A stretch of 64,000 nucleotides of DNA, from positions 1 through 64,000 of the forward strand of contig NZ_CP011930.1 in the NCBI RefSeq assembly GCF_001040945.1, given 5' to 3'. Source of the DNA: Herbaspirillum seropedicae (GTDB lineage: Bacteria; Pseudomonadota; Gammaproteobacteria; Burkholderiales; Burkholderiaceae_D). Each line of letters begins with the position of its first letter. Position 1 is the stretch's first letter. Below the pieces are notes generated by a model, which saw only the letters and a list, made by a program, of their open reading frames with translations, had not been told where the DNA came from and made no database searches. This document shows positions 1 to 64,000 of the stretch, in pieces. The position numbers and the translations under genes were made by a program.

Positions 1-1398
1 ATGGAAAACTTTTGGCAGGCCTGCTCTCAAAAACTTGAGCAGGAGCTGACACCCCAGCAATACAGCGCCTGGATCAAGCCCCTGGTGCCGCTCGACTACG
101 AAGACGGGCTGCTGCGCGTGGCCGCGCCCAATCGGTTCAAGCTGGACTGGGTCAAGACCCAGTTCGCCAACCGCATCACCGCGCTGGCCTGCGAGTACTG
201 GGACGCGCCCACCGAGGTGCAATTCGTGCTCGACCCGCGTGGCAACCAGGGCCGTCGTCCGGCGGCGGCCGCCGCGGCCGGCAATGGCGCCAGCGGTCTG
301 GGTTTGCCCAATCACGAGCAATTGCACCTGGACCCCGAACCGGCCCAGCCGGTGCGCGCGGTCGCGCCGCGCCAGGAGCAGTCGCGTATCAACCCGGTGT
401 TGACCTTCGACAATCTGGTGACGGGTAAGGCCAACCAGCTTGCCCGCGCAGCCGCCACCCAGGTGGCCAACAACCCCGGCACGTCCTACAACCCGCTGTT
501 CCTGTACGGCGGCGTCGGCCTGGGTAAGACCCACATCATCCACGCCATCGGCAACCAGGTGCTTGTGGATAACCCGGGCGCGAAAATCCGCTACATCCAC
601 GCCGAGCAATACGTGCGCGACGTCGTCACGGCCTACCAGCGCAAGGGTTTTGACGACTTCAAGCGTTATTACCACTCGCTGGACCTGCTGCTGATCGACG
701 ATATCCAGTTCTTCGGCGGCAAGAGCCGTACCCAGGAAGAGTTCTTCTACGCCTTCGAAGCCCTGATCGCGGCCAAGAAGCAGATCATCATCACCAGTGA
801 TACCTATCCCAAGGAAATCAGCGGCATGGATGACCGCCTGATCTCCCGCTTCGACTCGGGCCTGACGGTGGCCATCGAGCCGCCGGAGCTGGAAATGCGG
901 GTAGCGATCCTGATGAAGAAGGCTTCCGCCGAAGACGTGGTGCTGTCCGATGACGTCGCCTTCTTCGTGGCCAAGCACCTGCGCTCCAACGTGCGTGAGC
1001 TGGAAGGCGCGCTGCGCAAGATCCTGGCCTACTCGCGCTTCCACGGTAAGGACATCACCATCGACGTGGTCAAGGAAGCCCTGAAAGACCTGTTGTCGGT
1101 GCAGAACCGCCAGATCTCGGTGGAAAACATCCAGAAGACGGTGGCCGACTTCTTCAACATCAAGGTCGCCGACATGTATTCCAAGAAGCGCCCGGCCAAC
1201 ATCGCCCGCCCGCGCCAGATCGCCATGTACCTGGCCAAGGAACTGACCCAGAAGAGCCTGCCGGAAATCGGCGACCTCTTTGGTGGGCGCGACCACACCA
1301 CGGTGCTGCACGCGGTGCGCAAGATCGCCGCCGACCGCGCCAAGAGCCCGGAATGCAACCACGAGCTGCACGTGCTGGAGCAGACCCTGAAGGGCTGA
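1..1398 (+). CDS. dnaA: Chromosomal replication initiator DnaA
   Basis: DnaA binds DnaA boxes, oligomerises with ATP and melts the origin. The 465-residue protein has the usual four domains: an N-terminal DnaB-interaction domain (about 1-75), a variable Ala-rich linker (about 80-130), an AAA+ domain with Walker A GGVGLGKT at 170-177 and Walker [10 protein letters not shown] around Asp233-Asp234, and a C-terminal DNA-binding domain with [11 protein letters not shown] around Asp431. Length is normal for betaproteobacteria. It begins at the first base of the window, so its promoter and any upstream origin are not visible. A hairpin terminator follows at once, so dnaN probably has its own promoter. 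Confidence 0.98.
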
Positions 1399-1415
1399 CC
1401 GGCCTTTCCCTGGCC

Positions 1416-1493
1416 TGTGGATAAGATGACAATGCCGCCGATACCCCCGTATCGGCGGCATTTTTCTTGCGCCGCGGGCCAGCCTGTGGACAA
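1416..1493. promoter_or_regulatory. Two DnaA boxes downstream of dnaA
   Basis: TGTGGATAA at 1416-1424 is the exact reverse complement of the consensus DnaA box TTATCCACA. TGTGGACAA at 1485-1493 is the same with one change. Both lie on the minus strand and flank the terminator. They may serve DnaA titration or autoregulation, or belong to an origin in the dnaA-dnaN gap. Two boxes without an obvious AT-rich unwinding element are not enough to call an origin. Confidence 0.6.
1431..1466 (+). terminator. Rho-independent terminator of dnaA
   Basis: A perfect 14-bp stem (1431-1444 with 1449-1462) around a CCCC loop is followed by a T run. It starts 33 bases after the dnaA stop codon. Confidence 0.9.
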
Positions 1494-2011
1494 CTTGAAA
1501 ACACCCGCCCCGCCGCGTCGCCGCAGGATCCGGATGTCCCCGAAAATCATCGCTTTTTCTCCCCAACAAGACCCTCGCCACCCCTCACGGACTACTCTGA
1601 AGGGGTGATGATTGGTACAATGGACGGCGTTATTTCGCAGGCGGACGCAAGGGCCGGCCACGGAGCAGGAAATCCGCGAAGTATCAAGGAAACATCGAAC
1701 ATCTACCCCGTAAATGTCGGTATTTGTATTCAAATGTTCCAAACGTGTAGCCAAGTGGTTCCGGCTGCCGGCATTGTCAGCCTGGGCTGGTCGATGCCCG
1801 CATGCTCTATCACCAGCTTATTCGGGAACGGGTCCCGGAACGGGGCTCACCATCCAGGCAGATGCAGTAGTGCAGCGTAGTCAGGCAGGTTGCAGGGCGG
1901 TAGCAAGGCGACAACCGTTTTTCATCCGAGGAGGAACACGCGCAACATGGGCATGATGGCGAGCCGTCCGACGGCATCCTTTAAACCATTATTAGCAAGG
2001 ACAAATTGACT
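1467..2011. other. dnaA-dnaN intergenic region
   Basis: No convincing gene is present. The stretch holds the second DnaA box, an inverted repeat CACCCCT (1579-1585) / AGGGGTG (1601-1607), and a possible -10 element TACAAT at 1616-1621 that could drive dnaN. Open frames crossing it lack coding character. AAGGA at 1997-2001 is the dnaN ribosome binding site. The gap is longer than the dnaA-dnaN spacing of many bacteria, leaving room for regulatory or origin sequence. Confidence 0.5.
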
Positions 2012-3118
2012 ATGCAATTGGTGAAGACCCAAAGAGACACGCTCCTGCGTCCTCTGCAGATCGTGAGTGGTATTGTCGAGCGTCGGCACACATTGCCGAT
2101 TCTGGCCAATATCCTCATCCGCAAGGACGGCGAGAAAGTGTCTTTCCTGTCCACCGACATCGAAGTGCAGATCACCACGCACGCCGACGTCGGCTCCGGC
2201 AGCGAGGCGACCGCCACCACCGTGGCCGCGCGCAAGCTGCTCGATATCCTGCGCGCCCTGCCCGATTCCGGCGAAGTGTCGATCTCGCTGTCCAACAAGC
2301 GCCTGACGGTGCAATCGGGCAAGTCCCGCTTCGCCCTGCAGACGCTGGCCGCCGAGGAATTCCCGACCGTGGCCCAGGCCGAGCACTACAACGCCCAGGT
2401 CAACCTGCCGCAGAAGACCTTGAAGCACCTCTTCAACATGGTCCACTTCGCCATGGCCCAGCAGGATATCCGTTACTACCTGAACGGCCTGCTGCTGGTG
2501 GTGGAAGGCAAGAACGTCATTGCAGTGGCCACCGACGGCCACCGCCTGGCCTTCTGCCAGGTCGAGACCGAAGAGGACTTCCCGCGCCAGGAAGTCATCA
2601 TCCCGCGCAAGACCATCATCGAGCTGCAACGCCTGCTCGACGACAGCGACGAAGAAGTCCAACTGCAGATCGCCAACAACCAGGTCAAGCTGACCTTCGC
2701 CGATATCGAACTGATCTCCAAGCTGGTCGAAGGCAAGTTCCCAGACTACACCCGCGTGGTGCCCAAGGGCTACAAGAACAGCTTCACCATCAGCCGCGAC
2801 CAGCTGCTGCGTTCGCTGCAACGCGCCGCCATCATGACCAGCGACAAGTTCAAGGGCGTGCGCTGGGTGATCGCTCCCGGCAGCCTGAAGATCAGCTCCA
2901 CCAACGCCGACCAGGAAGAAGCGGTCGAAGAGCTGGAAATCGACTACGGCGGCGACACCGTCGACATCGGTTTCAACGTCAGCTACCTGCTCGACGTGCT
3001 CAACAACCTGAAGAACGACTACGTCAACATCGCCCTGGGCGATGCCAACTCGTCGGCCCTGATCACCATCCCTGACAACGCCGACTTCAAGTACGTCGTC
3101 ATGCCGATGCGGATCTGA
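2012..3118 (+). CDS. dnaN: DNA polymerase III beta subunit (sliding clamp)
   Basis: DnaN is the ring-shaped clamp that tethers DNA polymerase III and many repair factors to DNA. The 368-residue product starts MQLVKTQRDTLL and ends VVMPMRI, both typical of betaproteobacterial clamps, and its length fits three repeated clamp folds. The ATG at 2012 is preferred over the in-frame TTG two codons upstream because AAGGA at 1997-2001 lies at a good distance. It follows dnaA in the usual order but is separated from it by a terminator and a long gap. A strong terminator also follows dnaN. Confidence 0.97.
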   Translation: MQLVKTQRDTLLRPLQIVSGIVERRHTLPILANILIRKDGEKVSFLSTDIEVQITTHADVGSGSEATATTVAARKLLDILRALPDSGEVSISLSNKRLTVQSGKSRFALQTLAAEEFPTVAQAEHYNAQVNLPQKTLKHLFNMVHFAMAQQDIRYYLNGLLLVVEGKNVIAVATDGHRLAFCQVETEEDFPRQEVIIPRKTIIELQRLLDDSDEEVQLQIANNQVKLTFADIELISKLVEGKFPDYTRVVPKGYKNSFTISRDQLLRSLQRAAIMTSDKFKGVRWVIAPGSLKISSTNADQEEAVEELEIDYGGDTVDIGFNVSYLLDVLNNLKNDYVNIALGDANSSALITIPDNADFKYVVMPMRI

Positions 3119-3138
3119 GCAGCACCGCTCCACGCGCA

Positions 3139-3176
3139 CGAGGGGCCGTCCGAGACGGCCCCTCGGTTGCTTTTAA
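3139..3176 (+). terminator. Rho-independent terminator of dnaN
   Basis: A 12-bp GC-rich perfect stem (3139-3150 with 3154-3165) has a 3-base loop and is followed by TTGCTTTT. Confidence 0.85.
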
Positions 3177-3236
3177 GAATTCCAAAGATTCGTTCCGCGA
3201 ATTCCGTTTTGTGCAGTTCCCTAGTCCACAGGCTAG

Positions 3237-5753
<2,517 letters not shown>

Positions 5754-5791
5754 CCTTGTCTGTAGATAGCCGCATAAACTGAGAAAAAATG

Positions 5792-5823
5792 GGCCCATAT
5801 GTGATAAACATATGGGCCTTTTG
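5792..5823 (+). terminator. Rho-independent terminator of gyrB
   Basis: A perfect 10-bp stem GGCCCATATG / CATATGGGCC (5792-5801 with 5809-5818) is followed by TTTT. It marks the left edge of the AT-rich island. Confidence 0.85.
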
Positions 5824-5852
5824 CTGCGCGTACTGGTTCTAACGTGAGCGTG

Positions 5853-6176
5853 CTAGCCCAAGAGAGGCGCTAACGACTTGATAACCTTCGCTAATTGATT
5901 TGCTTTTCTTTTATCGCCGCTCAAGACAGTGCGAAGGGTATCTAGCAGCTCGGGGAAATTCTCTAGATCCGTATTGGCTTCAACGGTTTCAATATTTGCA
6001 TAGTTGCATAACTTCAGCAAATTTCCATCAGCCCTTCTACAGACACCAGATAAAATCCGCGAAATTTGCGATTGATGGACGCCCGTCCGTACAGATAGCT
6101 CAACCTGGCTGAGTCCAGTCGCGACCATATATGCGCGTAAGTCGGAAACAAGTTCTGATGTGATGCGTTTTTTCAT
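5853..6176 (-). CDS. XRE-type HTH regulator of the RT island
   Basis: A small DNA-binding protein (107 residues from the ATG at 6176, starting MKKRITSEL). The helix-turn-helix lies around LSQVELSVRTGVHQSQISRIL, a Cro/C1 (XRE) fold, followed by a short helical tail of unknown role. In-frame ATGs at 6203 and 6221 would add 9 or 15 residues. The shorter form is preferred because it leaves the TGCAT-rich operator-like stretch outside the gene. It is transcribed away from the sce7726-sce7725-RT genes and shares their promoter region, the layout of a local repressor. Base composition matches the AT-rich island. Target and inducer are unknown. Confidence 0.7.
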   Translation of the reverse strand: MKKRITSELVSDLRAYMVATGLSQVELSVRTGVHQSQISRILSGVCRRADGNLLKLCNYANIETVEANTDLENFPELLDTLRTVLSGDKRKANQLAKVIKSLAPLLG

Positions 6177-6182
6177 ACCGGG

Positions 6183-6232
6183 ATTATGCAATAAATTATG
6201 CATATCTGCATATGTCCGCATATAATTACTGC
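6183..6232. promoter_or_regulatory. Divergent promoter and likely XRE operator
   Basis: The segment is packed with TATGCA/TGCATA half-sites: TTATGCA at 6185-6191, TATGCAT at 6198-6204, TGCATA at 6208-6213 and GCATATAA at 6218-6225. A good -10 TATAAT for the rightward operon lies at 6221-6226, about 35 bases before the ATG at 6261. No strong -35 is visible, which is compatible with a regulated promoter. Binding by the divergent XRE protein is an inference. Confidence 0.5.
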
Positions 6233-6260
6233 TGCATTCACATACCGTAGCCTTGCTGCC

Positions 6261-7127
6261 ATGGAGAATTTTGATAAAAACGGGCGTTATCTCACTAAGT
6301 TATTTACGGCCACCACTTTGAGGTCGTTGGCGACCCAACCTTCGAATCAGATTGTTGCTGATGCATTGCGCTGTTCGAACGAGCTTGGATCCAAACTTAA
6401 TGGAACTCTTGGCGACATCTTTAACGGTGTTTTCGATCACATGTGCCGATCTTATCGATCGGAGTACATCTATAAGAATGCTATTGCCACGAAGATTCTC
6501 GAAGGAAAGCACTCTTTAAGAGCGGCTACATTTTTGAGTGAATTTCGTGTTAACCAATCAAAAGCTGACACGGTCATTTTGAACGGGACGTCGTCCGTAT
6601 ACGAGATCAAAACAGAGTTAGATGATTTGGCTCGACTACCGGCCCAGCTTGATGATTATGCAAAAGTTTTCGATCAGATTTCCGTAGTTACCCACGAGGG
6701 TGGCATTGATCTATTGAGGAAAGTGCTTCCGGATCATGTAGGTATCATTTCTTTGACCCCTCGATATACTTTGCGGACTCACCGCCGGCCAATATCAAAT
6801 AAGGCAAATACCCTCCCCGAATTTATATTCTCATCATTGCGTCAAAAAGAGTATTTAGCGATCTTGTACGAGTTGTGTGGGTTCGTGCCAAATGTGCCCG
6901 ATGCTCTGCTCTATGAGTGCTGCCTAGAGCGATTTCGTAGCCTTCGTCCCGAGGAGGCTCACGATGCGATGGTTCGTGTCTTGAGGATGCGCTCAGCTGA
7001 AAGCGACTATGCAGACTTTATTTCGCGTTTGCCACGGTCATTAAAATCGGTTGGTCTTGGCGCTAGGCTGACAAAAAAAGAGAGGTTTGCGTTGTTAGCT
7101 AGACTTAACTCAAGTTACGTGATTTAG
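6261..7127 (+). CDS. sce7726 family protein, nuclease-like D...ExK core
   Basis: Recognised as an sce7726-family protein, a family usually found beside sce7725-family genes and of undetermined function. The 288-residue product has a core resembling the PD-(D/E)xK nuclease fold: KADTVIL with Asp103, then YEIKTE with Glu115 and Lys117 about a dozen residues on, then a helix. This suggests a DNA or RNA nuclease, but no activity is established. The ATG at 6261 (MENFDKNG) is chosen because it lies downstream of TATAAT; an in-frame ATG at 6198 would sit inside the promoter. No strong Shine-Dalgarno is seen. It is first in a four-gene rightward run, with AT-rich codon use unlike gyrB. Confidence 0.75.
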   Translation: MENFDKNGRYLTKLFTATTLRSLATQPSNQIVADALRCSNELGSKLNGTLGDIFNGVFDHMCRSYRSEYIYKNAIATKILEGKHSLRAATFLSEFRVNQSKADTVILNGTSSVYEIKTELDDLARLPAQLDDYAKVFDQISVVTHEGGIDLLRKVLPDHVGIISLTPRYTLRTHRRPISNKANTLPEFIFSSLRQKEYLAILYELCGFVPNVPDALLYECCLERFRSLRPEEAHDAMVRVLRMRSAESDYADFISRLPRSLKSVGLGARLTKKERFALLARLNSSYVI

Positions 7128-7183
7128 CTGATCAGTAATTCAAGCTACAATGGCCCCAATAACAATTTTCTCAGGGGGCTAGA

Positions 7184-8122
7184 ATGTATGTTCCATATCT
7201 ATATGGGCAGAAGTTTGAATTGCAGGCGCTTCGCGAATTAGTTACCAAGTTAGCCACCAAGAGGCGTGTTAATCCGTTAATTGACCCGGTAACTAGCAAA
7301 AACAAGGATCTTGTCCGCACGCTTTCTCTACTGGAAGAGCAGCATCTTCGATACTTCTTGATCATCAATCCTGATCGGGGAGATTTTGAAGATAAACCGG
7401 AGGGGAACGACTCTGTAAAAAATTGGTTTACCGAGCTGCATAGCGATATTCTTCCGCATGCCGCCCAGCTGATCCCAACATTCAAAATCACTGCGGCTAA
7501 TGATCCCAGTGAGCTCAAACAGTTTCTTGCAATTTACAAAGAACGAACCGTCGCTTTAGTTCATAAAGCGGAATTGGCAAAGATACCGAAGTTCTCGGGC
7601 CGTACCATTCACATCTTCTCGGCAGAGCACACATCATCTCCATATCAAGACCTCTTTGTAGAGGACCGTATTCTTATCCGAGACGGGTTCAATCGCCAGG
7701 CTAAGAACGCACTGTACCCGGAGATTGAGCATTACGACGACCTGAATGTCACATATGCGGATAAGAAATTTCAAGGTTTCGGAGACTACACAATAACCGG
7801 CGATTATTTTTCATCGGGTGGCGGCGAAGCTTATGCCGTAGCCATTCATATGACAAGAGTGCACCCGGATCACGGGACACTGCAGATGCTGCATTTTGTC
7901 TCGGATACGATTACCGTCCCTCCCCGCGACAATTCGATGAAATACGGGCAGGCAGTTCGAAAGCTTGCTGAATACGTTAATAAACGTAAAAGTGATTTCA
8001 AGTATTCATCTTCTCTCCAGCTTTTTGTCCATGATGCAAAGACACTTGCCTACCATGGATTGGGGGAAATAAAAGGTCGTTCAATCCGGCATCATATTGA
8101 AACGATCGAACATCTCTACTAG
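7184..8122 (+). CDS. sce7725 (beta-like) family protein
   Basis: A 312-residue protein whose N-terminus, MYVPYLYGQKFELQALREL, matches the start typical of sce7725-family proteins, themselves related to the phage-encoded beta protein family. No enzymatic motif, signal peptide or membrane segment is apparent. It follows sce7726 by 56 bases, the pairing usual for these families, with AGGGGG before the ATG. The family function is not known to me. Being conserved next to an sce7726 nuclease-like protein, it may be a partner, specificity or immunity subunit, but that is inference. Here the pair is joined to a reverse transcriptase gene 54 bases downstream. Confidence 0.72.
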   Translation: MYVPYLYGQKFELQALRELVTKLATKRRVNPLIDPVTSKNKDLVRTLSLLEEQHLRYFLIINPDRGDFEDKPEGNDSVKNWFTELHSDILPHAAQLIPTFKITAANDPSELKQFLAIYKERTVALVHKAELAKIPKFSGRTIHIFSAEHTSSPYQDLFVEDRILIRDGFNRQAKNALYPEIEHYDDLNVTYADKKFQGFGDYTITGDYFSSGGGEAYAVAIHMTRVHPDHGTLQMLHFVSDTITVPPRDNSMKYGQAVRKLAEYVNKRKSDFKYSSSLQLFVHDAKTLAYHGLGEIKGRSIRHHIETIEHLY

Positions 8123-8176
8123 CAGTCGCTAAGCGAAAGTTCCAGGAAAGAATAGCCAAAAAAGGACTTAGTAGGT

Positions 8177-11100
8177 ATGTACAAAGTAACGCTAGCAGAT
8201 CTGTATGTCGCGTACAGAAAAGCGAAGGCGGAGGCGTTTTATGAGAATACGCACTTCCATGCCCTGGCTTTTACGGAGTATGAGCAAAAACTGGATGAGA
8301 ATTTAAGAGGCTTGCTTACCATTCTCTTAGATGATGCCTCGCCATGGTCAAGGTTAGATATCCAGGGGGATTATGCATACTTACCGAAGTCTGTTGACTG
8401 TGAGCCTTGGGAAAATGGGCATGAAGGACACTTCCGTGCTTTAAATCCACTACTGGACTGGCAGCAGCGGTTCCAGGAAAAGCGAATTCCTGCGATCGCT
8501 AAGCTCCGCCTCGTGATTAGGCCAACCGTAAACTTCCAAATAATTTCAGCACTATGGATTATTAAGGTCGGGCATAAATTCGACGCCGTAATTAATACGG
8601 AGGTTTCACACGGTAACCGCCTGCGTCGACGATCACGGAAGATAGACGAAAAATGGAGCGCGCGTGGCCCCCTAAATATGACTGCCGCGGGTCTCTTCGC
8701 TCCCTATTTTTCTGCTTATCGAAAATGGAGAGAGACCGGCCTCAATAGAATGGAAGAGTCTTTAAAGCAAGGCAAAGATATTCTAGCCATCACCATGGAT
8801 CTAGAGCAGTTCTACCATCGTGTCGCTCCAACATTCTTACTGCGTAAGTCATTTTTACAGTCCATCCGGCTCAAGCTCACTACATTCGAGCGGCAATTCA
8901 CAACAGACCTGTTAGATGCGATAGCGCTGTGGTACGAACAGACACCAGACTTCAAAGTTCGACCTCAAGGTGCTCTGCCCGTTGGATTATCCGCATCGAA
9001 GATAATCTCAAACGTACTTCTAGCGAACTTCGACAATGCAATCTTGCAGAAGATTAAGCCGATCTACTATGGTCGCTATGTAGATGACATATTCTTAGTG
9101 TTCGAAAACACAAAATTGGCCGTCAACGCAAAAGAAGTAACTCAGCGTATTGCAAAGGCAATGCATCCAATGTTGACCATTCCTGAGAATCAGGAAGGAT
9201 CGCCCTCGATCAGGTTGAAAATCCCATACGCGATGGATTCAGAACTGATTTTCGCTGGGACAAAACAAAAAATATTCTCGCTTTCCTCTCCTCACGGGTT
9301 GGATCTAATTCAGCATATTCGTGAACAGATCCGGATTCAATCTAGCGAGTATCGCCTTCTACCCGTAGTGCCAAATACCGCAGTGGAAATGGCTTCTAGA
9401 GCACTTCTTGCGACACCTGACGCATCTTTGCAGGTGGACGCCCTTCGAAAAGCTGACGTAGTTTCTGTTCGTCGCCTAGGGCTTTCGTTACTTCTAAGAG
9501 ATATCGAAGCATATTCTGCCGATCTTCGACCCGACTCATGGCATTCAATTCGAGCAGAGTTCTATGGCCTGGTAAAACGTCACGTGATAACGCCTGCTGG
9601 ATTCTTTGAATTCATCAGCTATGTTCCTCGAGTATTTGGGTTGATGCTGAGCTGCGGGGACACAGTAGAGGCGGAACAACTTATCTTCGAACTTAACGAT
9701 GTGGTGAATATACTGAGAAAAACCACCACTGCGGGGTCCGAAGAGCAAGCTAAGAATTTTGATCTGGCAGTCTATCAGTATGCTCTAGCACTTCAGCAAG
9801 CAGGGTATCAGGCCGCTACTGAGCGTAGCGTAGAACTTGATATTACTTATCTACGCGTCCTGAAGAAGCTCTCCTCTCTTTATCCCTCGATTGAGATTCC
9901 TAGAACAACCCAAGCATTTAAGAAGGTGGTGCACGAAATTTTGCTTTCGGATTGGGGACGGCGTCCATACAAAGATTATTGGTATCAAACACAGGAAGAC
10001 GATGAAATCGGGCCTCCTGTCCCAGATGATGTGGAAATCAGGCGTAACCTTAGATTAGGTGGCATTCGACGATTCCGCAAAGGGTTTACTGACCTTAAAA
10101 CTCCACACTGGCCAGCATTAGCGTTTCCAACTAGGCCACTACGTATCGACGAGATTGCTCTGGTTGCCCCGAAGGTATTTGAAAGTAGCTATCTATTTAA
10201 GCTGGCGGTGATGTCACTGCGTGGGGCCAAAGTGATATCTAAGGAGGAGCTAGGAATACCGCCACCTTCACCAATTGATATTGAAGAAAAATTGGTCCGG
10301 TTTTCGGTACCAGCACCAGCAAAGGACATGATCAGGGTAGCTGTGACCAGCTTTGAAACCTCGCACGAGCAATGGGAAGCGGCGGCCAAAGGCAAGCAAG
10401 ACCGCTCCGTAGCTAGATATCGAAATTTGAATGAACTCATTAATAGAATCCTCAAGGAGGGGAAGCGCCCGCATTACATAATTCTGCCAGAGTTAAGCAT
10501 CCCGCTTCGCTGGGCGCTTCGTGTAGCAAGAAAGCTTGCGATGAATGATGTGTCGATCCTAGCAGGCGTCGAATACAACAAAGATCGCAACACCGGTCGC
10601 CTACGAAATGACTGCCTTGTCTCACTAGTGACCAACTGGCCGGGATATCGTGGGAACATTGCGAGACTACAGCCTAAATTTATTCCTGCGCATGGGGAGC
10701 GGGATGCGTTAAAAAAAATAAGAATGAACAGGAAAAAGTTGCAGCTTTTTGAACCAAAAGGGATGTTGGCAAAGCCGACAGTCTATTCACATGGTGGCTT
10801 CTTTTTCTCCATATTGATCTGTAGCGACCTGACTAATATCGAGCATCGACATCAATTGCGAGGGGAGATCGATACACTATTTGCCTTGGAATGGAATTCC
10901 GACTTAAAAACCTTTTCTCCTTTGGTGGAAGCGACGGCAAATGATTTGCATGCATATGTTGTACAAATCAATAACCGTTCATACGGTGACAGCCGCATAC
11001 GCTCACCCTCGCGAATAGACCATGCAAGAGATGTCGTTCAAGTAAAAGGCGGAGCAAGCGACTACTATGTGATCGGAGAGATTGACTACCACGCACTGCG

Positions 11101-11245
11101 GTTAGAGCAGTCTTCTACAAAAGAGAAAGCTCGATTTAAGCCAATTCCGATCGGATTTAAGATGTCTGCGCCACGTATCAAAGACCTAAAGCAAAAAGTC
11201 GCATCTTCGAAAAATGAGCACAAAAAAATCTTCAAAAAGATGTAA
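8177..11245 (+). CDS. Reverse transcriptase fused to nitrilase-like domain (DRT/UG class)
   Basis: A 1022-residue two-domain protein. Residues about 150-400 form a reverse transcriptase palm: motif A ITMDLEQFY with Asp208, motif B RPQGALPVG with Gln264-Gly265, and the catalytic YVDD at 301-304. A helical middle region (about 400-700) has no recognised fold. Residues about 725-985 form a carbon-nitrogen hydrolase (nitrilase) domain with a plausible intact triad: Glu772 (ILPELS), Lys834 (QPKFIPAHGE) and Cys882 (LICSDL). RT-nitrilase fusions occur among the Unknown Group/Abi reverse transcriptases, including DRT type 1 antiphage systems. No maturase or integrase domain suggests a group II intron or retron. 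Nothing is truncated. Subgroup needs a phylogeny. Confidence 0.88.
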   Translation: MYKVTLADLYVAYRKAKAEAFYENTHFHALAFTEYEQKLDENLRGLLTILLDDASPWSRLDIQGDYAYLPKSVDCEPWENGHEGHFRALNPLLDWQQRFQEKRIPAIAKLRLVIRPTVNFQIISALWIIKVGHKFDAVINTEVSHGNRLRRRSRKIDEKWSARGPLNMTAAGLFAPYFSAYRKWRETGLNRMEESLKQGKDILAITMDLEQFYHRVAPTFLLRKSFLQSIRLKLTTFERQFTTDLLDAIALWYEQTPDFKVRPQGALPVGLSASKIISNVLLANFDNAILQKIKPIYYGRYVDDIFLVFENTKLAVNAKEVTQRIAKAMHPMLTIPENQEGSPSIRLKIPYAMDSELIFAGTKQKIFSLSSPHGLDLIQHIREQIRIQSSEYRLLPVVPNTAVEMASRALLATPDASLQVDALRKADVVSVRRLGLSLLLRDIEAYSADLRPDSWHSIRAEFYGLVKRHVITPAGFFEFISYVPRVFGLMLSCGDTVEAEQLIFELNDVVNILRKTTTAGSEEQAKNFDLAVYQYALALQQAGYQAATERSVELDITYLRVLKKLSSLYPSIEIPRTTQAFKKVVHEILLSDWGRRPYKDYWYQTQEDDEIGPPVPDDVEIRRNLRLGGIRRFRKGFTDLKTPHWPALAFPTRPLRIDEIALVAPKVFESSYLFKLAVMSLRGAKVISKEELGIPPPSPIDIEEKLVRFSVPAPAKDMIRVAVTSFETSHEQWEAAAKGKQDRSVARYRNLNELINRILKEGKRPHYIILPELSIPLRWALRVARKLAMNDVSILAGVEYNKDRNTGRLRNDCLVSLVTNWPGYRGNIARLQPKFIPAHGERDALKKIRMNRKKLQLFEPKGMLAKPTVYSHGGFFFSILICSDLTNIEHRHQLRGEIDTLFALEWNSDLKTFSPLVEATANDLHAYVVQINNRSYGDSRIRSPSRIDHARDVVQVKGGASDYYVIGEIDYHALRLEQSSTKEKARFKPIPIGFKMSAPRIKDLKQKVASSKNEHKKIFKKM

Positions 11246-12347
11246 AAATAATCACCCGATCAGTTCAGTACCGGAGTTTTTAGACTTTTGCTTTAGGGAG
11301 CAGCAGCAGCTACCTGGGAAAAATATCGATCAGCTGGTCAAGACAATGGCTCACAATACGCTGGTCCCTTCTCGACCGCTCCAAGTCTACGAGATGGCGA
11401 GCGCCGATAGACTGGCAACCATGATGATGGATGCTGACTATCGCCATATTTGTGTCGCCGGCGGGATATTTCACTTTCAAGCGTGCTACCGCCATAGCGA
11501 AAAATATCCCGCTACGCGTGTCTACCAAATTAAACGGGAGCTTCTTGACGATGTCGCTCACTTGGGGATCTATCTAGAAAAGAAAGATATAAAATTGTCC
11601 CCGCTTAAAGTGGAGGACCTCCTAGTTTTGGCGGACGAGAAGGGCTATCCAGCTCGTTACGAAAAATTCAAAGAGGAGTGGCAGCGCAAGCTATCTGCGT
11701 TTAAAGGTCTCGCAGAGGGACGACAAGAGAATACGAAGATAAGCCAAAGCATATGGCTCGAAAGTCCCGGATGTATCGTGTGTGGGAGTGTCACAGATGA
11801 AATGGTCACCTCAACATTTGCATCTGATCAAGGGCTTCTTATTGGGATGAGATTTTGTGAACCCCATATGAAAGAGGCTTTCGCCTCAAAGAAAACTGCC
11901 CTAGCGTATGTGGCGGAGCATTGGGGTATGGCTGAAAGCTTCCTTTCCAAATTTAATTGGAAGTTCCACGAGCATAACGAACTAACACTTCAACTAAGTG
12001 CGGAAGCAGTAGCAAAGGAGCTGGACTGCAAAATATTGGGCATAAAGGGTGGAGTTATTACAGCTGAAAGATCTAGTGGTTTTATATTAAAACTTCGACT
12101 TGGCTCTTTGAGCGACTATGGCTACAACATTCTTTCTCCGTCGGAAGTTCCTTTGGCACGAATTGACTCAGCGAACCACCATGATGTCCCGTATGGACCG
12201 GATCATAAGCATCGGTCGCTCAAGAAAAAGAAAAAGAAGGTAGTCGAATCAAGTTTCACAACGGGTTTCCCTGTGGCCGATATTCCTGCGATTCGTAAAA
12301 TGGTGGAAGACGCAGAGGCTGAATACGGACGAGAAAAGGCGAAATAA
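11214..12347 (+). CDS. Unknown protein with CxxC...CxxH motif, coupled to the RT
   Basis: Not recognised. The 377-residue protein begins 32 bases inside the RT gene in another frame, so translation is probably coupled. It has a possible zinc site, Cys187-x2-Cys190 and Cys215-x2-His218, in a segment resembling a treble-clef or HNH-like knuckle but without a clear HNH catalytic His. Near the C-terminus a His-rich stretch (RIDSANHHDVPYGPDHKH) precedes a lysine run and a helical tail; this faintly recalls TumE-like toxins, but the resemblance is weak. No signal peptide or membrane helix. It ends the operon just before two hairpins. As the last gene of a putative defence operon it may be effector or accessory. 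Confidence 0.65.
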   Translation: MSTKKSSKRCKNNHPISSVPEFLDFCFREQQQLPGKNIDQLVKTMAHNTLVPSRPLQVYEMASADRLATMMMDADYRHICVAGGIFHFQACYRHSEKYPATRVYQIKRELLDDVAHLGIYLEKKDIKLSPLKVEDLLVLADEKGYPARYEKFKEEWQRKLSAFKGLAEGRQENTKISQSIWLESPGCIVCGSVTDEMVTSTFASDQGLLIGMRFCEPHMKEAFASKKTALAYVAEHWGMAESFLSKFNWKFHEHNELTLQLSAEAVAKELDCKILGIKGGVITAERSSGFILKLRLGSLSDYGYNILSPSEVPLARIDSANHHDVPYGPDHKHRSLKKKKKKVVESSFTTGFPVADIPAIRKMVEDAEAEYGREKAK

Positions 12348-12362
12348 ACAGCAACAAGCGGC

Positions 12363-12429
12363 AGCCGGGCTAGACAAGCCCGGCTTAAAAAAACATACGG
12401 CCACTTCCTAGAAGTGGCCGTATGTTTTT
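12363..12429. terminator. Tandem hairpins ending the RT island
   Basis: The first hairpin is AGCCGGGC (12363-12370) / GCCCGGCT (12378-12385). The second is a perfect 19-bp stem (12389-12407 with 12411-12429) with a 3-base loop, flanked by five A and five T, so it can terminate transcription from both directions: the RT operon on plus and the aminotransferase gene on minus. It marks the right edge of the AT-rich segment. Confidence 0.85.
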
Positions 12430-12432
12430 GGT

Positions 12433-13761
12433 TCAGCGCATATGAAGTACGTCGTCGATCGCGGTGACAAGCAGGTCGCAGTGCTGCCTGGAGAATTGGA
12501 GCGGCGGTCGGATTTTAAGTATATTGCCCGCAGGCCCGCAGGTGCTTATCAGGATGCGCTTTTGCCTCAGCGTGTTGACCACATGTAGCGCCATGTCCGT
12601 ATCGGCCGTCTTGGTGTCCGGCAGCACAAACTCAACGGCGGCGTAGAGGCCGATTGCACGAACGTCGCCGATGCACTGATGCTGCCCTTTCAGTTGCTCC
12701 AGTCCCAGTTTCAGAGACGCTCCAGTTTCCTTGGCGTTGTTAATCAGGCCTTCCGATTCAATGACATCGAGGACAGCGGATGCAGCCGCGCAGCAAACCG
12801 TGTTCCCTCCGAAGGTGTTGAAGTAGCCAGAGCGCTCGGTAAAGGCTTGCATGATGTCCGCGCGCGTGACGGTCGCGGCGATAGGCATGCCATTGCCCAT
12901 GGGCTTTCCCATCACCACGATATCCGGGACAATCCGGTGTCGTTCAAATCCCCACATTCCCTCACCAGTTCTTCCGAATCCTGGCTGCACCTCATCGGCG
13001 ATGAATACCCCGCCGGCCTTCTTGACGGTTGCAATGGCATCCTTGAGGAAGCCGGGCGGATCAACAAAGAGGCCATCGCTCGAACATACGGTATCGAGGA
13101 TGAGGCCGGCAAATCGGATGCCGTGGCGTTCCATGTCAGCAATGGCTGCTGCCACGTCCTGCGCGAATTTGATGCCAACAGGCGCATCTTGCCGATATCC
13201 ATCCGGAGCATCGACCAGACGCACGTTGATGCCAATGGGGACACCCGGGCCGAATGCCGGTGTGATCTCGGCCACGGCGGTCGAGTGGCCGTGATAGGCG
13301 AAGCGCGTCACGATGAAGCCGCTCCCGCCCGTATAGAGGCGCGCCAGGCGCATGGCGAGGTCGACGCTTTCCGTACCGCTGCTCGTGAAGAGGACTTTGG
13401 AAAGTTCGCGCGGCAACGTGCCGAGCAGTCGTTCCGCATAGGACGTCACTACATCGGAGAGATATCGCGTGTGCGTATTGAGGGTGGCCGCCTGCTTGGA
13501 CACTGCCTCGACCACACGGGGATGGCAGTGGCCCACCGATGGGACGTTATTGTAGGCGTCGAGGTATTCGAGGCCATCCTGGTCACGCAACCAGACGCCG
13601 GACGCGCTGACGAAATGTACAGGATCCCGATAGAACAATGGAACGCCATCGCCGAAGGTGTTGCGCCTGCGCTCGATCAGGGCGCGGGTCGCGGGGGCGG
13701 TGGTGCTGCCTGATTGCGGGTTGAAAGCGTTCAAGGCAAGCATGCCATCGGCGTGGGTCAT
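12433..13761 (-). CDS. Class III aminotransferase / likely amino-alcohol-phosphate phospho-lyase
   Basis: A PLP enzyme of aminotransferase class III, 442 residues. Lys286 in VVMGKPMGNG is the expected Schiff-base lysine, with IADEVQPGFGR before it. The segment YLDAYNNVPSVGHCHP and the following residues resemble ethanolamine-phosphate and phosphohydroxylysine phospho-lyases (AGXT2L1/AGXT2L2 type) more than ordinary GABA or ornithine transaminases; this is by eye. The ATG at 13761 (MTHADGM) is chosen for its GGAGAG ribosome site, though the frame stays open upstream to 13965. The gene diverges from an APH-fold kinase, and a kinase plus phospho-lyase pair is what amino-alcohol or hydroxylysine breakdown requires. 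A plain transaminase remains possible. Confidence 0.78.
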   Translation of the reverse strand: MTHADGMLALNAFNPQSGSTTAPATRALIERRRNTFGDGVPLFYRDPVHFVSASGVWLRDQDGLEYLDAYNNVPSVGHCHPRVVEAVSKQAATLNTHTRYLSDVVTSYAERLLGTLPRELSKVLFTSSGTESVDLAMRLARLYTGGSGFIVTRFAYHGHSTAVAEITPAFGPGVPIGINVRLVDAPDGYRQDAPVGIKFAQDVAAAIADMERHGIRFAGLILDTVCSSDGLFVDPPGFLKDAIATVKKAGGVFIADEVQPGFGRTGEGMWGFERHRIVPDIVVMGKPMGNGMPIAATVTRADIMQAFTERSGYFNTFGGNTVCCAAASAVLDVIESEGLINNAKETGASLKLGLEQLKGQHQCIGDVRAIGLYAAVEFVLPDTKTADTDMALHVVNTLRQKRILISTCGPAGNILKIRPPLQFSRQHCDLLVTAIDDVLHMR

Positions 13762-13985
13762 GGTCTCTCCAGTACAAGATGATTCGGCACGGGAATGGTG
13801 CTCGCGAAGATACCAGTCTGTCTTGACCACCGACGACATTTCCTTGATCGCAGAAGACGCTCTGCCGGGAGCTGTAAAGCTTGCGTGCCGCTTGATATCC
13901 ACGGTCAACGATTTGTGTTGCGATGTCAAACGAACTCTTAGCTGATGGCGTGAAGATGTAGGCAACGCTACTCGGAGCCTCTTTC

Positions 13986-14987
13986 ATGACCCTCGCAACA
14001 ACTGAATCCCATCTTTCCTACATCGCGGCTCTTCAAGAAATGGCTCGCTCTGCGCTTCCGAGATATGGATTCCCATCCAATGTGCAGGTCGCACTGCTGA
14101 GCCATTCGGAGAATACGGTGTTCCGGCTCGACAATCCAAACACCGGTTGGCGCGCGGTGATGCGGGTGCATCGCGCCAACTATCAGACGCCTAACGCGAT
14201 CCAGTCCGAGCTGGACTGGATGACGGCATTGAACGACGCCGGCATTGCTACGCCGCAGCCGCTACGCACGCTGGACGGTGAATCGCTGATCCAGGTGGAA
14301 ACAGCCGCTGCCGGTAAAAGGATGATCGCCACATTCGCATGGGTGGAAGGCGACTTTCCCGATGAGGGGAACCTGCCCCCTTCACTGCAGAAATTGGGCG
14401 AATTGAGCGCGAGAATGCATCGGCAGTCACGCCAGTGGCAACGCCCTAGCTATTTCGAACGCCATACCTGGAGTCTCGACGACACCGTGGGCGAGAATGG
14501 CCGCTGGGGCCGTTGGCGAGATGCTCCCTGGCTCGACAGAGAACAGGTGAACGTGCTCGAGCGAGCGCGAGATTTGATGAGCTTGCGCCTGGCGTCGTTC
14601 GGGATGTCGCCGGACAAATACGGGCTGATCCACGCTGACCTGCGTATCGCAAACCTCCTGGTCAAGGGGCCCCGCACCACCATCATTGACTTTGATGACT
14701 GCGGCATCGGCTGGTTTTTGCATGATATGGCGACGGCGCTGAGCTTCATCGAACATCGGCCGGACCGCCGCGAGTTGATGCTGCGCTGGGCTGAGGGATA
14801 TTCGCGCTATGGCGCGCTGACGCAAGCCGACATTGAAGAGTTTCCCACCTTCTTGATGCAGCGCCGCCTGCAACTGCTGGCCTGGATGGCGTCGCACAGC
14901 GAAACCGAACTGGCACAAAGCCTTGGTGAGAGCTGGGTGGCAGGGACAGCCGAGTTGGCAACAGACTATCTGCATCAGATGGGCTAA
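13986..14987 (+). CDS. APH-fold small-molecule kinase (hydroxylysine/amino-alcohol kinase-like)
   Basis: A 333-residue phosphotransferase of the aminoglycoside/choline kinase fold. The catalytic loop HADLRIANLL gives His216, Asp218 and Asn223, and IDFDD gives metal-binding Asp235. A nucleotide-binding lobe precedes it. Family members phosphorylate hydroxyl groups on small amines such as choline, hydroxylysine, homoserine or aminoglycosides. Its place head-to-head with a phospho-lyase-like aminotransferase points to a catabolic kinase rather than antibiotic resistance. The ATG at 13986 has GGAG upstream. The 224-base divergent gap presumably holds both promoters. Substrate is unproven. Confidence 0.78.
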   Translation: MTLATTESHLSYIAALQEMARSALPRYGFPSNVQVALLSHSENTVFRLDNPNTGWRAVMRVHRANYQTPNAIQSELDWMTALNDAGIATPQPLRTLDGESLIQVETAAAGKRMIATFAWVEGDFPDEGNLPPSLQKLGELSARMHRQSRQWQRPSYFERHTWSLDDTVGENGRWGRWRDAPWLDREQVNVLERARDLMSLRLASFGMSPDKYGLIHADLRIANLLVKGPRTTIIDFDDCGIGWFLHDMATALSFIEHRPDRRELMLRWAEGYSRYGALTQADIEEFPTFLMQRRLQLLAWMASHSETELAQSLGESWVAGTAELATDYLHQMG

Positions 14988-15046
14988 TGGTCTGAAAATT
15001 GCTAGGATGGTCGGGAAATTATTTACCATGAAAATGGAGTCCGACC

Positions 15047-16108
15047 ATGCCCAGTGCACCGCGCGTACCTCCTGCTTCTGACCGCCAGTCGTGTATTCTT
15101 TCTGCGGCAGCAACGGGTCTGCTTGAATTCATCCAGAGCGAAGGCGGCGACCCTGAGCGCATCCTCGGGGCTGCTGGCGCCGACTGCAACGCGATCGAGC
15201 AGCCTACCGCGCGGTTGAGCCTCGACATCTATTGCAACGCGATGGAGCAAGCCGCACGCCAGACCCAAAATGAGCACTTCGGCTTGCGCTTTGGCCAACA
15301 ATTCATGCCTGCGGGGCTCGGCATGCTGGGCTATCTCGGGTTGACCTCACCTACGGTAGGCGAGGCCCTGCGCAACATGGGCGCCATGTTCCACCATCAT
15401 CAGCAGCGTTCTCATCTGGGCCTTACCCAGGCTGACGGCCTTGCGTACGTTGAATACCGCATCACCGATCCCCTCATCACACAACGCCGCCAGGATGCCG
15501 AGTTGTCCATTGGGATGTTCTTCAATGTTCTACGGCAGGCCTTGGGCCAGCAATGGAGTCCGCTGGAGATTCGTTTCGAACATGGTGCGCTGCACGGCAA
15601 GGAGGAACACGAGCACATTTTTGGTGCTCCCATCCAGTTCTCCCAGGGGACTAATGCCATCGTACTTCGGGGAAGCGACCTGAATGCTCCGATGCCTGGT
15701 GCAGACGCTCATCTGCATAGCCTGATGCGCAACAACCTTCGCCAGTTGGGGCTGATAGCAGCAACAGAGGAGACCCTGGTAGACAAAGTCCGTGCGGTAA
15801 TCCGCCTGCGACTTGATGACAGCGAGCCGACTCTGGACGAAATTGCCAGTGCACTAGGGATGGCGAACTGGACGCTGCAACGTAGATTGCGTACGGCCGG
15901 GCTCACGTATCAGGAGCTTCTTCTGGAGGTCCGCAAGGACATGGCGCTCGAGTATCTGAAAGACCCTGATCTACAGATTTCCGAACTAGCTTTCCTACTA
16001 GGTTATTCGGAAATCAGTGCGTTTTCTCGTGCCTTTCAGCGTTGGCACGGAATGTCCCCAACCGAATGGCGGCGTCAGCATCTTGTGGGACGCCCACGAG
16101 TTCAGTGA
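15047..16108 (+). CDS. AraC family transcriptional regulator
   Basis: A 353-residue activator with an N-terminal ligand-binding domain of the Arabinose_bd type found in OruR/ArgR-like regulators, and a C-terminal double helix-turn-helix (about 255-345) ending GYSEISAFSRAFQRWHGMSPTEWRR, the classical AraC signature. ATGGAGT precedes the ATG at 15047. It lies between the kinase and transporter genes on the same strand and is followed by a terminator, so it likely controls the surrounding catabolic cluster. The inducer is unknown, perhaps an amino compound. Confidence 0.9.
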   Translation: MPSAPRVPPASDRQSCILSAAATGLLEFIQSEGGDPERILGAAGADCNAIEQPTARLSLDIYCNAMEQAARQTQNEHFGLRFGQQFMPAGLGMLGYLGLTSPTVGEALRNMGAMFHHHQQRSHLGLTQADGLAYVEYRITDPLITQRRQDAELSIGMFFNVLRQALGQQWSPLEIRFEHGALHGKEEHEHIFGAPIQFSQGTNAIVLRGSDLNAPMPGADAHLHSLMRNNLRQLGLIAATEETLVDKVRAVIRLRLDDSEPTLDEIASALGMANWTLQRRLRTAGLTYQELLLEVRKDMALEYLKDPDLQISELAFLLGYSEISAFSRAFQRWHGMSPTEWRRQHLVGRPRVQ

Positions 16109-16137
16109 AATGGCCATCCGGTAGCGGTCTTGGTGAC

Positions 16138-16159
16138 GGCCTCCTCGGAGGCCTTTTTT
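16138..16159 (+). terminator. Rho-independent terminator after the AraC gene
   Basis: Perfect 7-bp stem GGCCTCC / GGAGGCC (16138-16144 with 16147-16153) followed by six T. Confidence 0.85.
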
Positions 16160-16311
16160 ATTGTCGTTGACTATCAAGAAGCTGTGTTTCTGAGTCAAAC
16201 GGAAAATCGGGTTGAGGCGGCAAGATACAAAGGCAACAGGGCGGAAGTTATGTTTTTCGTCGCCAGTTCGTCAGTCAGCAGCGCTCGCCAACCCATTGAT
16301 AGGGACCCACC

Positions 16312-17625
16312 GTGCAACCACAACTCAATAAACAACGTCAGGTCATTGCCGCGATTGTCGGCAATGCACTCGAATGGTACGACTTTATCGTCTATGGCTT
16401 CTTCTCGGCCATTATCGCTCGACTGTTTTTTCCTGCCGACAACGAATACACCTCATTGCTGGTTGCCCTCGCGACCTTCGGCATTGGTTTCTTCATGCGA
16501 CCGGTGGGAGGCGTCCTGCTCGGTCTTTATGCTGACCGCAAAGGCCGAAAGGCCGCGATGCAGGTCATCATCGTGCTGATGACACTGGCCATCGCAATCA
16601 TCGCCTTCACTCCCACGTACGCCACTATCGGCATTGCAGCCCCCATCATGATTGTCGTCGCACGCATGTTGCAGGGTTTCGCGACCGGCGGCGAATACTC
16701 CAGTTCGACCGCATTTTTGGTGGAGAGCGCGCCAGCTCACAAGCGCGGACTGTATGGGTCATGGCAACTGGTTGGCCAGTGTCTCGCGGTCTTCTGCGGC
16801 GCCGGCATGGGCGCCCTGGTGACGCGTAATTTATCGCCGGAGGCTCTGGACAGCTGGGGATGGCGACTGCCGTTCGTCCTCGGCCTGCTGATCGGCCCTG
16901 TGGGTCTGTGGATCCGTCGCCATATGCATGAGACAGATGATTTTCTGGAAAGCGCCAACAAGCCTAATGCAGCGCCCATCAAGTTGCTCGATGTGGTGAA
17001 GACCAACCTGCGTGGCGTACTCGTGTCGATGGGGCAGGTCATCAACGGTACAGTGGCCTTCTACGTCGTCCTGGTGAACATGCCGACGTTCGCCAACAAG
17101 CAGCTGGGGCTTCCTCTTGACCAGGCCTTCATGGTGCAGATGATTGCCGTAGCGTTGCTCACTGCTGTCATCCCTTTTGCCGGTGCACTGTCGGACCGCC
17201 TTGGTCGTCGGACCGTTCTGCTCTATAGCTCTCTGGCCTTCCTGTTGATGGTGTACCCGCTGTTCGTCTGGGTCTCGGCAGCCCCCAGCCTGCCTCGTCT
17301 GCTGGTAATGCAAGTGCTTCTGTGCATCGTCATTGGCGCAAATTTCGGTCCGATGCCGACCGCCCTGTCGGAGCAATTCCCGACGCGCGTGCGTTCCACC
17401 GGCCTTGCTGTGGCCTACAATCTGGCAGCGATGCTGTTTGGCGGCTTTGCTCCGTTCATCGTGACATGGCTCACCAAGACATCGGGTTCGCCAGTGGCGC
17501 CAGCGTGGTATGTGCTGTTCGCCGCCTGTATCGGTGTTTCGGCAGCCTGGGCGATGCGTGACCAAAGTCCGGCGGCAAAGAACCGGCAGACTGAAGTCTT
17601 CGCAGGAATTGGAGAGATCAAGTGA
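16312..17625 (+). CDS. MFS transporter, metabolite:H+ symporter (MHS) family
   Basis: A 437-residue inner-membrane protein with about 12 hydrophobic helices. The opening VIAAIVGNALEWYDFIVYGFFS and the FFMRPVGG...GLYADRKGRK loop are hallmarks of the MHS family (ProP, KgtP, ShiA relatives), which import organic acids, betaines or amino acids with protons. The start is GTG at 16312 with AGGGA upstream. The stop overlaps an in-frame GTG of the amidase frame, so the two are co-transcribed. Context suggests it imports the substrate of the amidase/kinase/phospho-lyase cluster. Confidence 0.88.
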   Translation: MQPQLNKQRQVIAAIVGNALEWYDFIVYGFFSAIIARLFFPADNEYTSLLVALATFGIGFFMRPVGGVLLGLYADRKGRKAAMQVIIVLMTLAIAIIAFTPTYATIGIAAPIMIVVARMLQGFATGGEYSSSTAFLVESAPAHKRGLYGSWQLVGQCLAVFCGAGMGALVTRNLSPEALDSWGWRLPFVLGLLIGPVGLWIRRHMHETDDFLESANKPNAAPIKLLDVVKTNLRGVLVSMGQVINGTVAFYVVLVNMPTFANKQLGLPLDQAFMVQMIAVALLTAVIPFAGALSDRLGRRTVLLYSSLAFLLMVYPLFVWVSAAPSLPRLLVMQVLLCIVIGANFGPMPTALSEQFPTRVRSTGLAVAYNLAAMLFGGFAPFIVTWLTKTSGSPVAPAWYVLFAACIGVSAAWAMRDQSPAAKNRQTEVFAGIGEIK

Positions 17626-17666
17626 CAGAAGGAAAGCCCTCGCAAGCGAATCAAGGAGCAGAAAAG

Positions 17667-19115
17667 ATGCACCAACTGGTCACGCTCGATGCACTGGCGT
17701 TGTCTGCTGCAATTCGCAGCAAGGAAGTCTCTTGCCGTGAAGTCATGCAAGCGTATCTGGAACATATCGAGAAGATGAACCCGCATGTGAATGCGATCGT
17801 CTCGCTCCGACCGCCGGAAGAACTGCTCGATGAAGCGAAACGCGCGGACCAGTTACTTGCGCAGGGCAGGTATCTCGGATGGATGCACGGCATGCCCCAG
17901 GCGCCGAAGGACCTCGCGTCGTGCAAAGGACTTCCTACCAGCAAAGGCTCTCCTCTATCGTCCATGGCGCCCGACCAGAGCGACGCAACGTGCGTGGCCC
18001 GTGTACGCGACGCCGGCGCCATTTTCATCGGAAAGACTAACGTCTCCGAATTCGGACTTGGCTCAAACAGCTACAACCCGCTGTTCGGCGTGACCAGGAA
18101 CGCTTATGACTTCTCTCGCATCGCTGGCGGTAGTAGCGGTGGCGCTGGTGCGGCGCTGGCGATGCGTATGTTGCCGGTGGCCGACGGCAGCGACATGATG
18201 GGGTCCTTGAGAAACCCGGCGGCGTTCAATAATGTGTATGGCTTCAGGCCAACCCAGGGAAGAGTTCCTTACGGTTCCGGCGGGGAACTCTTTCTGCAGC
18301 AATTAAGTACGGAGGGCCCAATGGGGCGAACCGTGGCTGATGTCGCCCGACTTTTCGCGACCCAGGCAGGATATGATCCCCAGTGCCCTCTTTCCAGCGA
18401 CACGGATGTCACTGGCGACGCAGCGCAATTGAAACGGGATTTCAAAGGCGCCCGAATTGGATGGCTCGGAAACTATGATGGCTACCTGCCGATAGAAGAG
18501 GAAGTCATGGTGCTGTGCGAGGCCGCGCTGTCGGACTTTGCGGACATTGGCTGTACGGTAGAGCAATGTCGACCTGACTATCCGATGGAAAAGCTCTGGG
18601 AAACGTGGCTCGTTCACCGGCAATGGCTAGTGGGCGGAAATTTGAGCGTCTACTTTGCTGATCCGGCGCGGCGTGGCTTGCTCAAGCCAGAGGCGCAATG
18701 GGAAGTGGAGTCAGGCCAGTACTTGACGGCCGCCGATGTTTTCCGCGCATCCATGGCACGCAGCGATTGGTATCGCGCCATTCACAAGCTCTTCGAACAA
18801 TTTGATTACCTGCTGTTGCCCAGCGCACAGATGTTTCCGTTCGATGTGGCGACGAAGTGGCCGCGAAACGTAGCTGGTCGGGAAATGGACACCTACCATC
18901 GCTGGATGGAGGTAGTCATTGGCCCGACGCTGGCTGGATTGCCGGCGATGAGTGTACCGGTAGGGTTTGGCGCGAACGGTCTACCTATGGGAATGCAAAT
19001 CATCGGTCCCTCCCGGGATGACAGAGGTGTTTTGCAGTTGGCGTATGCATTGGAAGGCTTGCGTCCGTGGAGCGCACAAGCTCCACTAGCTGTCATCGAT
19101 GCACTCAGTCGATAG
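17667..19115 (+). CDS. Amidase signature family hydrolase
   Basis: An amidase-signature enzyme hydrolysing a C-N amide bond; 482 residues from the ATG at 17667. The Ser-cisSer-Lys triad is visible: Lys81 in PKDLA, Ser156 in AGGSSGGAGAA and the nucleophile Ser180 in GSDMMGSLRNPA. Spacings of 75 and 24 match the family, though one Gly of the usual GSDxGGS motif is Met. AAGGAG at 17653-17658 supports this ATG; an alternative GTG at 17622 overlapping the transporter stop would add 15 residues. Probably acts on an imported amide, freeing the amine that the nearby kinase and PLP enzyme use. Substrate unknown; a GatA role is unlikely in this context. Confidence 0.88.
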   Translation: MHQLVTLDALALSAAIRSKEVSCREVMQAYLEHIEKMNPHVNAIVSLRPPEELLDEAKRADQLLAQGRYLGWMHGMPQAPKDLASCKGLPTSKGSPLSSMAPDQSDATCVARVRDAGAIFIGKTNVSEFGLGSNSYNPLFGVTRNAYDFSRIAGGSSGGAGAALAMRMLPVADGSDMMGSLRNPAAFNNVYGFRPTQGRVPYGSGGELFLQQLSTEGPMGRTVADVARLFATQAGYDPQCPLSSDTDVTGDAAQLKRDFKGARIGWLGNYDGYLPIEEEVMVLCEAALSDFADIGCTVEQCRPDYPMEKLWETWLVHRQWLVGGNLSVYFADPARRGLLKPEAQWEVESGQYLTAADVFRASMARSDWYRAIHKLFEQFDYLLLPSAQMFPFDVATKWPRNVAGREMDTYHRWMEVVIGPTLAGLPAMSVPVGFGANGLPMGMQIIGPSRDDRGVLQLAYALEGLRPWSAQAPLAVIDALSR

Positions 19116-19477
19116 CCAGTCGGGATACCTGACAAACCGAGGTCGTGGATCTATTCTTTTAGATCGGGGAACATCTTTTTATTTGCAGAGAGTTAATAGA
19201 TAGTGAAAATGAAATGACCGTATAACTTAATTTTCAAACTGCTGAAGTAGCCTTGCCTACGCAAATAATCTCGGTTCAAGGTCCTCAGCCATCCACCGCC
19301 ATCCACCGCAAAATCGCACTTCCTCACCCCCAATCCTCACCGTCCCAAACATTGTTGCACCCTACCAACTAGTAACCCCGCCACTCGCCACGGCTCACCC
19401 AAAGCCCACCACAACTTCCTTGCGATTCCCCCACCCCTTCAATACCATCAAAAAAAACATTCGAGCGGATCGCAACC
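19116..19477. other. Intergenic region without gene
   Basis: No coding sequence is supported. It holds an AT-rich patch (about 19150-19250) with a weak GATCTA...TTAGATC hairpin near 19147-19164 that might terminate the amidase operon, then a C-rich stretch before the next gene. Promoters for the binding-protein gene must lie here but none is convincing. Confidence 0.4.
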
Positions 19478-20413
19478 ATGCACACCTTCAAGACGAGCGT
19501 CCTGAGCGTAGTCGCAAGCACTCTCGTCGTCACGATGGGATTGGTGTGCGCCCGCCCTGCCATTGCGCAATCGACCACGATTTCACCTGCGCCTGCAGGA
19601 AATGAATCCACCATCGAGATCAAGCTCGCCGATCTCAATGACGACAATCCCCTCATCAACTACCGCAAGGCCGTGATAGAACTGGCCATGAGAGCCAGCG
19701 GAAAATCCTACACTCTCACGGGCTGCCAGATCACCGAGGCGAGTACCTCCGACCGGCGCTTTGTCCAACTGATACAGGCCGGCCAATACTGCAACCTCAT
19801 GGCCACTTCCGCGGGCGGTGAGCTCACGCGCGGCCTGGAAACCATTCCCTTCCCCATCTACCTGGGCGGCGGCGGCATCCGCGTGCTGCTGGCCCACCGC
19901 AAGAGCCTGGAAGCGGCTACCACCCTCCGTTCACTCAACGACCTGCGCAAGTTTCGCATCGGGTCCGGATCCGGTTGGGTCGATACCAGCATCATGCAAG
20001 CCAATGGCCTCACCGTCGTGCAAAGCAGTTACATGAACCTGTTCGAGATGCTCAAGGCGCAGCGCTTCGACTTCTATAACCGCTCCGTCTTCGAGGCCGT
20101 CGGCGAGCTGGAAAATTATGATCCCCAGCACCAGCTGGCCGTCGTCCCCGATCTCATCCTCTACTACCCTTCGGATCTCTTCTTCTACACCACGCCAGGC
20201 CGCGACGATATCCGCGATGCACTGCTCGATGGACTCAGGAAGATCCAGCGCAACGGCGCCCTGGCCGAACTGATCCAGAACCATCGCTCCACCCGCAATG
20301 CACGGGTGGCCCTGAAGTCGGGCAAGCTGCGGGTGCTGGCGCTGACCAATGAACGATTGACCCCGATAGAACGCGAAGCCCTGGAAACCTACAAGCTGGA
20401 TTGGTTCAGGTAG
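19478..20413 (+). CDS. Periplasmic solute-binding-like protein
   Basis: A 311-residue exported protein with a signal peptide (Lys5, a hydrophobic stretch, cleavage likely after ARPAIAQ near residue 30). The rest looks like a periplasmic binding protein of the family 3 (amino-acid binding) fold, with segments such as FPIYLGGGGIRVLL and SLNDLRKFRIGSGSGW that resemble a ligand-cleft lobe. No ABC permease or ATPase is nearby. The next gene, 37 bases on, encodes a membrane GGDEF/EAL protein, so this may be a sensory ligand-binding partner rather than a transport component. Ligand unknown. Confidence 0.72.
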   Translation: MHTFKTSVLSVVASTLVVTMGLVCARPAIAQSTTISPAPAGNESTIEIKLADLNDDNPLINYRKAVIELAMRASGKSYTLTGCQITEASTSDRRFVQLIQAGQYCNLMATSAGGELTRGLETIPFPIYLGGGGIRVLLAHRKSLEAATTLRSLNDLRKFRIGSGSGWVDTSIMQANGLTVVQSSYMNLFEMLKAQRFDFYNRSVFEAVGELENYDPQHQLAVVPDLILYYPSDLFFYTTPGRDDIRDALLDGLRKIQRNGALAELIQNHRSTRNARVALKSGKLRVLALTNERLTPIEREALETYKLDWFR

Positions 20414-20450
20414 CAGACCGGATGGCTCCACCTCTTGCACTGGCACGACC

Positions 20451-22787
20451 ATGAATCAGAAATTCAACAGCCTAGCCGTCTACATCGCAATGGCGACCCT
20501 GCTTGCACTGAGCCTGCCTGTGGTCGTGGCGCTGACCGTCCTCAATGGCACGCGCGAAAGACAGATCAGCGCGGACATCAACAAGCTGGTCGATGAAAAG
20601 GTCGATATGCTGCGTCACGGTCTGGTCCTGCCGGTCTGGAATCTCGACCAGTCCGACATCATGGCGCTGCTGAAGGGGGCGATGCTGGACCGGCAAGTGG
20701 TCTCCATCGAGGTCATCGATCCGGAAGAAAAAGCCTTGGCCAGGAGGGCGGAGCCACAACGTAGCGCTGGTCACCTGATCCACCGCACCGCGCCCTTGGT
20801 GATGCAGCAGAACCAGCAGGATGTGAGCCTGGGCAGCCTGCACATCGTGGTGTCGGACCATCAGCTGCAGAAAAAGCTGGCTGCTGACAAAAGTTTCTAT
20901 GCCCTTGTTCTGCTGGCGCAGGCGATCGTATCCCTGCTCATCATCGGCCTGCTGGTCTACCGCCGCATCCTGGGGCCCATCGGCAAGCTCACGCAGGCCA
21001 CAGCACGTATCCAGCGCGGCAGCTTCGAGCAGGGTATCGACCTGCCGCAGCAGGATGAGATCGGCCAACTGGCGCGTCATATGGAAGCCATGCAGGCCAG
21101 CCTGAAGACGCTCTTCGATGAACAGGCGGCGATCCTTGGCAATATTCCCGCCGGCGTGCTGTTCGTGCGCAAGGGCAAGATCGTCTTCGGCAACGAGGCG
21201 GCGCAGGCGCAGCTGGCGCGCGATGATCGCAGGCTGGTGGGCGTGGCGGCCGAAGATCTGTTCGTGGAATCGGTGCAGCAGGCGGTGTATGTGGCCAGGG
21301 CCGTGGCGCGCTCCAGCGGCGCGGCGGGTGAGATCGTGCTGCTGCGCAACGCCAGTGGCGCCAGCTTCCCTGCGGAATTGCATACCTCGCTGATCGACCC
21401 CGCCCGTCCGGGGGAGCAGATCTGGGTGGTGATCGATGTGAGTGCGCGCCTGGAGGCGGAGAATCGTATCGACCAGTTGGCCTTCTATGATCCGGTGACA
21501 CAGCTGCCCAACAAGAAGCTGTTCATGGACCGCCTGCGTCGTGGCCTGGACCGGCGGCGCACTTCAGGCCATGCGGGTGCGGTCTTCGTGATGGAAATCC
21601 ATCGCGCCGACCTTTCTTACGGCAGCGTCAAGGCCGATGAGATGGAGCAGTTGCTGATCGAATGCGCGCGCCGCTTCTCAAGCTGCATCACGGCCGAGCA
21701 GACGGTGGCGCGGATGGAGGGTGAGAAGTTCGCGCTGGGTACTGAAATCAGGAGCAATGAACTGGCTGAATGCATCCGCTACTGCGAAGCGCTGGCCCAG
21801 CGCATCCTCGATGCGTTTACCGATCCGCAGAGCCTGAGCGCGGCGCGTTTCCCCTGTTCGGTCAACCTGGGTATCAACATCGTGCGCGATGAGCAATACG
21901 GGGCTTCGGAACTGGTGATGCAGGCCGAGCTGGCGATGGTGCAGTCACGGGCGGCGGGTCGCAATGTCTTCCGTTTCTTTGACCCGGCCATGCAGGCGCT
22001 GGCCAACCAGCGCAGCCAGCTGGAGGCCGAATTGCGCCAGGCGGTGGCGCGGCGCCAGTTCATCGTGTATTACCAGCCCCAGGTCACCTACGAGGGCGAT
22101 GTGGTCGGGGCGGAGGCGCTGGTGCGCTGGCAGCATCCCATCCGCGGCATCGTCTCGCCGACGACCTTCATCTCGCTGGCCGAGGACATGGGCTTGATGG
22201 ATGAGATCGGCCGGCAGGTGCTGCATCGCATCTGTACCGATCTGGAGAACTGGCAGCGCGAAGGATTGGCGCGTGACCTGGTGGTGGCCATCAATGTGTC
22301 GGCGCAGGAATTCAAGGTGGACAATTTCGTCTATCGCTTCCGCGAGATCATGCGCGAGCATCACGTGCCGAGTCATTCGGTGAAGGTGGAGCTGACCGAG
22401 AGCATGATGGTGGATCACATCGAGGATGTGATCACCAAGATGCAGGCCTTGCGGTCCAATGAAGTCTCGATCTCGCTGGACGATTTCGGGACGGGCTATT
22501 CGTCGCTGTCCTATCTCGGACGTTTTCCTATCGACCAGATCAAGATCGACCAGACCTTCGTGCGCGAGATGCAGAACGATGCGGCCATGGCCAGCATCAT
22601 CCGCAGCATCATCATGCTGGGCCAGAGCCTGAACCTGTCCATCATCGCCGAAGGCGTGGAGACGGAGCAGCAGCGCGATTTCTTGCATGCCCAGGGCTGC
22701 CTGCTGTACCAGGGGTATTGGTACAGCAAGCCGATACCGGGCGAGCAGTTTGCCGATCTGCTCAATACGCCGGGCCGTTTCCGCTGA
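20451..22787 (+). CDS. Membrane HAMP-PAS-GGDEF(degenerate)-EAL phosphodiesterase
   Basis: A 778-residue c-di-GMP signalling protein. Two membrane helices (about 10-31 and 150-172) enclose a periplasmic sensor; a HAMP linker, a PAS-like domain (about 220-340), GGDEF and EAL domains follow. The GGDEF signature is replaced by EGEKF (about 422-426) with no GGDEF glycine pair, so cyclase activity is improbable. The EAL domain keeps EALVRW (about 554) and DDFGTGYSSL (about 677), so c-di-GMP hydrolysis is expected. The preceding binding-protein gene is probably co-transcribed and could feed a ligand signal to the periplasmic domain. Confidence 0.9.
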   Translation: MNQKFNSLAVYIAMATLLALSLPVVVALTVLNGTRERQISADINKLVDEKVDMLRHGLVLPVWNLDQSDIMALLKGAMLDRQVVSIEVIDPEEKALARRAEPQRSAGHLIHRTAPLVMQQNQQDVSLGSLHIVVSDHQLQKKLAADKSFYALVLLAQAIVSLLIIGLLVYRRILGPIGKLTQATARIQRGSFEQGIDLPQQDEIGQLARHMEAMQASLKTLFDEQAAILGNIPAGVLFVRKGKIVFGNEAAQAQLARDDRRLVGVAAEDLFVESVQQAVYVARAVARSSGAAGEIVLLRNASGASFPAELHTSLIDPARPGEQIWVVIDVSARLEAENRIDQLAFYDPVTQLPNKKLFMDRLRRGLDRRRTSGHAGAVFVMEIHRADLSYGSVKADEMEQLLIECARRFSSCITAEQTVARMEGEKFALGTEIRSNELAECIRYCEALAQRILDAFTDPQSLSAARFPCSVNLGINIVRDEQYGASELVMQAELAMVQSRAAGRNVFRFFDPAMQALANQRSQLEAELRQAVARRQFIVYYQPQVTYEGDVVGAEALVRWQHPIRGIVSPTTFISLAEDMGLMDEIGRQVLHRICTDLENWQREGLARDLVVAINVSAQEFKVDNFVYRFREIMREHHVPSHSVKVELTESMMVDHIEDVITKMQALRSNEVSISLDDFGTGYSSLSYLGRFPIDQIKIDQTFVREMQNDAAMASIIRSIIMLGQSLNLSIIAEGVETEQQRDFLHAQGCLLYQGYWYSKPIPGEQFADLLNTPGRFR

Positions 22788-22848
22788 TCCGTGTGGCGGG
22801 GGTCACCGCATCGGAGCGGGGCCGGCTTATGCGTTGCTGATGTAGGGC

Positions 22849-23139
22849 TTATGCGCCGTTGTACAGCGAAGCATCAGCGGCCTGGCCCTGGGTGGTGCTG
22901 CCTTCCATCGAGGGCTTGGCGGCCTGGGCCGGCATCGGCACGCCGTCGCGGGCGGCCTGCAGTTCGGCCATGACATCGGCGCGGGTCTTGCTGCTCTTGA
23001 AGGTGACTACGGGATAGTTGCTCTCGGCGGTCAGGTTGGCCTTGTCGCGGGCGGCGTCGGTGCTGACGGTGGATTGGGCGAAGGCCGACATCGAGCAGAC
23101 GGAGACCAGGCCGGCGAGGATGAGGTGGGAAGTTTTCAT
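22849..23139 (-). CDS. DUF4148 exported small protein
   Basis: A 96-residue protein with a signal peptide (MKTSHLILAGLVSVCSMSAFA, slightly abbreviated here as the first 21 residues) and one copy of the DUF4148 pattern SSKTRADVMAELQAARDG. This family is abundant in Burkholderiales; function unknown, periplasmic location likely. AGGAG-type ribosome site (from TAGAGG...AGGAGCTTCTC on the opposite strand) precedes the ATG. It diverges from the heavy-metal response regulator, sharing a 202-base gap with the CusR-like box, so metal-linked expression is possible. Confidence 0.8.
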   Translation of the reverse strand: MKTSHLILAGLVSVCSMSAFAQSTVSTDAARDKANLTAESNYPVVTFKSSKTRADVMAELQAARDGVPMPAQAAKPSMEGSTTQGQAADASLYNGA

Positions 23140-23270
23140 GAGAAGCTCCTAGAGGGGATGTGCAAAAAACGTCAGCCGCGCTGCGCGGCCGTCCTGTCGA
23201 TCCCGTCGCTGCGGCGGGTATCGTTGGAAGCCATTCTAGGGAGCCGCTGCGCACAGAAAGATTGCCCAGT

Positions 23271-23288
23271 CATTACAGATTTGTAATG
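23271..23288. promoter_or_regulatory. CusR/CopR-type inverted repeat
   Basis: CATTACA GATT TGTAATG is a perfect 7-bp inverted repeat, 54 bases before the response regulator start. It matches the TTACA...TGTAA form recognised by CusR/CopR-type heavy-metal regulators, so it is probably the autoregulatory site and may also affect the divergent DUF4148 gene. Confidence 0.65.
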
Positions 23289-23341
23289 AATCCGGCGCGG
23301 CGCTGGTTCAGAATACTGGCTTATCCGTCAGGAATCCGATC

Positions 23342-24049
23342 ATGCATATCTTGTTGGTAGAGGACGAACCCAAGTCTGGCGACTACCTGCGCCGTGGCTT
23401 GACCGAGTCCGGCTTTGTGGTGGACTGGGTGCAGACCGGGGTCGATGGCCTGCATAATGCGCGCACGCTGGACTACAAGCTCATCATCCTGGATGTGATG
23501 CTGCCCGGCATGAATGGCTGGGACATCCTGCGCGAACTGCGCCGCACGCATGACACGCCCGTGCTGTTCCTGACCGCGCGCGACGAGGTGGAAGACCGCG
23601 TCAAGGGTCTGGAGCTGGGCGCAGACGATTACCTGGTCAAGCCCTTCGCCTACACCGAACTGCTGGCGCGGGTGCGCACCCTGCTGCGCCGTGGTCCCAG
23701 CCGCGAAGTCGATCTGATCGAATACGACGATGTGGTGCTCGATGTCCTGCGCCGCAAAGTGACCCGCGCAGGACAACGCATCGACCTCACCGCCAAGGAA
23801 TTCGCGCTGCTGCACATGTTGATCCGCCGCCCCGGCGAAGTGCTCTCGCGTCCGCAGATCGCCTCCCAGGTCTGGGACATGAACTTCGACAGCGACACCA
23901 ACGTGGTCGACGTCGCCGTGCGTCGCCTGCGCGCCAAGCTCGATGAGGGTTTCGAGAAGAAGCTGCTGCATACGGTCTGGGGCATGGGCTACGTGTTCGA
24001 GGTGCGGGAGGGGCGCGAGGTGCGTGAGGTGCGTGAGGAGCGCCCATGA
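23342..24049 (+). CDS. OmpR-family heavy-metal response regulator
   Basis: A 235-residue regulator with an N-terminal receiver domain (acidic pair Glu8-Asp9, phosphoacceptor Asp51 in [10 protein letters not shown], Lys in VKPFAY) and a C-terminal winged helix DNA-binding domain (about 125-225, with [19 protein letters not shown]). The receiver is of the CusR/CopR/IrlR heavy-metal type. The tail carries a short charged repeat ([14 protein letters not shown]) beyond the usual end. The stop overlaps the kinase start by ATGA. The upstream TTACA-type palindrome fits metal-responsive autoregulation. Likely copper or silver, but no efflux genes are adjacent. Confidence 0.9.
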
Positions 24050-25449
24050 GGCGCTTCGCGCCGGCTTCGCTGAGCCTGCGGCTGGTGGCGTTGTTCGGCT
24101 TGCTGGCCATGGTGATCCTGGCGGCGCTGGGGACTTATCTGTCGCATTCGCTGCACGTCCAGCTGGAGCGCCGCGATGACGAGGAGTTGGCCGGCAAGTG
24201 CCGCTCCATCAATCACCTGGTGGAGCATGCGGCGTCGCTGGAGGATATCCTGGCGCGGCGCCACCTGGTGCTGGACACCCTCACCGGCCATGACCAGCTG
24301 CTGGTGCGCATTGCCCGCGCCGACGGCAGCACCCTCCTGGAAAGCCACGACCCGACCCGCACCCCGCCCGGCATCGATCTCTCGCAGGTCGACATTCGCG
24401 CCTGGGATAGCATCCAGTCCTGGAAGCTGGGCGATCTGCGCGCCCGCTATGTCGCCAGCAAGCCAGTGACGCGCTCGGGCGAGCAAGCCGTCGTGCTGGT
24501 CGTGCGCACGGCCTCGGATCGCATGCTGCTGCTGGCTGAATATCGCTCTGATGTCTGGTGGGCCGCTGGCGTGGGCGCGCTTCTGGCCATCCTGATGAGC
24601 TACTTCCTGGTGCGCAGCGGCCTGCGGCCCTTACGGACCATGGCCGCGCAGACGCGGGCGGTGTCCGCCAACCGTCTCGATACCCGGCTGGACCTGCAGG
24701 CGGCGCCGCGTGAGCTGCATGAGATCGTCGAATCCTTCAACGAGATGCTGGACCGCCTGCATCGCAGCTTCCAGCAACTGAGCCAGTTCTCCGCCGATCT
24801 CGCCCATGACGTGCGCACCCCGCTCAACAACCTGATGGTGCAGACCCAGGTAGCGCTGGGCAAGCCCCGTGGCATCGATGAGTATCAGGCCCTGCTCAGT
24901 TCCAATATCGAAGAGTATGAAAGGCTGTCGCGGATGATGGAGAGCATGCTCTTCCTGGCGCGCGCCGAGAACGCCCATGTGGTGCTGCAATGGCAGGAAC
25001 TGGATGTGGCCCAGGAATTGACCCGCATAGCGGATTATTTTGAAGGGATCGCCGACGAGGCCCAAGTGCGCCTGGTGGTGCAGGGCGCCGGACGCCTGCA
25101 GGCTGACGCCACGCTGTTGCGCCGCGCGGTGGGCAACCTGGTGGCCAACGCCATCCGCTACACCCCCGCTGATGGCGTGATCCGCTTGCAGGTCGACGCG
25201 GCCGGGGATGGCATGGAGATCAGCGTTTCCAATCCCGGCGCGGGTATTCCTGCCGAGCAGCTGGAACGCCTGTTCGACCGCTTCTATCGCGCCGATCCCT
25301 CGCGCAGCAGTGCGGGCGGTTCCAGCGGGCTGGGTTTGGCCATCGTGCGTTCGATCATGATGCTGCACGGTGGGCAAGCTTCGGTGACCAGCTCGCCCGG
25401 CCAGCTGACGGTGTTCAGCCTGCGATTCCCCGGTCGCAGTGCGGTGTAG
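24046..25449 (+). CDS. Heavy-metal sensor histidine kinase
   Basis: The 467-residue partner of the preceding regulator, overlapping it by four bases. Two membrane helices (about 10-32 and 170-190) flank a periplasmic sensor; HAMP, a HisKA domain with phosphoacceptor His254 in [12 protein letters not shown], and a HATPase_c domain with N-box ([11 protein letters not shown]), G1 and GLGLAIV motifs follow. Architecture matches CusS/IrlS. It would sense periplasmic metal and phosphorylate Asp51 of the regulator. The absence of neighbouring efflux genes means the regulon lies elsewhere. Confidence 0.9.
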
Positions 25450-25496
25450 AGGTCAGCGTCAGGCCAGCACCAGCGCTGCCCGCGGATGATGCAATG

Positions 25497-25766
25497 TCAA
25501 TCGGACGCCCGGTGCTCTTCCTTGGGCAGTGCCAGCAGCGTGTGTCGCAGAAGGTCGGGCAATTCCATTTCCAGTGCCTCTGCCAGAGCTTCCATGTTGT
25601 CCACGGAGATGTTTCTTTCCCCGCGTTCAACTTCGCTCAGGTAGGTGCGACTGATGTCAGCCCGGAAGGCAAGCTCTTCTTGCGACATCTCTTTAAGCCG
25701 GCGAACTCTGCGAACATTTTGTCCAAAGATGAGCCGGGCGCTCGGTGGAGTCTCAGTGGTTTTCAT
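25497..25766 (-). CDS. Small XRE family HTH regulator
   Basis: An 89-residue protein almost entirely made of a Cro/C1 helix-turn-helix (about 14-70: FGQNVRRVRRLKEMSQEELA, then ISRTYLSEVERGERN). Such proteins are found as single-domain repressors, often regulating a neighbouring restriction or toxin gene, but none is present here. It converges on the sensor kinase gene. The AT-rich 263 bases upstream, before the DUF445 gene, hold its promoter and look unlike the surrounding DNA, perhaps a small transferred remnant. Confidence 0.8.
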   Translation of the reverse strand: MKTTETPPSARLIFGQNVRRVRRLKEMSQEELAFRADISRTYLSEVERGERNISVDNMEALAEALEMELPDLLRHTLLALPKEEHRASD

Positions 25767-26029
25767 GAGCGCAAGGATCAGGCGGCTAGTAACGACGGTC
25801 GATTAGCTACAATTACTAAGGCACCTACTATCGGTGACATGATAGTTATACTCGCGAATCTCTCTGTATTTAATCGAAATTTATCGAGAATAACTTCAGT
25901 CTTTAAGCGAGTCATTTATAGAAATATTTTCAGTACGTGCTCGATAAATTTGGGGAATTCCACCGAGATTGAATCGACGGTTCTCGTAGAGCGAGTGAAA
26001 TTTTTGTTTCCGATCCTTTTCTGATTCTC
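25767..26029. other. AT-rich gap upstream of the XRE gene
   Basis: No gene is seen. The stretch from about 25790 to 26010 is clearly AT-richer than both flanks and includes GATAGTTATAC-like promoter sequence (about 25840-25855). It may hold divergent promoters for the XRE and DUF445 genes or be a remnant of a transferred segment. Confidence 0.35.
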
Positions 26030-27307
26030 ATGGACAAGCAAGACGCACTTCGCCGGACCAAGCGGCTCGCATTCATCTGTCTGCTCGCGGCAGCCGCCCT
26101 CTTCATCATCGCCTCGCTGGCCCCGCCGTCCTGGTGGAGCGGCCTGCTGCGCGCCATGGCTGAGGCTGCCATGGTGGGGGCGCTGGCGGACTGGTTCGCC
26201 GTGAGTGCCTTGTTCCGTCGCATTCCCCTGCCCTTGCTGTCGCGCCATACCGACATCATTGCTCGCAACAAGGAGCGCATCGCCCACAACCTGGCCGTCT
26301 TCGTGGAAGAAAAATTCCTCAGCCCGCAGTCGCTGGCCGCGCTGATACGCCGGCATGATCCGGCGCAGCACCTGGCCCGCTGGATGGCCCTGCCGGAGAA
26401 CGCCGCGCGCCTGGGCGGCTACATGGCGCGGGCGGTGGGCGGCGTACTCATGCTCACCGATGACCGTCGCATCCAGTCCTTCCTGCGCCAGGGCTTGCAT
26501 GCGGCGGTAGGCAAGCTGGACCTGTCGCATTCACTGGCCGCTGTGCTCGACACCCTGACCCTGGACGGCCGGCACCAACAGTTGCTCGATCGCGCCATCA
26601 TCGAACTGGCCGCCCTGCTGAACCGCGAGCAGACCCGGATCTTTATCGCCGAGCGCATGGTGGATTGGCTGCGCCAGGAATATCCCAAGATCGAGAAGAT
26701 CCTCCCCTCGCAGTGGATAGGCGAGAAATCCGCGCAGACCCTGGCTGACATCCTCGACAAGCTGCTTAGCGGCATCGCTGAGGACCCCCAGCATTCACTG
26801 CGCCGCGCCTTTGACGAGCAGGTCGCGCGATTCATCGTGCGCCTCAAGGAAGACCCTGCCCTGCGCGAACGTGCCGACACCTTCAAGCGCGAGTTGCTGG
26901 AAGGCGAAGCGGTCCATGCCTACGTGGGCGGCCTGTGGGACAGTCTGCGCCAATGGCTGCGCGCCGACCTGGAGCGCAGCGATTCGGTCTTGCGCCGCCA
27001 CGCCCAGGACGCCACCCAATGGATAGGCCAGGCGCTGCAGGACGACGCCGCGTTGCGGGCCTCGCTCAACACCCATCTCGAGCACGCCATCGCCAGCTTG
27101 AGTCCCGAGCTGGCGCAGCTGCTCTCGCGTCACATCAGCGACACCATCCGCCAATGGGAAACGGTCGAGCTGTCGCGCCAGGTCGAACTCAATATCGGCC
27201 GCGACCTGCAGTTCATCCGCATCAATGGAACCCTGGTGGGCGCACTGATCGGCGCCGTGCTGTTTGGCCTGTCAGCGCTGATGCAATGGCTGGTGCACGG
27301 CGTTTGA
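26030..27307 (+). CDS. DUF445 family membrane protein
   Basis: A 425-residue protein with a hydrophobic N-terminus (two helices around 14-60, including the MAEAAMVGALADWFAVSALFR signature typical of DUF445) and a C-terminal membrane helix (about 400-420), separated by a long amphipathic helical region. The family (E. coli YjiN relatives) lies in the inner membrane and is of unknown biochemical function. No clear ribosome binding site precedes the ATG. It faces the acyl-CoA synthetase gene tail to tail with a 19-base gap. Confidence 0.85.
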   Translation: MDKQDALRRTKRLAFICLLAAAALFIIASLAPPSWWSGLLRAMAEAAMVGALADWFAVSALFRRIPLPLLSRHTDIIARNKERIAHNLAVFVEEKFLSPQSLAALIRRHDPAQHLARWMALPENAARLGGYMARAVGGVLMLTDDRRIQSFLRQGLHAAVGKLDLSHSLAAVLDTLTLDGRHQQLLDRAIIELAALLNREQTRIFIAERMVDWLRQEYPKIEKILPSQWIGEKSAQTLADILDKLLSGIAEDPQHSLRRAFDEQVARFIVRLKEDPALRERADTFKRELLEGEAVHAYVGGLWDSLRQWLRADLERSDSVLRRHAQDATQWIGQALQDDAALRASLNTHLEHAIASLSPELAQLLSRHISDTIRQWETVELSRQVELNIGRDLQFIRINGTLVGALIGAVLFGLSALMQWLVHGV

Positions 27308-27326
27308 ACATGCCGATGCCGACGGC

Positions 27327-28976
27327 CTACTGATCCATCTCCTTGAGCGTCTTGCGCATGATCTTGCCGGTCGCCGTGGTGGGCAAGGCCGCCACGAAGC
27401 TGATCAGGCGCGGATACTCGTGCGCCGCCAGTTGCGCCCGGACGTGCTGCTGCAACTCGGCCTTCAAGGCCTCGTCGGGCGTGACGCCATCCTTGAGCAC
27501 TACGAAGGCCTTCACCACCTCGGTCCGCAAGGCGTCCTTGACCCCTACCACCGCGGCGATGCGCACGGCCGGATGGCGCATCAGGCATTCCTCGATGGCG
27601 GCGGGTCCGATGCGGTAGCCGGCGCTGGTGATGACGTCGTCGTTGCGGCCCAGGTAGCGGATGTAGCCTTGTTCATCCATGCTGCCCAGATCGCCCGTGA
27701 GCAGGAAGTCGCCAGCGAATTTCTCGCGCGTGGCTTCCTCGTTGCGCCAGTAGCGCAGGAACATCACCGGATCAGGGGCGCGGATGGCGATATTGCCGAC
27801 CGTGCCGTGCGGCAGCACCTGGCCTTGCTCATCGACGATCTGCACTACATGGCCGGGCACAGCGCGCCCCATGCTGCCGGAGACCGATGGATAGCAATGC
27901 GAGGAAGACGAGACCACCAGGTTGCATTCGGTCTGGCCGTAGAACTCGTTGATGGTGACACCCAGCGCTTCCCGCCCCCAGGCGATCAGGTCGTCACCCA
28001 GCGTCTCGCCGCCGCTGGCCACGCTGCGCAGCGAAAAGTCCGCCTGCGCGCGCACCGTCGCGGCGCCGCGCAGCATCTTCAGCGCCGTGGGCGGAAAGAA
28101 GACGTTGCGGATCTGATGCCGCGCCAGCAGTCCGAATACCTCCGCGGCATCGAATTTTTCCAGACGCCGCGCCACCACGGCCACTCCGTGGTACAGCGAC
28201 GGCAGCAGCACATCGAGCAAGCCGCCGATCCAGGCCCAGTCGGCGGGTGTCCAGAAGCGGTCGCCCTCTTGCGGGAAGCTGTCGTGCGACACCTCCACGC
28301 CCGGCAGATGGCCCAGCAGCACGCGGTGCGCATGCAGCGCGCCCTTGGCCTTGCCGGTGGTGCCGGAGGTGTAGATGATCATGGCCGGATCATCGGCTAG
28401 CGTCAGCACCGGATCCAGCTCGGCAGGGGCGGCGTGCAGGCGGTCCCAGAAGTCGGTGGTCTGCGGCAGCACCAGGTCTGACGATTCCACGCAGAACACC
28501 AGCCTGAGCGCCGGCAGTTCCCCTGCCAACGTGGCCTTTTCCATCCCGCTGGCATCGGTCACCAGCGCGACCGCGCCGCTGTTGTCGAGCCGGTAAGCGA
28601 TGGCGTCCGGCCCGAACAGGTAGAACAGCGGCACCGTGATGGCGCCCAGCTTGTAGGCGGCGAGATGGGTGATGACCGTCTCGATGCGTTGCGACAGGTA
28701 GATGCCGATGCGGTCACCGCGCCCGACGCCGGCTGCACGCAGGGCATTGGCGAATCTGTCGCTGAGGATCTTGAGCTGGTCGTAGCTGTAGCTCGTGACG
28801 CTACCGTCGGCGTCTTCGCAGATGATGGCCGTGCGCCCACTGCCGTCGGCCCAGCGGTCGCAGGCGGCCTGGGCGATGTTGAAGTGGGTGGGGATCTGCC
28901 ATTCGTAGGGTGAAGGGTTGCCGGCGCGGTAGTGTGCGGCGCTGATCACAGAGCGGGGTGCGATATTGGGGGGCAC
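27327..28976 (-). CDS. Acyl-CoA synthetase (AMP-forming)
   Basis: An ANL-superfamily ligase, 549 residues, activating a carboxylic acid as acyl-AMP then acyl-CoA. Motifs: IIYTSGTTGKAKG (P-loop), EFYGQTE, TGDLG, and PTTATGKIMRK with the C-terminal catalytic lysine. It resembles the acetyl/medium-chain acyl-CoA synthetase branch; substrate cannot be fixed by eye. The start is GTG at 28976, supported by AGGAGA eight bases upstream and a coherent N-terminus (PPNIAPRSVISAAHY). It diverges from vgrG across a 300-base gap and is unrelated to the T6SS genes. Confidence 0.9.
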   Translation of the reverse strand: MPPNIAPRSVISAAHYRAGNPSPYEWQIPTHFNIAQAACDRWADGSGRTAIICEDADGSVTSYSYDQLKILSDRFANALRAAGVGRGDRIGIYLSQRIETVITHLAAYKLGAITVPLFYLFGPDAIAYRLDNSGAVALVTDASGMEKATLAGELPALRLVFCVESSDLVLPQTTDFWDRLHAAPAELDPVLTLADDPAMIIYTSGTTGKAKGALHAHRVLLGHLPGVEVSHDSFPQEGDRFWTPADWAWIGGLLDVLLPSLYHGVAVVARRLEKFDAAEVFGLLARHQIRNVFFPPTALKMLRGAATVRAQADFSLRSVASGGETLGDDLIAWGREALGVTINEFYGQTECNLVVSSSSHCYPSVSGSMGRAVPGHVVQIVDEQGQVLPHGTVGNIAIRAPDPVMFLRYWRNEEATREKFAGDFLLTGDLGSMDEQGYIRYLGRNDDVITSAGYRIGPAAIEECLMRHPAVRIAAVVGVKDALRTEVVKAFVVLKDGVTPDEALKAELQQHVRAQLAAHEYPRLISFVAALPTTATGKIMRKTLKEMDQ

Positions 28977-29276
28977 TTCGTGTCTCCTATGGGATGTTCG
29001 ATGGGGCTGCCTGCAAAGGGGCTGGGCTCCTCAGTCACCGGGATCCGGCATGCCGCCTATCATAGCGTCCCCAATGACGATCGGCATGGACGCGGCCAAG
29101 TGCATTTGCACGATGCGCGGTCGAAATCCGACGAATTCGGCAGCCAATCTGCTCCCCTTCACCAAGCGGTGCTCTGGTCTCCGCTAGCATGAACTCTCCC
29201 TTCGCCACCTGCCGTTCCCCTCCTGCGCCACCTGCCGTGCGCACGGCTGCGGACGGATTTCTGCAAGGATTTTCCC
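28977..29276. other. Divergent gap between acyl-CoA synthetase and vgrG
   Basis: No gene is supported. The stretch contains the synthetase ribosome site (AGGAGA on the minus strand) and the vgrG site AAGGA at 29265-29269. No strong promoter or T6SS-specific element could be identified by eye. Confidence 0.4.
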
Positions 29277-32018
29277 ATGCTCTACCGGATACTTTCCGAG
29301 GCGCTTTCCACCTGGACGCAGAAGGCTCGCGCTATTCGCTTGCGTCTGCCGCCCTCTCATCAAGCACTGCAGGATGCACTGCTGGTCATGCACGTGACGG
29401 GGCGCGAATCGCTGTGCGGCGCCATGGAATATGAACTTCTATGCCTGACTTCGCGCGAAGATCTGGCTCTCGAGGATTTCGTTGCACTGCCTGTGGAAAT
29501 CCAGCTGGTCACGGATCTGGGCCTGCTGCGCACGGTGTGCGGCTTCATCGCTGAGGCCCATGCAGGCCAGCTGGATGACGAGCTCGTCAGCTATCGCCTG
29601 GTGCTGCGCGATGCCCTGAGCCTGATGGGCCATCGCATCAACACTCGCGTCTTCCTGCGGGCCAGCGAAGCCGATGTGACGCAGGCGCTGGTGAGCGAGT
29701 GGCGGCAACGCAGTCCCCTGATGGCCAGCAGTTTCGAGGTGGACTGGTCACTGCTGGCAGAGCGCTTCCCCGCGCGCGAATTCATCATGCAGCACAACGA
29801 ATCCGATGCCGACTTCCTGCGGCGCCTATGGAAACGTCGTGGCATCAGCTGGTTCATCCGCCCCGGTGAGCCGCCTTTACCTCACCAGGCGGGCAGTCCG
29901 CGCCATACCCTGGTGCTGTTTGACGACGCCGTGCAATTACCGCGCAATGCAGCTGGCGCCGTTTCCTACCGGCAGGATCACGCGCCTGCAGAAGAGGATG
30001 GTATCGTCCGCTGGCTGGGTACCCGTCGTCTGCGCGCGGGCAGTGTCAGTCGGCATGCCTGGGATCACGCGCAGGATGGACCCATGCGCAGCCAGGTGAA
30101 TACGGTAGCCGAGCAGGGCGAGCTGGGCGACCACTTCGCTCGGCTGCTGGATGACTATTTCATCGAAGCGCCGCATATTGCCGATGATCGCGAGGACTTC
30201 CACCAGATTGCCACTGCGCGCATGCAGCGGCTGGCGCAGGAGACTGCAGAGTTCCAGGCCGACTCCACCATTCGTGCGCTACGGGTGGGGGAATGGATCG
30301 GCGTAAAGGATCATCCCGAACTGGACCGACGGGCTGCGCATGAGCGCGAATTCGTCATCACCCGGTTGGAGGTGTACGCCGAGAACAACTTTCCTGCCTC
30401 CCTCGACGAGCACGTCCGGCTGGTTGCGCGGCATCATGAAAGCTCCCTTGAGGACCTGGCGCCCCTGCGCCGCCGCTGCCTCGCACAAGGTCGGCGTTAC
30501 CTGAATCGCTTCACCTGCGTGCGTCGGGGCACGCCGCTGGTCGCGGCCTTTGATCCACGCGTGGACCTTCCCGCAGTGCGCGTACAGAACGCCCATGTGG
30601 TCGGTCCGGCCGGCGAGGAACTGTACTGCGATGCGTTGGGCCGCATCAAGCTGCGGTTTCACGGTACGCGTATGCAGGACCACCAGCATGCGGGTGGTGC
30701 AGGCGCCAGCGGCAGTGAACGGGATTCGGCCTGGGTGCGCGTAGCCAGCCATTGGGCGGGCCGGCAATGGGGCGCGATCAGCCTGCCGCGAGTGGGCGAT
30801 GAAGTCCTCGTCGATTTCCTGGGCGGTGATCCAGACAAGCCCATCGTGGTCGGCCGAGTGTACAACGGCCAATCCCTGCCACCGGCGTTCAGCCGGGTTG
30901 GCAGCCTGCCGGGAAACCGCTTCCTGGCAGGCATCAAGAGCAAGGAAATCCAAGGCCAACGCTACAACCAACTACGCCTGGACGACACGCCGCAGCAGAT
31001 CAGCGCCCAGCTTGCCTCGCAGCATGGGCAGAGCGAACTGAACCTGGGTTGGCTTACCCATCCTCGTGCAGGAGGTCGTAGTGATGCGCGTGGCGAAGGC
31101 GCCGAGCTGCGCACCGACCAGGCCCTGGCACTGCGCGGCGGGCAAGGCGTACTGATCAGTGCCGTGATGCGCCAGGAGGCCAGCGGTACGCAACTGGATC
31201 GTGCGGAGATGCTGGGTCTGCTACACGTGCTCCAGGACGTGCAGCAGCAACTAGCCACCCTGGCCCAGACCCATCATGCGGACGATACCCAGCTCCAGAC
31301 ATTCAGCCGGTTGCGCGATCAGCTTGATGCCTGGGAGGCCGGCAGCAACACGCAGGCCAAGAGCGATGGTGGCGGCAAGCCGATGGTCGCCGTGACTGCG
31401 CCGGCGGGCGTGGCCATCACCAGCGACGAAGGGGTGGCCCTTGGCGCACAGAAGGAAATTGATCTCATCAGCGTGGGCAACACGCAATTCTCCGCCGGCA
31501 AGAAGCTGCTGGCACGTGTGGCCGAGAGCATCTGTCTGTTCGCCCAGCGCCTGGGCATCCAGCTGGTTGCCGCCAACGGAAAGCTGCAGTTGCAGACCCA
31601 TGGCGGTGACGTTGAAGTGACTTCGGCTCGCCGCATCGTCCTGACCGCAGCGGACGAGATCGTCCTGCAGGCGCCTCGCCTACGGCTGCAGGCGCAGGGG
31701 GCGCAGATTGATCTGGGAGGTGGCGTCATCACCCAGCAAAGCAGCGGTGACCACGTCATCCGTTCCGGCAATTTCCATCATGTGAGCGGCGCCGACAGCC
31801 AGCCTCCGGGCGTGGAGCTGCCAGCCAGCACGATGCGAACTGACGAGCGCTTCATCCTGGCGCGGCGCGGCAGTGGCCGGCCCCATGTGCGGCAGCGCTA
31901 TCGCATCGAGCTTGATGACGGCAGCGTCATCGAAGGCGTCACCGACGAACAGGGTCGCACGGCATTGAGTCAAGACATGGCCATGCGGATCGCGCGCCTG
32001 CGCATTGTGAAGGAGTAG
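29277..32018 (+). CDS. vgrG: Type VI secretion VgrG spike protein
   Basis: A 913-residue VgrG, the trimeric needle tip of the T6SS that carries effectors. The gp27-like region spans about 15-430, the gp5 OB-fold follows around 440-560 (DALGRIKLRFHG, then WGAISLPRVGDEVLVDFLGGDPDKP), and a DUF2345 extension occupies about 600-830 with repeated beta-prism residues. A short C-terminal part (about 830-913) may bind the lipase. AAGGA precedes the ATG at 29277. It heads a cluster of lipase and Tli4 genes ending in PAAR, with the lipase start three bases after its stop. No structural T6SS genes are nearby, so this is an orphan VgrG island. Confidence 0.92.
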   Translation: MLYRILSEALSTWTQKARAIRLRLPPSHQALQDALLVMHVTGRESLCGAMEYELLCLTSREDLALEDFVALPVEIQLVTDLGLLRTVCGFIAEAHAGQLDDELVSYRLVLRDALSLMGHRINTRVFLRASEADVTQALVSEWRQRSPLMASSFEVDWSLLAERFPAREFIMQHNESDADFLRRLWKRRGISWFIRPGEPPLPHQAGSPRHTLVLFDDAVQLPRNAAGAVSYRQDHAPAEEDGIVRWLGTRRLRAGSVSRHAWDHAQDGPMRSQVNTVAEQGELGDHFARLLDDYFIEAPHIADDREDFHQIATARMQRLAQETAEFQADSTIRALRVGEWIGVKDHPELDRRAAHEREFVITRLEVYAENNFPASLDEHVRLVARHHESSLEDLAPLRRRCLAQGRRYLNRFTCVRRGTPLVAAFDPRVDLPAVRVQNAHVVGPAGEELYCDALGRIKLRFHGTRMQDHQHAGGAGASGSERDSAWVRVASHWAGRQWGAISLPRVGDEVLVDFLGGDPDKPIVVGRVYNGQSLPPAFSRVGSLPGNRFLAGIKSKEIQGQRYNQLRLDDTPQQISAQLASQHGQSELNLGWLTHPRAGGRSDARGEGAELRTDQALALRGGQGVLISAVMRQEASGTQLDRAEMLGLLHVLQDVQQQLATLAQTHHADDTQLQTFSRLRDQLDAWEAGSNTQAKSDGGGKPMVAVTAPAGVAITSDEGVALGAQKEIDLISVGNTQFSAGKKLLARVAESICLFAQRLGIQLVAANGKLQLQTHGGDVEVTSARRIVLTAADEIVLQAPRLRLQAQGAQIDLGGGVITQQSSGDHVIRSGNFHHVSGADSQPPGVELPASTMRTDERFILARRGSGRPHVRQRYRIELDDGSVIEGVTDEQGRTALSQDMAMRIARLRIVKE

Positions 32019-32021
32019 AAG

Positions 32022-33752
32022 ATGAGCGGATTCGAACCGACACGGCTGGTCGGCACGACCTGGGATGACGACGGCAATGATGTGGCGCAGTCGGTGCTGA
32101 CCGGACAGAACATGAAGGTCAGAGCCCTATGCCTGACCACGCCGGACGTGGTAGTGCCTATCCTGTTTGTGCCAGGCATCATGGGGACCCGACTCAAGGT
32201 CACCGGACGCGACAAAGGACCGGCGTGGTTTCCGCCGGAGTCCACGTGGGAGAGCCTCGTGCTGGCGTTCAAGCACCTGGTCCGTACGCCGGCAGACCGG
32301 CAACGTCTGCTCAACCCCGACACCACCGAGGTCGATGAAGACGGGCCCGCTTCTCCAGACGACACCAGCAAGACGCTACTCTCGCTGGCCCCCGGCAATA
32401 CCGATGCCGAGCGCATCAAGTGGCGGGGCTGGGGACAGCTTCACGCAGATAGTTATCTAGGGATTCTTTCGATGCTGGAGACCAGCATGGCGATGATCTT
32501 CGATCCTGCCAGCCAGGGGACATTGCTTACTTCCCGATGGAAGGAGCTGGTCATGGATCGCCAGGATGCGGCCAAGCTGGGCGCCCAGAAACCTTTTGTT
32601 CCGTTGGAGGAAGACCACTTGCGGGATGCTGCCGAATTGCTCTATCCGGTGCATGCCGTTGGCTACAACTGGTTGCAGAGCAACAAGGTATCGGGCCAGC
32701 GATTGGCTGGCGAGATCGAGCGTATTACGGCGTATTACCGCAGCAAGGGGAAAAGTTGCGAGCAAGTGATTCTGGTCACGCACAGCATGGGCGGTCTGGT
32801 GGCGCGTGCTTGTGCGCAATTACCGGGAATGGCTGAACGTATTCTGGGCGTAGTCCACGGCGTGATGCCCGCCATCGGCGCACCGGCCACCTACAAGCGC
32901 ATCCGGGCTGGGTTTGAAGGGATGGCTCAGGTGGTCCTCGGCCGCAATGCTGCCGACTGCACTGCCGTGATGGCCAATGCGCCGGGACCCTTGGAGTTGC
33001 TGCCTACTGCGCAGTACAAGACCTGGACCAATCAAGGAGAGCGGCACTGGTTGCGCACCAGCTATCGGGCTATTGGCCAGCGAGGAATGCCTGAGGAGAT
33101 GGACAGCTTTTTGGGCGAGGGGGACCCGTATGCGGAGATCTATCTGAACAATACGTTGGATTGGTGGAAGCTGGTGCGGGAGGAGCTGATTGATCCGGCG
33201 GGGAAGGAAGACAAGGAACGGGCGAGGAGTGAAAACAAGGTGCTGGCGCGGGAGGATGCAAAATCCTCTGATTTTGAGCAATTTGCAAAGAGAATGGACA
33301 AGGCGCTGACACTTCATCAACAGATTGAAGACCAATATCACCCCAATACCTACGCGTATTACGCGGCCGACCCACAACAGCCTGCTTGGAACGAGATCAA
33401 CTGGAAGTGTGGTCCGATGGTGCCTGGCGATCCCGCCAAAGCGCAACTGGCAGAAGATGATCTGAACGGGATGTTGGAGCTGCGCTTTGGCGAGCATCAT
33501 CGCCGCTTCTTCACACTTCAGGATGGCACTGGCCCTGGAGATGGCACGGTTCCGGCGGAATCGGGTGGTGCTCCCAAGCCACACGTTGTCCAGCTGTTCA
33601 AGCATGAGGGCAAGCAGAAGTCCCACGACAGCTATGACCACCAGTTTTCCTACAACGCCAAAATTGCACAGGCGGTCACCCTCTATTCCATCATTAGGAT
33701 CGTCAGCTCGTCGACGCATTTTAAAACACCCTCAGGAGATAAATGCGTATAA
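32022..33752 (+). CDS. T6SS lipase effector, Tle4-like, intact copy A
   Basis: A 576-residue alpha/beta hydrolase of the LCAT/PGAP1-like type used as T6SS phospholipase effectors. Ser255 in VTHSMGGLVAR is the nucleophile (THSMG in place of the usual GHSMG), FVPGIMGTRL near residue 50 forms the oxyanion region, and GPGDGTVP (Asp) and DSYDHQ (His) near the C-terminus complete a plausible triad. No signal peptide: it is delivered by VgrG. AAGGAG precedes the ATG. Its end overlaps the Tli4 gene by 10 bases. The only complete lipase of the three copies, so likely the active toxin; Tle4 assignment rests largely on the Tli4-like neighbour. Confidence 0.85.
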   Translation: MSGFEPTRLVGTTWDDDGNDVAQSVLTGQNMKVRALCLTTPDVVVPILFVPGIMGTRLKVTGRDKGPAWFPPESTWESLVLAFKHLVRTPADRQRLLNPDTTEVDEDGPASPDDTSKTLLSLAPGNTDAERIKWRGWGQLHADSYLGILSMLETSMAMIFDPASQGTLLTSRWKELVMDRQDAAKLGAQKPFVPLEEDHLRDAAELLYPVHAVGYNWLQSNKVSGQRLAGEIERITAYYRSKGKSCEQVILVTHSMGGLVARACAQLPGMAERILGVVHGVMPAIGAPATYKRIRAGFEGMAQVVLGRNAADCTAVMANAPGPLELLPTAQYKTWTNQGERHWLRTSYRAIGQRGMPEEMDSFLGEGDPYAEIYLNNTLDWWKLVREELIDPAGKEDKERARSENKVLAREDAKSSDFEQFAKRMDKALTLHQQIEDQYHPNTYAYYAADPQQPAWNEINWKCGPMVPGDPAKAQLAEDDLNGMLELRFGEHHRRFFTLQDGTGPGDGTVPAESGGAPKPHVVQLFKHEGKQKSHDSYDHQFSYNAKIAQAVTLYSIIRIVSSSTHFKTPSGDKCV

Positions 33753-34816
33753 AAAAATCGCTTCGCCGCATCGCCATATCGGCCTTTACAGTTTGGCTTT
33801 TTTTGTCTGGAGATTTCTCACCTCAACAAGGATCGCACATCATGAACACATCCCAGGCACACGAATCCGGTTCGGCCCCGTCAACTTTTTGTACGGGTCG
33901 TTTCCTAATTGATATGCCTGCGGGCTCGGTGCTCAGCGGCGGCAATTATCGCTACGATTTTGTGCGGCTGGATAAACCAAAAGCCATGACCTTGGAAGAG
34001 TTCGAGGTGGAAATGGCAACCAAGGAAAAGACCCTCAGCTCGACAAAGCATAAGGTCGAGCCCAGTCTATTGCGCTTGTTGGTAAAACCAGATCCCTACT
34101 CATGGATTTTCATCTATTGGGAGGAGAGCTTTGTGACATCAATTGCGCAGGTAGATGGATACCGCTGGATTAACGGGACACGTTACCTGTTCAGGAGTCA
34201 CGCAGGCATGAGTAAGCCTCGTACCGGCACGATGAGTCGCCAGGACTACGCCATCGAGGGCATGCGCAAGATGCTCTCCAGCCTAAAAAAAAGGTCGACG
34301 CATGAAATTCCCTCGGAGCCGGGCTATTGCTTCGAAGGTGGTTTCATCGCCAACCCCGAATGGGAGATGGAAGAAGCGGCCATCGACATCGACATCGCCG
34401 GCCACCCTGACGCGTTCGTTTCCATATGGTTCTATCCGCTATCCCGCCGGGCGCACAGTGCCCCCTTGCTGGACCGCGTCGGCGGCGTACTGCAAGCGCT
34501 GGGCCGGATGGCCACCTCAGTACATGTGCTGCGGAGGGGAGACCGTCAGGTGGGTCCCTACAAGGGTCAGGAATTCCTGGTCACTGCCCCCAACAGCGGC
34601 GGCCTGCGCGGCCACAGCTTCATCTGGGAGACCGAGGGGGAGGGCACTCTTGATGCGCCAGCACTCAAGATCGAATTGACGACCGGCCATCGTGACAAGA
34701 ACGGCAATCCGCAGCAAACCAGACTGACCAATGAAGAGGCCATGAAGTTGTGGGACGAGGTGCTCGATAGTTTCCGCCTGCGTCCTGTTGTTGCCCCCCA
34801 AGAGAATCAGCCATGA
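33743..34816 (+). CDS. Tli4-like immunity protein A
   Basis: A 357-residue protein of the T6SS immunity Tli4 family. A hydrophobic N-terminal segment (about 9-22) suggests export or anchoring in the periplasm, where it would block the lipase. The mature part carries FCTGRFLIDMPAG near 50 and the family C-terminal block PGYCFEGGFIANPEWE...HPDAFVSIWFYPL around 190-235. AGGAGA lies before the ATG, which overlaps the lipase stop by 10 bases, giving coupled production of toxin and antidote. The N-terminal half is AT-richer than the rest. It is the best candidate cognate immunity protein for lipase A. Confidence 0.8.
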   Translation: MRIKKSLRRIAISAFTVWLFLSGDFSPQQGSHIMNTSQAHESGSAPSTFCTGRFLIDMPAGSVLSGGNYRYDFVRLDKPKAMTLEEFEVEMATKEKTLSSTKHKVEPSLLRLLVKPDPYSWIFIYWEESFVTSIAQVDGYRWINGTRYLFRSHAGMSKPRTGTMSRQDYAIEGMRKMLSSLKKRSTHEIPSEPGYCFEGGFIANPEWEMEEAAIDIDIAGHPDAFVSIWFYPLSRRAHSAPLLDRVGGVLQALGRMATSVHVLRRGDRQVGPYKGQEFLVTAPNSGGLRGHSFIWETEGEGTLDAPALKIELTTGHRDKNGNPQQTRLTNEEAMKLWDEVLDSFRLRPVVAPQENQP

Positions 34817-34884
34817 CCTGTTTAGTCTGCACTCTTCCTATTTGCGTGCGTACCGGTGCCTCTGAATTCACCGGTCTGTGAGAA

Positions 34885-35952
34885 ATGACCATGGGAAAAC
34901 CACTTCGCCTTATTGTCACTGCGGCCATGCCGATCTTGTTGTGGTTGTCCGGAGATATCTCGTCTCGACAAGGATTGCACATCATAAACACAGCTCAGGC
35001 AAACGAATCCGCTCCTGCCGTCTCTACTTTTTGTACGGGTCGTTTCCTAATTGATATGCCTGCGGGCTCGGTGCTCAGTGGCGGAAATTATCGCTACGAC
35101 TTCGCGCGGCTGGATAAACCCCGAGCCATGAGCCTAGAAGAATTCGAGGCGGAAATGGCCACAAAGGAAAAGAAGCTGAGATCGACAAAGCATGAAACCG
35201 AGCCTAGCTTATTGCGGTTATTAATTAAATCTGATCCGCATTCATGGATATTTGCCCATTGGGAATACGACTTTAGCGAGCATATTGTATTAGTGGACGG
35301 ATATCGCTGGATTGATGGCACCAGGTTTCTCTTCAGAAGCAAAGCAGGCATGAGCAAACCCCCTTCCGGCACAAAGAGCTATCAGGAAGACGCCATTGAC
35401 CGCATGCAAACAATACTCGCTGGCCTGCGCAAACGATCAACGCATGAGATTCCCACTGAGCCCGGTTATTGTTTTGAGGGTGGCTTCATCGCCAATCCCG
35501 AATGGGAAATGGAAGAAGCCGGCATCGACATCGCCGGCCACCCTGACGCTTATGTTTCGGTATGGTTCTATCCGCTCTCTCTCCGAGCGCACAGTCAGCC
35601 CTTGTTGGACCGCGTCGGTGGCGTGCTGCAAATGCTGGGCCGCATGGCCACCTCAGTACACGCGCTACGGAGGGGAGACCGTCAGGTGGGTCCCTACAAG
35701 GGCCAGGAATTCCTGGTCACCGCCCCCAACAGCGGCGGCCTGCGCGGCCACAGCTTCATCTGGGAGACCGAGGGCGAGGGCACGCTTGATGCGCCAGCAC
35801 TCAAGATCGAATTGACGACCGGCCATCGCGACAAGAACGGCAATCCTCAACAAACCAGACTGACCAATGAACAAGCCATGAAGTTGTGGGACGAGGTGCT
35901 GGATAGTTTCCGTCTGCGCCCGGTCGCCCATCCCCAGGAGACTCGGCCATGA
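34885..35952 (+). CDS. Tli4-like immunity protein B
   Basis: A 355-residue paralogue of immunity protein A. Blocks of near-identical DNA (53 bases exact at 35026-35078 versus 33884-33936, and a long C-terminal stretch from about 35662) show recent duplication or gene conversion. The hydrophobic N-terminus, FCTGRFLIDMPAG and PGYCFEGGFIANPEWEMEE blocks are kept; two residues of the ID repeat (IDIDIAGHPDA) are missing. Start could be ATG 34885 or 34891. It has no lipase gene of its own upstream, and its stop overlaps the start of lipase B by ATGA. May protect against rival lipases. Confidence 0.78.
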   Translation: MTMGKPLRLIVTAAMPILLWLSGDISSRQGLHIINTAQANESAPAVSTFCTGRFLIDMPAGSVLSGGNYRYDFARLDKPRAMSLEEFEAEMATKEKKLRSTKHETEPSLLRLLIKSDPHSWIFAHWEYDFSEHIVLVDGYRWIDGTRFLFRSKAGMSKPPSGTKSYQEDAIDRMQTILAGLRKRSTHEIPTEPGYCFEGGFIANPEWEMEEAGIDIAGHPDAYVSVWFYPLSLRAHSQPLLDRVGGVLQMLGRMATSVHALRRGDRQVGPYKGQEFLVTAPNSGGLRGHSFIWETEGEGTLDAPALKIELTTGHRDKNGNPQQTRLTNEQAMKLWDEVLDSFRLRPVAHPQETRP

Positions 35953-37681
35953 CCCGTCCAGCAGCTGCCGCCGGCCCGATGCGTCTGGTTCCGACAGCCT
36001 GGGACGAGGTGGGCAATGATGTGATGCAGTCAGTACTGACCGGCAAGTCGATGAAGGTGCGTGCCCTGTGCCTGACTACGCCAGATGTAGTGATACCTAT
36101 CGTATTCGTACCCGGCATCATGGGCACGCGGCTCAAGGTCAAGGGACGTATCAAGGACGCCGCATGGTTCCCACCCGACGGCGGATGGGAGTCCCTGGTG
36201 CTGGCCCTCAGGCATATCGGTCGTACTGCCGCAGATCGCCAGCGATTGCTCAATCCAGCTACCACCGAAGTGGACGATGACGGGCCCGCTTTTCCAGATG
36301 ACATCAGCAAGACCCTGCTGGGCTTTGCTCCCGGCAAGACCGATGCGGAGCGCATCAAGTGGCGAGGCTGGGGGCAACTTCATGCCAGCAGCTATTTGTC
36401 GATTCTGTCGTTGCTGGAGAGCAGCATGGCCTTGATCTTCGACCCGGCCAGTCAGGGGAAGAAGCTCACTTCGCATTGGCAAGACCTGGTGATGTCGCGC
36501 CAGGATGCGGCCAAGCTGGGCGCGCAGAAGCCGTTCAAGCCTTTGCAGGAAAGGCAGTTGCAGGACGCCGCCGAATTTCTGTACCCCGTCCATGCGGTGG
36601 GGTACAACTGGCTGCAGAGTAACAAGGTGTCGGCACAGCGGCTGGCCAGCGAGATCGAACGTATCACAGCCTATTACCGCAGCAAGGGAAGAAGTTGCGA
36701 GGAGGTGATTGTGGTCACGCACAGCATGGGTGGCTTGGTGGCAAGGGCTTGCGCACAGTTGCCGGAGATGGCCGAGCGCATCCTGGGAGTGGTGCATGGC
36801 GTGATGCCAGCCATTGGCGCACCGGCGACTTACAAGCGCATCCGGGCAGGATTCGAGGGCATCGGACAGGTGGTGCTGGGACGCAACGGTGCGGAGTGTA
36901 CGGCGGTGATGGCCAATGCGCCCGGACCGCTGGAGTTACTGCCCACGGCGCAATACAAGACCTGGACCAATCAGGGCGAGCGGCATTGGTTGCGAGTGAG
37001 TTATCTGGGGATCGGGCAGCGCGGGCTTCCCGAGGAGATGGAGAGCTTCCTGGGTGAAGGGGACCCTTACGCGAAGATCTATCTCAACAATACGGCGGAT
37101 TGGTGGAAGTTGATCCGTGAAGATTTGGTTAATCCAGCGGGTCGGGAAGACAGAGAGAGAAATACAAGAACGGAAAGGGCTCTCCACGGCAATCTTCGTA
37201 GGCCAGACTTCGATAGGTATGCGCAGAACTTACAAAAGGCCTCTGAATTACACAAGCTCATTCACCAAAGATATCACCCGAGAACCTACGCCTATTATGC
37301 AGCGGATCCTCAACGTCCTTCTTGGAACGAAGTGCAATGGAAGTGTCCGGTCTCTCTTCCAGACGATATTAAAACCGCGAAGCATCGGGACGATAACTTG
37401 AATGGCGAGATATTCCTAGCGTTCAAGAAAGATATTGCACGCCGTTTTGTCTTGCAGGATCCGAGCGGGCCCGGTGACGGAACCGTACCGGCGGAATCCG
37501 GTGCTGCGCCAACTCCGTATGTCCTGCAGATTTCAAGCATGAGGGAAAACTGAAGGGCCATGATAGTTACGACCACCAGTATTCCTACGACAGCAAGATC
37601 ACGCAGGCAGTGACCCTCTATTCCATCGTCAGCATCGTCAGCGAGTCGGAATGGGTGCGAAGGGACTTCAATAAATCATGA
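35949..37681 (+). pseudogene. Lipase effector copy B, frameshifted near 3' end
   Basis: Paralogue of lipase A, intact through Ser259 (VTHSMGG) and GPGDGTVPAESG. At 37531-37533 the reading frame is TTTC where copy A has one more T, and the frame runs into a stop at 37553. Restoring one T gives FKHEGKLKGHDSYDHQYSYD and ends at TGA 37679-37681, overlapping the next gene. The truncated protein (534 residues) would lose the C-terminal region with the expected catalytic His. Either a true lesion or a homopolymer sequencing error; the neighbouring copy C has a similar one-base loss, so decay is plausible. Read-level checking would decide. Confidence 0.75.
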
Positions 37682-38736
37682 ATCTCAAGAGTTCGTTTTT
37701 CATCAATGGCATCTCGATAGTGTTATGTACTGTTGCGATGTCTGGAGACCTGTCAATTTATCCCGGATCTGGAAGCATGAAAAAACCACCTAGCCCCATG
37801 ACTACCTTCTGTGTCGGCCGCTTCCTGATTGATGTACCAAAAGGCTCAACGTTAAGTGGTGGAAATTACATCTATGACTTTACGCACATTGAGCGACCGC
37901 AAGCCTTAGAGTTCGAGGAATTTTCCGCTCGTCTCGCAGAAAGGGAGCGCTTGCTCAAAGAGGAAAAGCACAATAGCGAACCAAGTCTCCTACGCGTGGT
38001 GGAATCACCTGACGTCCATTCCAGAATACATGTGTACTGGGAAAGTGCCTTTATTACTGCCGCTGCTGAGGTCGATGGGTATCTCTGGATGGATGGGGTC
38101 CAGTTTCTCCTGAAGACCTGGGCAGGAACGAGCCCGCCTCCCCCTGGGATCACCAGCCGGCAAGACTACGCCGTTGCACGAATGCGAGAGACGCTCGCGA
38201 ACCTGAGAACTCGTCAAGATGACGATATTCCCACTGAGCCCGGATATTGTTTCGAAGGCGGCTTCATCGCCAACCCGGAATGGGAAAACGAAGAAGCCGG
38301 CATCGACATCGACATCGCCGGCCACCCCGACGCCTTTGTCTCCGTCTGGTTCTACCCGTTGTTGATGAGCAAGCACGACAAGCCTCTTCTGACGCGCATG
38401 AGCAGTGCAATCCAGTCGCTGGGCCGCCTGGCCGCCGCCGTGCGCGTGCTGCGCAAGGGCGAGCGCCAGGTTGGTCCCTACACAGGCCAGGAATTCCTGG
38501 TCAGCGCCCCGAATAGCGGTGGGATGCGCGGCCACAGTTTCATATGGGAGACCGAGGGCGAGGGAACGCTCGACACGCCTGCGCTGAAGATCGAATTGAT
38601 CACCGGTCATCACGATAAAGACAGCAATCCGCAAAAGACAAAGTTGAGCGATGCTCAGGCGATCCAGCTTTGGGATGAGGTGCTCAATAGTTTCCGCCTG
38701 CGTCCCGTTGCCGATACAGAGGAAAGCCAGCCATGA
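37678..38736 (+). CDS. Tli4-like immunity protein C
   Basis: A 352-residue Tli4-family paralogue with a hydrophobic N-terminal segment, FCVGRFLIDVPKG near 45 and PGYCFEGGFIANPEWENEE near 190. It is more divergent from copies A and B in its N-terminal half than in its C-terminal half, pointing to mosaic evolution. The ATG overlaps the restored end of lipase B by ATGA, and its own stop overlaps lipase remnant C by ATGA. Probably cognate to lipase B, retained after the toxin lost function. Confidence 0.78.
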   Translation: MNLKSSFFINGISIVLCTVAMSGDLSIYPGSGSMKKPPSPMTTFCVGRFLIDVPKGSTLSGGNYIYDFTHIERPQALEFEEFSARLAERERLLKEEKHNSEPSLLRVVESPDVHSRIHVYWESAFITAAAEVDGYLWMDGVQFLLKTWAGTSPPPPGITSRQDYAVARMRETLANLRTRQDDDIPTEPGYCFEGGFIANPEWENEEAGIDIDIAGHPDAFVSVWFYPLLMSKHDKPLLTRMSSAIQSLGRLAAAVRVLRKGERQVGPYTGQEFLVSAPNSGGMRGHSFIWETEGEGTLDTPALKIELITGHHDKDSNPQKTKLSDAQAIQLWDEVLNSFRLRPVADTEESQP

Positions 38737-39643
38737 TCATGCAGTCAAAAGGCCCTGGCCCCACGCGCTTAGTCCCGACCGCCTGGGACGAACAAGGCAA
38801 CGATGTCGCCCAGTCGGTCTTGACCGGCCAGCGCATGAAGGTGCGCGCCTTGTGTTTGACCAGTCCGGACATCGTAATCCCCGTCGTGTTTGTGCCCAGC
38901 ATCATGGGCACGCGGCTCAAGCTCAAGGGACGCGGCAAGGGGCCGGCGTGGTTTCCTCCGGAGGGCAAATGGGAAACTCTGGCGCTGGCGCTCAAGCATG
39001 TCGGCCGCACCGCAGCTGATCGGCAGCGATTGCTCAATCCCGATAATACCGAGGCGGACGAAGACGGCTCGGCCTATCCCGACGACATCAGCAAGACGCT
39101 GCTGGCCTTTGCCCCCGGCAAGACCGATGCCGAGCGCATCAAATGGTGGGGCTGGGGCAACTCCACGCGGACAGCTATTTGTCCATTCTTTCACTGCTGG
39201 AGAGCAGCATGGCCTTGATCTTCGATCCCGCAAGCCGGGGCAGGAAGCTGACTTCACATTGGCAGGAACTCGTCATGGCGCGGCAGGATGCGGCTAGGCT
39301 GGGGGCGCAGAAGCCCTTCACGCCGCTGCAGGAAAAGCAGTTGCAGCAGGCTGCTGAAGCGCTCTATCCGGTACACGCCGTGATGCCGGCCATTGGCGCA
39401 CCGGCCACCTATAAGCGGATCCGCGCCGGATTTGAGGGTGCCGGGCAAGTGGTGGGAGCCGCCCCGAAGCCGCATGTCGTGCAGCTTTTCAAGCATGAAG
39501 GAAAGCGAAAAGGGCATGAAAGCTATGACCATCAGTTCTCTTACAACGCTCCGATTTCACAGGCGGTCACCCTCTATTCAATCATCAGGATCGTCAGTTC
39601 TTCCAAGCTGGTGGCTAATGCTTTTGAAGAAAGCGGATCATGA
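38733..39643 (+). pseudogene. Lipase effector copy C, degraded
   Basis: A wreck of the same lipase. A one-base loss in a G run at 39154-39157 (GGGG where copy B has GGGGG) shifts the frame after GWG; the rest continues from about 39160 to the stop at 39643. Relative to copy A there are also two in-frame deletions of about 201 and 627 bases, at short repeats (GGTGGT-like), removing the segment with the nucleophile Ser255 and the GDGTVP Asp. The catalytic core is gone. The N-terminal VPSIMGTRL has Ser in place of Gly. The adjacent Tli4 genes remain intact, a typical toxin-lost immunity-kept state. Confidence 0.85.
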
Positions 39644-40713
39644 AAATATCTCCGCGTTCAAAGGTCGTCCTGGCAGTGTTGATCTTGACGTCCTTGTCTG
39701 GAGACCTTTCACCTTATCAAGGATTGCGCATCATGAATTTTGCCCAAGCAAGCCGAGCTGTACCTTCCGTCTCAACGTTCTGTACTGGGCGTTTTATGTT
39801 GGATATGCCAGCAGGTTCGACACTCAGTGGAGGCAATTATCGATATGACTTCGCTCGGCTGGAGGCGCCCCAAGCCATGAGCCTGGAAGAATTTGAGGCA
39901 GAACTAGATGCCAAGGTAAAGACTCTCAGATCAATCAAGCATGAAACCGAACCTAGTCTGTTGCGAATGCTGATCAAGCCTGATCAACATTCGCGAATCT
40001 TGGTCTATTGGGAGGAGAGCTTTATCGAGGAAATCGCGCAGGTAGAGGGATATCGCTGGATTGATGGGACGCGCTATCTGTTCAAGACAGAGGCCGGCAT
40101 GAGCCCACCTCCTGCGGGCATGCCAAGTTATCAGGCCGACGCGATAGAACGAATGCGACTAACGCTTGCCGCCCTGCGCAAGCGGGCTACGCATGACATT
40201 CCCCAAGACCCCGGCTACTGCTTCGAAGGTGGCTTCATCGCCAATCCGGATTGGGAAAACGAAGAAGCCGGTATCGATATCGACATTGCCGGCCACCCTG
40301 ATGCCTTTGTCTCCCTCTGGTTCTACCCCCTGGCCATGAGCAAGCACGACCGCCCGCTGCTTGATCGCATGAGCAGCGGGCTGCAGACGCTAGGTCATCT
40401 CGCCACCGCCGTGCGTACCCTGCGCAAGGGCGACCGCCAGGTCGGCCCTTACCAGGGACAGGAATTCCTGGCCACCACGCCCAACCGCGGCGGTGGACGC
40501 AGTCACAGCTTCATCTGGGAGACCGAAGGCCAAGGTACGCTCGATACCCCCGCCATCAAGATCGAACTGACCACCGGCCATCACGACAAGAACAGCAATG
40601 CGCAAGCGACCAGAATGTCCGATGCGCAAGCCCTGCAGCTGTGGGATGAGGTGCTGAACAGCTTCCGCCTGCGCCCGGCCATCCCGCCTCAAGCCTCCAG
40701 CCCGTCACCATAG
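39640..40713 (+). CDS. Tli4-like immunity protein D
   Basis: A 357-residue Tli4-family paralogue with a hydrophobic N-terminal segment, FCTGRFMLDMPAG near 50 and PGYCFEGGFIANPDWENEE near 190. The ATG overlaps the stop of the degraded lipase C. It is an orphan immunity gene whose toxin is non-functional, so it may defend against lipases of competing strains. It closes the run of four immunity genes just before the PAAR gene. Confidence 0.78.
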   Translation: MKISPRSKVVLAVLILTSLSGDLSPYQGLRIMNFAQASRAVPSVSTFCTGRFMLDMPAGSTLSGGNYRYDFARLEAPQAMSLEEFEAELDAKVKTLRSIKHETEPSLLRMLIKPDQHSRILVYWEESFIEEIAQVEGYRWIDGTRYLFKTEAGMSPPPAGMPSYQADAIERMRLTLAALRKRATHDIPQDPGYCFEGGFIANPDWENEEAGIDIDIAGHPDAFVSLWFYPLAMSKHDRPLLDRMSSGLQTLGHLATAVRTLRKGDRQVGPYQGQEFLATTPNRGGGRSHSFIWETEGQGTLDTPAIKIELTTGHHDKNSNAQATRMSDAQALQLWDEVLNSFRLRPAIPPQASSPSP

Positions 40714-40764
40714 CGGGCACAGGCCCTCCCCCTCCCCTGCCGCTCCCCTTTGAAAGGAATCCGC

Positions 40765-41031
40765 ATGCCCAACATCATCCGCCTCGGTGACGCCACCTCC
40801 CACGGAGGCAAGGTCACGCAAGTGAGCACCACCCATTTCAAGGTCGGCGGACTGCCCGTCGCACGGGTCGGTGACGCCTGCAGCTGTCCGCAGCAGGGAC
40901 ACGACAACTGCACCATCGCCGAAGGACATCCCCATCACAAGATCGATGGTGTCGCCGTGGCCTACGAAGGACACAAGACCAGCTGCGGCGCCACCCTCAT
41001 CGCCAGCACGGACAACTTCACCGCACGCTGA
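40765..41031 (+). CDS. PAAR-domain T6SS spike-tip protein
   Basis: An 88-residue PAAR protein that would sharpen the VgrG tip. The pattern MPNIIRLGDATSHGGKV, then VARVGDACSCP, HDNCTIAEGHPHHKI and GHKTSCGATLI matches the small PAAR/DUF4150 type with conserved His and Cys residues for the metal site. AAGGA precedes the ATG at 40765; an in-frame TTG at 40750 lacks support. It ends the vgrG-lipase-Tli4 cluster and is presumably delivered with VgrG and the lipase. Confidence 0.85.
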   Translation: MPNIIRLGDATSHGGKVTQVSTTHFKVGGLPVARVGDACSCPQQGHDNCTIAEGHPHHKIDGVAVAYEGHKTSCGATLIASTDNFTAR

Positions 41032-41073
41032 CCCTGCCGCATCCCGCCAGCCCACACTCCGAGCACAGAGGTT

Positions 41074-42678
41074 TCAGGCGTAACTCAGTCGAGGGCTGGC
41101 CGGCGCTGCCACGCGCCTCGGTTCTGACGCCGCGTCCTCCAGCTTGAATATCGATACCATCCGCGCCAGTTGCGCGGCCTGGTCCTGCAGCGCCTGCGCG
41201 GCGGCCGCTGCTTGCTCCACCAGTGCGGCATTCTGCTGCGTCACCTGGTCCATCTGCACGATGGCCAGGTTGACCTGTTCGATGCCCGCGCTCTGCTCTT
41301 GGCCTGCGCTGCTGATCTCGTTGACCACTTCCCCGACCCGCTGCACGCTCTGCACCACTTCATGCATGGTCCGCCCGGCCTGCTCCACCAGTTTGCTGCC
41401 ATTGCCTACCCGCGCCACCGAGTCGGCAATCAGGGCCTTGATCTCGTGCGCGGCGGTGGCCGAGCGTTGGGCCAGCGCCCGCACTTCGGCGGCCACTACC
41501 GCAAAGCCGCGTCCCTGTTCGCCTGCGCGGGCTGCTTCCACGGCGGCGTTTAGGGCCAGGATGTTGGTCTGGAAAGCGATACCGTCAATGACCCCGATGA
41601 TGTCGACGATCTTCTTGGAGGAGGCGTCGATGGCGCCCATGGTCTCGACCACATGGCCGACCACCTCTCCGCCCTGGCGCGCAATGTCCGAAGCGGAGCC
41701 GGCCAGCTGGCTGGCCTGGCCGGCATGGCTGGCGTTCTGCTTGACGGTCGCGGTGAGCTGCTCCATCGAGGAGGCCGTTTCCTCCAGCGATGCCGCCTGC
41801 TCTTCGGTGCGCGAAGACAAATCGAGATTGCCGCGCGCGATCTCGCTGCTGGCCGTGGCGATGGTATCAGTCGAGACGCGTACCTGGCTGACGATGTCCA
41901 GCAGGCGGTCATTCATCTTCTTGAGCGCACGCAGCAGCATGCTGGTTTCATCGCGGCCGTGCGCATCAATGGCCGAGGTCAGGTCGCCGGCCGCTACCGT
42001 CTCGGCTACGCGCACGGCGCGATCCAGAGGGGCGGTGATGCTGCGCGTGATCATCCAGGCAATCACGGCGGCGGCGGCCAGGCCGGCGGCGGCCAACAGC
42101 AGCAACAACGTACGCGCCTGGGCGTAGTTGCTTTCGACTTCATCGCCGGCGGTTTTCATCATCTCGTGCTGTTGCCTGATGAGGGCGTCGGCCGCGTTCA
42201 TGGTGGCGCTTTGCACGGGCCGCACTTCGTCGATGAGCATATCGATCGCCCCCTCTTTGCCGCCTTGCTGCACCATCGCCAGCACCTTGTCGCGTTTCTC
42301 GAAATAGGCGTTCTGGGCCGTCACCAGCGTGGTGAGGGCAGCGCGGCTATCGCCATCTGTGAGCAGCTTGTCCAGCTGCGCCAGGTCCTCGCGGATGGCG
42401 CGGTCGGCGCCGCTGATGCGCTCATACTCGCTCTTGATCTGCGGTTCGCGTTTGAGCAGCAGGATGTTGCGTACGGAGCGCGCGATCAGGTTGAGCTGGT
42501 CGACGATGTCCCCGGCCACGACGGTCTTGGGATACTTGTCGTGGATCACATCCTTCATCTGCGCGTTGAGCTGTCCCAGGCGAGCGATGCCGCTGGCGGC
42601 CATGGCCAGCATCAGCACCATCAGCAGTCCGAAGCCCAGCCACAGGCGCACACGAATGGTTACGTTGGATAGTTGCAT
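41074..42678 (-). CDS. Methyl-accepting chemotaxis protein
   Basis: A 534-residue chemoreceptor. Two membrane helices (about 11-31 and 190-212) enclose a four-helix-bundle periplasmic sensor of the 4HB_MCP type, followed by HAMP and a long cytoplasmic signalling coil whose hairpin tip reads [29 protein letters not shown], here cited in two parts: [15 protein letters not shown] and [31 protein letters not shown] is a typical methylation region. No NWETF-type C-terminal pentapeptide: it ends PRLSYA. GGGGGA precedes the ATG. Not linked to che genes here; ligand unknown. Confidence 0.93.
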
Positions 42679-42909
42679 GGAATTCCCCCTGTTATCGTTG
42701 GTTGTCAGCAGGCAAGCTGGTGGCGGTAACCGAAAAACAACCCATGCGTGGCGCCAGGTTGCATCCCGCCTATTTCAGCATAGGTGACGGACGGGAGGAA
42801 ACCAAGCGCGGCTGCGCATGCAGGCAACACGAGGAATCGGGAGGTGAGCAAGGATGGGGATGAGCTCAGAGACCGCAGCCCATGCGGCAACGGCGCTGCA
42901 GACTGCCGC

Positions 42910-43548
42910 TCAGTCCCCGAGATCGATAGTGCCGGCCAGCCTGATGGCTTCGGGCGTCTCGTACATGGCCACCACCCACGCCTGTCGCGCATCCTCAGCA
43001 TGCGCGTTGAGCATGGCTGCAACGAAGTTGATGGACGCACGATCCAGGCTGGCATAGGGATCGTCCAGCAAGGTCAGCGTGGCCTGCGCAGCGAAGGCCG
43101 CGGCCAGGTAGACCTTGCGCTTGCTGCCGGTGGAGAGCATGAAGAGCTTCTTCTCCAGATGCGGCGTGAGCGACAGGCCTTCCGTCAGCGCCGGCAAGCG
43201 CGCGTGATCGAAATGCGGATGGCGTTCGGCCAGGGCGGCGAAGACTTCCGGGGGCGTCATCTGCTCATACGCTTCGCTACGGGGGTCGATGAAGAAGACC
43301 TGACGCCGGTAATTCTCGGCTTCGCTGTCCAGGCGCAGGCCATCCAGTTCCAGCACGCCATCGCGCACCGGCATGAGGCCGGCCAGCAGGTTGAGCAGCG
43401 TGGTCTTGCCTCGGCCATCGCCGCCGCGCACCAGGGTCAGGCCGGGCGTGATGCGGGCCGAGAAATCCTGGAACAGGTCCAGGCCGGGATAGGAGAAATT
43501 CAGGCGGGATACCAGCAGCAGCGCGGTGCGATCGGAGGCTTGGGTCAT
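42910..43548 (-). CDS. Orphan ABC transporter ATP-binding protein
   Basis: A 212-residue ABC ATPase with Walker A GGDGRGKTTLL, a signature LSTGSKRKV (an STG variant seen in ABC-2 type exporters rather than LSGGQ), Walker B TLLDDPYASLD and no membrane segment. The usual catalytic Glu after Walker B is Asp-Pro, with LLDDP in place of LLDEP. No permease is adjacent; the next gene codes for a small two-helix membrane protein that may be a partner but is not a permease. A CcmA-like or regulatory role cannot be excluded. Confidence 0.8.
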   Translation of the reverse strand: MTQASDRTALLLVSRLNFSYPGLDLFQDFSARITPGLTLVRGGDGRGKTTLLNLLAGLMPVRDGVLELDGLRLDSEAENYRRQVFFIDPRSEAYEQMTPPEVFAALAERHPHFDHARLPALTEGLSLTPHLEKKLFMLSTGSKRKVYLAAAFAAQATLTLLDDPYASLDRASINFVAAMLNAHAEDARQAWVVAMYETPEAIRLAGTIDLGD

Positions 43549-43613
43549 CGGTGCAAGGCGTGGCGATTCGGGGAAGCCGGCTCAGCGCGGACGCACTGGG
43601 CCGGGCGGTGTAG

Positions 43614-43865
43614 TCAGCGACCCTGGCGGCGGGCGGCCTGGCGCTGGGCTTGCTCGGCGGCCTGCTTTTCCTTGCGGGCGTCGGCCAGCATGGCCAAGGC
43701 CAGCGCCAGCGGGGGATAGAGCAGGATCAGCCCGCTCCAGTCGTGATCCGACAGGAACATCAGCGTGGCGATGCACAGGTCGATGGCCATCAGGAACATC
43801 AACGGCCAGCCCACGGGGGCGCCCAGGAAAGTCTTGTGTCGCTTGTTCTTGAAATACAGTGCCAT
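43614..43865 (-). CDS. Small two-helix membrane protein
   Basis: Unrecognised. An 83-residue protein (ATG at 43865, MALYFKNKRHK) with two hydrophobic helices (about 12-33 and 38-58) and a charged, glutamine- and alanine-rich tail (KEKQAAEQAQRQAARRQGR). A GTG at 43874 would add three residues. No strong Shine-Dalgarno. It lies upstream of the orphan ABC ATPase on the same strand and could be co-transcribed. Confidence 0.6.
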   Translation of the reverse strand: MALYFKNKRHKTFLGAPVGWPLMFLMAIDLCIATLMFLSDHDWSGLILLYPPLALALAMLADARKEKQAAEQAQRQAARRQGR

Positions 43866-43874
43866 GCCGTTCAC

Positions 43875-44097
43875 CGTGCGTTGCTCGCAGCATCGTCGCC
43901 GCGTACCGGGCCGGATCGGCGCGATATCTGTCTGGCAACTGCTGGCGATGGGTTGTCTCCTGGCGACGATTATAGAAGATGTGGTCGCAACGGTGGGTGT
44001 TGCGCACGATGTTCCTCTGGAGAAAACCGGGCTGGGCCAGATGCAGCATCACGTAGCATCCCCTCCCCATCGCGCTGCAAGCGGATCATGCGGGGCC
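43875..44097. other. Intergenic region downstream of TonB receptor gene
   Basis: No gene is supported. It separates the receptor stop from the small membrane protein gene and presumably contains the promoter of the latter. No clear terminator was recognised. Confidence 0.35.
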
Positions 44098-46470
44098 TCA
44101 CCAATCCACCTGCATCGACAACAACACCGTGCGCGGCGCAGCTACCGTGACGTAGGGCTTGTCCAGCAGCCAGGTGCTGTGATTGAAGAGGTTCTCCACG
44201 TTCAGCCGCCATACCACCGGTCGCTCGCCCAGGCGGCTGCGATAGCGTACCCCCAGATCCCAGCGCGTCCAGCTGGGCAGGCGCAGGGTGTTGGCGGCAT
44301 CGTAGTAGACCGGACCGGTATGGATCATGCGGCCCGAGAAGGCCAGCCCGGGCAGCCCTGCCGGTTCCCAGTCCAGGCTCAGGTTGGCCGCCCGCAGCGG
44401 CACGCCAGGAGCGGTGCGGCCATCGTTGAGGCCGTTAGCGGTGCGCAGCAGACGAGCTTGATAGAAGGTGGCGCTGGCCAGCAGGCGCAGGCCGCGCATG
44501 AGCTCGCCGTAGGCCGACAGCTCCAGTCCGCGATTGCGCTGGCGGCCGTCGTAGCCGTAGGAACTGCTGGCCGGCGTGCTCGCCTGCGTGGTGATGACGG
44601 CGCTGGGGTTGTCGATCTGGAACCAGGCCGCTTGTGTCATCACCCTGCCCCAGTCCAGCTTCGCGCCGGCCTCCAGCTGGCGCGAACGATAGGGCGCCAG
44701 CACCTGGCCGGCATTGGCCAGGCCGGTAGGGACGATGGTGCCGCGTGTGAGCCCCGAGGTGGTGTTGGCATAGAGCGAGAGCCCTGCCACGGGCTTGACG
44801 ACCAAGCCCAGCAGCGGCGAGATGGCGCTGGCCTCATAGGAGGAGAGCTGCGCACCGCTGACAGTATCGAAGCTGTCATAGCGCACCGACTGTCGACGCG
44901 CGCCCACCAGCAGTTGCAGGCGATCCTCCAGCAGCCGCAGCGTATCGGTCAGCGACAGGCTGTCCAGCGTCATATCGTAGGCCTTGCGCGGTTCAGTGCG
45001 GGCTGCGCTGATGACGGGCAGCGTGGCCGGGGCATACAGGCTGTAGGCGCTGCTGTCGGCTGAGACCAGGTAGGCATTGCCGGCCTGCTGCCTGAGCCGT
45101 GTGACACCCAGCGACACGCCGTGCCGCACCGCTCCGGTGGCCGCTTGCAGGCGCAGCCCGGCGTCGGCGCTGAGCGTGCGGCTGGCGGTGTCGTAATAGG
45201 CATTGCGCACGCTCCCTGCGCCGCTGGCGTCCACCGAGCCGGTGGGCAGGTTCTGCTGGGTGGCGCTGCGCCGCTGGCCCACGGCGGCGTAGGCGCTGAG
45301 CTGCTCGCTGAGCTCAACCTCCACCCGCGTGAGCAGCGCGTCGTCCTGGAAGCTCAACTGGTTGCCCGAAAAGAAATCCAGGTCCCCCGACGGTGGGGCC
45401 GGCAGCGCCGTCACACCCGGCAAGAAGCCGACCTGCGGACGGAAGTCGCTGCTGTTCTCGCGCTGCCGGTAGGCGTCCAGCGACCAGCGCCATCCACGGC
45501 CCCGGTAGTCCAGCGCCAGTGCGCCAGCGCCGGCGTCCTGGCGGCCGCCGGCAATGCTGGCCTCGCCCCGGCGCAAGACGGTGTTGAAGCGGATGCCCCA
45601 GGCGTCCTGCGTACCGAAGCGACGGCCCAGATCCACCTGCACGCCCGGCTGGCGGCGGCTCTGGTAGAGCGCGGTCAGCCGGGTCAGCGGTTCGTCCTCG
45701 GCACGCTTGGTCACCAGGTTGATGCTGCCGCCGATGCTGCCCTCGGGGCTGATGCCATGCAACAGCGTACCCGGCCCCTTGAGCACGTCCACCCGTTCGA
45801 TCATCACCGCCGGCATGCGGTTGCCGGAGGCCAGTCCGAACAGCCCATTGACGCCCACATCACCGCTGGTGAGCCCATAGCCACGGATCTGGTAGGTCTC
45901 GCCAAAGCCGCCCGTAGAGGTGAGCATGCGGATGGATGCGTCATTGAGCACCGCGTCGGCCACGGTGCGGGCCTGCTGGTCCTGCAAGAGCTCGTTGGTG
46001 TAGTTCAGGGTAGCCAGCGGGATATCCATCACCGCCCTATTGCCCAGTACGCCCAGTGCGCCGCCGCGGGCCAGATAAGCCCCCGCGTACGCCGAGGTAT
46101 CGGCCGCCGCCCGGATCGTCACGGCCGGCAGGGGCGCGCTGGCCAGCGTGTCGACCGGCTTGAGCAGATAGCTGCCATTGGCCTGACGTATCGCCTGCAA
46201 CCCGGTGCCGGCCAGCAGCGCAGCCAGGCCCTGCTCGCTCTCATACTGCCCCGCCAGTCCTTCACTGTGCATGCCGGCCGTCTGCTCGGGCCGGAACGAC
46301 AACAACAACCCGGCTTCCTGGCCGAAGCGGGCAAGCGCGTCTTCCAGCTTGCCTGCCGGAATGGCGTAGCTGCGCCATGTCGCCTGGGCCTGCGCCGTGA
46401 CGCTGCCCGACAGCGCCAGCAGCAGCGCTGCTGTGCGCCGCCACTGTCCTGCCTTGCTTGCCTGCCTCAT
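44098..46470 (-). CDS. TonB-dependent siderophore receptor with signalling domain
   Basis: A 790-residue outer-membrane receptor. A signal peptide (to about AQA, residue 28) is followed by an STN secretin/TonB short N-terminal signalling domain (about 45-100, starting YAIPAGKLEDALARFGQEAG), a plug with GDVGVNGLFG and a 22-strand barrel ending LLSMQVDW with the usual terminal aromatic. The STN domain marks a transducer that signals to FecR and the ECF sigma factor encoded just upstream. The ATG at 46470 (MRQASKAGQWRR) is preferred because it opens the signal peptide. Probably imports a ferric siderophore (FpvA/FecA/FhuE type); substrate unknown. Confidence 0.9.
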   Translation of the reverse strand: MRQASKAGQWRRTAALLLALSGSVTAQAQATWRSYAIPAGKLEDALARFGQEAGLLLSFRPEQTAGMHSEGLAGQYESEQGLAALLAGTGLQAIRQANGSYLLKPVDTLASAPLPAVTIRAAADTSAYAGAYLARGGALGVLGNRAVMDIPLATLNYTNELLQDQQARTVADAVLNDASIRMLTSTGGFGETYQIRGYGLTSGDVGVNGLFGLASGNRMPAVMIERVDVLKGPGTLLHGISPEGSIGGSINLVTKRAEDEPLTRLTALYQSRRQPGVQVDLGRRFGTQDAWGIRFNTVLRRGEASIAGGRQDAGAGALALDYRGRGWRWSLDAYRQRENSSDFRPQVGFLPGVTALPAPPSGDLDFFSGNQLSFQDDALLTRVEVELSEQLSAYAAVGQRRSATQQNLPTGSVDASGAGSVRNAYYDTASRTLSADAGLRLQAATGAVRHGVSLGVTRLRQQAGNAYLVSADSSAYSLYAPATLPVISAARTEPRKAYDMTLDSLSLTDTLRLLEDRLQLLVGARRQSVRYDSFDTVSGAQLSSYEASAISPLLGLVVKPVAGLSLYANTTSGLTRGTIVPTGLANAGQVLAPYRSRQLEAGAKLDWGRVMTQAAWFQIDNPSAVITTQASTPASSSYGYDGRQRNRGLELSAYGELMRGLRLLASATFYQARLLRTANGLNDGRTAPGVPLRAANLSLDWEPAGLPGLAFSGRMIHTGPVYYDAANTLRLPSWTRWDLGVRYRSRLGERPVVWRLNVENLFNHSTWLLDKPYVTVAAPRTVLLSMQVDW

Positions 46471-46586
46471 GTCGATACGCTGGTTCCAGGTCGGGTCAGA
46501 AAGTCGGATTCGCCAGGGAGGCGTGCCATATCGCCTTCCTCCCAGCCTTGACACGCCAGATCGGCAAACGGCTCAACGCAAGCCGT

Positions 46587-47597
46587 TCATGCATCGGGCG
46601 ATGGCGCCAGGTACCACTGGCGGCCACCCCAGAAGCGCTGACGCAGTTGGGCCTGCAGCCCCAGCGCGGCGGCCAGGGTGGCGATGACGGCGTCGCTGTC
46701 GGCCACCGGATAGGAGCCCGAGATCCGCACGCCGCTCACGGCCGGCGCGCAGCTGAGCCGGTCGGTGGTATAGCGGCCCAGTTCGGCCAGGAAGGCGTCC
46801 AGCCGCATGCCGCGCGCCACGATCACGCCATCGGTCCAGGCCATGCGGGTCTCATCGGCCGTCGTGACATCGCCCACGCCCTGCGCGCTGAAGGCGGCTT
46901 GCTGGCCCGCCTGCAACACCCGCGCTTGTTGCGCTGCCTGGCGCGGGACCAGGCGTACCGCACCTTCCCAGACGCTGACCTCGGTGCGGCCCGCGCGCTG
47001 GCGCACCGCGTACCGGGTGCCGAGGGCGTAGGCCAGGCCCTGCGCCGTCTCCACCAGGAAGGGCCGGCCGCCGCCGGCCTTGCCAGTGGTCACCAGCAAC
47101 TCGCCGCTGATGAGGCGCAGGCGACGCTCCTCGGCGCTGAAGGCCAGGTTGACGGCGCTGTGGGTGTTGAGCACCAACTGGCTGCCGTCTTCCAGCACCA
47201 GGCGGCGTTGCTGGCCGATATCGGTGCGCAGGTCGGCGCGCCATTGCTGCCAGGGTTCGGAGCGCGTGAGTCCCCAGGCGACGCCGCCGCCAAAGACCAG
47301 CAGCGCCAGCGTCTTGATGACCTGGCGGCGGTTTCCGGAGGGTGTGAGCGCGGCCTGGGCAAGGGCGGCATTGACCGGTGAAGCCAGCGCCTGCAGGCGA
47401 CCGCGTACCGATTCGATGCGCCGCCACGCGCGTTCATGGTCGGGATGCGCGCTCCGCCAGGCCTCCCAGGCTTCCAGGGTGGACGGCGCAAGCGGCTGGG
47501 TTTGCAGCTCCAGCAGCCATTCCAGTGCCCGCTCGGCCACCTGCGGCGGCACGTCGGCGGCGTCGGCCGTGGGCTGGTACCAGGATGAATGCGCCAA
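46587..47597 (-). CDS. FecR family anti-sigma factor / sigma regulator
   Basis: A 336-residue FecR-type inner-membrane protein: an N-terminal cytoplasmic domain (DUF4880, about 15-60 with LEWLLELQ...HPDHERAWRRIE), one membrane helix (about 95-110, VIKTLALLVFGGGVAWGL) and a periplasmic FecR domain. It relays the receptor signal to the sigma factor. The start is TTG at 47597, the only good option since no ATG or GTG lies in frame between the sigma stop and the conserved start; GGGGCAG may serve as ribosome site. Order sigma-FecR-receptor is the standard iron-starvation signalling operon. Confidence 0.9.
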   Translation of the reverse strand: MAHSSWYQPTADAADVPPQVAERALEWLLELQTQPLAPSTLEAWEAWRSAHPDHERAWRRIESVRGRLQALASPVNAALAQAALTPSGNRRQVIKTLALLVFGGGVAWGLTRSEPWQQWRADLRTDIGQQRRLVLEDGSQLVLNTHSAVNLAFSAEERRLRLISGELLVTTGKAGGGRPFLVETAQGLAYALGTRYAVRQRAGRTEVSVWEGAVRLVPRQAAQQARVLQAGQQAAFSAQGVGDVTTADETRMAWTDGVIVARGMRLDAFLAELGRYTTDRLSCAPAVSGVRISGSYPVADSDAVIATLAAALGLQAQLRQRFWGGRQWYLAPSPDA

Positions 47598-47613
47598 CAG
47601 CTGCCCCGGCTCT

Positions 47614-48108
47614 TCAGGCGCTGAAGGAGATGTCGGCGAAATAGCAGCGCTGCAAGGCCTTGACCAGGTAGCGTTTCACCGTCGGAATGGAAATGCCCAG
47701 GGCGGCTGCGACCTGGGCGTGGGTCAGGCCGTCGAGCTGCGAGAGCAGGAAAGCGCGGCGCACGATGGAAGGCAGCTCGTCGAGCAGCTGGTCCAGCTCC
47801 AGCAGGGTTTCCAGCAGGATGGCCTGCTCCTGCGGCGAGGGCGCCAGCGCCACCGGGGCCTGCGCCAGCGCCTCCAGGTAGGCCTGCTCCAGTTTCTCGC
47901 GGCGCCACAGGTTCGATACCAGCCGTTGCGCCACCGTGGTCAGGTAGGCGCGCGGCTCGTGGATCACGCTGGGCACACGCTCGCTGCCCAGCAGCCGCAG
48001 GAAGGTGTCCTGGGCCAGGTCCGCCGCCTGCTCGCTATTGCCGAGACGACGTTGCAGCCATCCCTTGAGCCAGGAATGGTGGTCGCAATAGAGGGCTTCG
48101 ATAGACAT
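47614..48108 (-). CDS. ECF sigma factor, FecI-like
   Basis: A 164-residue extracytoplasmic-function sigma factor with region 2 (SIEALYCDHHSWLKGWLQRR, NSEQAADLAQDTFLRLL) and region 4 (LDGLTHAQVAAALGISIPTV). The ATG at 48108 gives the standard start; MPVPMSIE at 48120 is an alternative. It lies first in the sigma-FecR-receptor operon, transcribed leftward. A Fur-type box at 48175-48189 sits 67 bases upstream, so expression should rise when iron is scarce. Confidence 0.9.
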   Translation of the reverse strand: MSIEALYCDHHSWLKGWLQRRLGNSEQAADLAQDTFLRLLGSERVPSVIHEPRAYLTTVAQRLVSNLWRREKLEQAYLEALAQAPVALAPSPQEQAILLETLLELDQLLDELPSIVRRAFLLSQLDGLTHAQVAAALGISIPTVKRYLVKALQRCYFADISFSA

Positions 48109-48174
48109 GGGAACCGGCATCCCTGGACAAGTAGGCAGAAGGGCAGGCAAAGGCTGCAAAGTGTCCAGTATAAA

Positions 48175-48189
48175 TGATAGTGATTACCA
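48175..48189. promoter_or_regulatory. Fur box upstream of ECF sigma gene
   Basis: TGATAGT G ATTACCA matches the 7-1-7 Fur consensus TGATAAT N ATTATCA at 13 of 15 positions, palindromic. It lies between the sigma gene and the end of the DUF2325 gene, so it should regulate the leftward sigma-FecR-receptor operon. Confidence 0.7.
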
Positions 48190-48218
48190 TTAACAATGCC
48201 GCTGCCGGCCGCCCCTCC

Positions 48219-48794
48219 TCAGCCGTCGCTGTCGAGCTGCAGCGCTTCGTGAACCTGGTGGATGCGCACGACCCGGTAGTGTTCCGGTTGCTCCACCAGC
48301 ACGCAGGTCTTGCCAGTGCGCTTGCAATGGTCTTGCACGCGCCAGTAGGCGCCATGGCTCAAGCACCCGGTCTGGCAGATCACCAGGTCGGCCGCGACGA
48401 TGCCGGCCTCCAGTTCGGACAGGTCGGGTTCGGCCGTCGAGGGCGGGCTGGCCGAGATCGGCATCTGCAATTTCTCGCGCATCAGGTCTTGCAGCCGTGC
48501 ATGCAGCTCCTTGACCTTGCGCGCCAGCCGCACGCGCGGCGCCAGGTCCGGCGCGGCCGCTTCCAGCGCGGCGCGGTCGGCCTGCGCCCAGGCCAGGGCG
48601 CTGTCGCGGGCGATGATCTGGGCGCGCAATTGCATGGTCTGGCCGCGCAGGCGGGCGATTTCCTGCGCCTGCTGCGTCAGCAGTTCACTGCAGCGTTTCT
48701 GCACGGCGGCCAGGTGGCGCAGCAGGATAGCGTGTTCCACCGACGCAGGATCAGGGGGCGGTGTGGGCTGTGCGGGCTGTGTTTCTTCGTTCAT
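48219..48794 (-). CDS. DUF2325 domain protein under Fur control
   Basis: A 191-residue cytosolic protein. A coiled-coil N-terminal half (about 20-120) precedes a DUF2325 domain (ADLVICQTGCLSHGAYWRVQ and following) with two cysteines, Cys-x2-Gly-Cys-like spacing, and HEALQLD at the end. DUF2325 proteins are often linked to stress or iron-related genes; function is not established. It has AGGGAG before the ATG. A second Fur box at 48864-48878 sits 70 bases upstream, so it too may be iron-regulated. It ends just before the ECF sigma promoter, on the same strand. Confidence 0.75.
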   Translation of the reverse strand: MNEETQPAQPTPPPDPASVEHAILLRHLAAVQKRCSELLTQQAQEIARLRGQTMQLRAQIIARDSALAWAQADRAALEAAAPDLAPRVRLARKVKELHARLQDLMREKLQMPISASPPSTAEPDLSELEAGIVAADLVICQTGCLSHGAYWRVQDHCKRTGKTCVLVEQPEHYRVVRIHQVHEALQLDSDG

Positions 48795-48863
48795 GTCTTG
48801 TCTCCCTTGCGGTCACGTCGGGCCGCAGGAGCTGCGTCACGACGAACGGCTACCGATTATAGA

Positions 48864-48878
48864 TGAGAATGATTGTCA
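48864..48878. promoter_or_regulatory. Fur box upstream of DUF2325 gene
   Basis: TGAGAAT G ATTGTCA matches the 7-1-7 Fur consensus at 13 of 15 positions. Distance and orientation fit repression of the leftward DUF2325 gene. Confidence 0.68.
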
Positions 48879-48933
48879 TTTGCTGATTTCATCAGCAGGG
48901 TTATTTCCCCGCTCGCTGGAAAAATATAAAAAA

Positions 48934-48960
48934 AACGGTCCCGACAAAGTCGGGACCGTT
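48934..48960 (-). terminator. Terminator of leftward MFS gene
   Basis: Perfect 12-bp stem (48934-48945 with 48949-48960) with an A run on its left side, which reads as a T run on the minus strand, thus ending the MFS transcript from the right. Confidence 0.8.
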
Positions 48961-48996
48961 GACTGCCGCACCGTCACTTCAGTAGCGGTCTCATCC

Positions 48997-50235
48997 TCAG
49001 CGGGCGCGGGCGGCGCCCGGCCAGAGGCGCACCACCAGCGCCAAGCCAGCTGCCAACGTTGCCAGCGCCACCACGGCAATCCAGCCCCATTGCGCCAGCA
49101 CCAGGCTGCCCAAGGCTGCACCAGCGGCCATACCGATGAACATGCCGACGAACAGGATGGCGTTGAGGCGGCTGCGAGCGCCGGGCTCGATGCTGTAGAC
49201 GATGGTCTGGTGCGCCACCAGGGTAGCCTGCACGCCCAGGTCAAAACCCACCGCAGCCACTGCCAGCAGCACCAGCTGCCCCTGGGTCGAGAACCACGGC
49301 GACAGCGCCATGGCGGCGAAGGACACGATGGCCAGACCCACGCCCAGACGGGTCACCAGTTCCGGGCCCTTCTTGTCCGAGATGCGCCCTGCCAAGGGTG
49401 CGGCCAGTGCACCCGCTGCGCCTGCCAGGCCGAACGCGCCGGCCGCTGCGCTGCCGAGGTGGAACGGCGCGCCGTGCAGCATCACCGCCAGGGTCGACCA
49501 GAAGGCCGAGAAGCCGACCGACAGCAAGCCTTGCGCCAGCGCGGCGCGGCGCAGCGCCCCATGCTTCTTGAACAAGGTCGCCAGCGAAGCCATCAACGCG
49601 CCATACGACAGGTGCGTCGTCGGATGGAAGCGCGGCAGCCCGCGCCACGCCGCCAGCCCGATCAGGGCGATACTGACCGCAGCCGCCACGAACATGGCGC
49701 GCCAGCCAAAATGCTCGGCCACGAATCCGCTGACCACGCGCGAGAGCAGGATGCCCAGCAGCAAGCCCGTCATCACGGTGCCCACGACGCGGCCCCGGCT
49801 TTGTTCCGGCGCCAGGCTTGCCGCCGCCGGGACGATGTCTTGGGCCAATGTGGCCGTGAGCCCCACCGCCAGGCTGGCCGCCAGCAGCGCGCCCACGCCC
49901 GAGGCCGCGCCAGCCAGCAGCAGCGCCGCCGTCAGGATGGCGGCCTTGATCAGGATGATGCGGCGGCGGTCATACCGGTCGCCCAGCGGCGCCAGCAACA
50001 GGATGCCCAGCGCATAGCCGAGCTGGGTGGACATCGGCACCATGCCGACGGCGCGTTCGGAGGCGCCGATGTCATCGGCCAGCACCCCCAGCATGGGTTG
50101 CGAGTAATACAACGAGGCCACGGCCAGGCCGGCCCCCGAGGCCAGCAACAGGATCAGCGAAGAAGACAGCCCATGGGCCGAGGCCCCCGGTTGTGCCCCG
50201 GTGTGGCCTGTATGCGTCTTTTGAATGGTATTCAT
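48997..50235 (-). CDS. MFS drug/metabolite exporter
   Basis: A 412-residue major facilitator with about 12 helices and a YDRRR cytoplasmic loop (GDRYDRRRIILIK) in the usual place, most like small-molecule exporters of the AraJ/YdeA type. The ATG at 50235 (MNTIQKTH) is chosen: GGAG lies before it, though the frame is open upstream to 50316. Divergent from a LysR regulator across a 134-base gap, so that protein probably controls it. Substrate unknown. Confidence 0.85.
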   Translation of the reverse strand: MNTIQKTHTGHTGAQPGASAHGLSSSLILLLASGAGLAVASLYYSQPMLGVLADDIGASERAVGMVPMSTQLGYALGILLLAPLGDRYDRRRIILIKAAILTAALLLAGAASGVGALLAASLAVGLTATLAQDIVPAAASLAPEQSRGRVVGTVMTGLLLGILLSRVVSGFVAEHFGWRAMFVAAAVSIALIGLAAWRGLPRFHPTTHLSYGALMASLATLFKKHGALRRAALAQGLLSVGFSAFWSTLAVMLHGAPFHLGSAAAGAFGLAGAAGALAAPLAGRISDKKGPELVTRLGVGLAIVSFAAMALSPWFSTQGQLVLLAVAAVGFDLGVQATLVAHQTIVYSIEPGARSRLNAILFVGMFIGMAAGAALGSLVLAQWGWIAVVALATLAAGLALVVRLWPGAARAR

Positions 50236-50369
50236 GGTGGAAACTCCGTTCAGGTAGTCGTGCTGCCGACCCGGGAAATCCCCTCTCTGCCAGCGTTGGA
50301 ACGGATTTTCCGCCACCCGGCGGGGTTGCGGTAGTAGCGCCGACGGCAGAATTGTTATACGTTAGCCGT

Positions 50370-51365
50370 ATGACCAAGCCCTCTATCCCTGCTTCCCCTG
50401 CCTCCCCCGCCTCCCCCGCCTTTTCGGCCACCGGCCTGACCGACCGCATCGAGCTCATGCAGACCTTCGTGCGCATCGTCGAAGCCGGCAGCCTCTCGGC
50501 CGCCGCCGCGCAACTGGCCACCACCCAGCCCACCATCAGCCGCCGCCTGCAGACGCTGGAGCGCTCGCTCGGGGTGCGCCTGCTGCAACGCTCCACCCAC
50601 GCGATGAAGATGACCGAGGACGGCGAGCGCTGCTACGAGCGCGCCAAGGAATTGCTGGCCGGCTGGGATGATTTCGAAAACGAGCTGCGCGGTGCGCGCC
50701 AGCATGCCGAGGGTGCGTTACGGGTGGTGGTGCCGCACGCCTTTGGGCAGAAGCAACTGATCGGACCGCTGGCGCAGTTCATGCGCCAGCATCCGCGCAT
50801 CACGGTGGAATGGCTGCTGCATGACCGCGCCGCCGACTTCATCAGCCAGGGCATCGACTGCGCCATCCAGGTCGGCGAGGTCAACGATCCCTCAGTGGTG
50901 GCCATCCACCTGGCCGAAGTGCCGCGCATGACCGTGGTGGCGCCCTCGGTGCTGGCCGGCCGCCCCATGCCGCGCCACCCGGCCGACCTGGCCGAGTTGC
51001 CCTGGATCGCCATTCCCGCCTTCTACCGCCGCGAAGTCACCCTCACCCACGCCCACACGGGCGAGCAGCGCCAGGTCTCCTTCCGTCCGCAACTGGTCAC
51101 CGACAGCCTGTACGCCCTGCGCAATACCGCCGTCGCGGGACTGGGGGTGGCCGTCGGTTCGTCCTGGGTGCTCAATGAAGATGTGGCTGCGGGCCGGCTG
51201 GTGCAGTTGCTGCCGGACTGGCAGCCGGCCCCGCTGCCGGTCTGCCTGCTCTACCCCTATGCCCGCTTCCAGCCCGCGCGGCTGCGCCACTTCATCGATA
51301 CCATGAAGGAAGCCATGCCGGCGGTGGTGCATCAGGCCGTGGGCTGGGGCGCATCGCCGTCCTGA
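50370..51365 (+). CDS. LysR family regulator (adjacent to MFS)
   Basis: A 331-residue LysR-type regulator with an N-terminal winged helix-turn-helix (about 20-80: SLSAAAAQLATTQPTISRRLQ, here 21 residues, cited as SLSAAAAQLATTQPTISRRL) and a periplasmic-binding-like effector domain. An Ala/Ser/Pro-rich leader (PSIPASPASPASPA) precedes the HTH. Imperfect palindrome ATACG-TTAGC-CGTAT at 50357-50371 overlaps the start codon and could be an autoregulatory operator. Divergent to the MFS gene, the usual LysR-target arrangement. Confidence 0.85.
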   Translation: MTKPSIPASPASPASPAFSATGLTDRIELMQTFVRIVEAGSLSAAAAQLATTQPTISRRLQTLERSLGVRLLQRSTHAMKMTEDGERCYERAKELLAGWDDFENELRGARQHAEGALRVVVPHAFGQKQLIGPLAQFMRQHPRITVEWLLHDRAADFISQGIDCAIQVGEVNDPSVVAIHLAEVPRMTVVAPSVLAGRPMPRHPADLAELPWIAIPAFYRREVTLTHAHTGEQRQVSFRPQLVTDSLYALRNTAVAGLGVAVGSSWVLNEDVAAGRLVQLLPDWQPAPLPVCLLYPYARFQPARLRHFIDTMKEAMPAVVHQAVGWGASPS

Positions 51366-51383
51366 GCGCCCTGGCCGCTGCGC

Positions 51384-52886
51384 CTAGCCGGCGCGCTGGT
51401 CCAGCCGCATGGTGCGATGGCGGGCGTAGTGCTGGTGCCACGAGAAGGCCTCGCCCAGCAGGTGCGGTGTGTGGCCGCCGGCCTGGCAGGCGCGCTCGAA
51501 GTAGTCGCGCAGCTGGGCGCGATAGTCCGGATGGCAGCACTGCTCGATGACCTTCACCGCCCGCTCGCGCGGCGCCAGACCGCGCAGGTCGGCCAGGCCC
51601 CATTCGGTGACCAGCACATCGACATCATGCTCGCTGTGGTCCACATGCGAGACCATCGGTACCACACTGGAAATGGCGCCATCCTTGGCCACCGACTTGG
51701 ATACGAAGATCGAGATCTGCCCATTGCGCGCAAAATCGCCCGAGCCGCCAATGCCGTTCATCATGTGGGTGCCGCCCACGTGGGTGGAATTGACATTGCC
51801 GTAGAGGTCGAACTCCAGCGCCGTATTCAACCCGATGATGCCCAGCCGGCGCACCAGCTCGGGATGGTTGCTGATCTCTTGCGGACGCAGCACTACCTTG
51901 TCGCGGTAACGGTCGATGTTGGCGAGGAAATGCGCATACTTGTCCTGCGACAGCGTGATCGACGAGGCCGACGCAAACGCCAGCTGGCCCGAATCGAGCA
52001 GGTCGATGGCGCTGTCCTGCAAGACTTCCGAATACATCACCAGGTTGCGGAAGGGCGACTCCACCAGTCCATGCAACACCGCATTGGCAATGGTGCCAAT
52101 ACCGGCCTGCAGCGGCGCCAGCGTATGCGGCAGCCGGCCCGCTTCCACTTCGCATTCGAGGAAATGGATGACGTGGCCGGCGATGGCGCGGGTCTCGTCA
52201 TCGGGCGGCAAGACCGACGAGGGGCTGTCGGGCGTCTGCGTGAGCACGATGGCCACCACCTTGGCCGGATCGAAGGGGATGGTGGTGCTGCCGATGCGCT
52301 GGTCCGCCACCGTCAACGGGATCGGTTCACGCGCCGGACGGGCCGCCGGCAGATAGATGTCGTGCAAGCCTTCCAGCGCCAGCGGCACACTGGTGTTGAG
52401 TTCGATCACGATCTGCCGCGCCTGCTCCACGAAGCTGGCCGAATTGCCCACCGACATGGTCGGCACGATGCCCTCTTCGGTGATGGCGGCGGCTTCGATG
52501 ACGGCGATGTCGATGCGCGAGGGTGTGCCGCTGCGTAGTTGCTCGGCGGTCTCAGACAGATGCTGGTCGATGAACATCACCTCGCCCGCATTGATCTTGC
52601 GACGCAGGGTCGGATCGACCTGGAAGGGCAGGCGTCGCGCCAGCAGGCCCGCTTCGGCCATGAGGCCATCGCTGCCGTTGCCCAGCGAGGCGCCGGTGAT
52701 GACGGTGAAATGCAGTTCTTCCTGCGCCGCCCGGTCGGCCAGCGCGCGCGGCATGGCCTTGGCGTCGCCGGCGCGGGTGAACCCGCTCAGGCCGATGGTC
52801 ATGCCGTTGTGGAAGAAGGTGGCCGCCTCGGCGGCGGACATGACTTTGCCCGCCAAGGCGGGCTGGCGGATGCGCTGGCTATCCAT
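51384..52886 (-). CDS. Acetyl-CoA hydrolase / succinyl-CoA:acetate CoA-transferase family
   Basis: A 500-residue CoA-transferase of the Ach1/Cat1 type. Catalytic Glu287 in MYSEVLQDSAIDLLDSG and the glycine-rich VGGTHMMNGIGGSGDFARNG belong to the family. It could transfer CoA between succinate, propionate or acetate. The ATG at 52886 (MDSQRIRQ) has AGGAG upstream; the frame is open to 52931. Divergent from a LysR regulator across a 173-base gap with a palindromic operator-like site, so probably regulated by it. Exact substrate is unknown. Confidence 0.88.
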   Translation of the reverse strand: MDSQRIRQPALAGKVMSAAEAATFFHNGMTIGLSGFTRAGDAKAMPRALADRAAQEELHFTVITGASLGNGSDGLMAEAGLLARRLPFQVDPTLRRKINAGEVMFIDQHLSETAEQLRSGTPSRIDIAVIEAAAITEEGIVPTMSVGNSASFVEQARQIVIELNTSVPLALEGLHDIYLPAARPAREPIPLTVADQRIGSTTIPFDPAKVVAIVLTQTPDSPSSVLPPDDETRAIAGHVIHFLECEVEAGRLPHTLAPLQAGIGTIANAVLHGLVESPFRNLVMYSEVLQDSAIDLLDSGQLAFASASSITLSQDKYAHFLANIDRYRDKVVLRPQEISNHPELVRRLGIIGLNTALEFDLYGNVNSTHVGGTHMMNGIGGSGDFARNGQISIFVSKSVAKDGAISSVVPMVSHVDHSEHDVDVLVTEWGLADLRGLAPRERAVKVIEQCCHPDYRAQLRDYFERACQAGGHTPHLLGEAFSWHQHYARHRTMRLDQRAG

Positions 52887-52982
52887 GAGAGTGTGCTCCT
52901 GCTCGGGTTCTTTAGGGAGTGAGAAGTGCATCCGTGACGGACTTCTTGCATTCTTGTTGGTCCAAGTATAGGAGCCGCGTAC

Positions 52983-53030
52983 TATGCGCTGTATGATTAA
53001 AATTCCCGTTTTCCAGTCATAGAACGCATA
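52983..53030. promoter_or_regulatory. Imperfect inverted repeat between CoA-transferase and LysR genes
   Basis: TATGCGCTGTATGA at 52983-52996 and TCATAGAACGCATA at 53017-53030 are inverted copies with 12 of 14 matches. LysR proteins often bind such sites in divergent gaps; that role here is inferred. Confidence 0.5.
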
Positions 53031-53059
53031 GCTCCCTACCCCGCCGAAAGTCCCTCGCC

Positions 53060-53965
53060 ATGGATATCCGCGCCCTGCGCTACTTCACCGAAACGGTGCG
53101 CCACAGCAGCTTCAGTCGCGCCGCCGACGCCCTGCACGTCACCCAGTCCACCGTCAGCAAGATGGTGCGCCAGCTCGAGGAAGAAGTGGATGCGCCGCTG
53201 CTCATCCGCGATGGCCGCCGCTTGCAGCTCACCGATACCGGCCGCGTGGTCTACGAACAGGGCCAGCAGATCCTGGCCGCGATGCAGCGCCTGCACGCCG
53301 AGGTGCGCGATACCAAGGCGCTACGCTCGGGCCGGCTGGAGATCGGCATCCCGCCCATGATCAACATCCTCTGCACGCCCGTGCTCAAGGCCTTCCGCGA
53401 ACGTCATCCCGACATCGCCGTGGTCCTGCAGGAAGACACCGGACCGCAGATCGAGCAGCGCGTGGCCAATGGCGAACTGGAGATCGGCATGACCGTGCTG
53501 CCGGCCGATCCTGAACTGGGACTGGAAACCCTGCCGGTGGCCAGCTATCCGATGTGGGCCGTGGCCCAGGCCGGCAGCTTCCAGAAGAACCGCGCCAGCC
53601 TGCGCTGCGCCCAGCTCGATGGCATGCCGCTGGTCCTGCTCAACAATGAATTCGGCCTGACCCGCAGCCTGCGCGGCGTCTTCCGCGAACACGGCATCAA
53701 GCCCGAGATCGTGGCCCAGAGCGCCCAGTGGGACTGGCTGGTGGCCATGGCCCTGGCCGGCATGGGGACGGCCCTGCTGCCCGAGCCCTTCATCCACCGC
53801 CTGGCCACCCAGCAGTTGCAGGCCGTGCGGCTGGTCGAGCCCGAGGTGCAGTGGAAGGTCGCCTACGTCACCCGGGGCGGCTATCTCTCCCATGCGGCCC
53901 ACGCCTGGATGGCGGTCTCCGCGCAACTGTTCGCGGGCGGCAAGCTGCGCAAGAGCGCGAGCTGA
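53060..53965 (+). CDS. LysR family regulator (CoA-transferase divergent partner)
   Basis: A 301-residue LysR-type regulator. The N-terminal HTH (MDIRALRYFTETVRHSSFSR then AADALHVTQSTVSKMVRQLE) and substrate-binding domain are typical. ATG at 53060. It faces away from the CoA-transferase gene, and the gap has an inverted repeat likely to be its operator. The C-terminal half carries the ligand-binding fold; the effector is unknown, possibly a short-chain acid or CoA-linked metabolite. Confidence 0.87.
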   Translation: MDIRALRYFTETVRHSSFSRAADALHVTQSTVSKMVRQLEEEVDAPLLIRDGRRLQLTDTGRVVYEQGQQILAAMQRLHAEVRDTKALRSGRLEIGIPPMINILCTPVLKAFRERHPDIAVVLQEDTGPQIEQRVANGELEIGMTVLPADPELGLETLPVASYPMWAVAQAGSFQKNRASLRCAQLDGMPLVLLNNEFGLTRSLRGVFREHGIKPEIVAQSAQWDWLVAMALAGMGTALLPEPFIHRLATQQLQAVRLVEPEVQWKVAYVTRGGYLSHAAHAWMAVSAQLFAGGKLRKSAS

Positions 53966-54161
53966 AGCATCCATGCACAGAGGGAATGCAATATCGGAAC
54001 TTAAGTCATACCGTGCATGCAGCGCTTTCCTATACTGATCAGGCCGATACCTGCCTCCCCTCTTCATCCGCGCCGGCGGAACCGGAATGACGTCGTTGCG
54101 GCCATGAGCGCGCAGGTGTCGGCACTCTCCACGCCAGCCGCCTCCCTCCGCCCACCTGATC

Positions 54162-56297
54162 ATGCCGCCGCTCCTGACGCCGCGTTTTTCCCAGTATTTC
54201 TCGCTGTACCGCCTGCTCCTGCTCTCCCATTGCCGCCGCTGCCGCACCCGCGTGGAGCGCTGGCGCGCGCAATTCCCCCTGCGCCACGCCAATCTGTCCG
54301 AAGGCCTGCGCGCCGCCTGCAGCGCGGCGGCCATGCTGCTGTTGGGCGAATGGCTGGGCAATCCCCTGTTTTCCTGGGCCGCCATCGGCGCCTTCCTCAC
54401 CTGCCTGGCTGACAGCGCCGGTTCCAACCGCGCCCGCCTGGCCTCCATGGGCGGCTTCGCGCTGGCCTCCACGCTGGGCGGAATGGTCGCCGCCAGCGCC
54501 GCTTCCCTGAGCGTGGAACTGGGCTGGCTGACCATCATGGCCTGCGCCGGCGTGGCGGGCTTCTCGCGCATCTATGGCGCCGCTGCCGGGCTGGTGCTGA
54601 TGCTGGCCGCCGGCGTCTCGGCCATCATGGCCGATGCCCCGGTGATCCTGTGGCCGCTCTCCCAGAGCCACGTGCTGATCTACTTTGGTGGTTGCCTGTG
54701 GGCGCTGCTGCTGGGGCTGACGGTGTGGCGCATCCATCCCTTCGGGCCGGCGCGGCAAGCCGTGGCGCGCGCCTACGGCACGCTGGCCGAGCTGGCCTCC
54801 ATTGCCGCGGCCAACGGCCTGGACGACCCGGCCTACGCCATGCACGCCGCCGACCTGGCTGCGCATGCACGCCGTCATGCGCGTTTCGACATCGCCGCCG
54901 CGCGTCGCGCCCTGCAAGCCGTGGCCGTGGAGCGCACCGAATCGCGCCGCCTCTACGACAACCTGCTGGTGCGCCTGGCCCGCGCTGACGATCTGCTCGA
55001 TGGCGTCACCCTGCTGGTGGACCTGCAGCTGACGCACTACCAGGAACCCCGCGCACGCCAGCGCACCACGCGGGTGCTGGCCGGCATTGCCCGCCAGCTG
55101 CAGGCCATGCAGGCCGCCATGAGCCAGGGCGAAGCCATTGCCGCCGACGAGGATGCGCGCATCATGGCGCGTCTGCGTCAACTGGTGGCGCGCCTGCCCA
55201 GCGGCACAGGCCGCTTGTTGCAACAGGTGCATACGCCCTTGGCCGTGGGCAGCGACGACCCGGCCGGACTCAAGCTGATGGCCCGCAGCGCTGCGCCCGC
55301 ACCCGCCCTGCCGGCGATCCTGCTGCATCGTGTGCGGGCGTGGTGGCGCAAGGCCGCCTCGCATGCGGCCACTGGATCGGCCGAGTGGCATCACGCCTGG
55401 CGTTGCGCGGCAGCGGCCGGCGCCACCTACCTCATCGTGCATCTGCTGGAACTGCCCTTCGGTTACTGGGCCACCATGGCGACCATGCTGGTGATGCAGC
55501 CGAGCATTGCCGAAAGCTGGTCGCGCAGCATGGAGCGCGCCGTCGGCAGCGTGGTGGGCGGCGTGCTGGCCGTGGTGCTTTGCCTGGTGGTGCATTCGCC
55601 GCTGGCGCTGGCCCTGCTGGTGTTTCCCCTCACGGTGTTGACCATGGCCTTGAAGCCGGTCAGCTATGGGCTGTACGCCACCTTCCTCACGCCGGTATTC
55701 GTGCTGGTGGCCGATGTGGGCGGCGATCCTGCGCACGAACTGGCCAATGCCGCACTGCGCGCCGGCAACAATGTCATCGGCGCGGTGGTGGCAGTGCTGG
55801 CCAGCTATCTGTTCTGGCCGCGCCGTCATCCCGAAGATCCGCAGGCGCAATTGCAGCGCATGGCCCAGCTCAACCTGGCCTATCTGATCGAGGCCCTGGC
55901 CACGCCGGCTGCGCCGCCCATGGCCACGCTGCACGCCCACCGCCGCGCCGCCTGCGTGGCCAATGTGGAAGCCGGCCTGCTGCTGCAACGGGTGGCGCGC
56001 GAGCGCGGCTGGCCCGAGCGTGATCATGGCCGCGGACGCACTGCGGTGGCCCTGTCGCGGCGGCTGGCGGCAGCGGCCAGCCACATCTGGGCGCACCCGC
56101 AGGCGGCGTCACCGGAATTGCTGGGCTGGCTGCGCGCGCTGGCCGCGGCCTTGTCCGCGCATCAGAGCAGGGCGCTGCACGACTTGCTGCGCCACCGCCC
56201 CGCCCCCATGCACCTGGCCCAGGCCGCGGCGGTGGAGACCGCCTGCCTGCTGGTGGCCACGCTCGATGCGGACACCGCGATGCCCGCAGGAAAATAA
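54162..56297 (+). CDS. FUSC family membrane protein
   Basis: A 711-residue fusaric-acid-resistance-like inner-membrane protein with two groups of hydrophobic helices (about 50-185 and 425-550) separated by a large cytoplasmic region, matching the FUSC/YccS architecture. The second group begins WHHAWRCAAAAGATYLIVHL. The C-terminal cytoplasmic part follows. Such proteins are linked to aromatic-acid efflux. No obvious HlyD or outer-membrane partner lies beside it. The ATG is at 54162; no strong Shine-Dalgarno. Confidence 0.85.
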   Translation: MPPLLTPRFSQYFSLYRLLLLSHCRRCRTRVERWRAQFPLRHANLSEGLRAACSAAAMLLLGEWLGNPLFSWAAIGAFLTCLADSAGSNRARLASMGGFALASTLGGMVAASAASLSVELGWLTIMACAGVAGFSRIYGAAAGLVLMLAAGVSAIMADAPVILWPLSQSHVLIYFGGCLWALLLGLTVWRIHPFGPARQAVARAYGTLAELASIAAANGLDDPAYAMHAADLAAHARRHARFDIAAARRALQAVAVERTESRRLYDNLLVRLARADDLLDGVTLLVDLQLTHYQEPRARQRTTRVLAGIARQLQAMQAAMSQGEAIAADEDARIMARLRQLVARLPSGTGRLLQQVHTPLAVGSDDPAGLKLMARSAAPAPALPAILLHRVRAWWRKAASHAATGSAEWHHAWRCAAAAGATYLIVHLLELPFGYWATMATMLVMQPSIAESWSRSMERAVGSVVGGVLAVVLCLVVHSPLALALLVFPLTVLTMALKPVSYGLYATFLTPVFVLVADVGGDPAHELANAALRAGNNVIGAVVAVLASYLFWPRRHPEDPQAQLQRMAQLNLAYLIEALATPAAPPMATLHAHRRAACVANVEAGLLLQRVARERGWPERDHGRGRTAVALSRRLAAAASHIWAHPQAASPELLGWLRALAAALSAHQSRALHDLLRHRPAPMHLAQAAAVETACLLVATLDADTAMPAGK

Positions 56298-56382
56298 GCG
56301 GAAACAAAATCGCCCTTCCCTGTTCGAACCGGAAAAACGCTTCTGCGTGCCGCTTCGACAACATGCCAATGGAAGGGAATGG

Positions 56383-57507
56383 ATGAGCATTGACCTGGAT
56401 TTTCTCTACAACATGAACGAGGGCCCGCTGCGCTCCGGCCTCATCGTGCTGGGCGTGGCCCTGGTGGCCGTGGTGGTGGCGGTGTTCCTGCACCGGGTGG
56501 GGATCGCGGTGGTGCGGCGGCTGGCACGGGGCCGCCCCTTCACCACCACCGCTACCGAGGTCACCTTCAGCGCCAGCCGTACCTGCGTGATCCTGTTCAT
56601 GCTGCGCCTGGTGCTCACCGGCGCACCCGACAATACCCCTGGGTTGACCAGCATTTCCTACCTCACTTCCATCGGCCTGATCCTGGCGCTGACCTGGTTC
56701 CTGATCCGTTGCGTCAAGTCGGTCAGCCTGACTGTCATCAATCTCAATCCCTATGACGTGGCCGACAACCTCAAGGCACGCCGCATCCTCACCCAGACCC
56801 GGGTGCTCTCGCGCAGCGCCTATTTCATCATCGCCATGCTGGGCCTGTCCTTCGTGCTGTTGACGCTGCCCGGCGCGCGCCAGTTCGGCGCCAGCCTGCT
56901 GGCCTCGGCCGGGGTGGCCGGCATCGTCGCCGGTATCGCGGCCAAGCCGGTGCTGGGCAATTTCTTTGCGGGTTTGCAGATCGCCTTTTCGCAGCCGATC
57001 CGCATCGACGACGTGCTCATCGTCAAGGGTGAATGGGGCCGCGTGGAAGAGATCACCGGTACCTTCGTGGTGGTGCGCATCTGGGACGAGCGACGCATGA
57101 TCGTGCCGCTGCAATGGTTCATCGAGAACCCCTTCGAGAACTGGACCCACACCTCTTCCACCATCCTCGGCACGGTGTTCCTGTGGCTGGACTTCTCGGT
57201 GCCCACGCAGGCCATCCGGGACGAGTTCGAGCGCGTCTGCAAGAGCCTGCCGCTATGGGACAAGCGCGTCTGCGTCATGCATGTCACCGATGCCAGCGAG
57301 CGCACGATGCAGGTGCGCCTGCTGGTCTCAGCCAAGGATTCGGGCAGCGCCTTCGACCTGCGCTGCCAGATCCGCGAACACATGATCGGCTTCATCGCCC
57401 GCAACTATCCGGGTGCGCTACCGCGCCTGCGCGCCGAGGTCGAGGCGCGCAACGATCCCGAGGCGATCGACAGCATCATCGACGGACCGCCCACGCAGAA
57501 GGCCTGA
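56383..57507 (+). CDS. MscS-type mechanosensitive channel
   Basis: A 374-residue small-conductance mechanosensitive channel. Hydrophobic helices (about 20-40, 68-85, 95-115 and 145-170) precede the pore helix AGVAGIVAGIAAKPVLGNFF and the beta domain beginning IRIDDVLIVKGEWGRVEEIT. It opens under membrane tension to release solutes in hypo-osmotic shock. GGAAGGGAATGG precedes the ATG at 56383, and translation starts after the FUSC gene with an 85-base gap. A strong hairpin follows. Frame is open upstream, but MSIDLDFLY is the expected start. Confidence 0.9.
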   Translation: MSIDLDFLYNMNEGPLRSGLIVLGVALVAVVVAVFLHRVGIAVVRRLARGRPFTTTATEVTFSASRTCVILFMLRLVLTGAPDNTPGLTSISYLTSIGLILALTWFLIRCVKSVSLTVINLNPYDVADNLKARRILTQTRVLSRSAYFIIAMLGLSFVLLTLPGARQFGASLLASAGVAGIVAGIAAKPVLGNFFAGLQIAFSQPIRIDDVLIVKGEWGRVEEITGTFVVVRIWDERRMIVPLQWFIENPFENWTHTSSTILGTVFLWLDFSVPTQAIRDEFERVCKSLPLWDKRVCVMHVTDASERTMQVRLLVSAKDSGSAFDLRCQIREHMIGFIARNYPGALPRLRAEVEARNDPEAIDSIIDGPPTQKA

Positions 57508-57534
57508 GCGCGCTTGACGCTGCGCAGACGCTGG

Positions 57535-57573
57535 ACATGACAAGGGCCTCGGATCACGAGGCCCTTGTCATGT
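57535..57573 (+). terminator. Long-stem hairpin after the mscS gene
   Basis: A perfect 17-bp stem (57535-57551 with 57557-57573) with 5-base loop GATCA. It lacks a T run but lies between the convergent mscS and DUF4148 genes, so it may stop or stabilise transcripts in both directions. Confidence 0.65.
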
Positions 57574-57619
57574 CTGGCCTGCGGCAACTGTCGTGCAGCG
57601 TGCCGCAGGCGCAAGGCGC

Positions 57620-57916
57620 TTACTGGTCGGTGACCTTCATCTCGCCATTGGCGCGGGCTTGCGCCAGCTCGGCGCGCACTTGCTCGCGCGTCTTGCCGTT
57701 CTGTGCCACGGCGTGGGTATCCGCGTCGTTGAGGCCCTGGTCGCGGTCCGTGACCAGCAGCTGACCCTGGCTACGGGCTTGTTGCAGTTCAGCGATCACG
57801 TCGGCGCGGGTCTTGGTGGAGACGAACTGGGTCTCGGCCGGATACGGTGCTTCGGCCATGGCGGCGCCAACGGTAGTGCTCAGCAGCAGGGCTGCGAAGA
57901 GGTGCTTGGTGTTCAT
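57620..57916 (-). CDS. DUF4148 exported protein (two-copy)
   Basis: A 98-residue protein with a signal peptide (MNTKHLFAALLLSTTVGAAM AEA, cleavage near residue 24) and DUF4148 repeats: STKTRADVIAELQQARSQGQ and NGKTREQVRAELAQARANGE, so two copies of the TRADV..EL.QAR unit. GAAAGGAAAGATC precedes the ATG. It lies just downstream of a longer DUF4148 paralogue (three copies), the same strand, 91 bases apart. Function unknown; periplasmic. Confidence 0.8.
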   Translation of the reverse strand: MNTKHLFAALLLSTTVGAAMAEAPYPAETQFVSTKTRADVIAELQQARSQGQLLVTDRDQGLNDADTHAVAQNGKTREQVRAELAQARANGEMKVTDQ

Positions 57917-58007
57917 GATCTTTCCTTTCTGGTGTGGGGCTGATGAGCGCCGCGCAGGGCGGCGGCTGGCTCATCGGCAACGATTCGATGCAATAGGGGC
58001 GACTGGA

Positions 58008-58412
58008 TTACAGGGCGCGGTCCTGGGCGTTGCTCACGGCGCTGCCCTGGGTGCGGGCTTGTTGCAGTTCCTGCTGCACTTGCTGGCGGGTCAGGGTCGA
58101 GTGGAAGGGCTTGTCGACCGGGTACTGGTCGGTGACCAGCAGTTCGCCATTGGCGCGGGCTTGCTTCAGTTCTGCGACCACTTCAGCACGGGTACGGGTG
58201 GAGACCACGGGCTGGTCCATCGGGTATTGGTCGGTGACGAGGATCTCGCCATTGGCGCGTGCCTGTTGCAGTTCGGCAATCACGTCGGCGCGGGTCTTGG
58301 TGGAAACGAACTGGCTTTCCACGGGATACGGGGCTTCGGCCATGGCGGCGCCCACAGCGGTAGTCAGCAGCAGGCCGGCGAAGAGGTTCTTGGCAATATT
58401 CTTGGTGTTCAT
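58008..58412 (-). CDS. DUF4148 exported protein with three tandem repeats
   Basis: A 134-residue protein: signal peptide (to about Ala25), then three tandem units of about 33 residues, each starting STKTRADVIAELQQARANGE, STRTRAEVVAELKQARANGE and STLTRQQVQQELQQARTQGS, the first two followed by (I/L)LVTDQYPxDxP. The units are close in sequence, so repeat expansion is recent. Paralogue of the next gene (98 residues) and of the DUF4148 gene near 23 kb. The gene pair suggests duplication and a repeat-unit number that changes. Function unknown, perhaps periplasmic binding or stress-related. Confidence 0.8.
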   Translation of the reverse strand: MNTKNIAKNLFAGLLLTTAVGAAMAEAPYPVESQFVSTKTRADVIAELQQARANGEILVTDQYPMDQPVVSTRTRAEVVAELKQARANGELLVTDQYPVDKPFHSTLTRQQVQQELQQARTQGSAVSNAQDRAL

Positions 58413-58884
58413 GATCGTTCCTTGTGAGAGATAAGGATGAGCACTTCAACCCGGCCCGACGCTTGTGGATCAGTCGTTGTGTGCTGTCATCGTGGAACCA
58501 AGTTTAGGGATCGGGCTGGCCGAGAAAAAGCCGACAAACCGGAATACATCATTCCAGAAATGCGAACAATCAGTTTTTTCGATGCTGTACTTGGCCTTTT
58601 TCGCTGCAACTGCACATGCTGGATGGGCCAGGCGTTAAGGCACTATTAAAGATAAGTTATTGATTATTATAGGAAAGAGGCGGTATCTCGCTGTGGTGTC
58701 GGCCACCGCACCCCGCATCGACTTTGCGATGCCGCAAAGCGAATTCTATCGGGCCGATACAAAATGCCAATGACTTGTTCAAACTATTTGATCAAGTTTT
58801 TCAGGGCTTCGTTATATACGCTAAGATATAGCGAAGCCGGCCACCCCGCCCTGCTCCTTCCCTCCCACGAACCTGTCGTCGCCC
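58413..58884. other. Intergenic region with palindrome
   Basis: No gene is supported. It contains an AT-rich stretch around 58640-58670 and a near-perfect palindrome GGCTTCGTTATAT / ATATAGCGAAGCC (58805-58817 with 58826-58838) 47 bases before the amidotransferase-like gene. That site is a likely operator or hairpin, of unknown regulator. Confidence 0.4.
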
Positions 58885-59634
58885 ATGAACAAGACCGCCC
58901 TCGCCCTGCGCCATGTCGTTTCCGAAGATCTGGGCCAATTGGCGCCGCTGCTGGCGCGCAGTGGCTACCAGGTGCGCCATTTCGACGTCGGCGTAGACAG
59001 TTTCGACCAGGTCTCGCCGCTGGATGCGGACCTGCTCATCGTGCTGGGCGGTCCCATTGCGGTCTATGACACCGAGGCCTATCCCTGGCTGCGCGCCGAG
59101 ATCGCCTGGTTGCGCGCGCGCCTGCTGGAAGACCTGCCCACGCTGGGCCTGGGCCTGGGTGCGCAGCTCATGGCGGCAGCGCTGCATGCCCGCGTCTATC
59201 CCGGCAGTTGCGGCAAGGAAATCGGCTGGAGCCGCCTGCAGGCCGGCCCGCACCTGGACGAGCATGCCTGGTTGCGCCAGCTGGTGGACCAGGAAACCCG
59301 CGTGCTGCACTGGCATGGCGACACCTTCGACCTGCCGCGCGGGGCGCGCCACCTCGCCTCTTCCGACATGTACCCGCACCAGGCCTTCGCCTGGGGCCGC
59401 CATTGCCTGGCGCTGCAATTCCACCCCGAAGTGGACGTGCGCACGGTCGAGCAATGGATGCTGGGCCATGCCCATGAGATCGCCCACACCCGCAATATCA
59501 GCCTGGCGCGGCTGCGCGCAGACGCCCAGCAATATGGACGCCGCTTCGAGGAGGCGGCGCGACGCTTCTGGCAGGGCTGGCTGCACAGCCTGGATGGCCT
59601 GGACGGCAGCGAGGAACACAGGCGCAGCGCCTAG
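58885..59634 (+). CDS. Class I glutamine amidotransferase-like protein, nucleophile missing
   Basis: A 249-residue protein of the GATase1 fold (GMP synthase subunit-like). LGGPIAVYD and LQFHPEV (with the family His) are conserved. But the nucleophile elbow, usually LGICLGAQ, reads LGLGLGAQ, with Gly90 in place of the catalytic Cys. Hydrolysis of glutamine is therefore improbable; it may bind a different substrate or serve a regulatory role, or have another cysteine elsewhere. The C-terminal helix extends to residue 249. Start at ATG 58885. It is a solitary gene behind a palindrome. Confidence 0.8.
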   Translation: MNKTALALRHVVSEDLGQLAPLLARSGYQVRHFDVGVDSFDQVSPLDADLLIVLGGPIAVYDTEAYPWLRAEIAWLRARLLEDLPTLGLGLGAQLMAAALHARVYPGSCGKEIGWSRLQAGPHLDEHAWLRQLVDQETRVLHWHGDTFDLPRGARHLASSDMYPHQAFAWGRHCLALQFHPEVDVRTVEQWMLGHAHEIAHTRNISLARLRADAQQYGRRFEEAARRFWQGWLHSLDGLDGSEEHRRSA

Positions 59635-59663
59635 GCCGTTTTTTCAGCCCGCATTTTCAGTCC

Positions 59664-59835
59664 CCCTTTTTCTACACCCTCTTTTTCTACACCCTCTTTT
59701 TCTACACCCTCTTTTTCTACACCCTCTTTTTCTACACCCCTTTTTCTACACCCCTTTTTCTACACCCCTTTTTCTACACCCCTTTTTCTACACCCCTTTT
59801 TCTACACCCCTTTTTCTACCCCCCCTTTTTTCTAT
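59664..59835. repeat. TTTTTCTACACCC minisatellite, 14/15-bp units
   Basis: Four tandem 15-base units TTTTTCTACACCCTC (59667-59726) are followed by six 14-base units TTTTTCTACACCCC (59727-59810) and one or two degenerate copies. The units are exact. It follows the amidotransferase-like gene by 32 bases and could act as a terminator, a slippage site, or a binding array for a protein. It is not a CRISPR array (units too short, no spacers). Copy number probably varies between strains. Confidence 0.9.
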
Positions 59836-60124
59836 CCCCCTTGGCAAGCCCAGGGTGGTAGTTCCATCCTGTTACCAATGCTTTCAAGCGCTCACGTTCG
59901 CTTGCATTTTTGCTCGAACCACCACCCCCATCGACGTTCAGACTACAGGCAGGCACGGCCAACGCCGACGTTGCAATGCAGCGCGGCAATTTCCGTGATC
60001 CGGGAAGGTGAGAATCAGTCCTTGTCTGACACGGAAACGGCGCCACGATCGCGTACAGTGCTTGCACGGATTGTTAGTTTCAACAATCGCGTTTCTAACT
60101 CGAAAAGTGTAAGGAGGTAACAAA
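59836..60124. other. Gap with promoter for small exported protein
   Basis: No gene is supported. Downstream is a strong AGGAGG ribosome site at about 60112-60117 for the following gene; an upstream region near 60070-60100 (TTGTTAGTTTCAACAAT) contains an inverted element TTGTTAG...CAACAA that could be a promoter or operator. Confidence 0.4.
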
Positions 60125-60445
60125 ATGAAGGCACGCCATATTCTGATTTCGTCCCTGTTCATGGCCCTGGCTGGCGGTGCAATGGCGCAGAGCAGCGCAC
60201 CGGTTGCACCTTCTTCCACCGCAACCAATGGCGCTCCCTCGAACGATCCCTTCGTGCAGAAGCGTCAGGCCGATGCCGATGCAAAGGCGCAGTACAAGGC
60301 CGAAAAGAAGGCCGCCAAGCAAGAGTACAAGCAGGATCGCGCCCAGGCCAAGGCGCAGCTGAAACAGGAGCGCCAGGAATCGACCGCGCAGCGCAATGAG
60401 GCGCTGGCGACCACCCCTGCCGCACCGGTGGACAAGTCGCACTGA
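60125..60445 (+). CDS. Small exported lysine/alanine-rich protein
   Basis: A 106-residue protein with a signal peptide (about 1-21, ending GGAMAQ), a Ser/Pro/Ala linker and a charged helical, probably coiled-coil, segment (QADADAKAQYKAEKKAAKQE and after). Preceded by a strong AGGAGG and followed by a terminator. No family recognised; similar alanine/lysine-rich periplasmic proteins occur in Burkholderiales, function unknown. Well expressed judging by its ribosome site. Confidence 0.75.
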   Translation: MKARHILISSLFMALAGGAMAQSSAPVAPSSTATNGAPSNDPFVQKRQADADAKAQYKAEKKAAKQEYKQDRAQAKAQLKQERQESTAQRNEALATTPAAPVDKSH

Positions 60446-60473
60446 TCTTCAAGCGCAGCGTTAATTCGTGATG

Positions 60474-60507
60474 AAAGCCCCGGTCCTGCTGGATCGGGGC
60501 TTTTTTT
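60474..60507 (+). terminator. Rho-independent terminator
   Basis: Stem AAAGCCCCG...CGGGGCTTT (60474-60482 with 60495-60503) extended by GTCC/GGAT with a TGCT loop, followed by a T run. Confidence 0.9.
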
Positions 60508-60729
60508 CATCAGCTCGCCGCGCCTTCATTTTGTTAGAAATGAAGAAAGGCAGTGTTAGTGCCATCAGAAAAAACTATAACAACATTGACCAGCGGAAAA
60601 GTTGCCGAAAGACCATCGGAAAACGCGGCTTCAATCCCATTTTCGACGTCATCGGAACGTTGAGCGACGCCTGTTTTCCGAGCCGTTTTTTCATCCAAAT
60701 CGGCGACTGGGCAAGCCCATCAAACCGCC

Positions 60730-62001
60730 TCAGTTACGCCCCTGCCGCCACAGGCGGCGCGCCGCCCAGGCCGCGCCCATCACTTGCAGCAGCATGAAGC
60801 CGGCCACGGCGTTCCATCCGGCATGTTCCCAGAACCATCCCCCCACCGAGCCCAGGATGCTGCCGCCCAGGTAATACGCCAGCAGGTAGAGCGAGGCCGC
60901 GTGCCCCTTGCCCTCGCGGGCCATGCGGCCGACCCAGCTGCTGGCGGCGGAATGGGTGGTGAAGAAGCCGATGGTCAGCAACACGATGCCGCCGATCACC
61001 AGCACCAGCGATGAGGTGCAGGTCAGCAGCAGGCCCAGGCAGGAGACGCCGATACCGGCGGCGACCAGGGGTGCGCGGCCATAGCGGTCGGCCAGTGCAC
61101 CGGCCCAGGACGAGGACAGCATGCCGAACAGATAGGCGCTGAAGATCAGGCCGGTGACCGTGGCTGAGAGTGAGAATGGCGGGCTCATCAGGCGAAATCC
61201 CGCATAGTTGTACGAAGTCACGAACACGCCCATGTTCAGCGCGGCGATGGCAAAACACAGCGGCAAGCGGGCGTGGCGCAGATGGCCGCGCCAGAGCGCG
61301 AAGTGGTCGGCCAAGCGCATGCTGCTGTTGCGCACGAAGTGACGCGAGGCCGGCAGCATCATCACGAAGGCCACTGCCAGCGCCAGGTCCAGGGCGCCGA
61401 TGATGAGCATGCCGGCGCGCCAGCCCAGATGTTCGGCCAGCACGCTCATGGCGACCCGTCCGGCCATGCCGCCAAAGGCGTTGCCGCCCACATACAGGCC
61501 CATGGCAAATCCCAGCCCGGCCGCATCGATTTCCTCGGCCAGGTAGGCCATGGCGACCGCGGGCACGCCGCCCAAGGCGATGCCTTCGAGGGTGCGCGCC
61601 AGCAGCAGCAGATGCCAGTCCGGCGCCACACCCGCGGCCAGGTTGCAGCAGGCCGCCGTGGCCAGCGAGGCGAACATCAGTTCGCGGCGGCCATAGCGTT
61701 CGGACAGCATGCCCGCCAGCACGATGGACACGGCCAGCAAGCCCGTGGACAGCGACAGGGCCAGGGAAGCGCTGGCTGCGCCGATGCCGAATTCCTGCGC
61801 GAAGATGGGCAGCAAGGGTTGTACGCAATACAGCAGCGAGAAGGTGGCAAAACCTGAGAAGAACAGCGCCAGCACGATGCGGGCGTAGGCGGCGCTGCCG
61901 CGGGTGGCGCCACGGGGTGCGGCTTCTGGCGCGGTCTGCGCTGGCGTCACGGGAGCGTCGGCGTGGGCCGCGCGGGCGGCCGGGTCGGACAGGGACTGCA
62001 T
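60730..62001 (-). CDS. MFS transporter (YnfM/arabinose-efflux-like)
   Basis: A 423-residue major facilitator with about 12 helices and the AGMLSERYGRRELM loop typical of drug-efflux or sugar-efflux families. An Ala-rich cytoplasmic N-tail (about 1-40) precedes the first helix. AAGGAAT precedes the ATG at 62001. It diverges from a LysR gene across a 187-base gap with a perfect palindrome, so it probably is LysR-controlled. Substrate unknown. Confidence 0.87.
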   Translation of the reverse strand: MQSLSDPAARAAHADAPVTPAQTAPEAAPRGATRGSAAYARIVLALFFSGFATFSLLYCVQPLLPIFAQEFGIGAASASLALSLSTGLLAVSIVLAGMLSERYGRRELMFASLATAACCNLAAGVAPDWHLLLLARTLEGIALGGVPAVAMAYLAEEIDAAGLGFAMGLYVGGNAFGGMAGRVAMSVLAEHLGWRAGMLIIGALDLALAVAFVMMLPASRHFVRNSSMRLADHFALWRGHLRHARLPLCFAIAALNMGVFVTSYNYAGFRLMSPPFSLSATVTGLIFSAYLFGMLSSSWAGALADRYGRAPLVAAGIGVSCLGLLLTCTSSLVLVIGGIVLLTIGFFTTHSAASSWVGRMAREGKGHAASLYLLAYYLGGSILGSVGGWFWEHAGWNAVAGFMLLQVMGAAWAARRLWRQGRN

Positions 62002-62093
62002 GGAGGATTCCTTGCGACGGCGGGCACGGGGCCGGGCCTGCCGTCACTGTAGAGTGGATGAGTGGGTGAGCAGCCAGTCTGGAAGAAATCCCT

Positions 62094-62109
62094 TATATTG
62101 TCCAATATA
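62094..62109. promoter_or_regulatory. Palindromic operator-like site in MFS/LysR gap
   Basis: TATATTG TC CAATATA is a perfect 7-bp inverted repeat in the divergent gap, 80 bases before the LysR ATG. A LysR-type binding site is likely but unproven. Confidence 0.55.
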
Positions 62110-62188
62110 TGGGACAGGGGTAGTCCATCTGCAAAACAGATGGCCAGGCATCAGAAGCCCTGTCACGGACCACTCATCAGGACTGCTC

Positions 62189-63079
62189 ATGGAACTCCGC
62201 CATCTTCGCTATTTCCTCGCCGTTGCCGAGCAACGCAGCTTCACGCGTGCCGCGGAAAAAGTGGGCATCGGCCAGCCGCCGCTGTCGATGCAGATCAAGG
62301 CGCTGGAAGAGGAAGTCGGCGGGGCGCTGTTCCTGCGCAGTTCGCAAGGAGTGGAATTGTCGGAGGTCGGACGCGTCCTGCTGCCGCATGCGCAGCGCGC
62401 CGTGGACCAGGCCGAACAGGCCCTGCGGGCCGCGCGCCAGGCGGCCAGCGGTGAGACTGGATTACTGCGTATGGGCTTTACTTCTTCGGCGGTATTCCAT
62501 CCCCTGGTCTCGCATGCCCTGCAGCAGTTCCGCGAACGGCATCGCAAGCTGGAGATCTCGCTGAGCGAAGGCATCACCGAACAGTTGCTGGCCGATATCG
62601 CGGCCTCGCAGCTGGACGCCGCGTTCGTGCGCATCGTCACCACGCCCTCGGCGGCGCTGGGGGTGGTGGAACTGCCGGCGGAAAAATTGAAGGTGGCGCT
62701 GCCGCGTTCGCATCCCCTGGCGCGACGCAAGTCGCTGCGCTTGCAGGATCTGGCCAGCGAGAATTTCATCATGGTGCCGCGTGGCAAAGGTTCGGCCTTG
62801 TACGACAGCATCTTCAGCGCCTGCCAGGCTGCCGGCTTCGATCCACAGGTGATCCAGCTGGCCCCGCAACTGACCTCGGCCATCAACCTGGTGGCCTCAG
62901 GCCTGGGCATTTCCATCGTGCCCGAAGCCATCGAACAGGTGCAGCTGGCGCAGGTGCGTTACGTCGAGATCGTCGAGCCGGCGCCGCGTGCGCAATTGTC
63001 GCTGGCCTATCATCGCCAGTCGATTGCGGCCTCGCGCTTTGCCGCCCATCTGCAGCGTTCGCTGCGGCGGGCGGGCTGA
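62189..63079 (+). CDS. LysR family regulator (YnfL-like)
   Basis: A 296-residue LysR regulator with N-terminal HTH (MELRHLRYFLAVAEQRSFTR then AAEKVGIGQPPLSMQIKALE) and a C-terminal ligand domain. The ATG at 62189 gives the standard start; the frame is open upstream. It diverges from an MFS gene, the paired regulator-exporter layout, with the palindrome at 62094-62109 in the gap. Confidence 0.88.
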   Translation: MELRHLRYFLAVAEQRSFTRAAEKVGIGQPPLSMQIKALEEEVGGALFLRSSQGVELSEVGRVLLPHAQRAVDQAEQALRAARQAASGETGLLRMGFTSSAVFHPLVSHALQQFRERHRKLEISLSEGITEQLLADIAASQLDAAFVRIVTTPSAALGVVELPAEKLKVALPRSHPLARRKSLRLQDLASENFIMVPRGKGSALYDSIFSACQAAGFDPQVIQLAPQLTSAINLVASGLGISIVPEAIEQVQLAQVRYVEIVEPAPRAQLSLAYHRQSIAASRFAAHLQRSLRRAG

Positions 63080-63109
63080 GCGGCCCGCCGTTCAGGCCTG
63101 TCGATGAAA

Positions 63110-63601
63110 TCAGTGCTGGTTGGGTTTGAAGCGTCGCAGCAGCGAGTTGGCCTGTTGCAGGAACGCCCGGGGGTATTGTTCCACCAGCCTTTCCAGCGCG
63201 GGCAGCATGCGCTCCAGGGCGATGGTCAGGGCGATGTCGCTGATCTCTTCGCCCCAGAGCACCTTCTGCACGAAGGCGACCGGGCCGATATCGGCAATGA
63301 GGCTCATGCTCATCTGGCGTTCCAGCGTGTCCGTGCGCGGTCCGAAGGACTCGTCGAAGATGCGCATGATCGCGGCTTCTAGTTCCCTGCGCAGGCTTCT
63401 GCCGGGGGCGTCCGGCGCAGGCGGCGATGGCTGGCGCGGTGCTTTGGCCGGCGCATTCCCGATCAGTGCGCTGGCCTCCCCCGCCATACGACTGAGTTGC
63501 TGCACATGCAGGGTCAGCGCGCTGATCTCGGCGAGCAAGGAGCGCAGTGGCATCTGTTCCGGCATGTCCGATCCGGCTGGGCCGGCTGGTAATGGATTCA
63601 T
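63110..63601 (-). CDS. Hypothetical protein
   Basis: Unrecognised 163-residue protein (ATG at 63601, MNPLPAGPAGSD). An N-terminal helical part with LLAEISALTLHVQQLSRMAG, a Pro/Ala-rich linker (about 55-70), and a C-terminal helical domain with GPVAFVQKVLWGEEISDIAL. Soluble, no signal peptide or membrane helix. Ribosome site is weak. It converges on the LysR gene. Confidence 0.6.
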   Translation of the reverse strand: MNPLPAGPAGSDMPEQMPLRSLLAEISALTLHVQQLSRMAGEASALIGNAPAKAPRQPSPPAPDAPGRSLRRELEAAIMRIFDESFGPRTDTLERQMSMSLIADIGPVAFVQKVLWGEEISDIALTIALERMLPALERLVEQYPRAFLQQANSLLRRFKPNQH

Positions 63602-63913
63602 GTTGTTCTTGTTGCTCAGGCAATTGGGGAGCTGCCCAAACCGCCTGCGTGAATCGATCGGACCGACGGGACCGCCCCCACGCGGATGAACCGTCGGCTT
63701 GCATGCATGCCCTTGCCTTGCGCACCGATCCTCTGGACGACACAGAGATCGCGGGAAGCAACCGGCATGAGTTTCCCTGTGGAAACAGCGCAAAGTATAG
63801 TGCGGTGCAAAAATTTACGCATGACAATTTCGCCCGCGTTTAGCGTAGACGCCACAGTGTTCTCCGGAAATATTGTTCAGATAATAAAAGAAAACGCCGA
63901 TGTTGCGTTTCAT
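63602..63913. other. Gap upstream of hypothetical gene
   Basis: No gene is supported. It must hold the promoter of the leftward hypothetical gene. The right half is AT-rich. Confidence 0.35.
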
Positions 63914-64000
63914 TCATGTCTTATTCATGTCTTTGTATTTTTTTACTTTCCACTCCAGCGTGCTTCGTCCCAAGGCCTGCTTGCGGCAAATCGTCGCAGT
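63914..64000 (-). CDS. C-terminal end of a Fis-type HTH protein (partial)
   Basis: The minus strand reads 28 codons from the window edge to TGA (63914-63916). The peptide includes ICRKQALGRSTLEWKVKKY, which resembles the last helix-turn-helix of Fis or sigma-54-dependent activators (ALGxSxxTLxxKLKKY). The rest of the gene lies beyond the window, so identity is tentative. Confidence 0.4.
   Translation of the reverse strand, partial: TATICRKQALGRSTLEWKVKKYKDMNKT

Follow-up and report, generated by a model that had tools for sequence, protein, structure and literature searches.

A probable horizontally acquired defense island downstream of gyrB in Herbaspirillum seropedicae, with modules that occur separately elsewhere

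INTRODUCTION

Does a row of closely packed genes next to gyrB in Herbaspirillum seropedicae constitute one new antiphage system or an accumulation of separate ones? The original prediction favored the former, reading five genes (an XRE regulator, sce7726, sce7725, a reverse transcriptase [RT]-nitrilase fusion, and a CxxC/CxxH protein) as a single new defense system. Related systems are known: according to the available text of Rousset 2022 (PMC9122126), both the UG5 RT-nitrilase + 1TM system, a validated anti-phage system, and gop-beta-cII of satellite P4 protect E. coli. The published surveys consulted that mention sce7725 or sce7726 assign no function to them; the accessible part of one (PMC9394441) describes RES, sce7725, and sce7726 proteins together in one P. 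aeruginosa element.

RESULTS

Layout of the island

Within the window (the whole 64,000-nt stretch analyzed, from the start of contig NZ_CP011930.1), an AT-rich island (~46% GC) lies between gyrB and a catabolic gene and holds one XRE gene divergent from four that run rightward (Table 1). The GC content ranged from 45 to 47% in the six 1-kb bins spanning 6001–12000, versus 57 to 63% in the six preceding them. All five frames are open, the RT gene starts 54 nt downstream of sce7725 in the same direction, and the last gene shares 32 nt with the RT gene. The two edge hairpins fold far better than shuffled sequence (Table 1). These observations bear out the layout described originally, i.e., an AT-rich island bounded by two strong hairpins, with an XRE gene divergent from four tightly spaced genes, the last overlapping the RT. 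Of the 16 same-genus stretches compared, 7 contain DNA matching the left-hairpin region, sometimes away from gyrB. The right hairpin sits between two convergent genes. In the interval between sce7725 and the RT gene, we saw no terminator-like site and no (+)-strand promoter-like site.

Table 1. Features of the island and its edges (positions in the window)
Feature	Position	Strand	Support
Hairpin 3′ of gyrB, probable terminator, island left edge	5791..5819	+	Fold z −5.9
XRE/Cro-type HTH protein, candidate regulator	5853..6221	−	PF01381 29.5 bits (cut-off 23)
Putative regulatory gap between divergent genes, assuming an XRE start at 6176	6177..6260	.	Direct repeat ATTATGCA
sce7726/P4-cII family protein	6261..7127	+	NF033832 169 bits; PADLOC "cll" 51 bits
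sce7725 family protein, predicted TIM barrel	7184..8122	+	NF033831 220 bits
UG5 RT-nitrilase (class 3 UG/Abi RT)	8177..11245	+	PADLOC RT_UG5-nitrilase 931 bits
Rare CxxC...CxxH protein with TumE-like C-terminal part (last gene)	11214..12347	+	Conserved residues; TumE matches
Hairpin with 19-bp stem, probably two-way terminator, island right edge	12389..12429	+	Fold z −7.4

A start of the XRE gene at 6176 rather than 6221 is possible and would leave free a regulatory gap containing a direct repeat (ATTATGCA at 6183–6190 and 6195–6202). The sce7726 frame is also open from an earlier ATG at 6198. The XRE protein may control the rightward gene row.

The sce7726-sce7725 pair

Both proteins score above their family cut-offs (70 bits for NF033832 and 60 bits for NF033831). 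P4 cII itself also matches NF033832, and P4 cII matches sce7726 by phmmer (7.5e-9) and the sce7726 family alignment by hhalign (E 1.3e-19, probability 99); we take the PADLOC model name "cll" to denote this same P4 protein, whose homology was tested directly. By sequence, sce7726 thus belongs to the family of P4 cII, a component of the validated gop-beta-cII system, which qualifies the "unknown role" originally given to the pair. Its fold is likely that of a PD-(D/E)xK nuclease (D103, E115, and K117), with E115 and K117 invariant in 25/25 sequences. For sce7725, the structure model (pLDDT 89.9) and its structure matches predict a TIM barrel. Its likeness to P4 Beta is weak: the profile comparison gave an hhalign E of 0.0014 but a probability of 18, PF14350 (Beta_protein) matched 5 of the 28 members at E 0.1, its best score falling below the cut-off, and phmmer found no match to P4 Beta among the island open reading frames (ORFs).

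We counted loci with HMMs at E 0.001 (UG5-type loci at E 0.01). Among 37 distinct sce7725 loci, which were told apart by one sequence stretch rather than by clustering and include truncated genes, sce7726 lies upstream in 36 (within 100 nt in 34), the single miss being cut by a contig end. A RES NAD+-phosphorylase gene directly follows sce7725 as the third gene in 15 of the 37, by an HMM derived from four of these same loci; otherwise the pair stands alone, and of 10 non-RES loci inspected, 6 have a strong hairpin after it. The sce7726-sce7725-RES set occurs on plasmids, in an ICE-like element, and in viral contigs.

The RT-nitrilase

By PADLOC profile scores, the RT-nitrilase groups with UG5 and not with UG1 (931 bits for RT_UG5-nitrilase vs 103 and 34 bits for the Drt1a models), so we rejected membership in DRT type 1. 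The expected difference from that type therefore stood, but a UG5 RT-nitrilase had already been reported as a separate anti-phage RT. The RT domain matches PF00078 (40.4 bits, cut-off 29.6). Pfam alone gave no nitrilase match in this protein, and residues 870–996 match the solved DRT1 (9yfd). Across 59 RT-nitrilase sequences, a set that includes duplicates, the YVDD motif (301–304) keeps Y301, D303, and D304 in all and V302 in 58, and E772, K834, E841, and C882 of the nitrilase part are invariant, as is Ser390. We name Ser390 as a candidate DNA primer residue in UG5 RT-nitrilases, predicted by analogy with DRT1. According to the portion of PMC13275509 available, other class 3 RTs do not conserve the DRT1 primer S402.

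The last gene

In the rare family of the last gene, C187, C190, C215, and H218 are invariant in 16/16 members. In 14 of these, the C-terminal part matches TumE/DUF6516 with an E of at most 0.1 (best 2.9e-6); the island protein itself scores 19.9 bits, below the Pfam cut-off of 23.4. Its model comprises a helix, six strands, and a helix; TumE has two helices and seven strands. We interpret the gene as a single-gene TumE-like module with putative toxin activity.

Linkage of the modules and genomic site

The original prediction proposed scoring co-occurrence across genomes, and this check did not support one new five-gene system. Neither the RT nor the last gene was found in any of the 37 distinct sce7725 loci; the sce pair, RES, and the last gene were absent from all 32 UG5-type loci (among them a few genes that are partial or split, and one E. 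coli gene present twice); and neither the RT nor the sce pair appeared in the 6 loci of the last-gene family. These counts cover flanks of 0 to 10 kb, only 0–1.5 kb in several loci, so partners may be missed. That the modules occur without one another elsewhere argues for a defense island rather than one new system. For proteins sharing 99% identity with sce7725, as for those sharing 99% with the last gene, the longest contig given is 97,811 bases, and this shared figure suggests that the island arrangement probably exists in another record too.

The site itself points to a defense hotspot in the genus. The scan covered 8 of 15 other same-genus genomes: of 10 proteins chosen by eye downstream of gyrB, 9 match PADLOC models, with a match of at least 100 bits in 6 of these genomes. 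The defense role first proposed is hence backed by both family and site, UG5 RT-nitrilase and gop-beta-cII being described as validated in the text of PMC9122126 at hand.

DISCUSSION

The most probable explanation, in which we have fairly high confidence, is a horizontally acquired defense island at the post-gyrB hotspot in which three modules, separate elsewhere, are stacked and possibly co-transcribed: the sce7726-sce7725 pair, related to the cII/Beta part of gop-beta-cII; the UG5 RT-nitrilase as main effector; and the single-gene TumE-like toxin. The modules point in the same direction, may share transcription, and may answer to the XRE protein. By analogy with DRT1 (PMC13275509), the RT would make template-free, protein-primed DNA, with a predicted start on Ser390. 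Such DNA adducts would keep the RT-nitrilase in a dormant assembly until phage replication frees it. An essential metabolite would then be the target of the nitrilase (E772-K834-C882), bringing the infected cell to a halt (abortive infection).

The gap free of terminator and promoter between sce7725 and the RT, together with the RT/last-gene overlap, would also fit one operon working as a unit. One such integrated system would use the sce pair as sensor or antitoxin and the RT-nitrilase as the toxin in place of RES: RES directly follows sce7725 in 15/37 loci, the RT occupies that place here, 54 nt on with no terminator between, and the P4 cII and Beta genes adjoin the toxin gene gop. We consider this unlikely, as the arrangement was seen once, UG5-type RTs lack the sce pair in 32/32 loci, a strong hairpin follows the pair in 6/10 non-RES loci, and RES toxins are themselves questionable as immune effectors; for the RES toxin NatT, the authors, in the section of PMC11535050 available, argue against a phage-defense role, with no difference across more than 50 phages. 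A broader possibility, which we regard as similarly doubtful, is that sce7726-sce7725 serves as a general antitoxin module that senses infection and has an exchangeable toxin slot, filled by Gop in P4, by RES, and here by the RT-nitrilase; if true, this would make the island a hybrid of two defense families.

Tight spacing and common direction would suit a conserved five-gene system as first envisaged, but its absence from every sce7725, UG5-type, and last-gene locus counted makes it highly improbable. Degenerate remnants without function are scarcely credible: the combination is rare and some sce-pair relatives are short or broken (L098, L103, and L209), yet this locus has five open frames and conserved catalytic residues. 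The island gives two poorly understood families a testable place, sce7726 by its kinship with the cII protein of a validated anti-phage system. The pair also often precedes a gene for RES, an NAD+-degrading toxin whose immune function is questionable, judging from the portion of PMC11535050 at hand.

Comparison with known systems

The last gene resembles TumE-TumA (as described in the accessible text of PMC10584680) in its C-terminal TumE/DUF6516 matches and differs in its long N-terminal part with CxxC...CxxH; its upstream neighbor is the RT gene, with no small antitoxin gene just upstream, and an antitoxin may be fused within the protein. The island shares with gop-beta-cII a sce7726 of the cII family but differs in gene order and in a sce7725 whose profile likeness to Beta is weak; single-sequence search with phmmer revealed neither a Gop-like ORF (at E 1) nor a Beta-like one among those of the island. 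Like DRT1/UG1, in the part of PMC13275509 available, it has an RT with a C-terminal nitrilase and a sequence match over the C-terminal part, whereas another PADLOC model wins widely. A hydropathy scan (ORFs of at least 35 aa) found no strongly hydrophobic ORF, as a transmembrane partner, within 700 bp of the RT, as was the case in 17 of 24 UG5-type loci scanned, the present locus included. In architecture the locus also resembles UG5 RT-nitrilase + 1TM, as far as PMC9122126 describes it: both have an unknown group 5 RT, a C-terminal nitrilase, and a location in a defense hotspot, but here the RT comes after sce7726-sce7725 and shares bases with a TumE-like gene.

Layout of the island and of the site after gyrB

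The AT-rich island described in the original prediction, with XRE on the (−) strand and four genes on the (+) strand, proved real. It lies between gyrB on one side and a convergent aminotransferase gene on the other, and its GC content is 45 to 47%, against 57 to 63% to its left. Both flanking hairpins look like ordinary terminators in shape and position, and a check of the gap between sce7725 and the reverse transcriptase (RT) gene found neither a terminator-like site nor a (+)-strand promoter-like site.

Features of the island and spacing of its genes
Feature	Position	Strand	Gap to next gene (nt)
Island	5853..12429		
XRE		−	
sce7726	6261..7127	+	56
sce7725	7184..8122	+	54
RT-nitrilase (UG5)	8177..11245	+	-32
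Last gene	11214..12347	+	

The island DNA is missing from all 33 other genomes of the genus, which match only at its edges. To describe the site in relatives, ten proteins encoded after gyrB were chosen by eye from 8 other same-genus genomes (of 15 fetched) and searched with PADLOC (E-value of 1e-5). Nine of the 10 had matches, which reached at least 100 bits in six of the 8 genomes and were weak in two; those of at least 100 bits were to type I and II restriction or modification, a GajA-like protein, and a ZorD/DpdE-like helicase. The one protein lacking a match was taken as a Tn7-like transposase. Post-gyrB defense genes differ among G692, G673, G670, G688, G672, and G700 (loci L176, L180, L183, L186, L189, and L191), and by eye a Tn7-like element seems to follow gyrB in G692 (L177). 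Approximately 60 bp just past gyrB are duplicated ~4 kb and ~35 kb onward in G680 (L178) and G692 (L177), as though cargo had entered at that sequence. In G681, both edge hairpins follow gyrB ~0.9 kb apart (L179, 220-266 and 1089-1152), with the left one inverted and the DNA between them differing from the island.

The island genes in other genomes

A conserved five-gene system, as originally proposed, was not borne out in the loci examined. The 53 sce7725 loci reduced to 33 distinct ones, which became 37 with four from the window's family (195 genomes searched). sce7726 lies upstream of sce7725 in 36 of these 37 (within 100 nt in 34), and a contig end cuts the single exception (L141); a UG5 RT or the last gene occurred in none of the 37. 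Within the available flanks, none of 32 UG5-type loci contained sce7726, sce7725, a RES gene, or the last gene, and 6 other last-gene loci showed neither the RT nor the sce pair.

A gene of the RES (NAD+-phosphorylase) family directly follows sce7725 in 15 of the 37 distinct loci, with PF08808 present in the RES genes of the four loci scanned, and these rows are a candidate NAD+-degrading defense system. Among ten non-RES loci inspected, six (L104, L115, L124, L125, L127, and L128) have a strong hairpin no more than 80 nt past the end of sce7725; therefore, the sce pair can stand alone. The pair may control whichever gene holds its third position. Counting against such control is the RES toxin NatT, which has a different antitoxin and for which the authors, in the available text, argue against a role in phage defense (PMC11535050). 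The sce7726-sce7725-RES rows (L105, L114, L116-L118, L120, L121, L123, L101, L088-L091, L100, and L207) were hosted by plasmids, an ICE-like Salmonella locus, viral contigs, and one genome of the window's family. At L098, sce7726 and a short sce7725 are flanked by apparent restriction and modification genes.

Relation of the sce pair to satellite P4

The gop-beta-cII system of P4 is reported to guard against lambda and P1 (PMC9122126). P4 cII scored 151 bits against the sce7726 model (cut-off, 70), bears the RefSeq name sce7726 family, and as a query matched the window's sce7726 protein (E-value of 7.5e-9); the sce7726 alignment matched cII by hhalign (E-value of 1.3e-19), and 24 of 25 sce7726 proteins matched the PADLOC 'cll' model. 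E115 and K117 are invariant in all 25, and the conserved D...ExK pattern fits a PD-(D/E)xK nuclease, although Pfam nuclease matches were weak (2 of 25 members; best E-value of 0.02). For sce7725, a structure model and its structure matches give a predicted TIM barrel; its tie to P4 Beta is a weak one, with hhalign giving a probability of 18. PF14350 matched 5 of 28 members, the best one under its cut-off, and PD-Lambda-2_C models matched at most 3 of 28 (best E-value of 0.004); PMC9519451 describes the PD-Lambda-2_C component as a relative of an antitoxin from phage P4. Azospirillum and Sinorhizobium fredii plasmids carry Beta-like genes convergent with sce7726 genes, an arrangement also found in P4.

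The last gene

The last gene encodes a 377-aa protein, for which a database search returned 15 proteins; C187, C190, C215, and H218 are invariant in 16 of 16 members. The C-terminal part matched TumE, the toxin of TumE-TumA, at an E-value of 0.1 or better in 14 of the 16 members, with the window's protein itself under the Pfam cut-off. TumE toxins are reported to reduce protein synthesis and to be restrained in trans by their antitoxin, and a fused antitoxin domain was proposed for one TumE subcluster (PMC10584680). We infer that the last gene may be a single-gene toxin with built-in control. It occurs in six of the 195 genomes of the window's family (its own included) and on one viral contig. 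In L020, a viral contig, a relative with 33% identity (9848-11035) lies amid phage-like genes.

The RT-nitrilase and comparison with known systems

In PADLOC, the RT_UG5-nitrilase model matched residues 3-1007 of the window's RT with 931 bits, versus 168 bits for a second UG5-nitrilase model and 103 bits for Drt1a. The database search had 120 of 759 relatives among the matches listed, and conservation was assessed over 59 sequences (the window, 33 database proteins, and 25 locus proteins; duplicates kept). Y301, D303, D304, E772, K834, E841, and C882 are kept in all 59 and V302 in 58. From residue 305 to residue 499 of the window's protein, the sole fully invariant Ser/Thr/Tyr is Ser390, 86 residues past D304. 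The UG1 RT-nitrilase system DRT1 uses S402, located 77 residues past D325, as its DNA primer, and other class 3 RTs are reported not to conserve S402 (PMC13275509); because of this, the parallel is one of place only, and Ser390 is a candidate positional counterpart. Near UG5-type loci, type I restriction genes (judged by eye) adjoin some and an annotated AbiE pair adjoins that of E. coli; in a Nitrosospira, the UG5 RT (L003) is broken into two ORFs.

The best reading of the island is three stacked modules, and the defense role originally predicted is probably correct. Two of the modules are related to systems that a single 2022 paper validated (PMC9122126). In that paper, the genes cloned by Rousset et al., a UG5 RT ending in a nitrilase plus its transmembrane partner, came from a P4-like satellite locus and gave phage resistance. 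Unlike that system, the window's RT has no strongly hydrophobic ORF within 700 bp, a feature shared by 17 of the 24 scanned UG5-type loci, counting the window's own. The system of Rousset et al. is described as similar to type I DRT but of a different clade (PMC9122126), and since this UG5 RT-nitrilase was validated, the window's RT is a further member of a validated kind.
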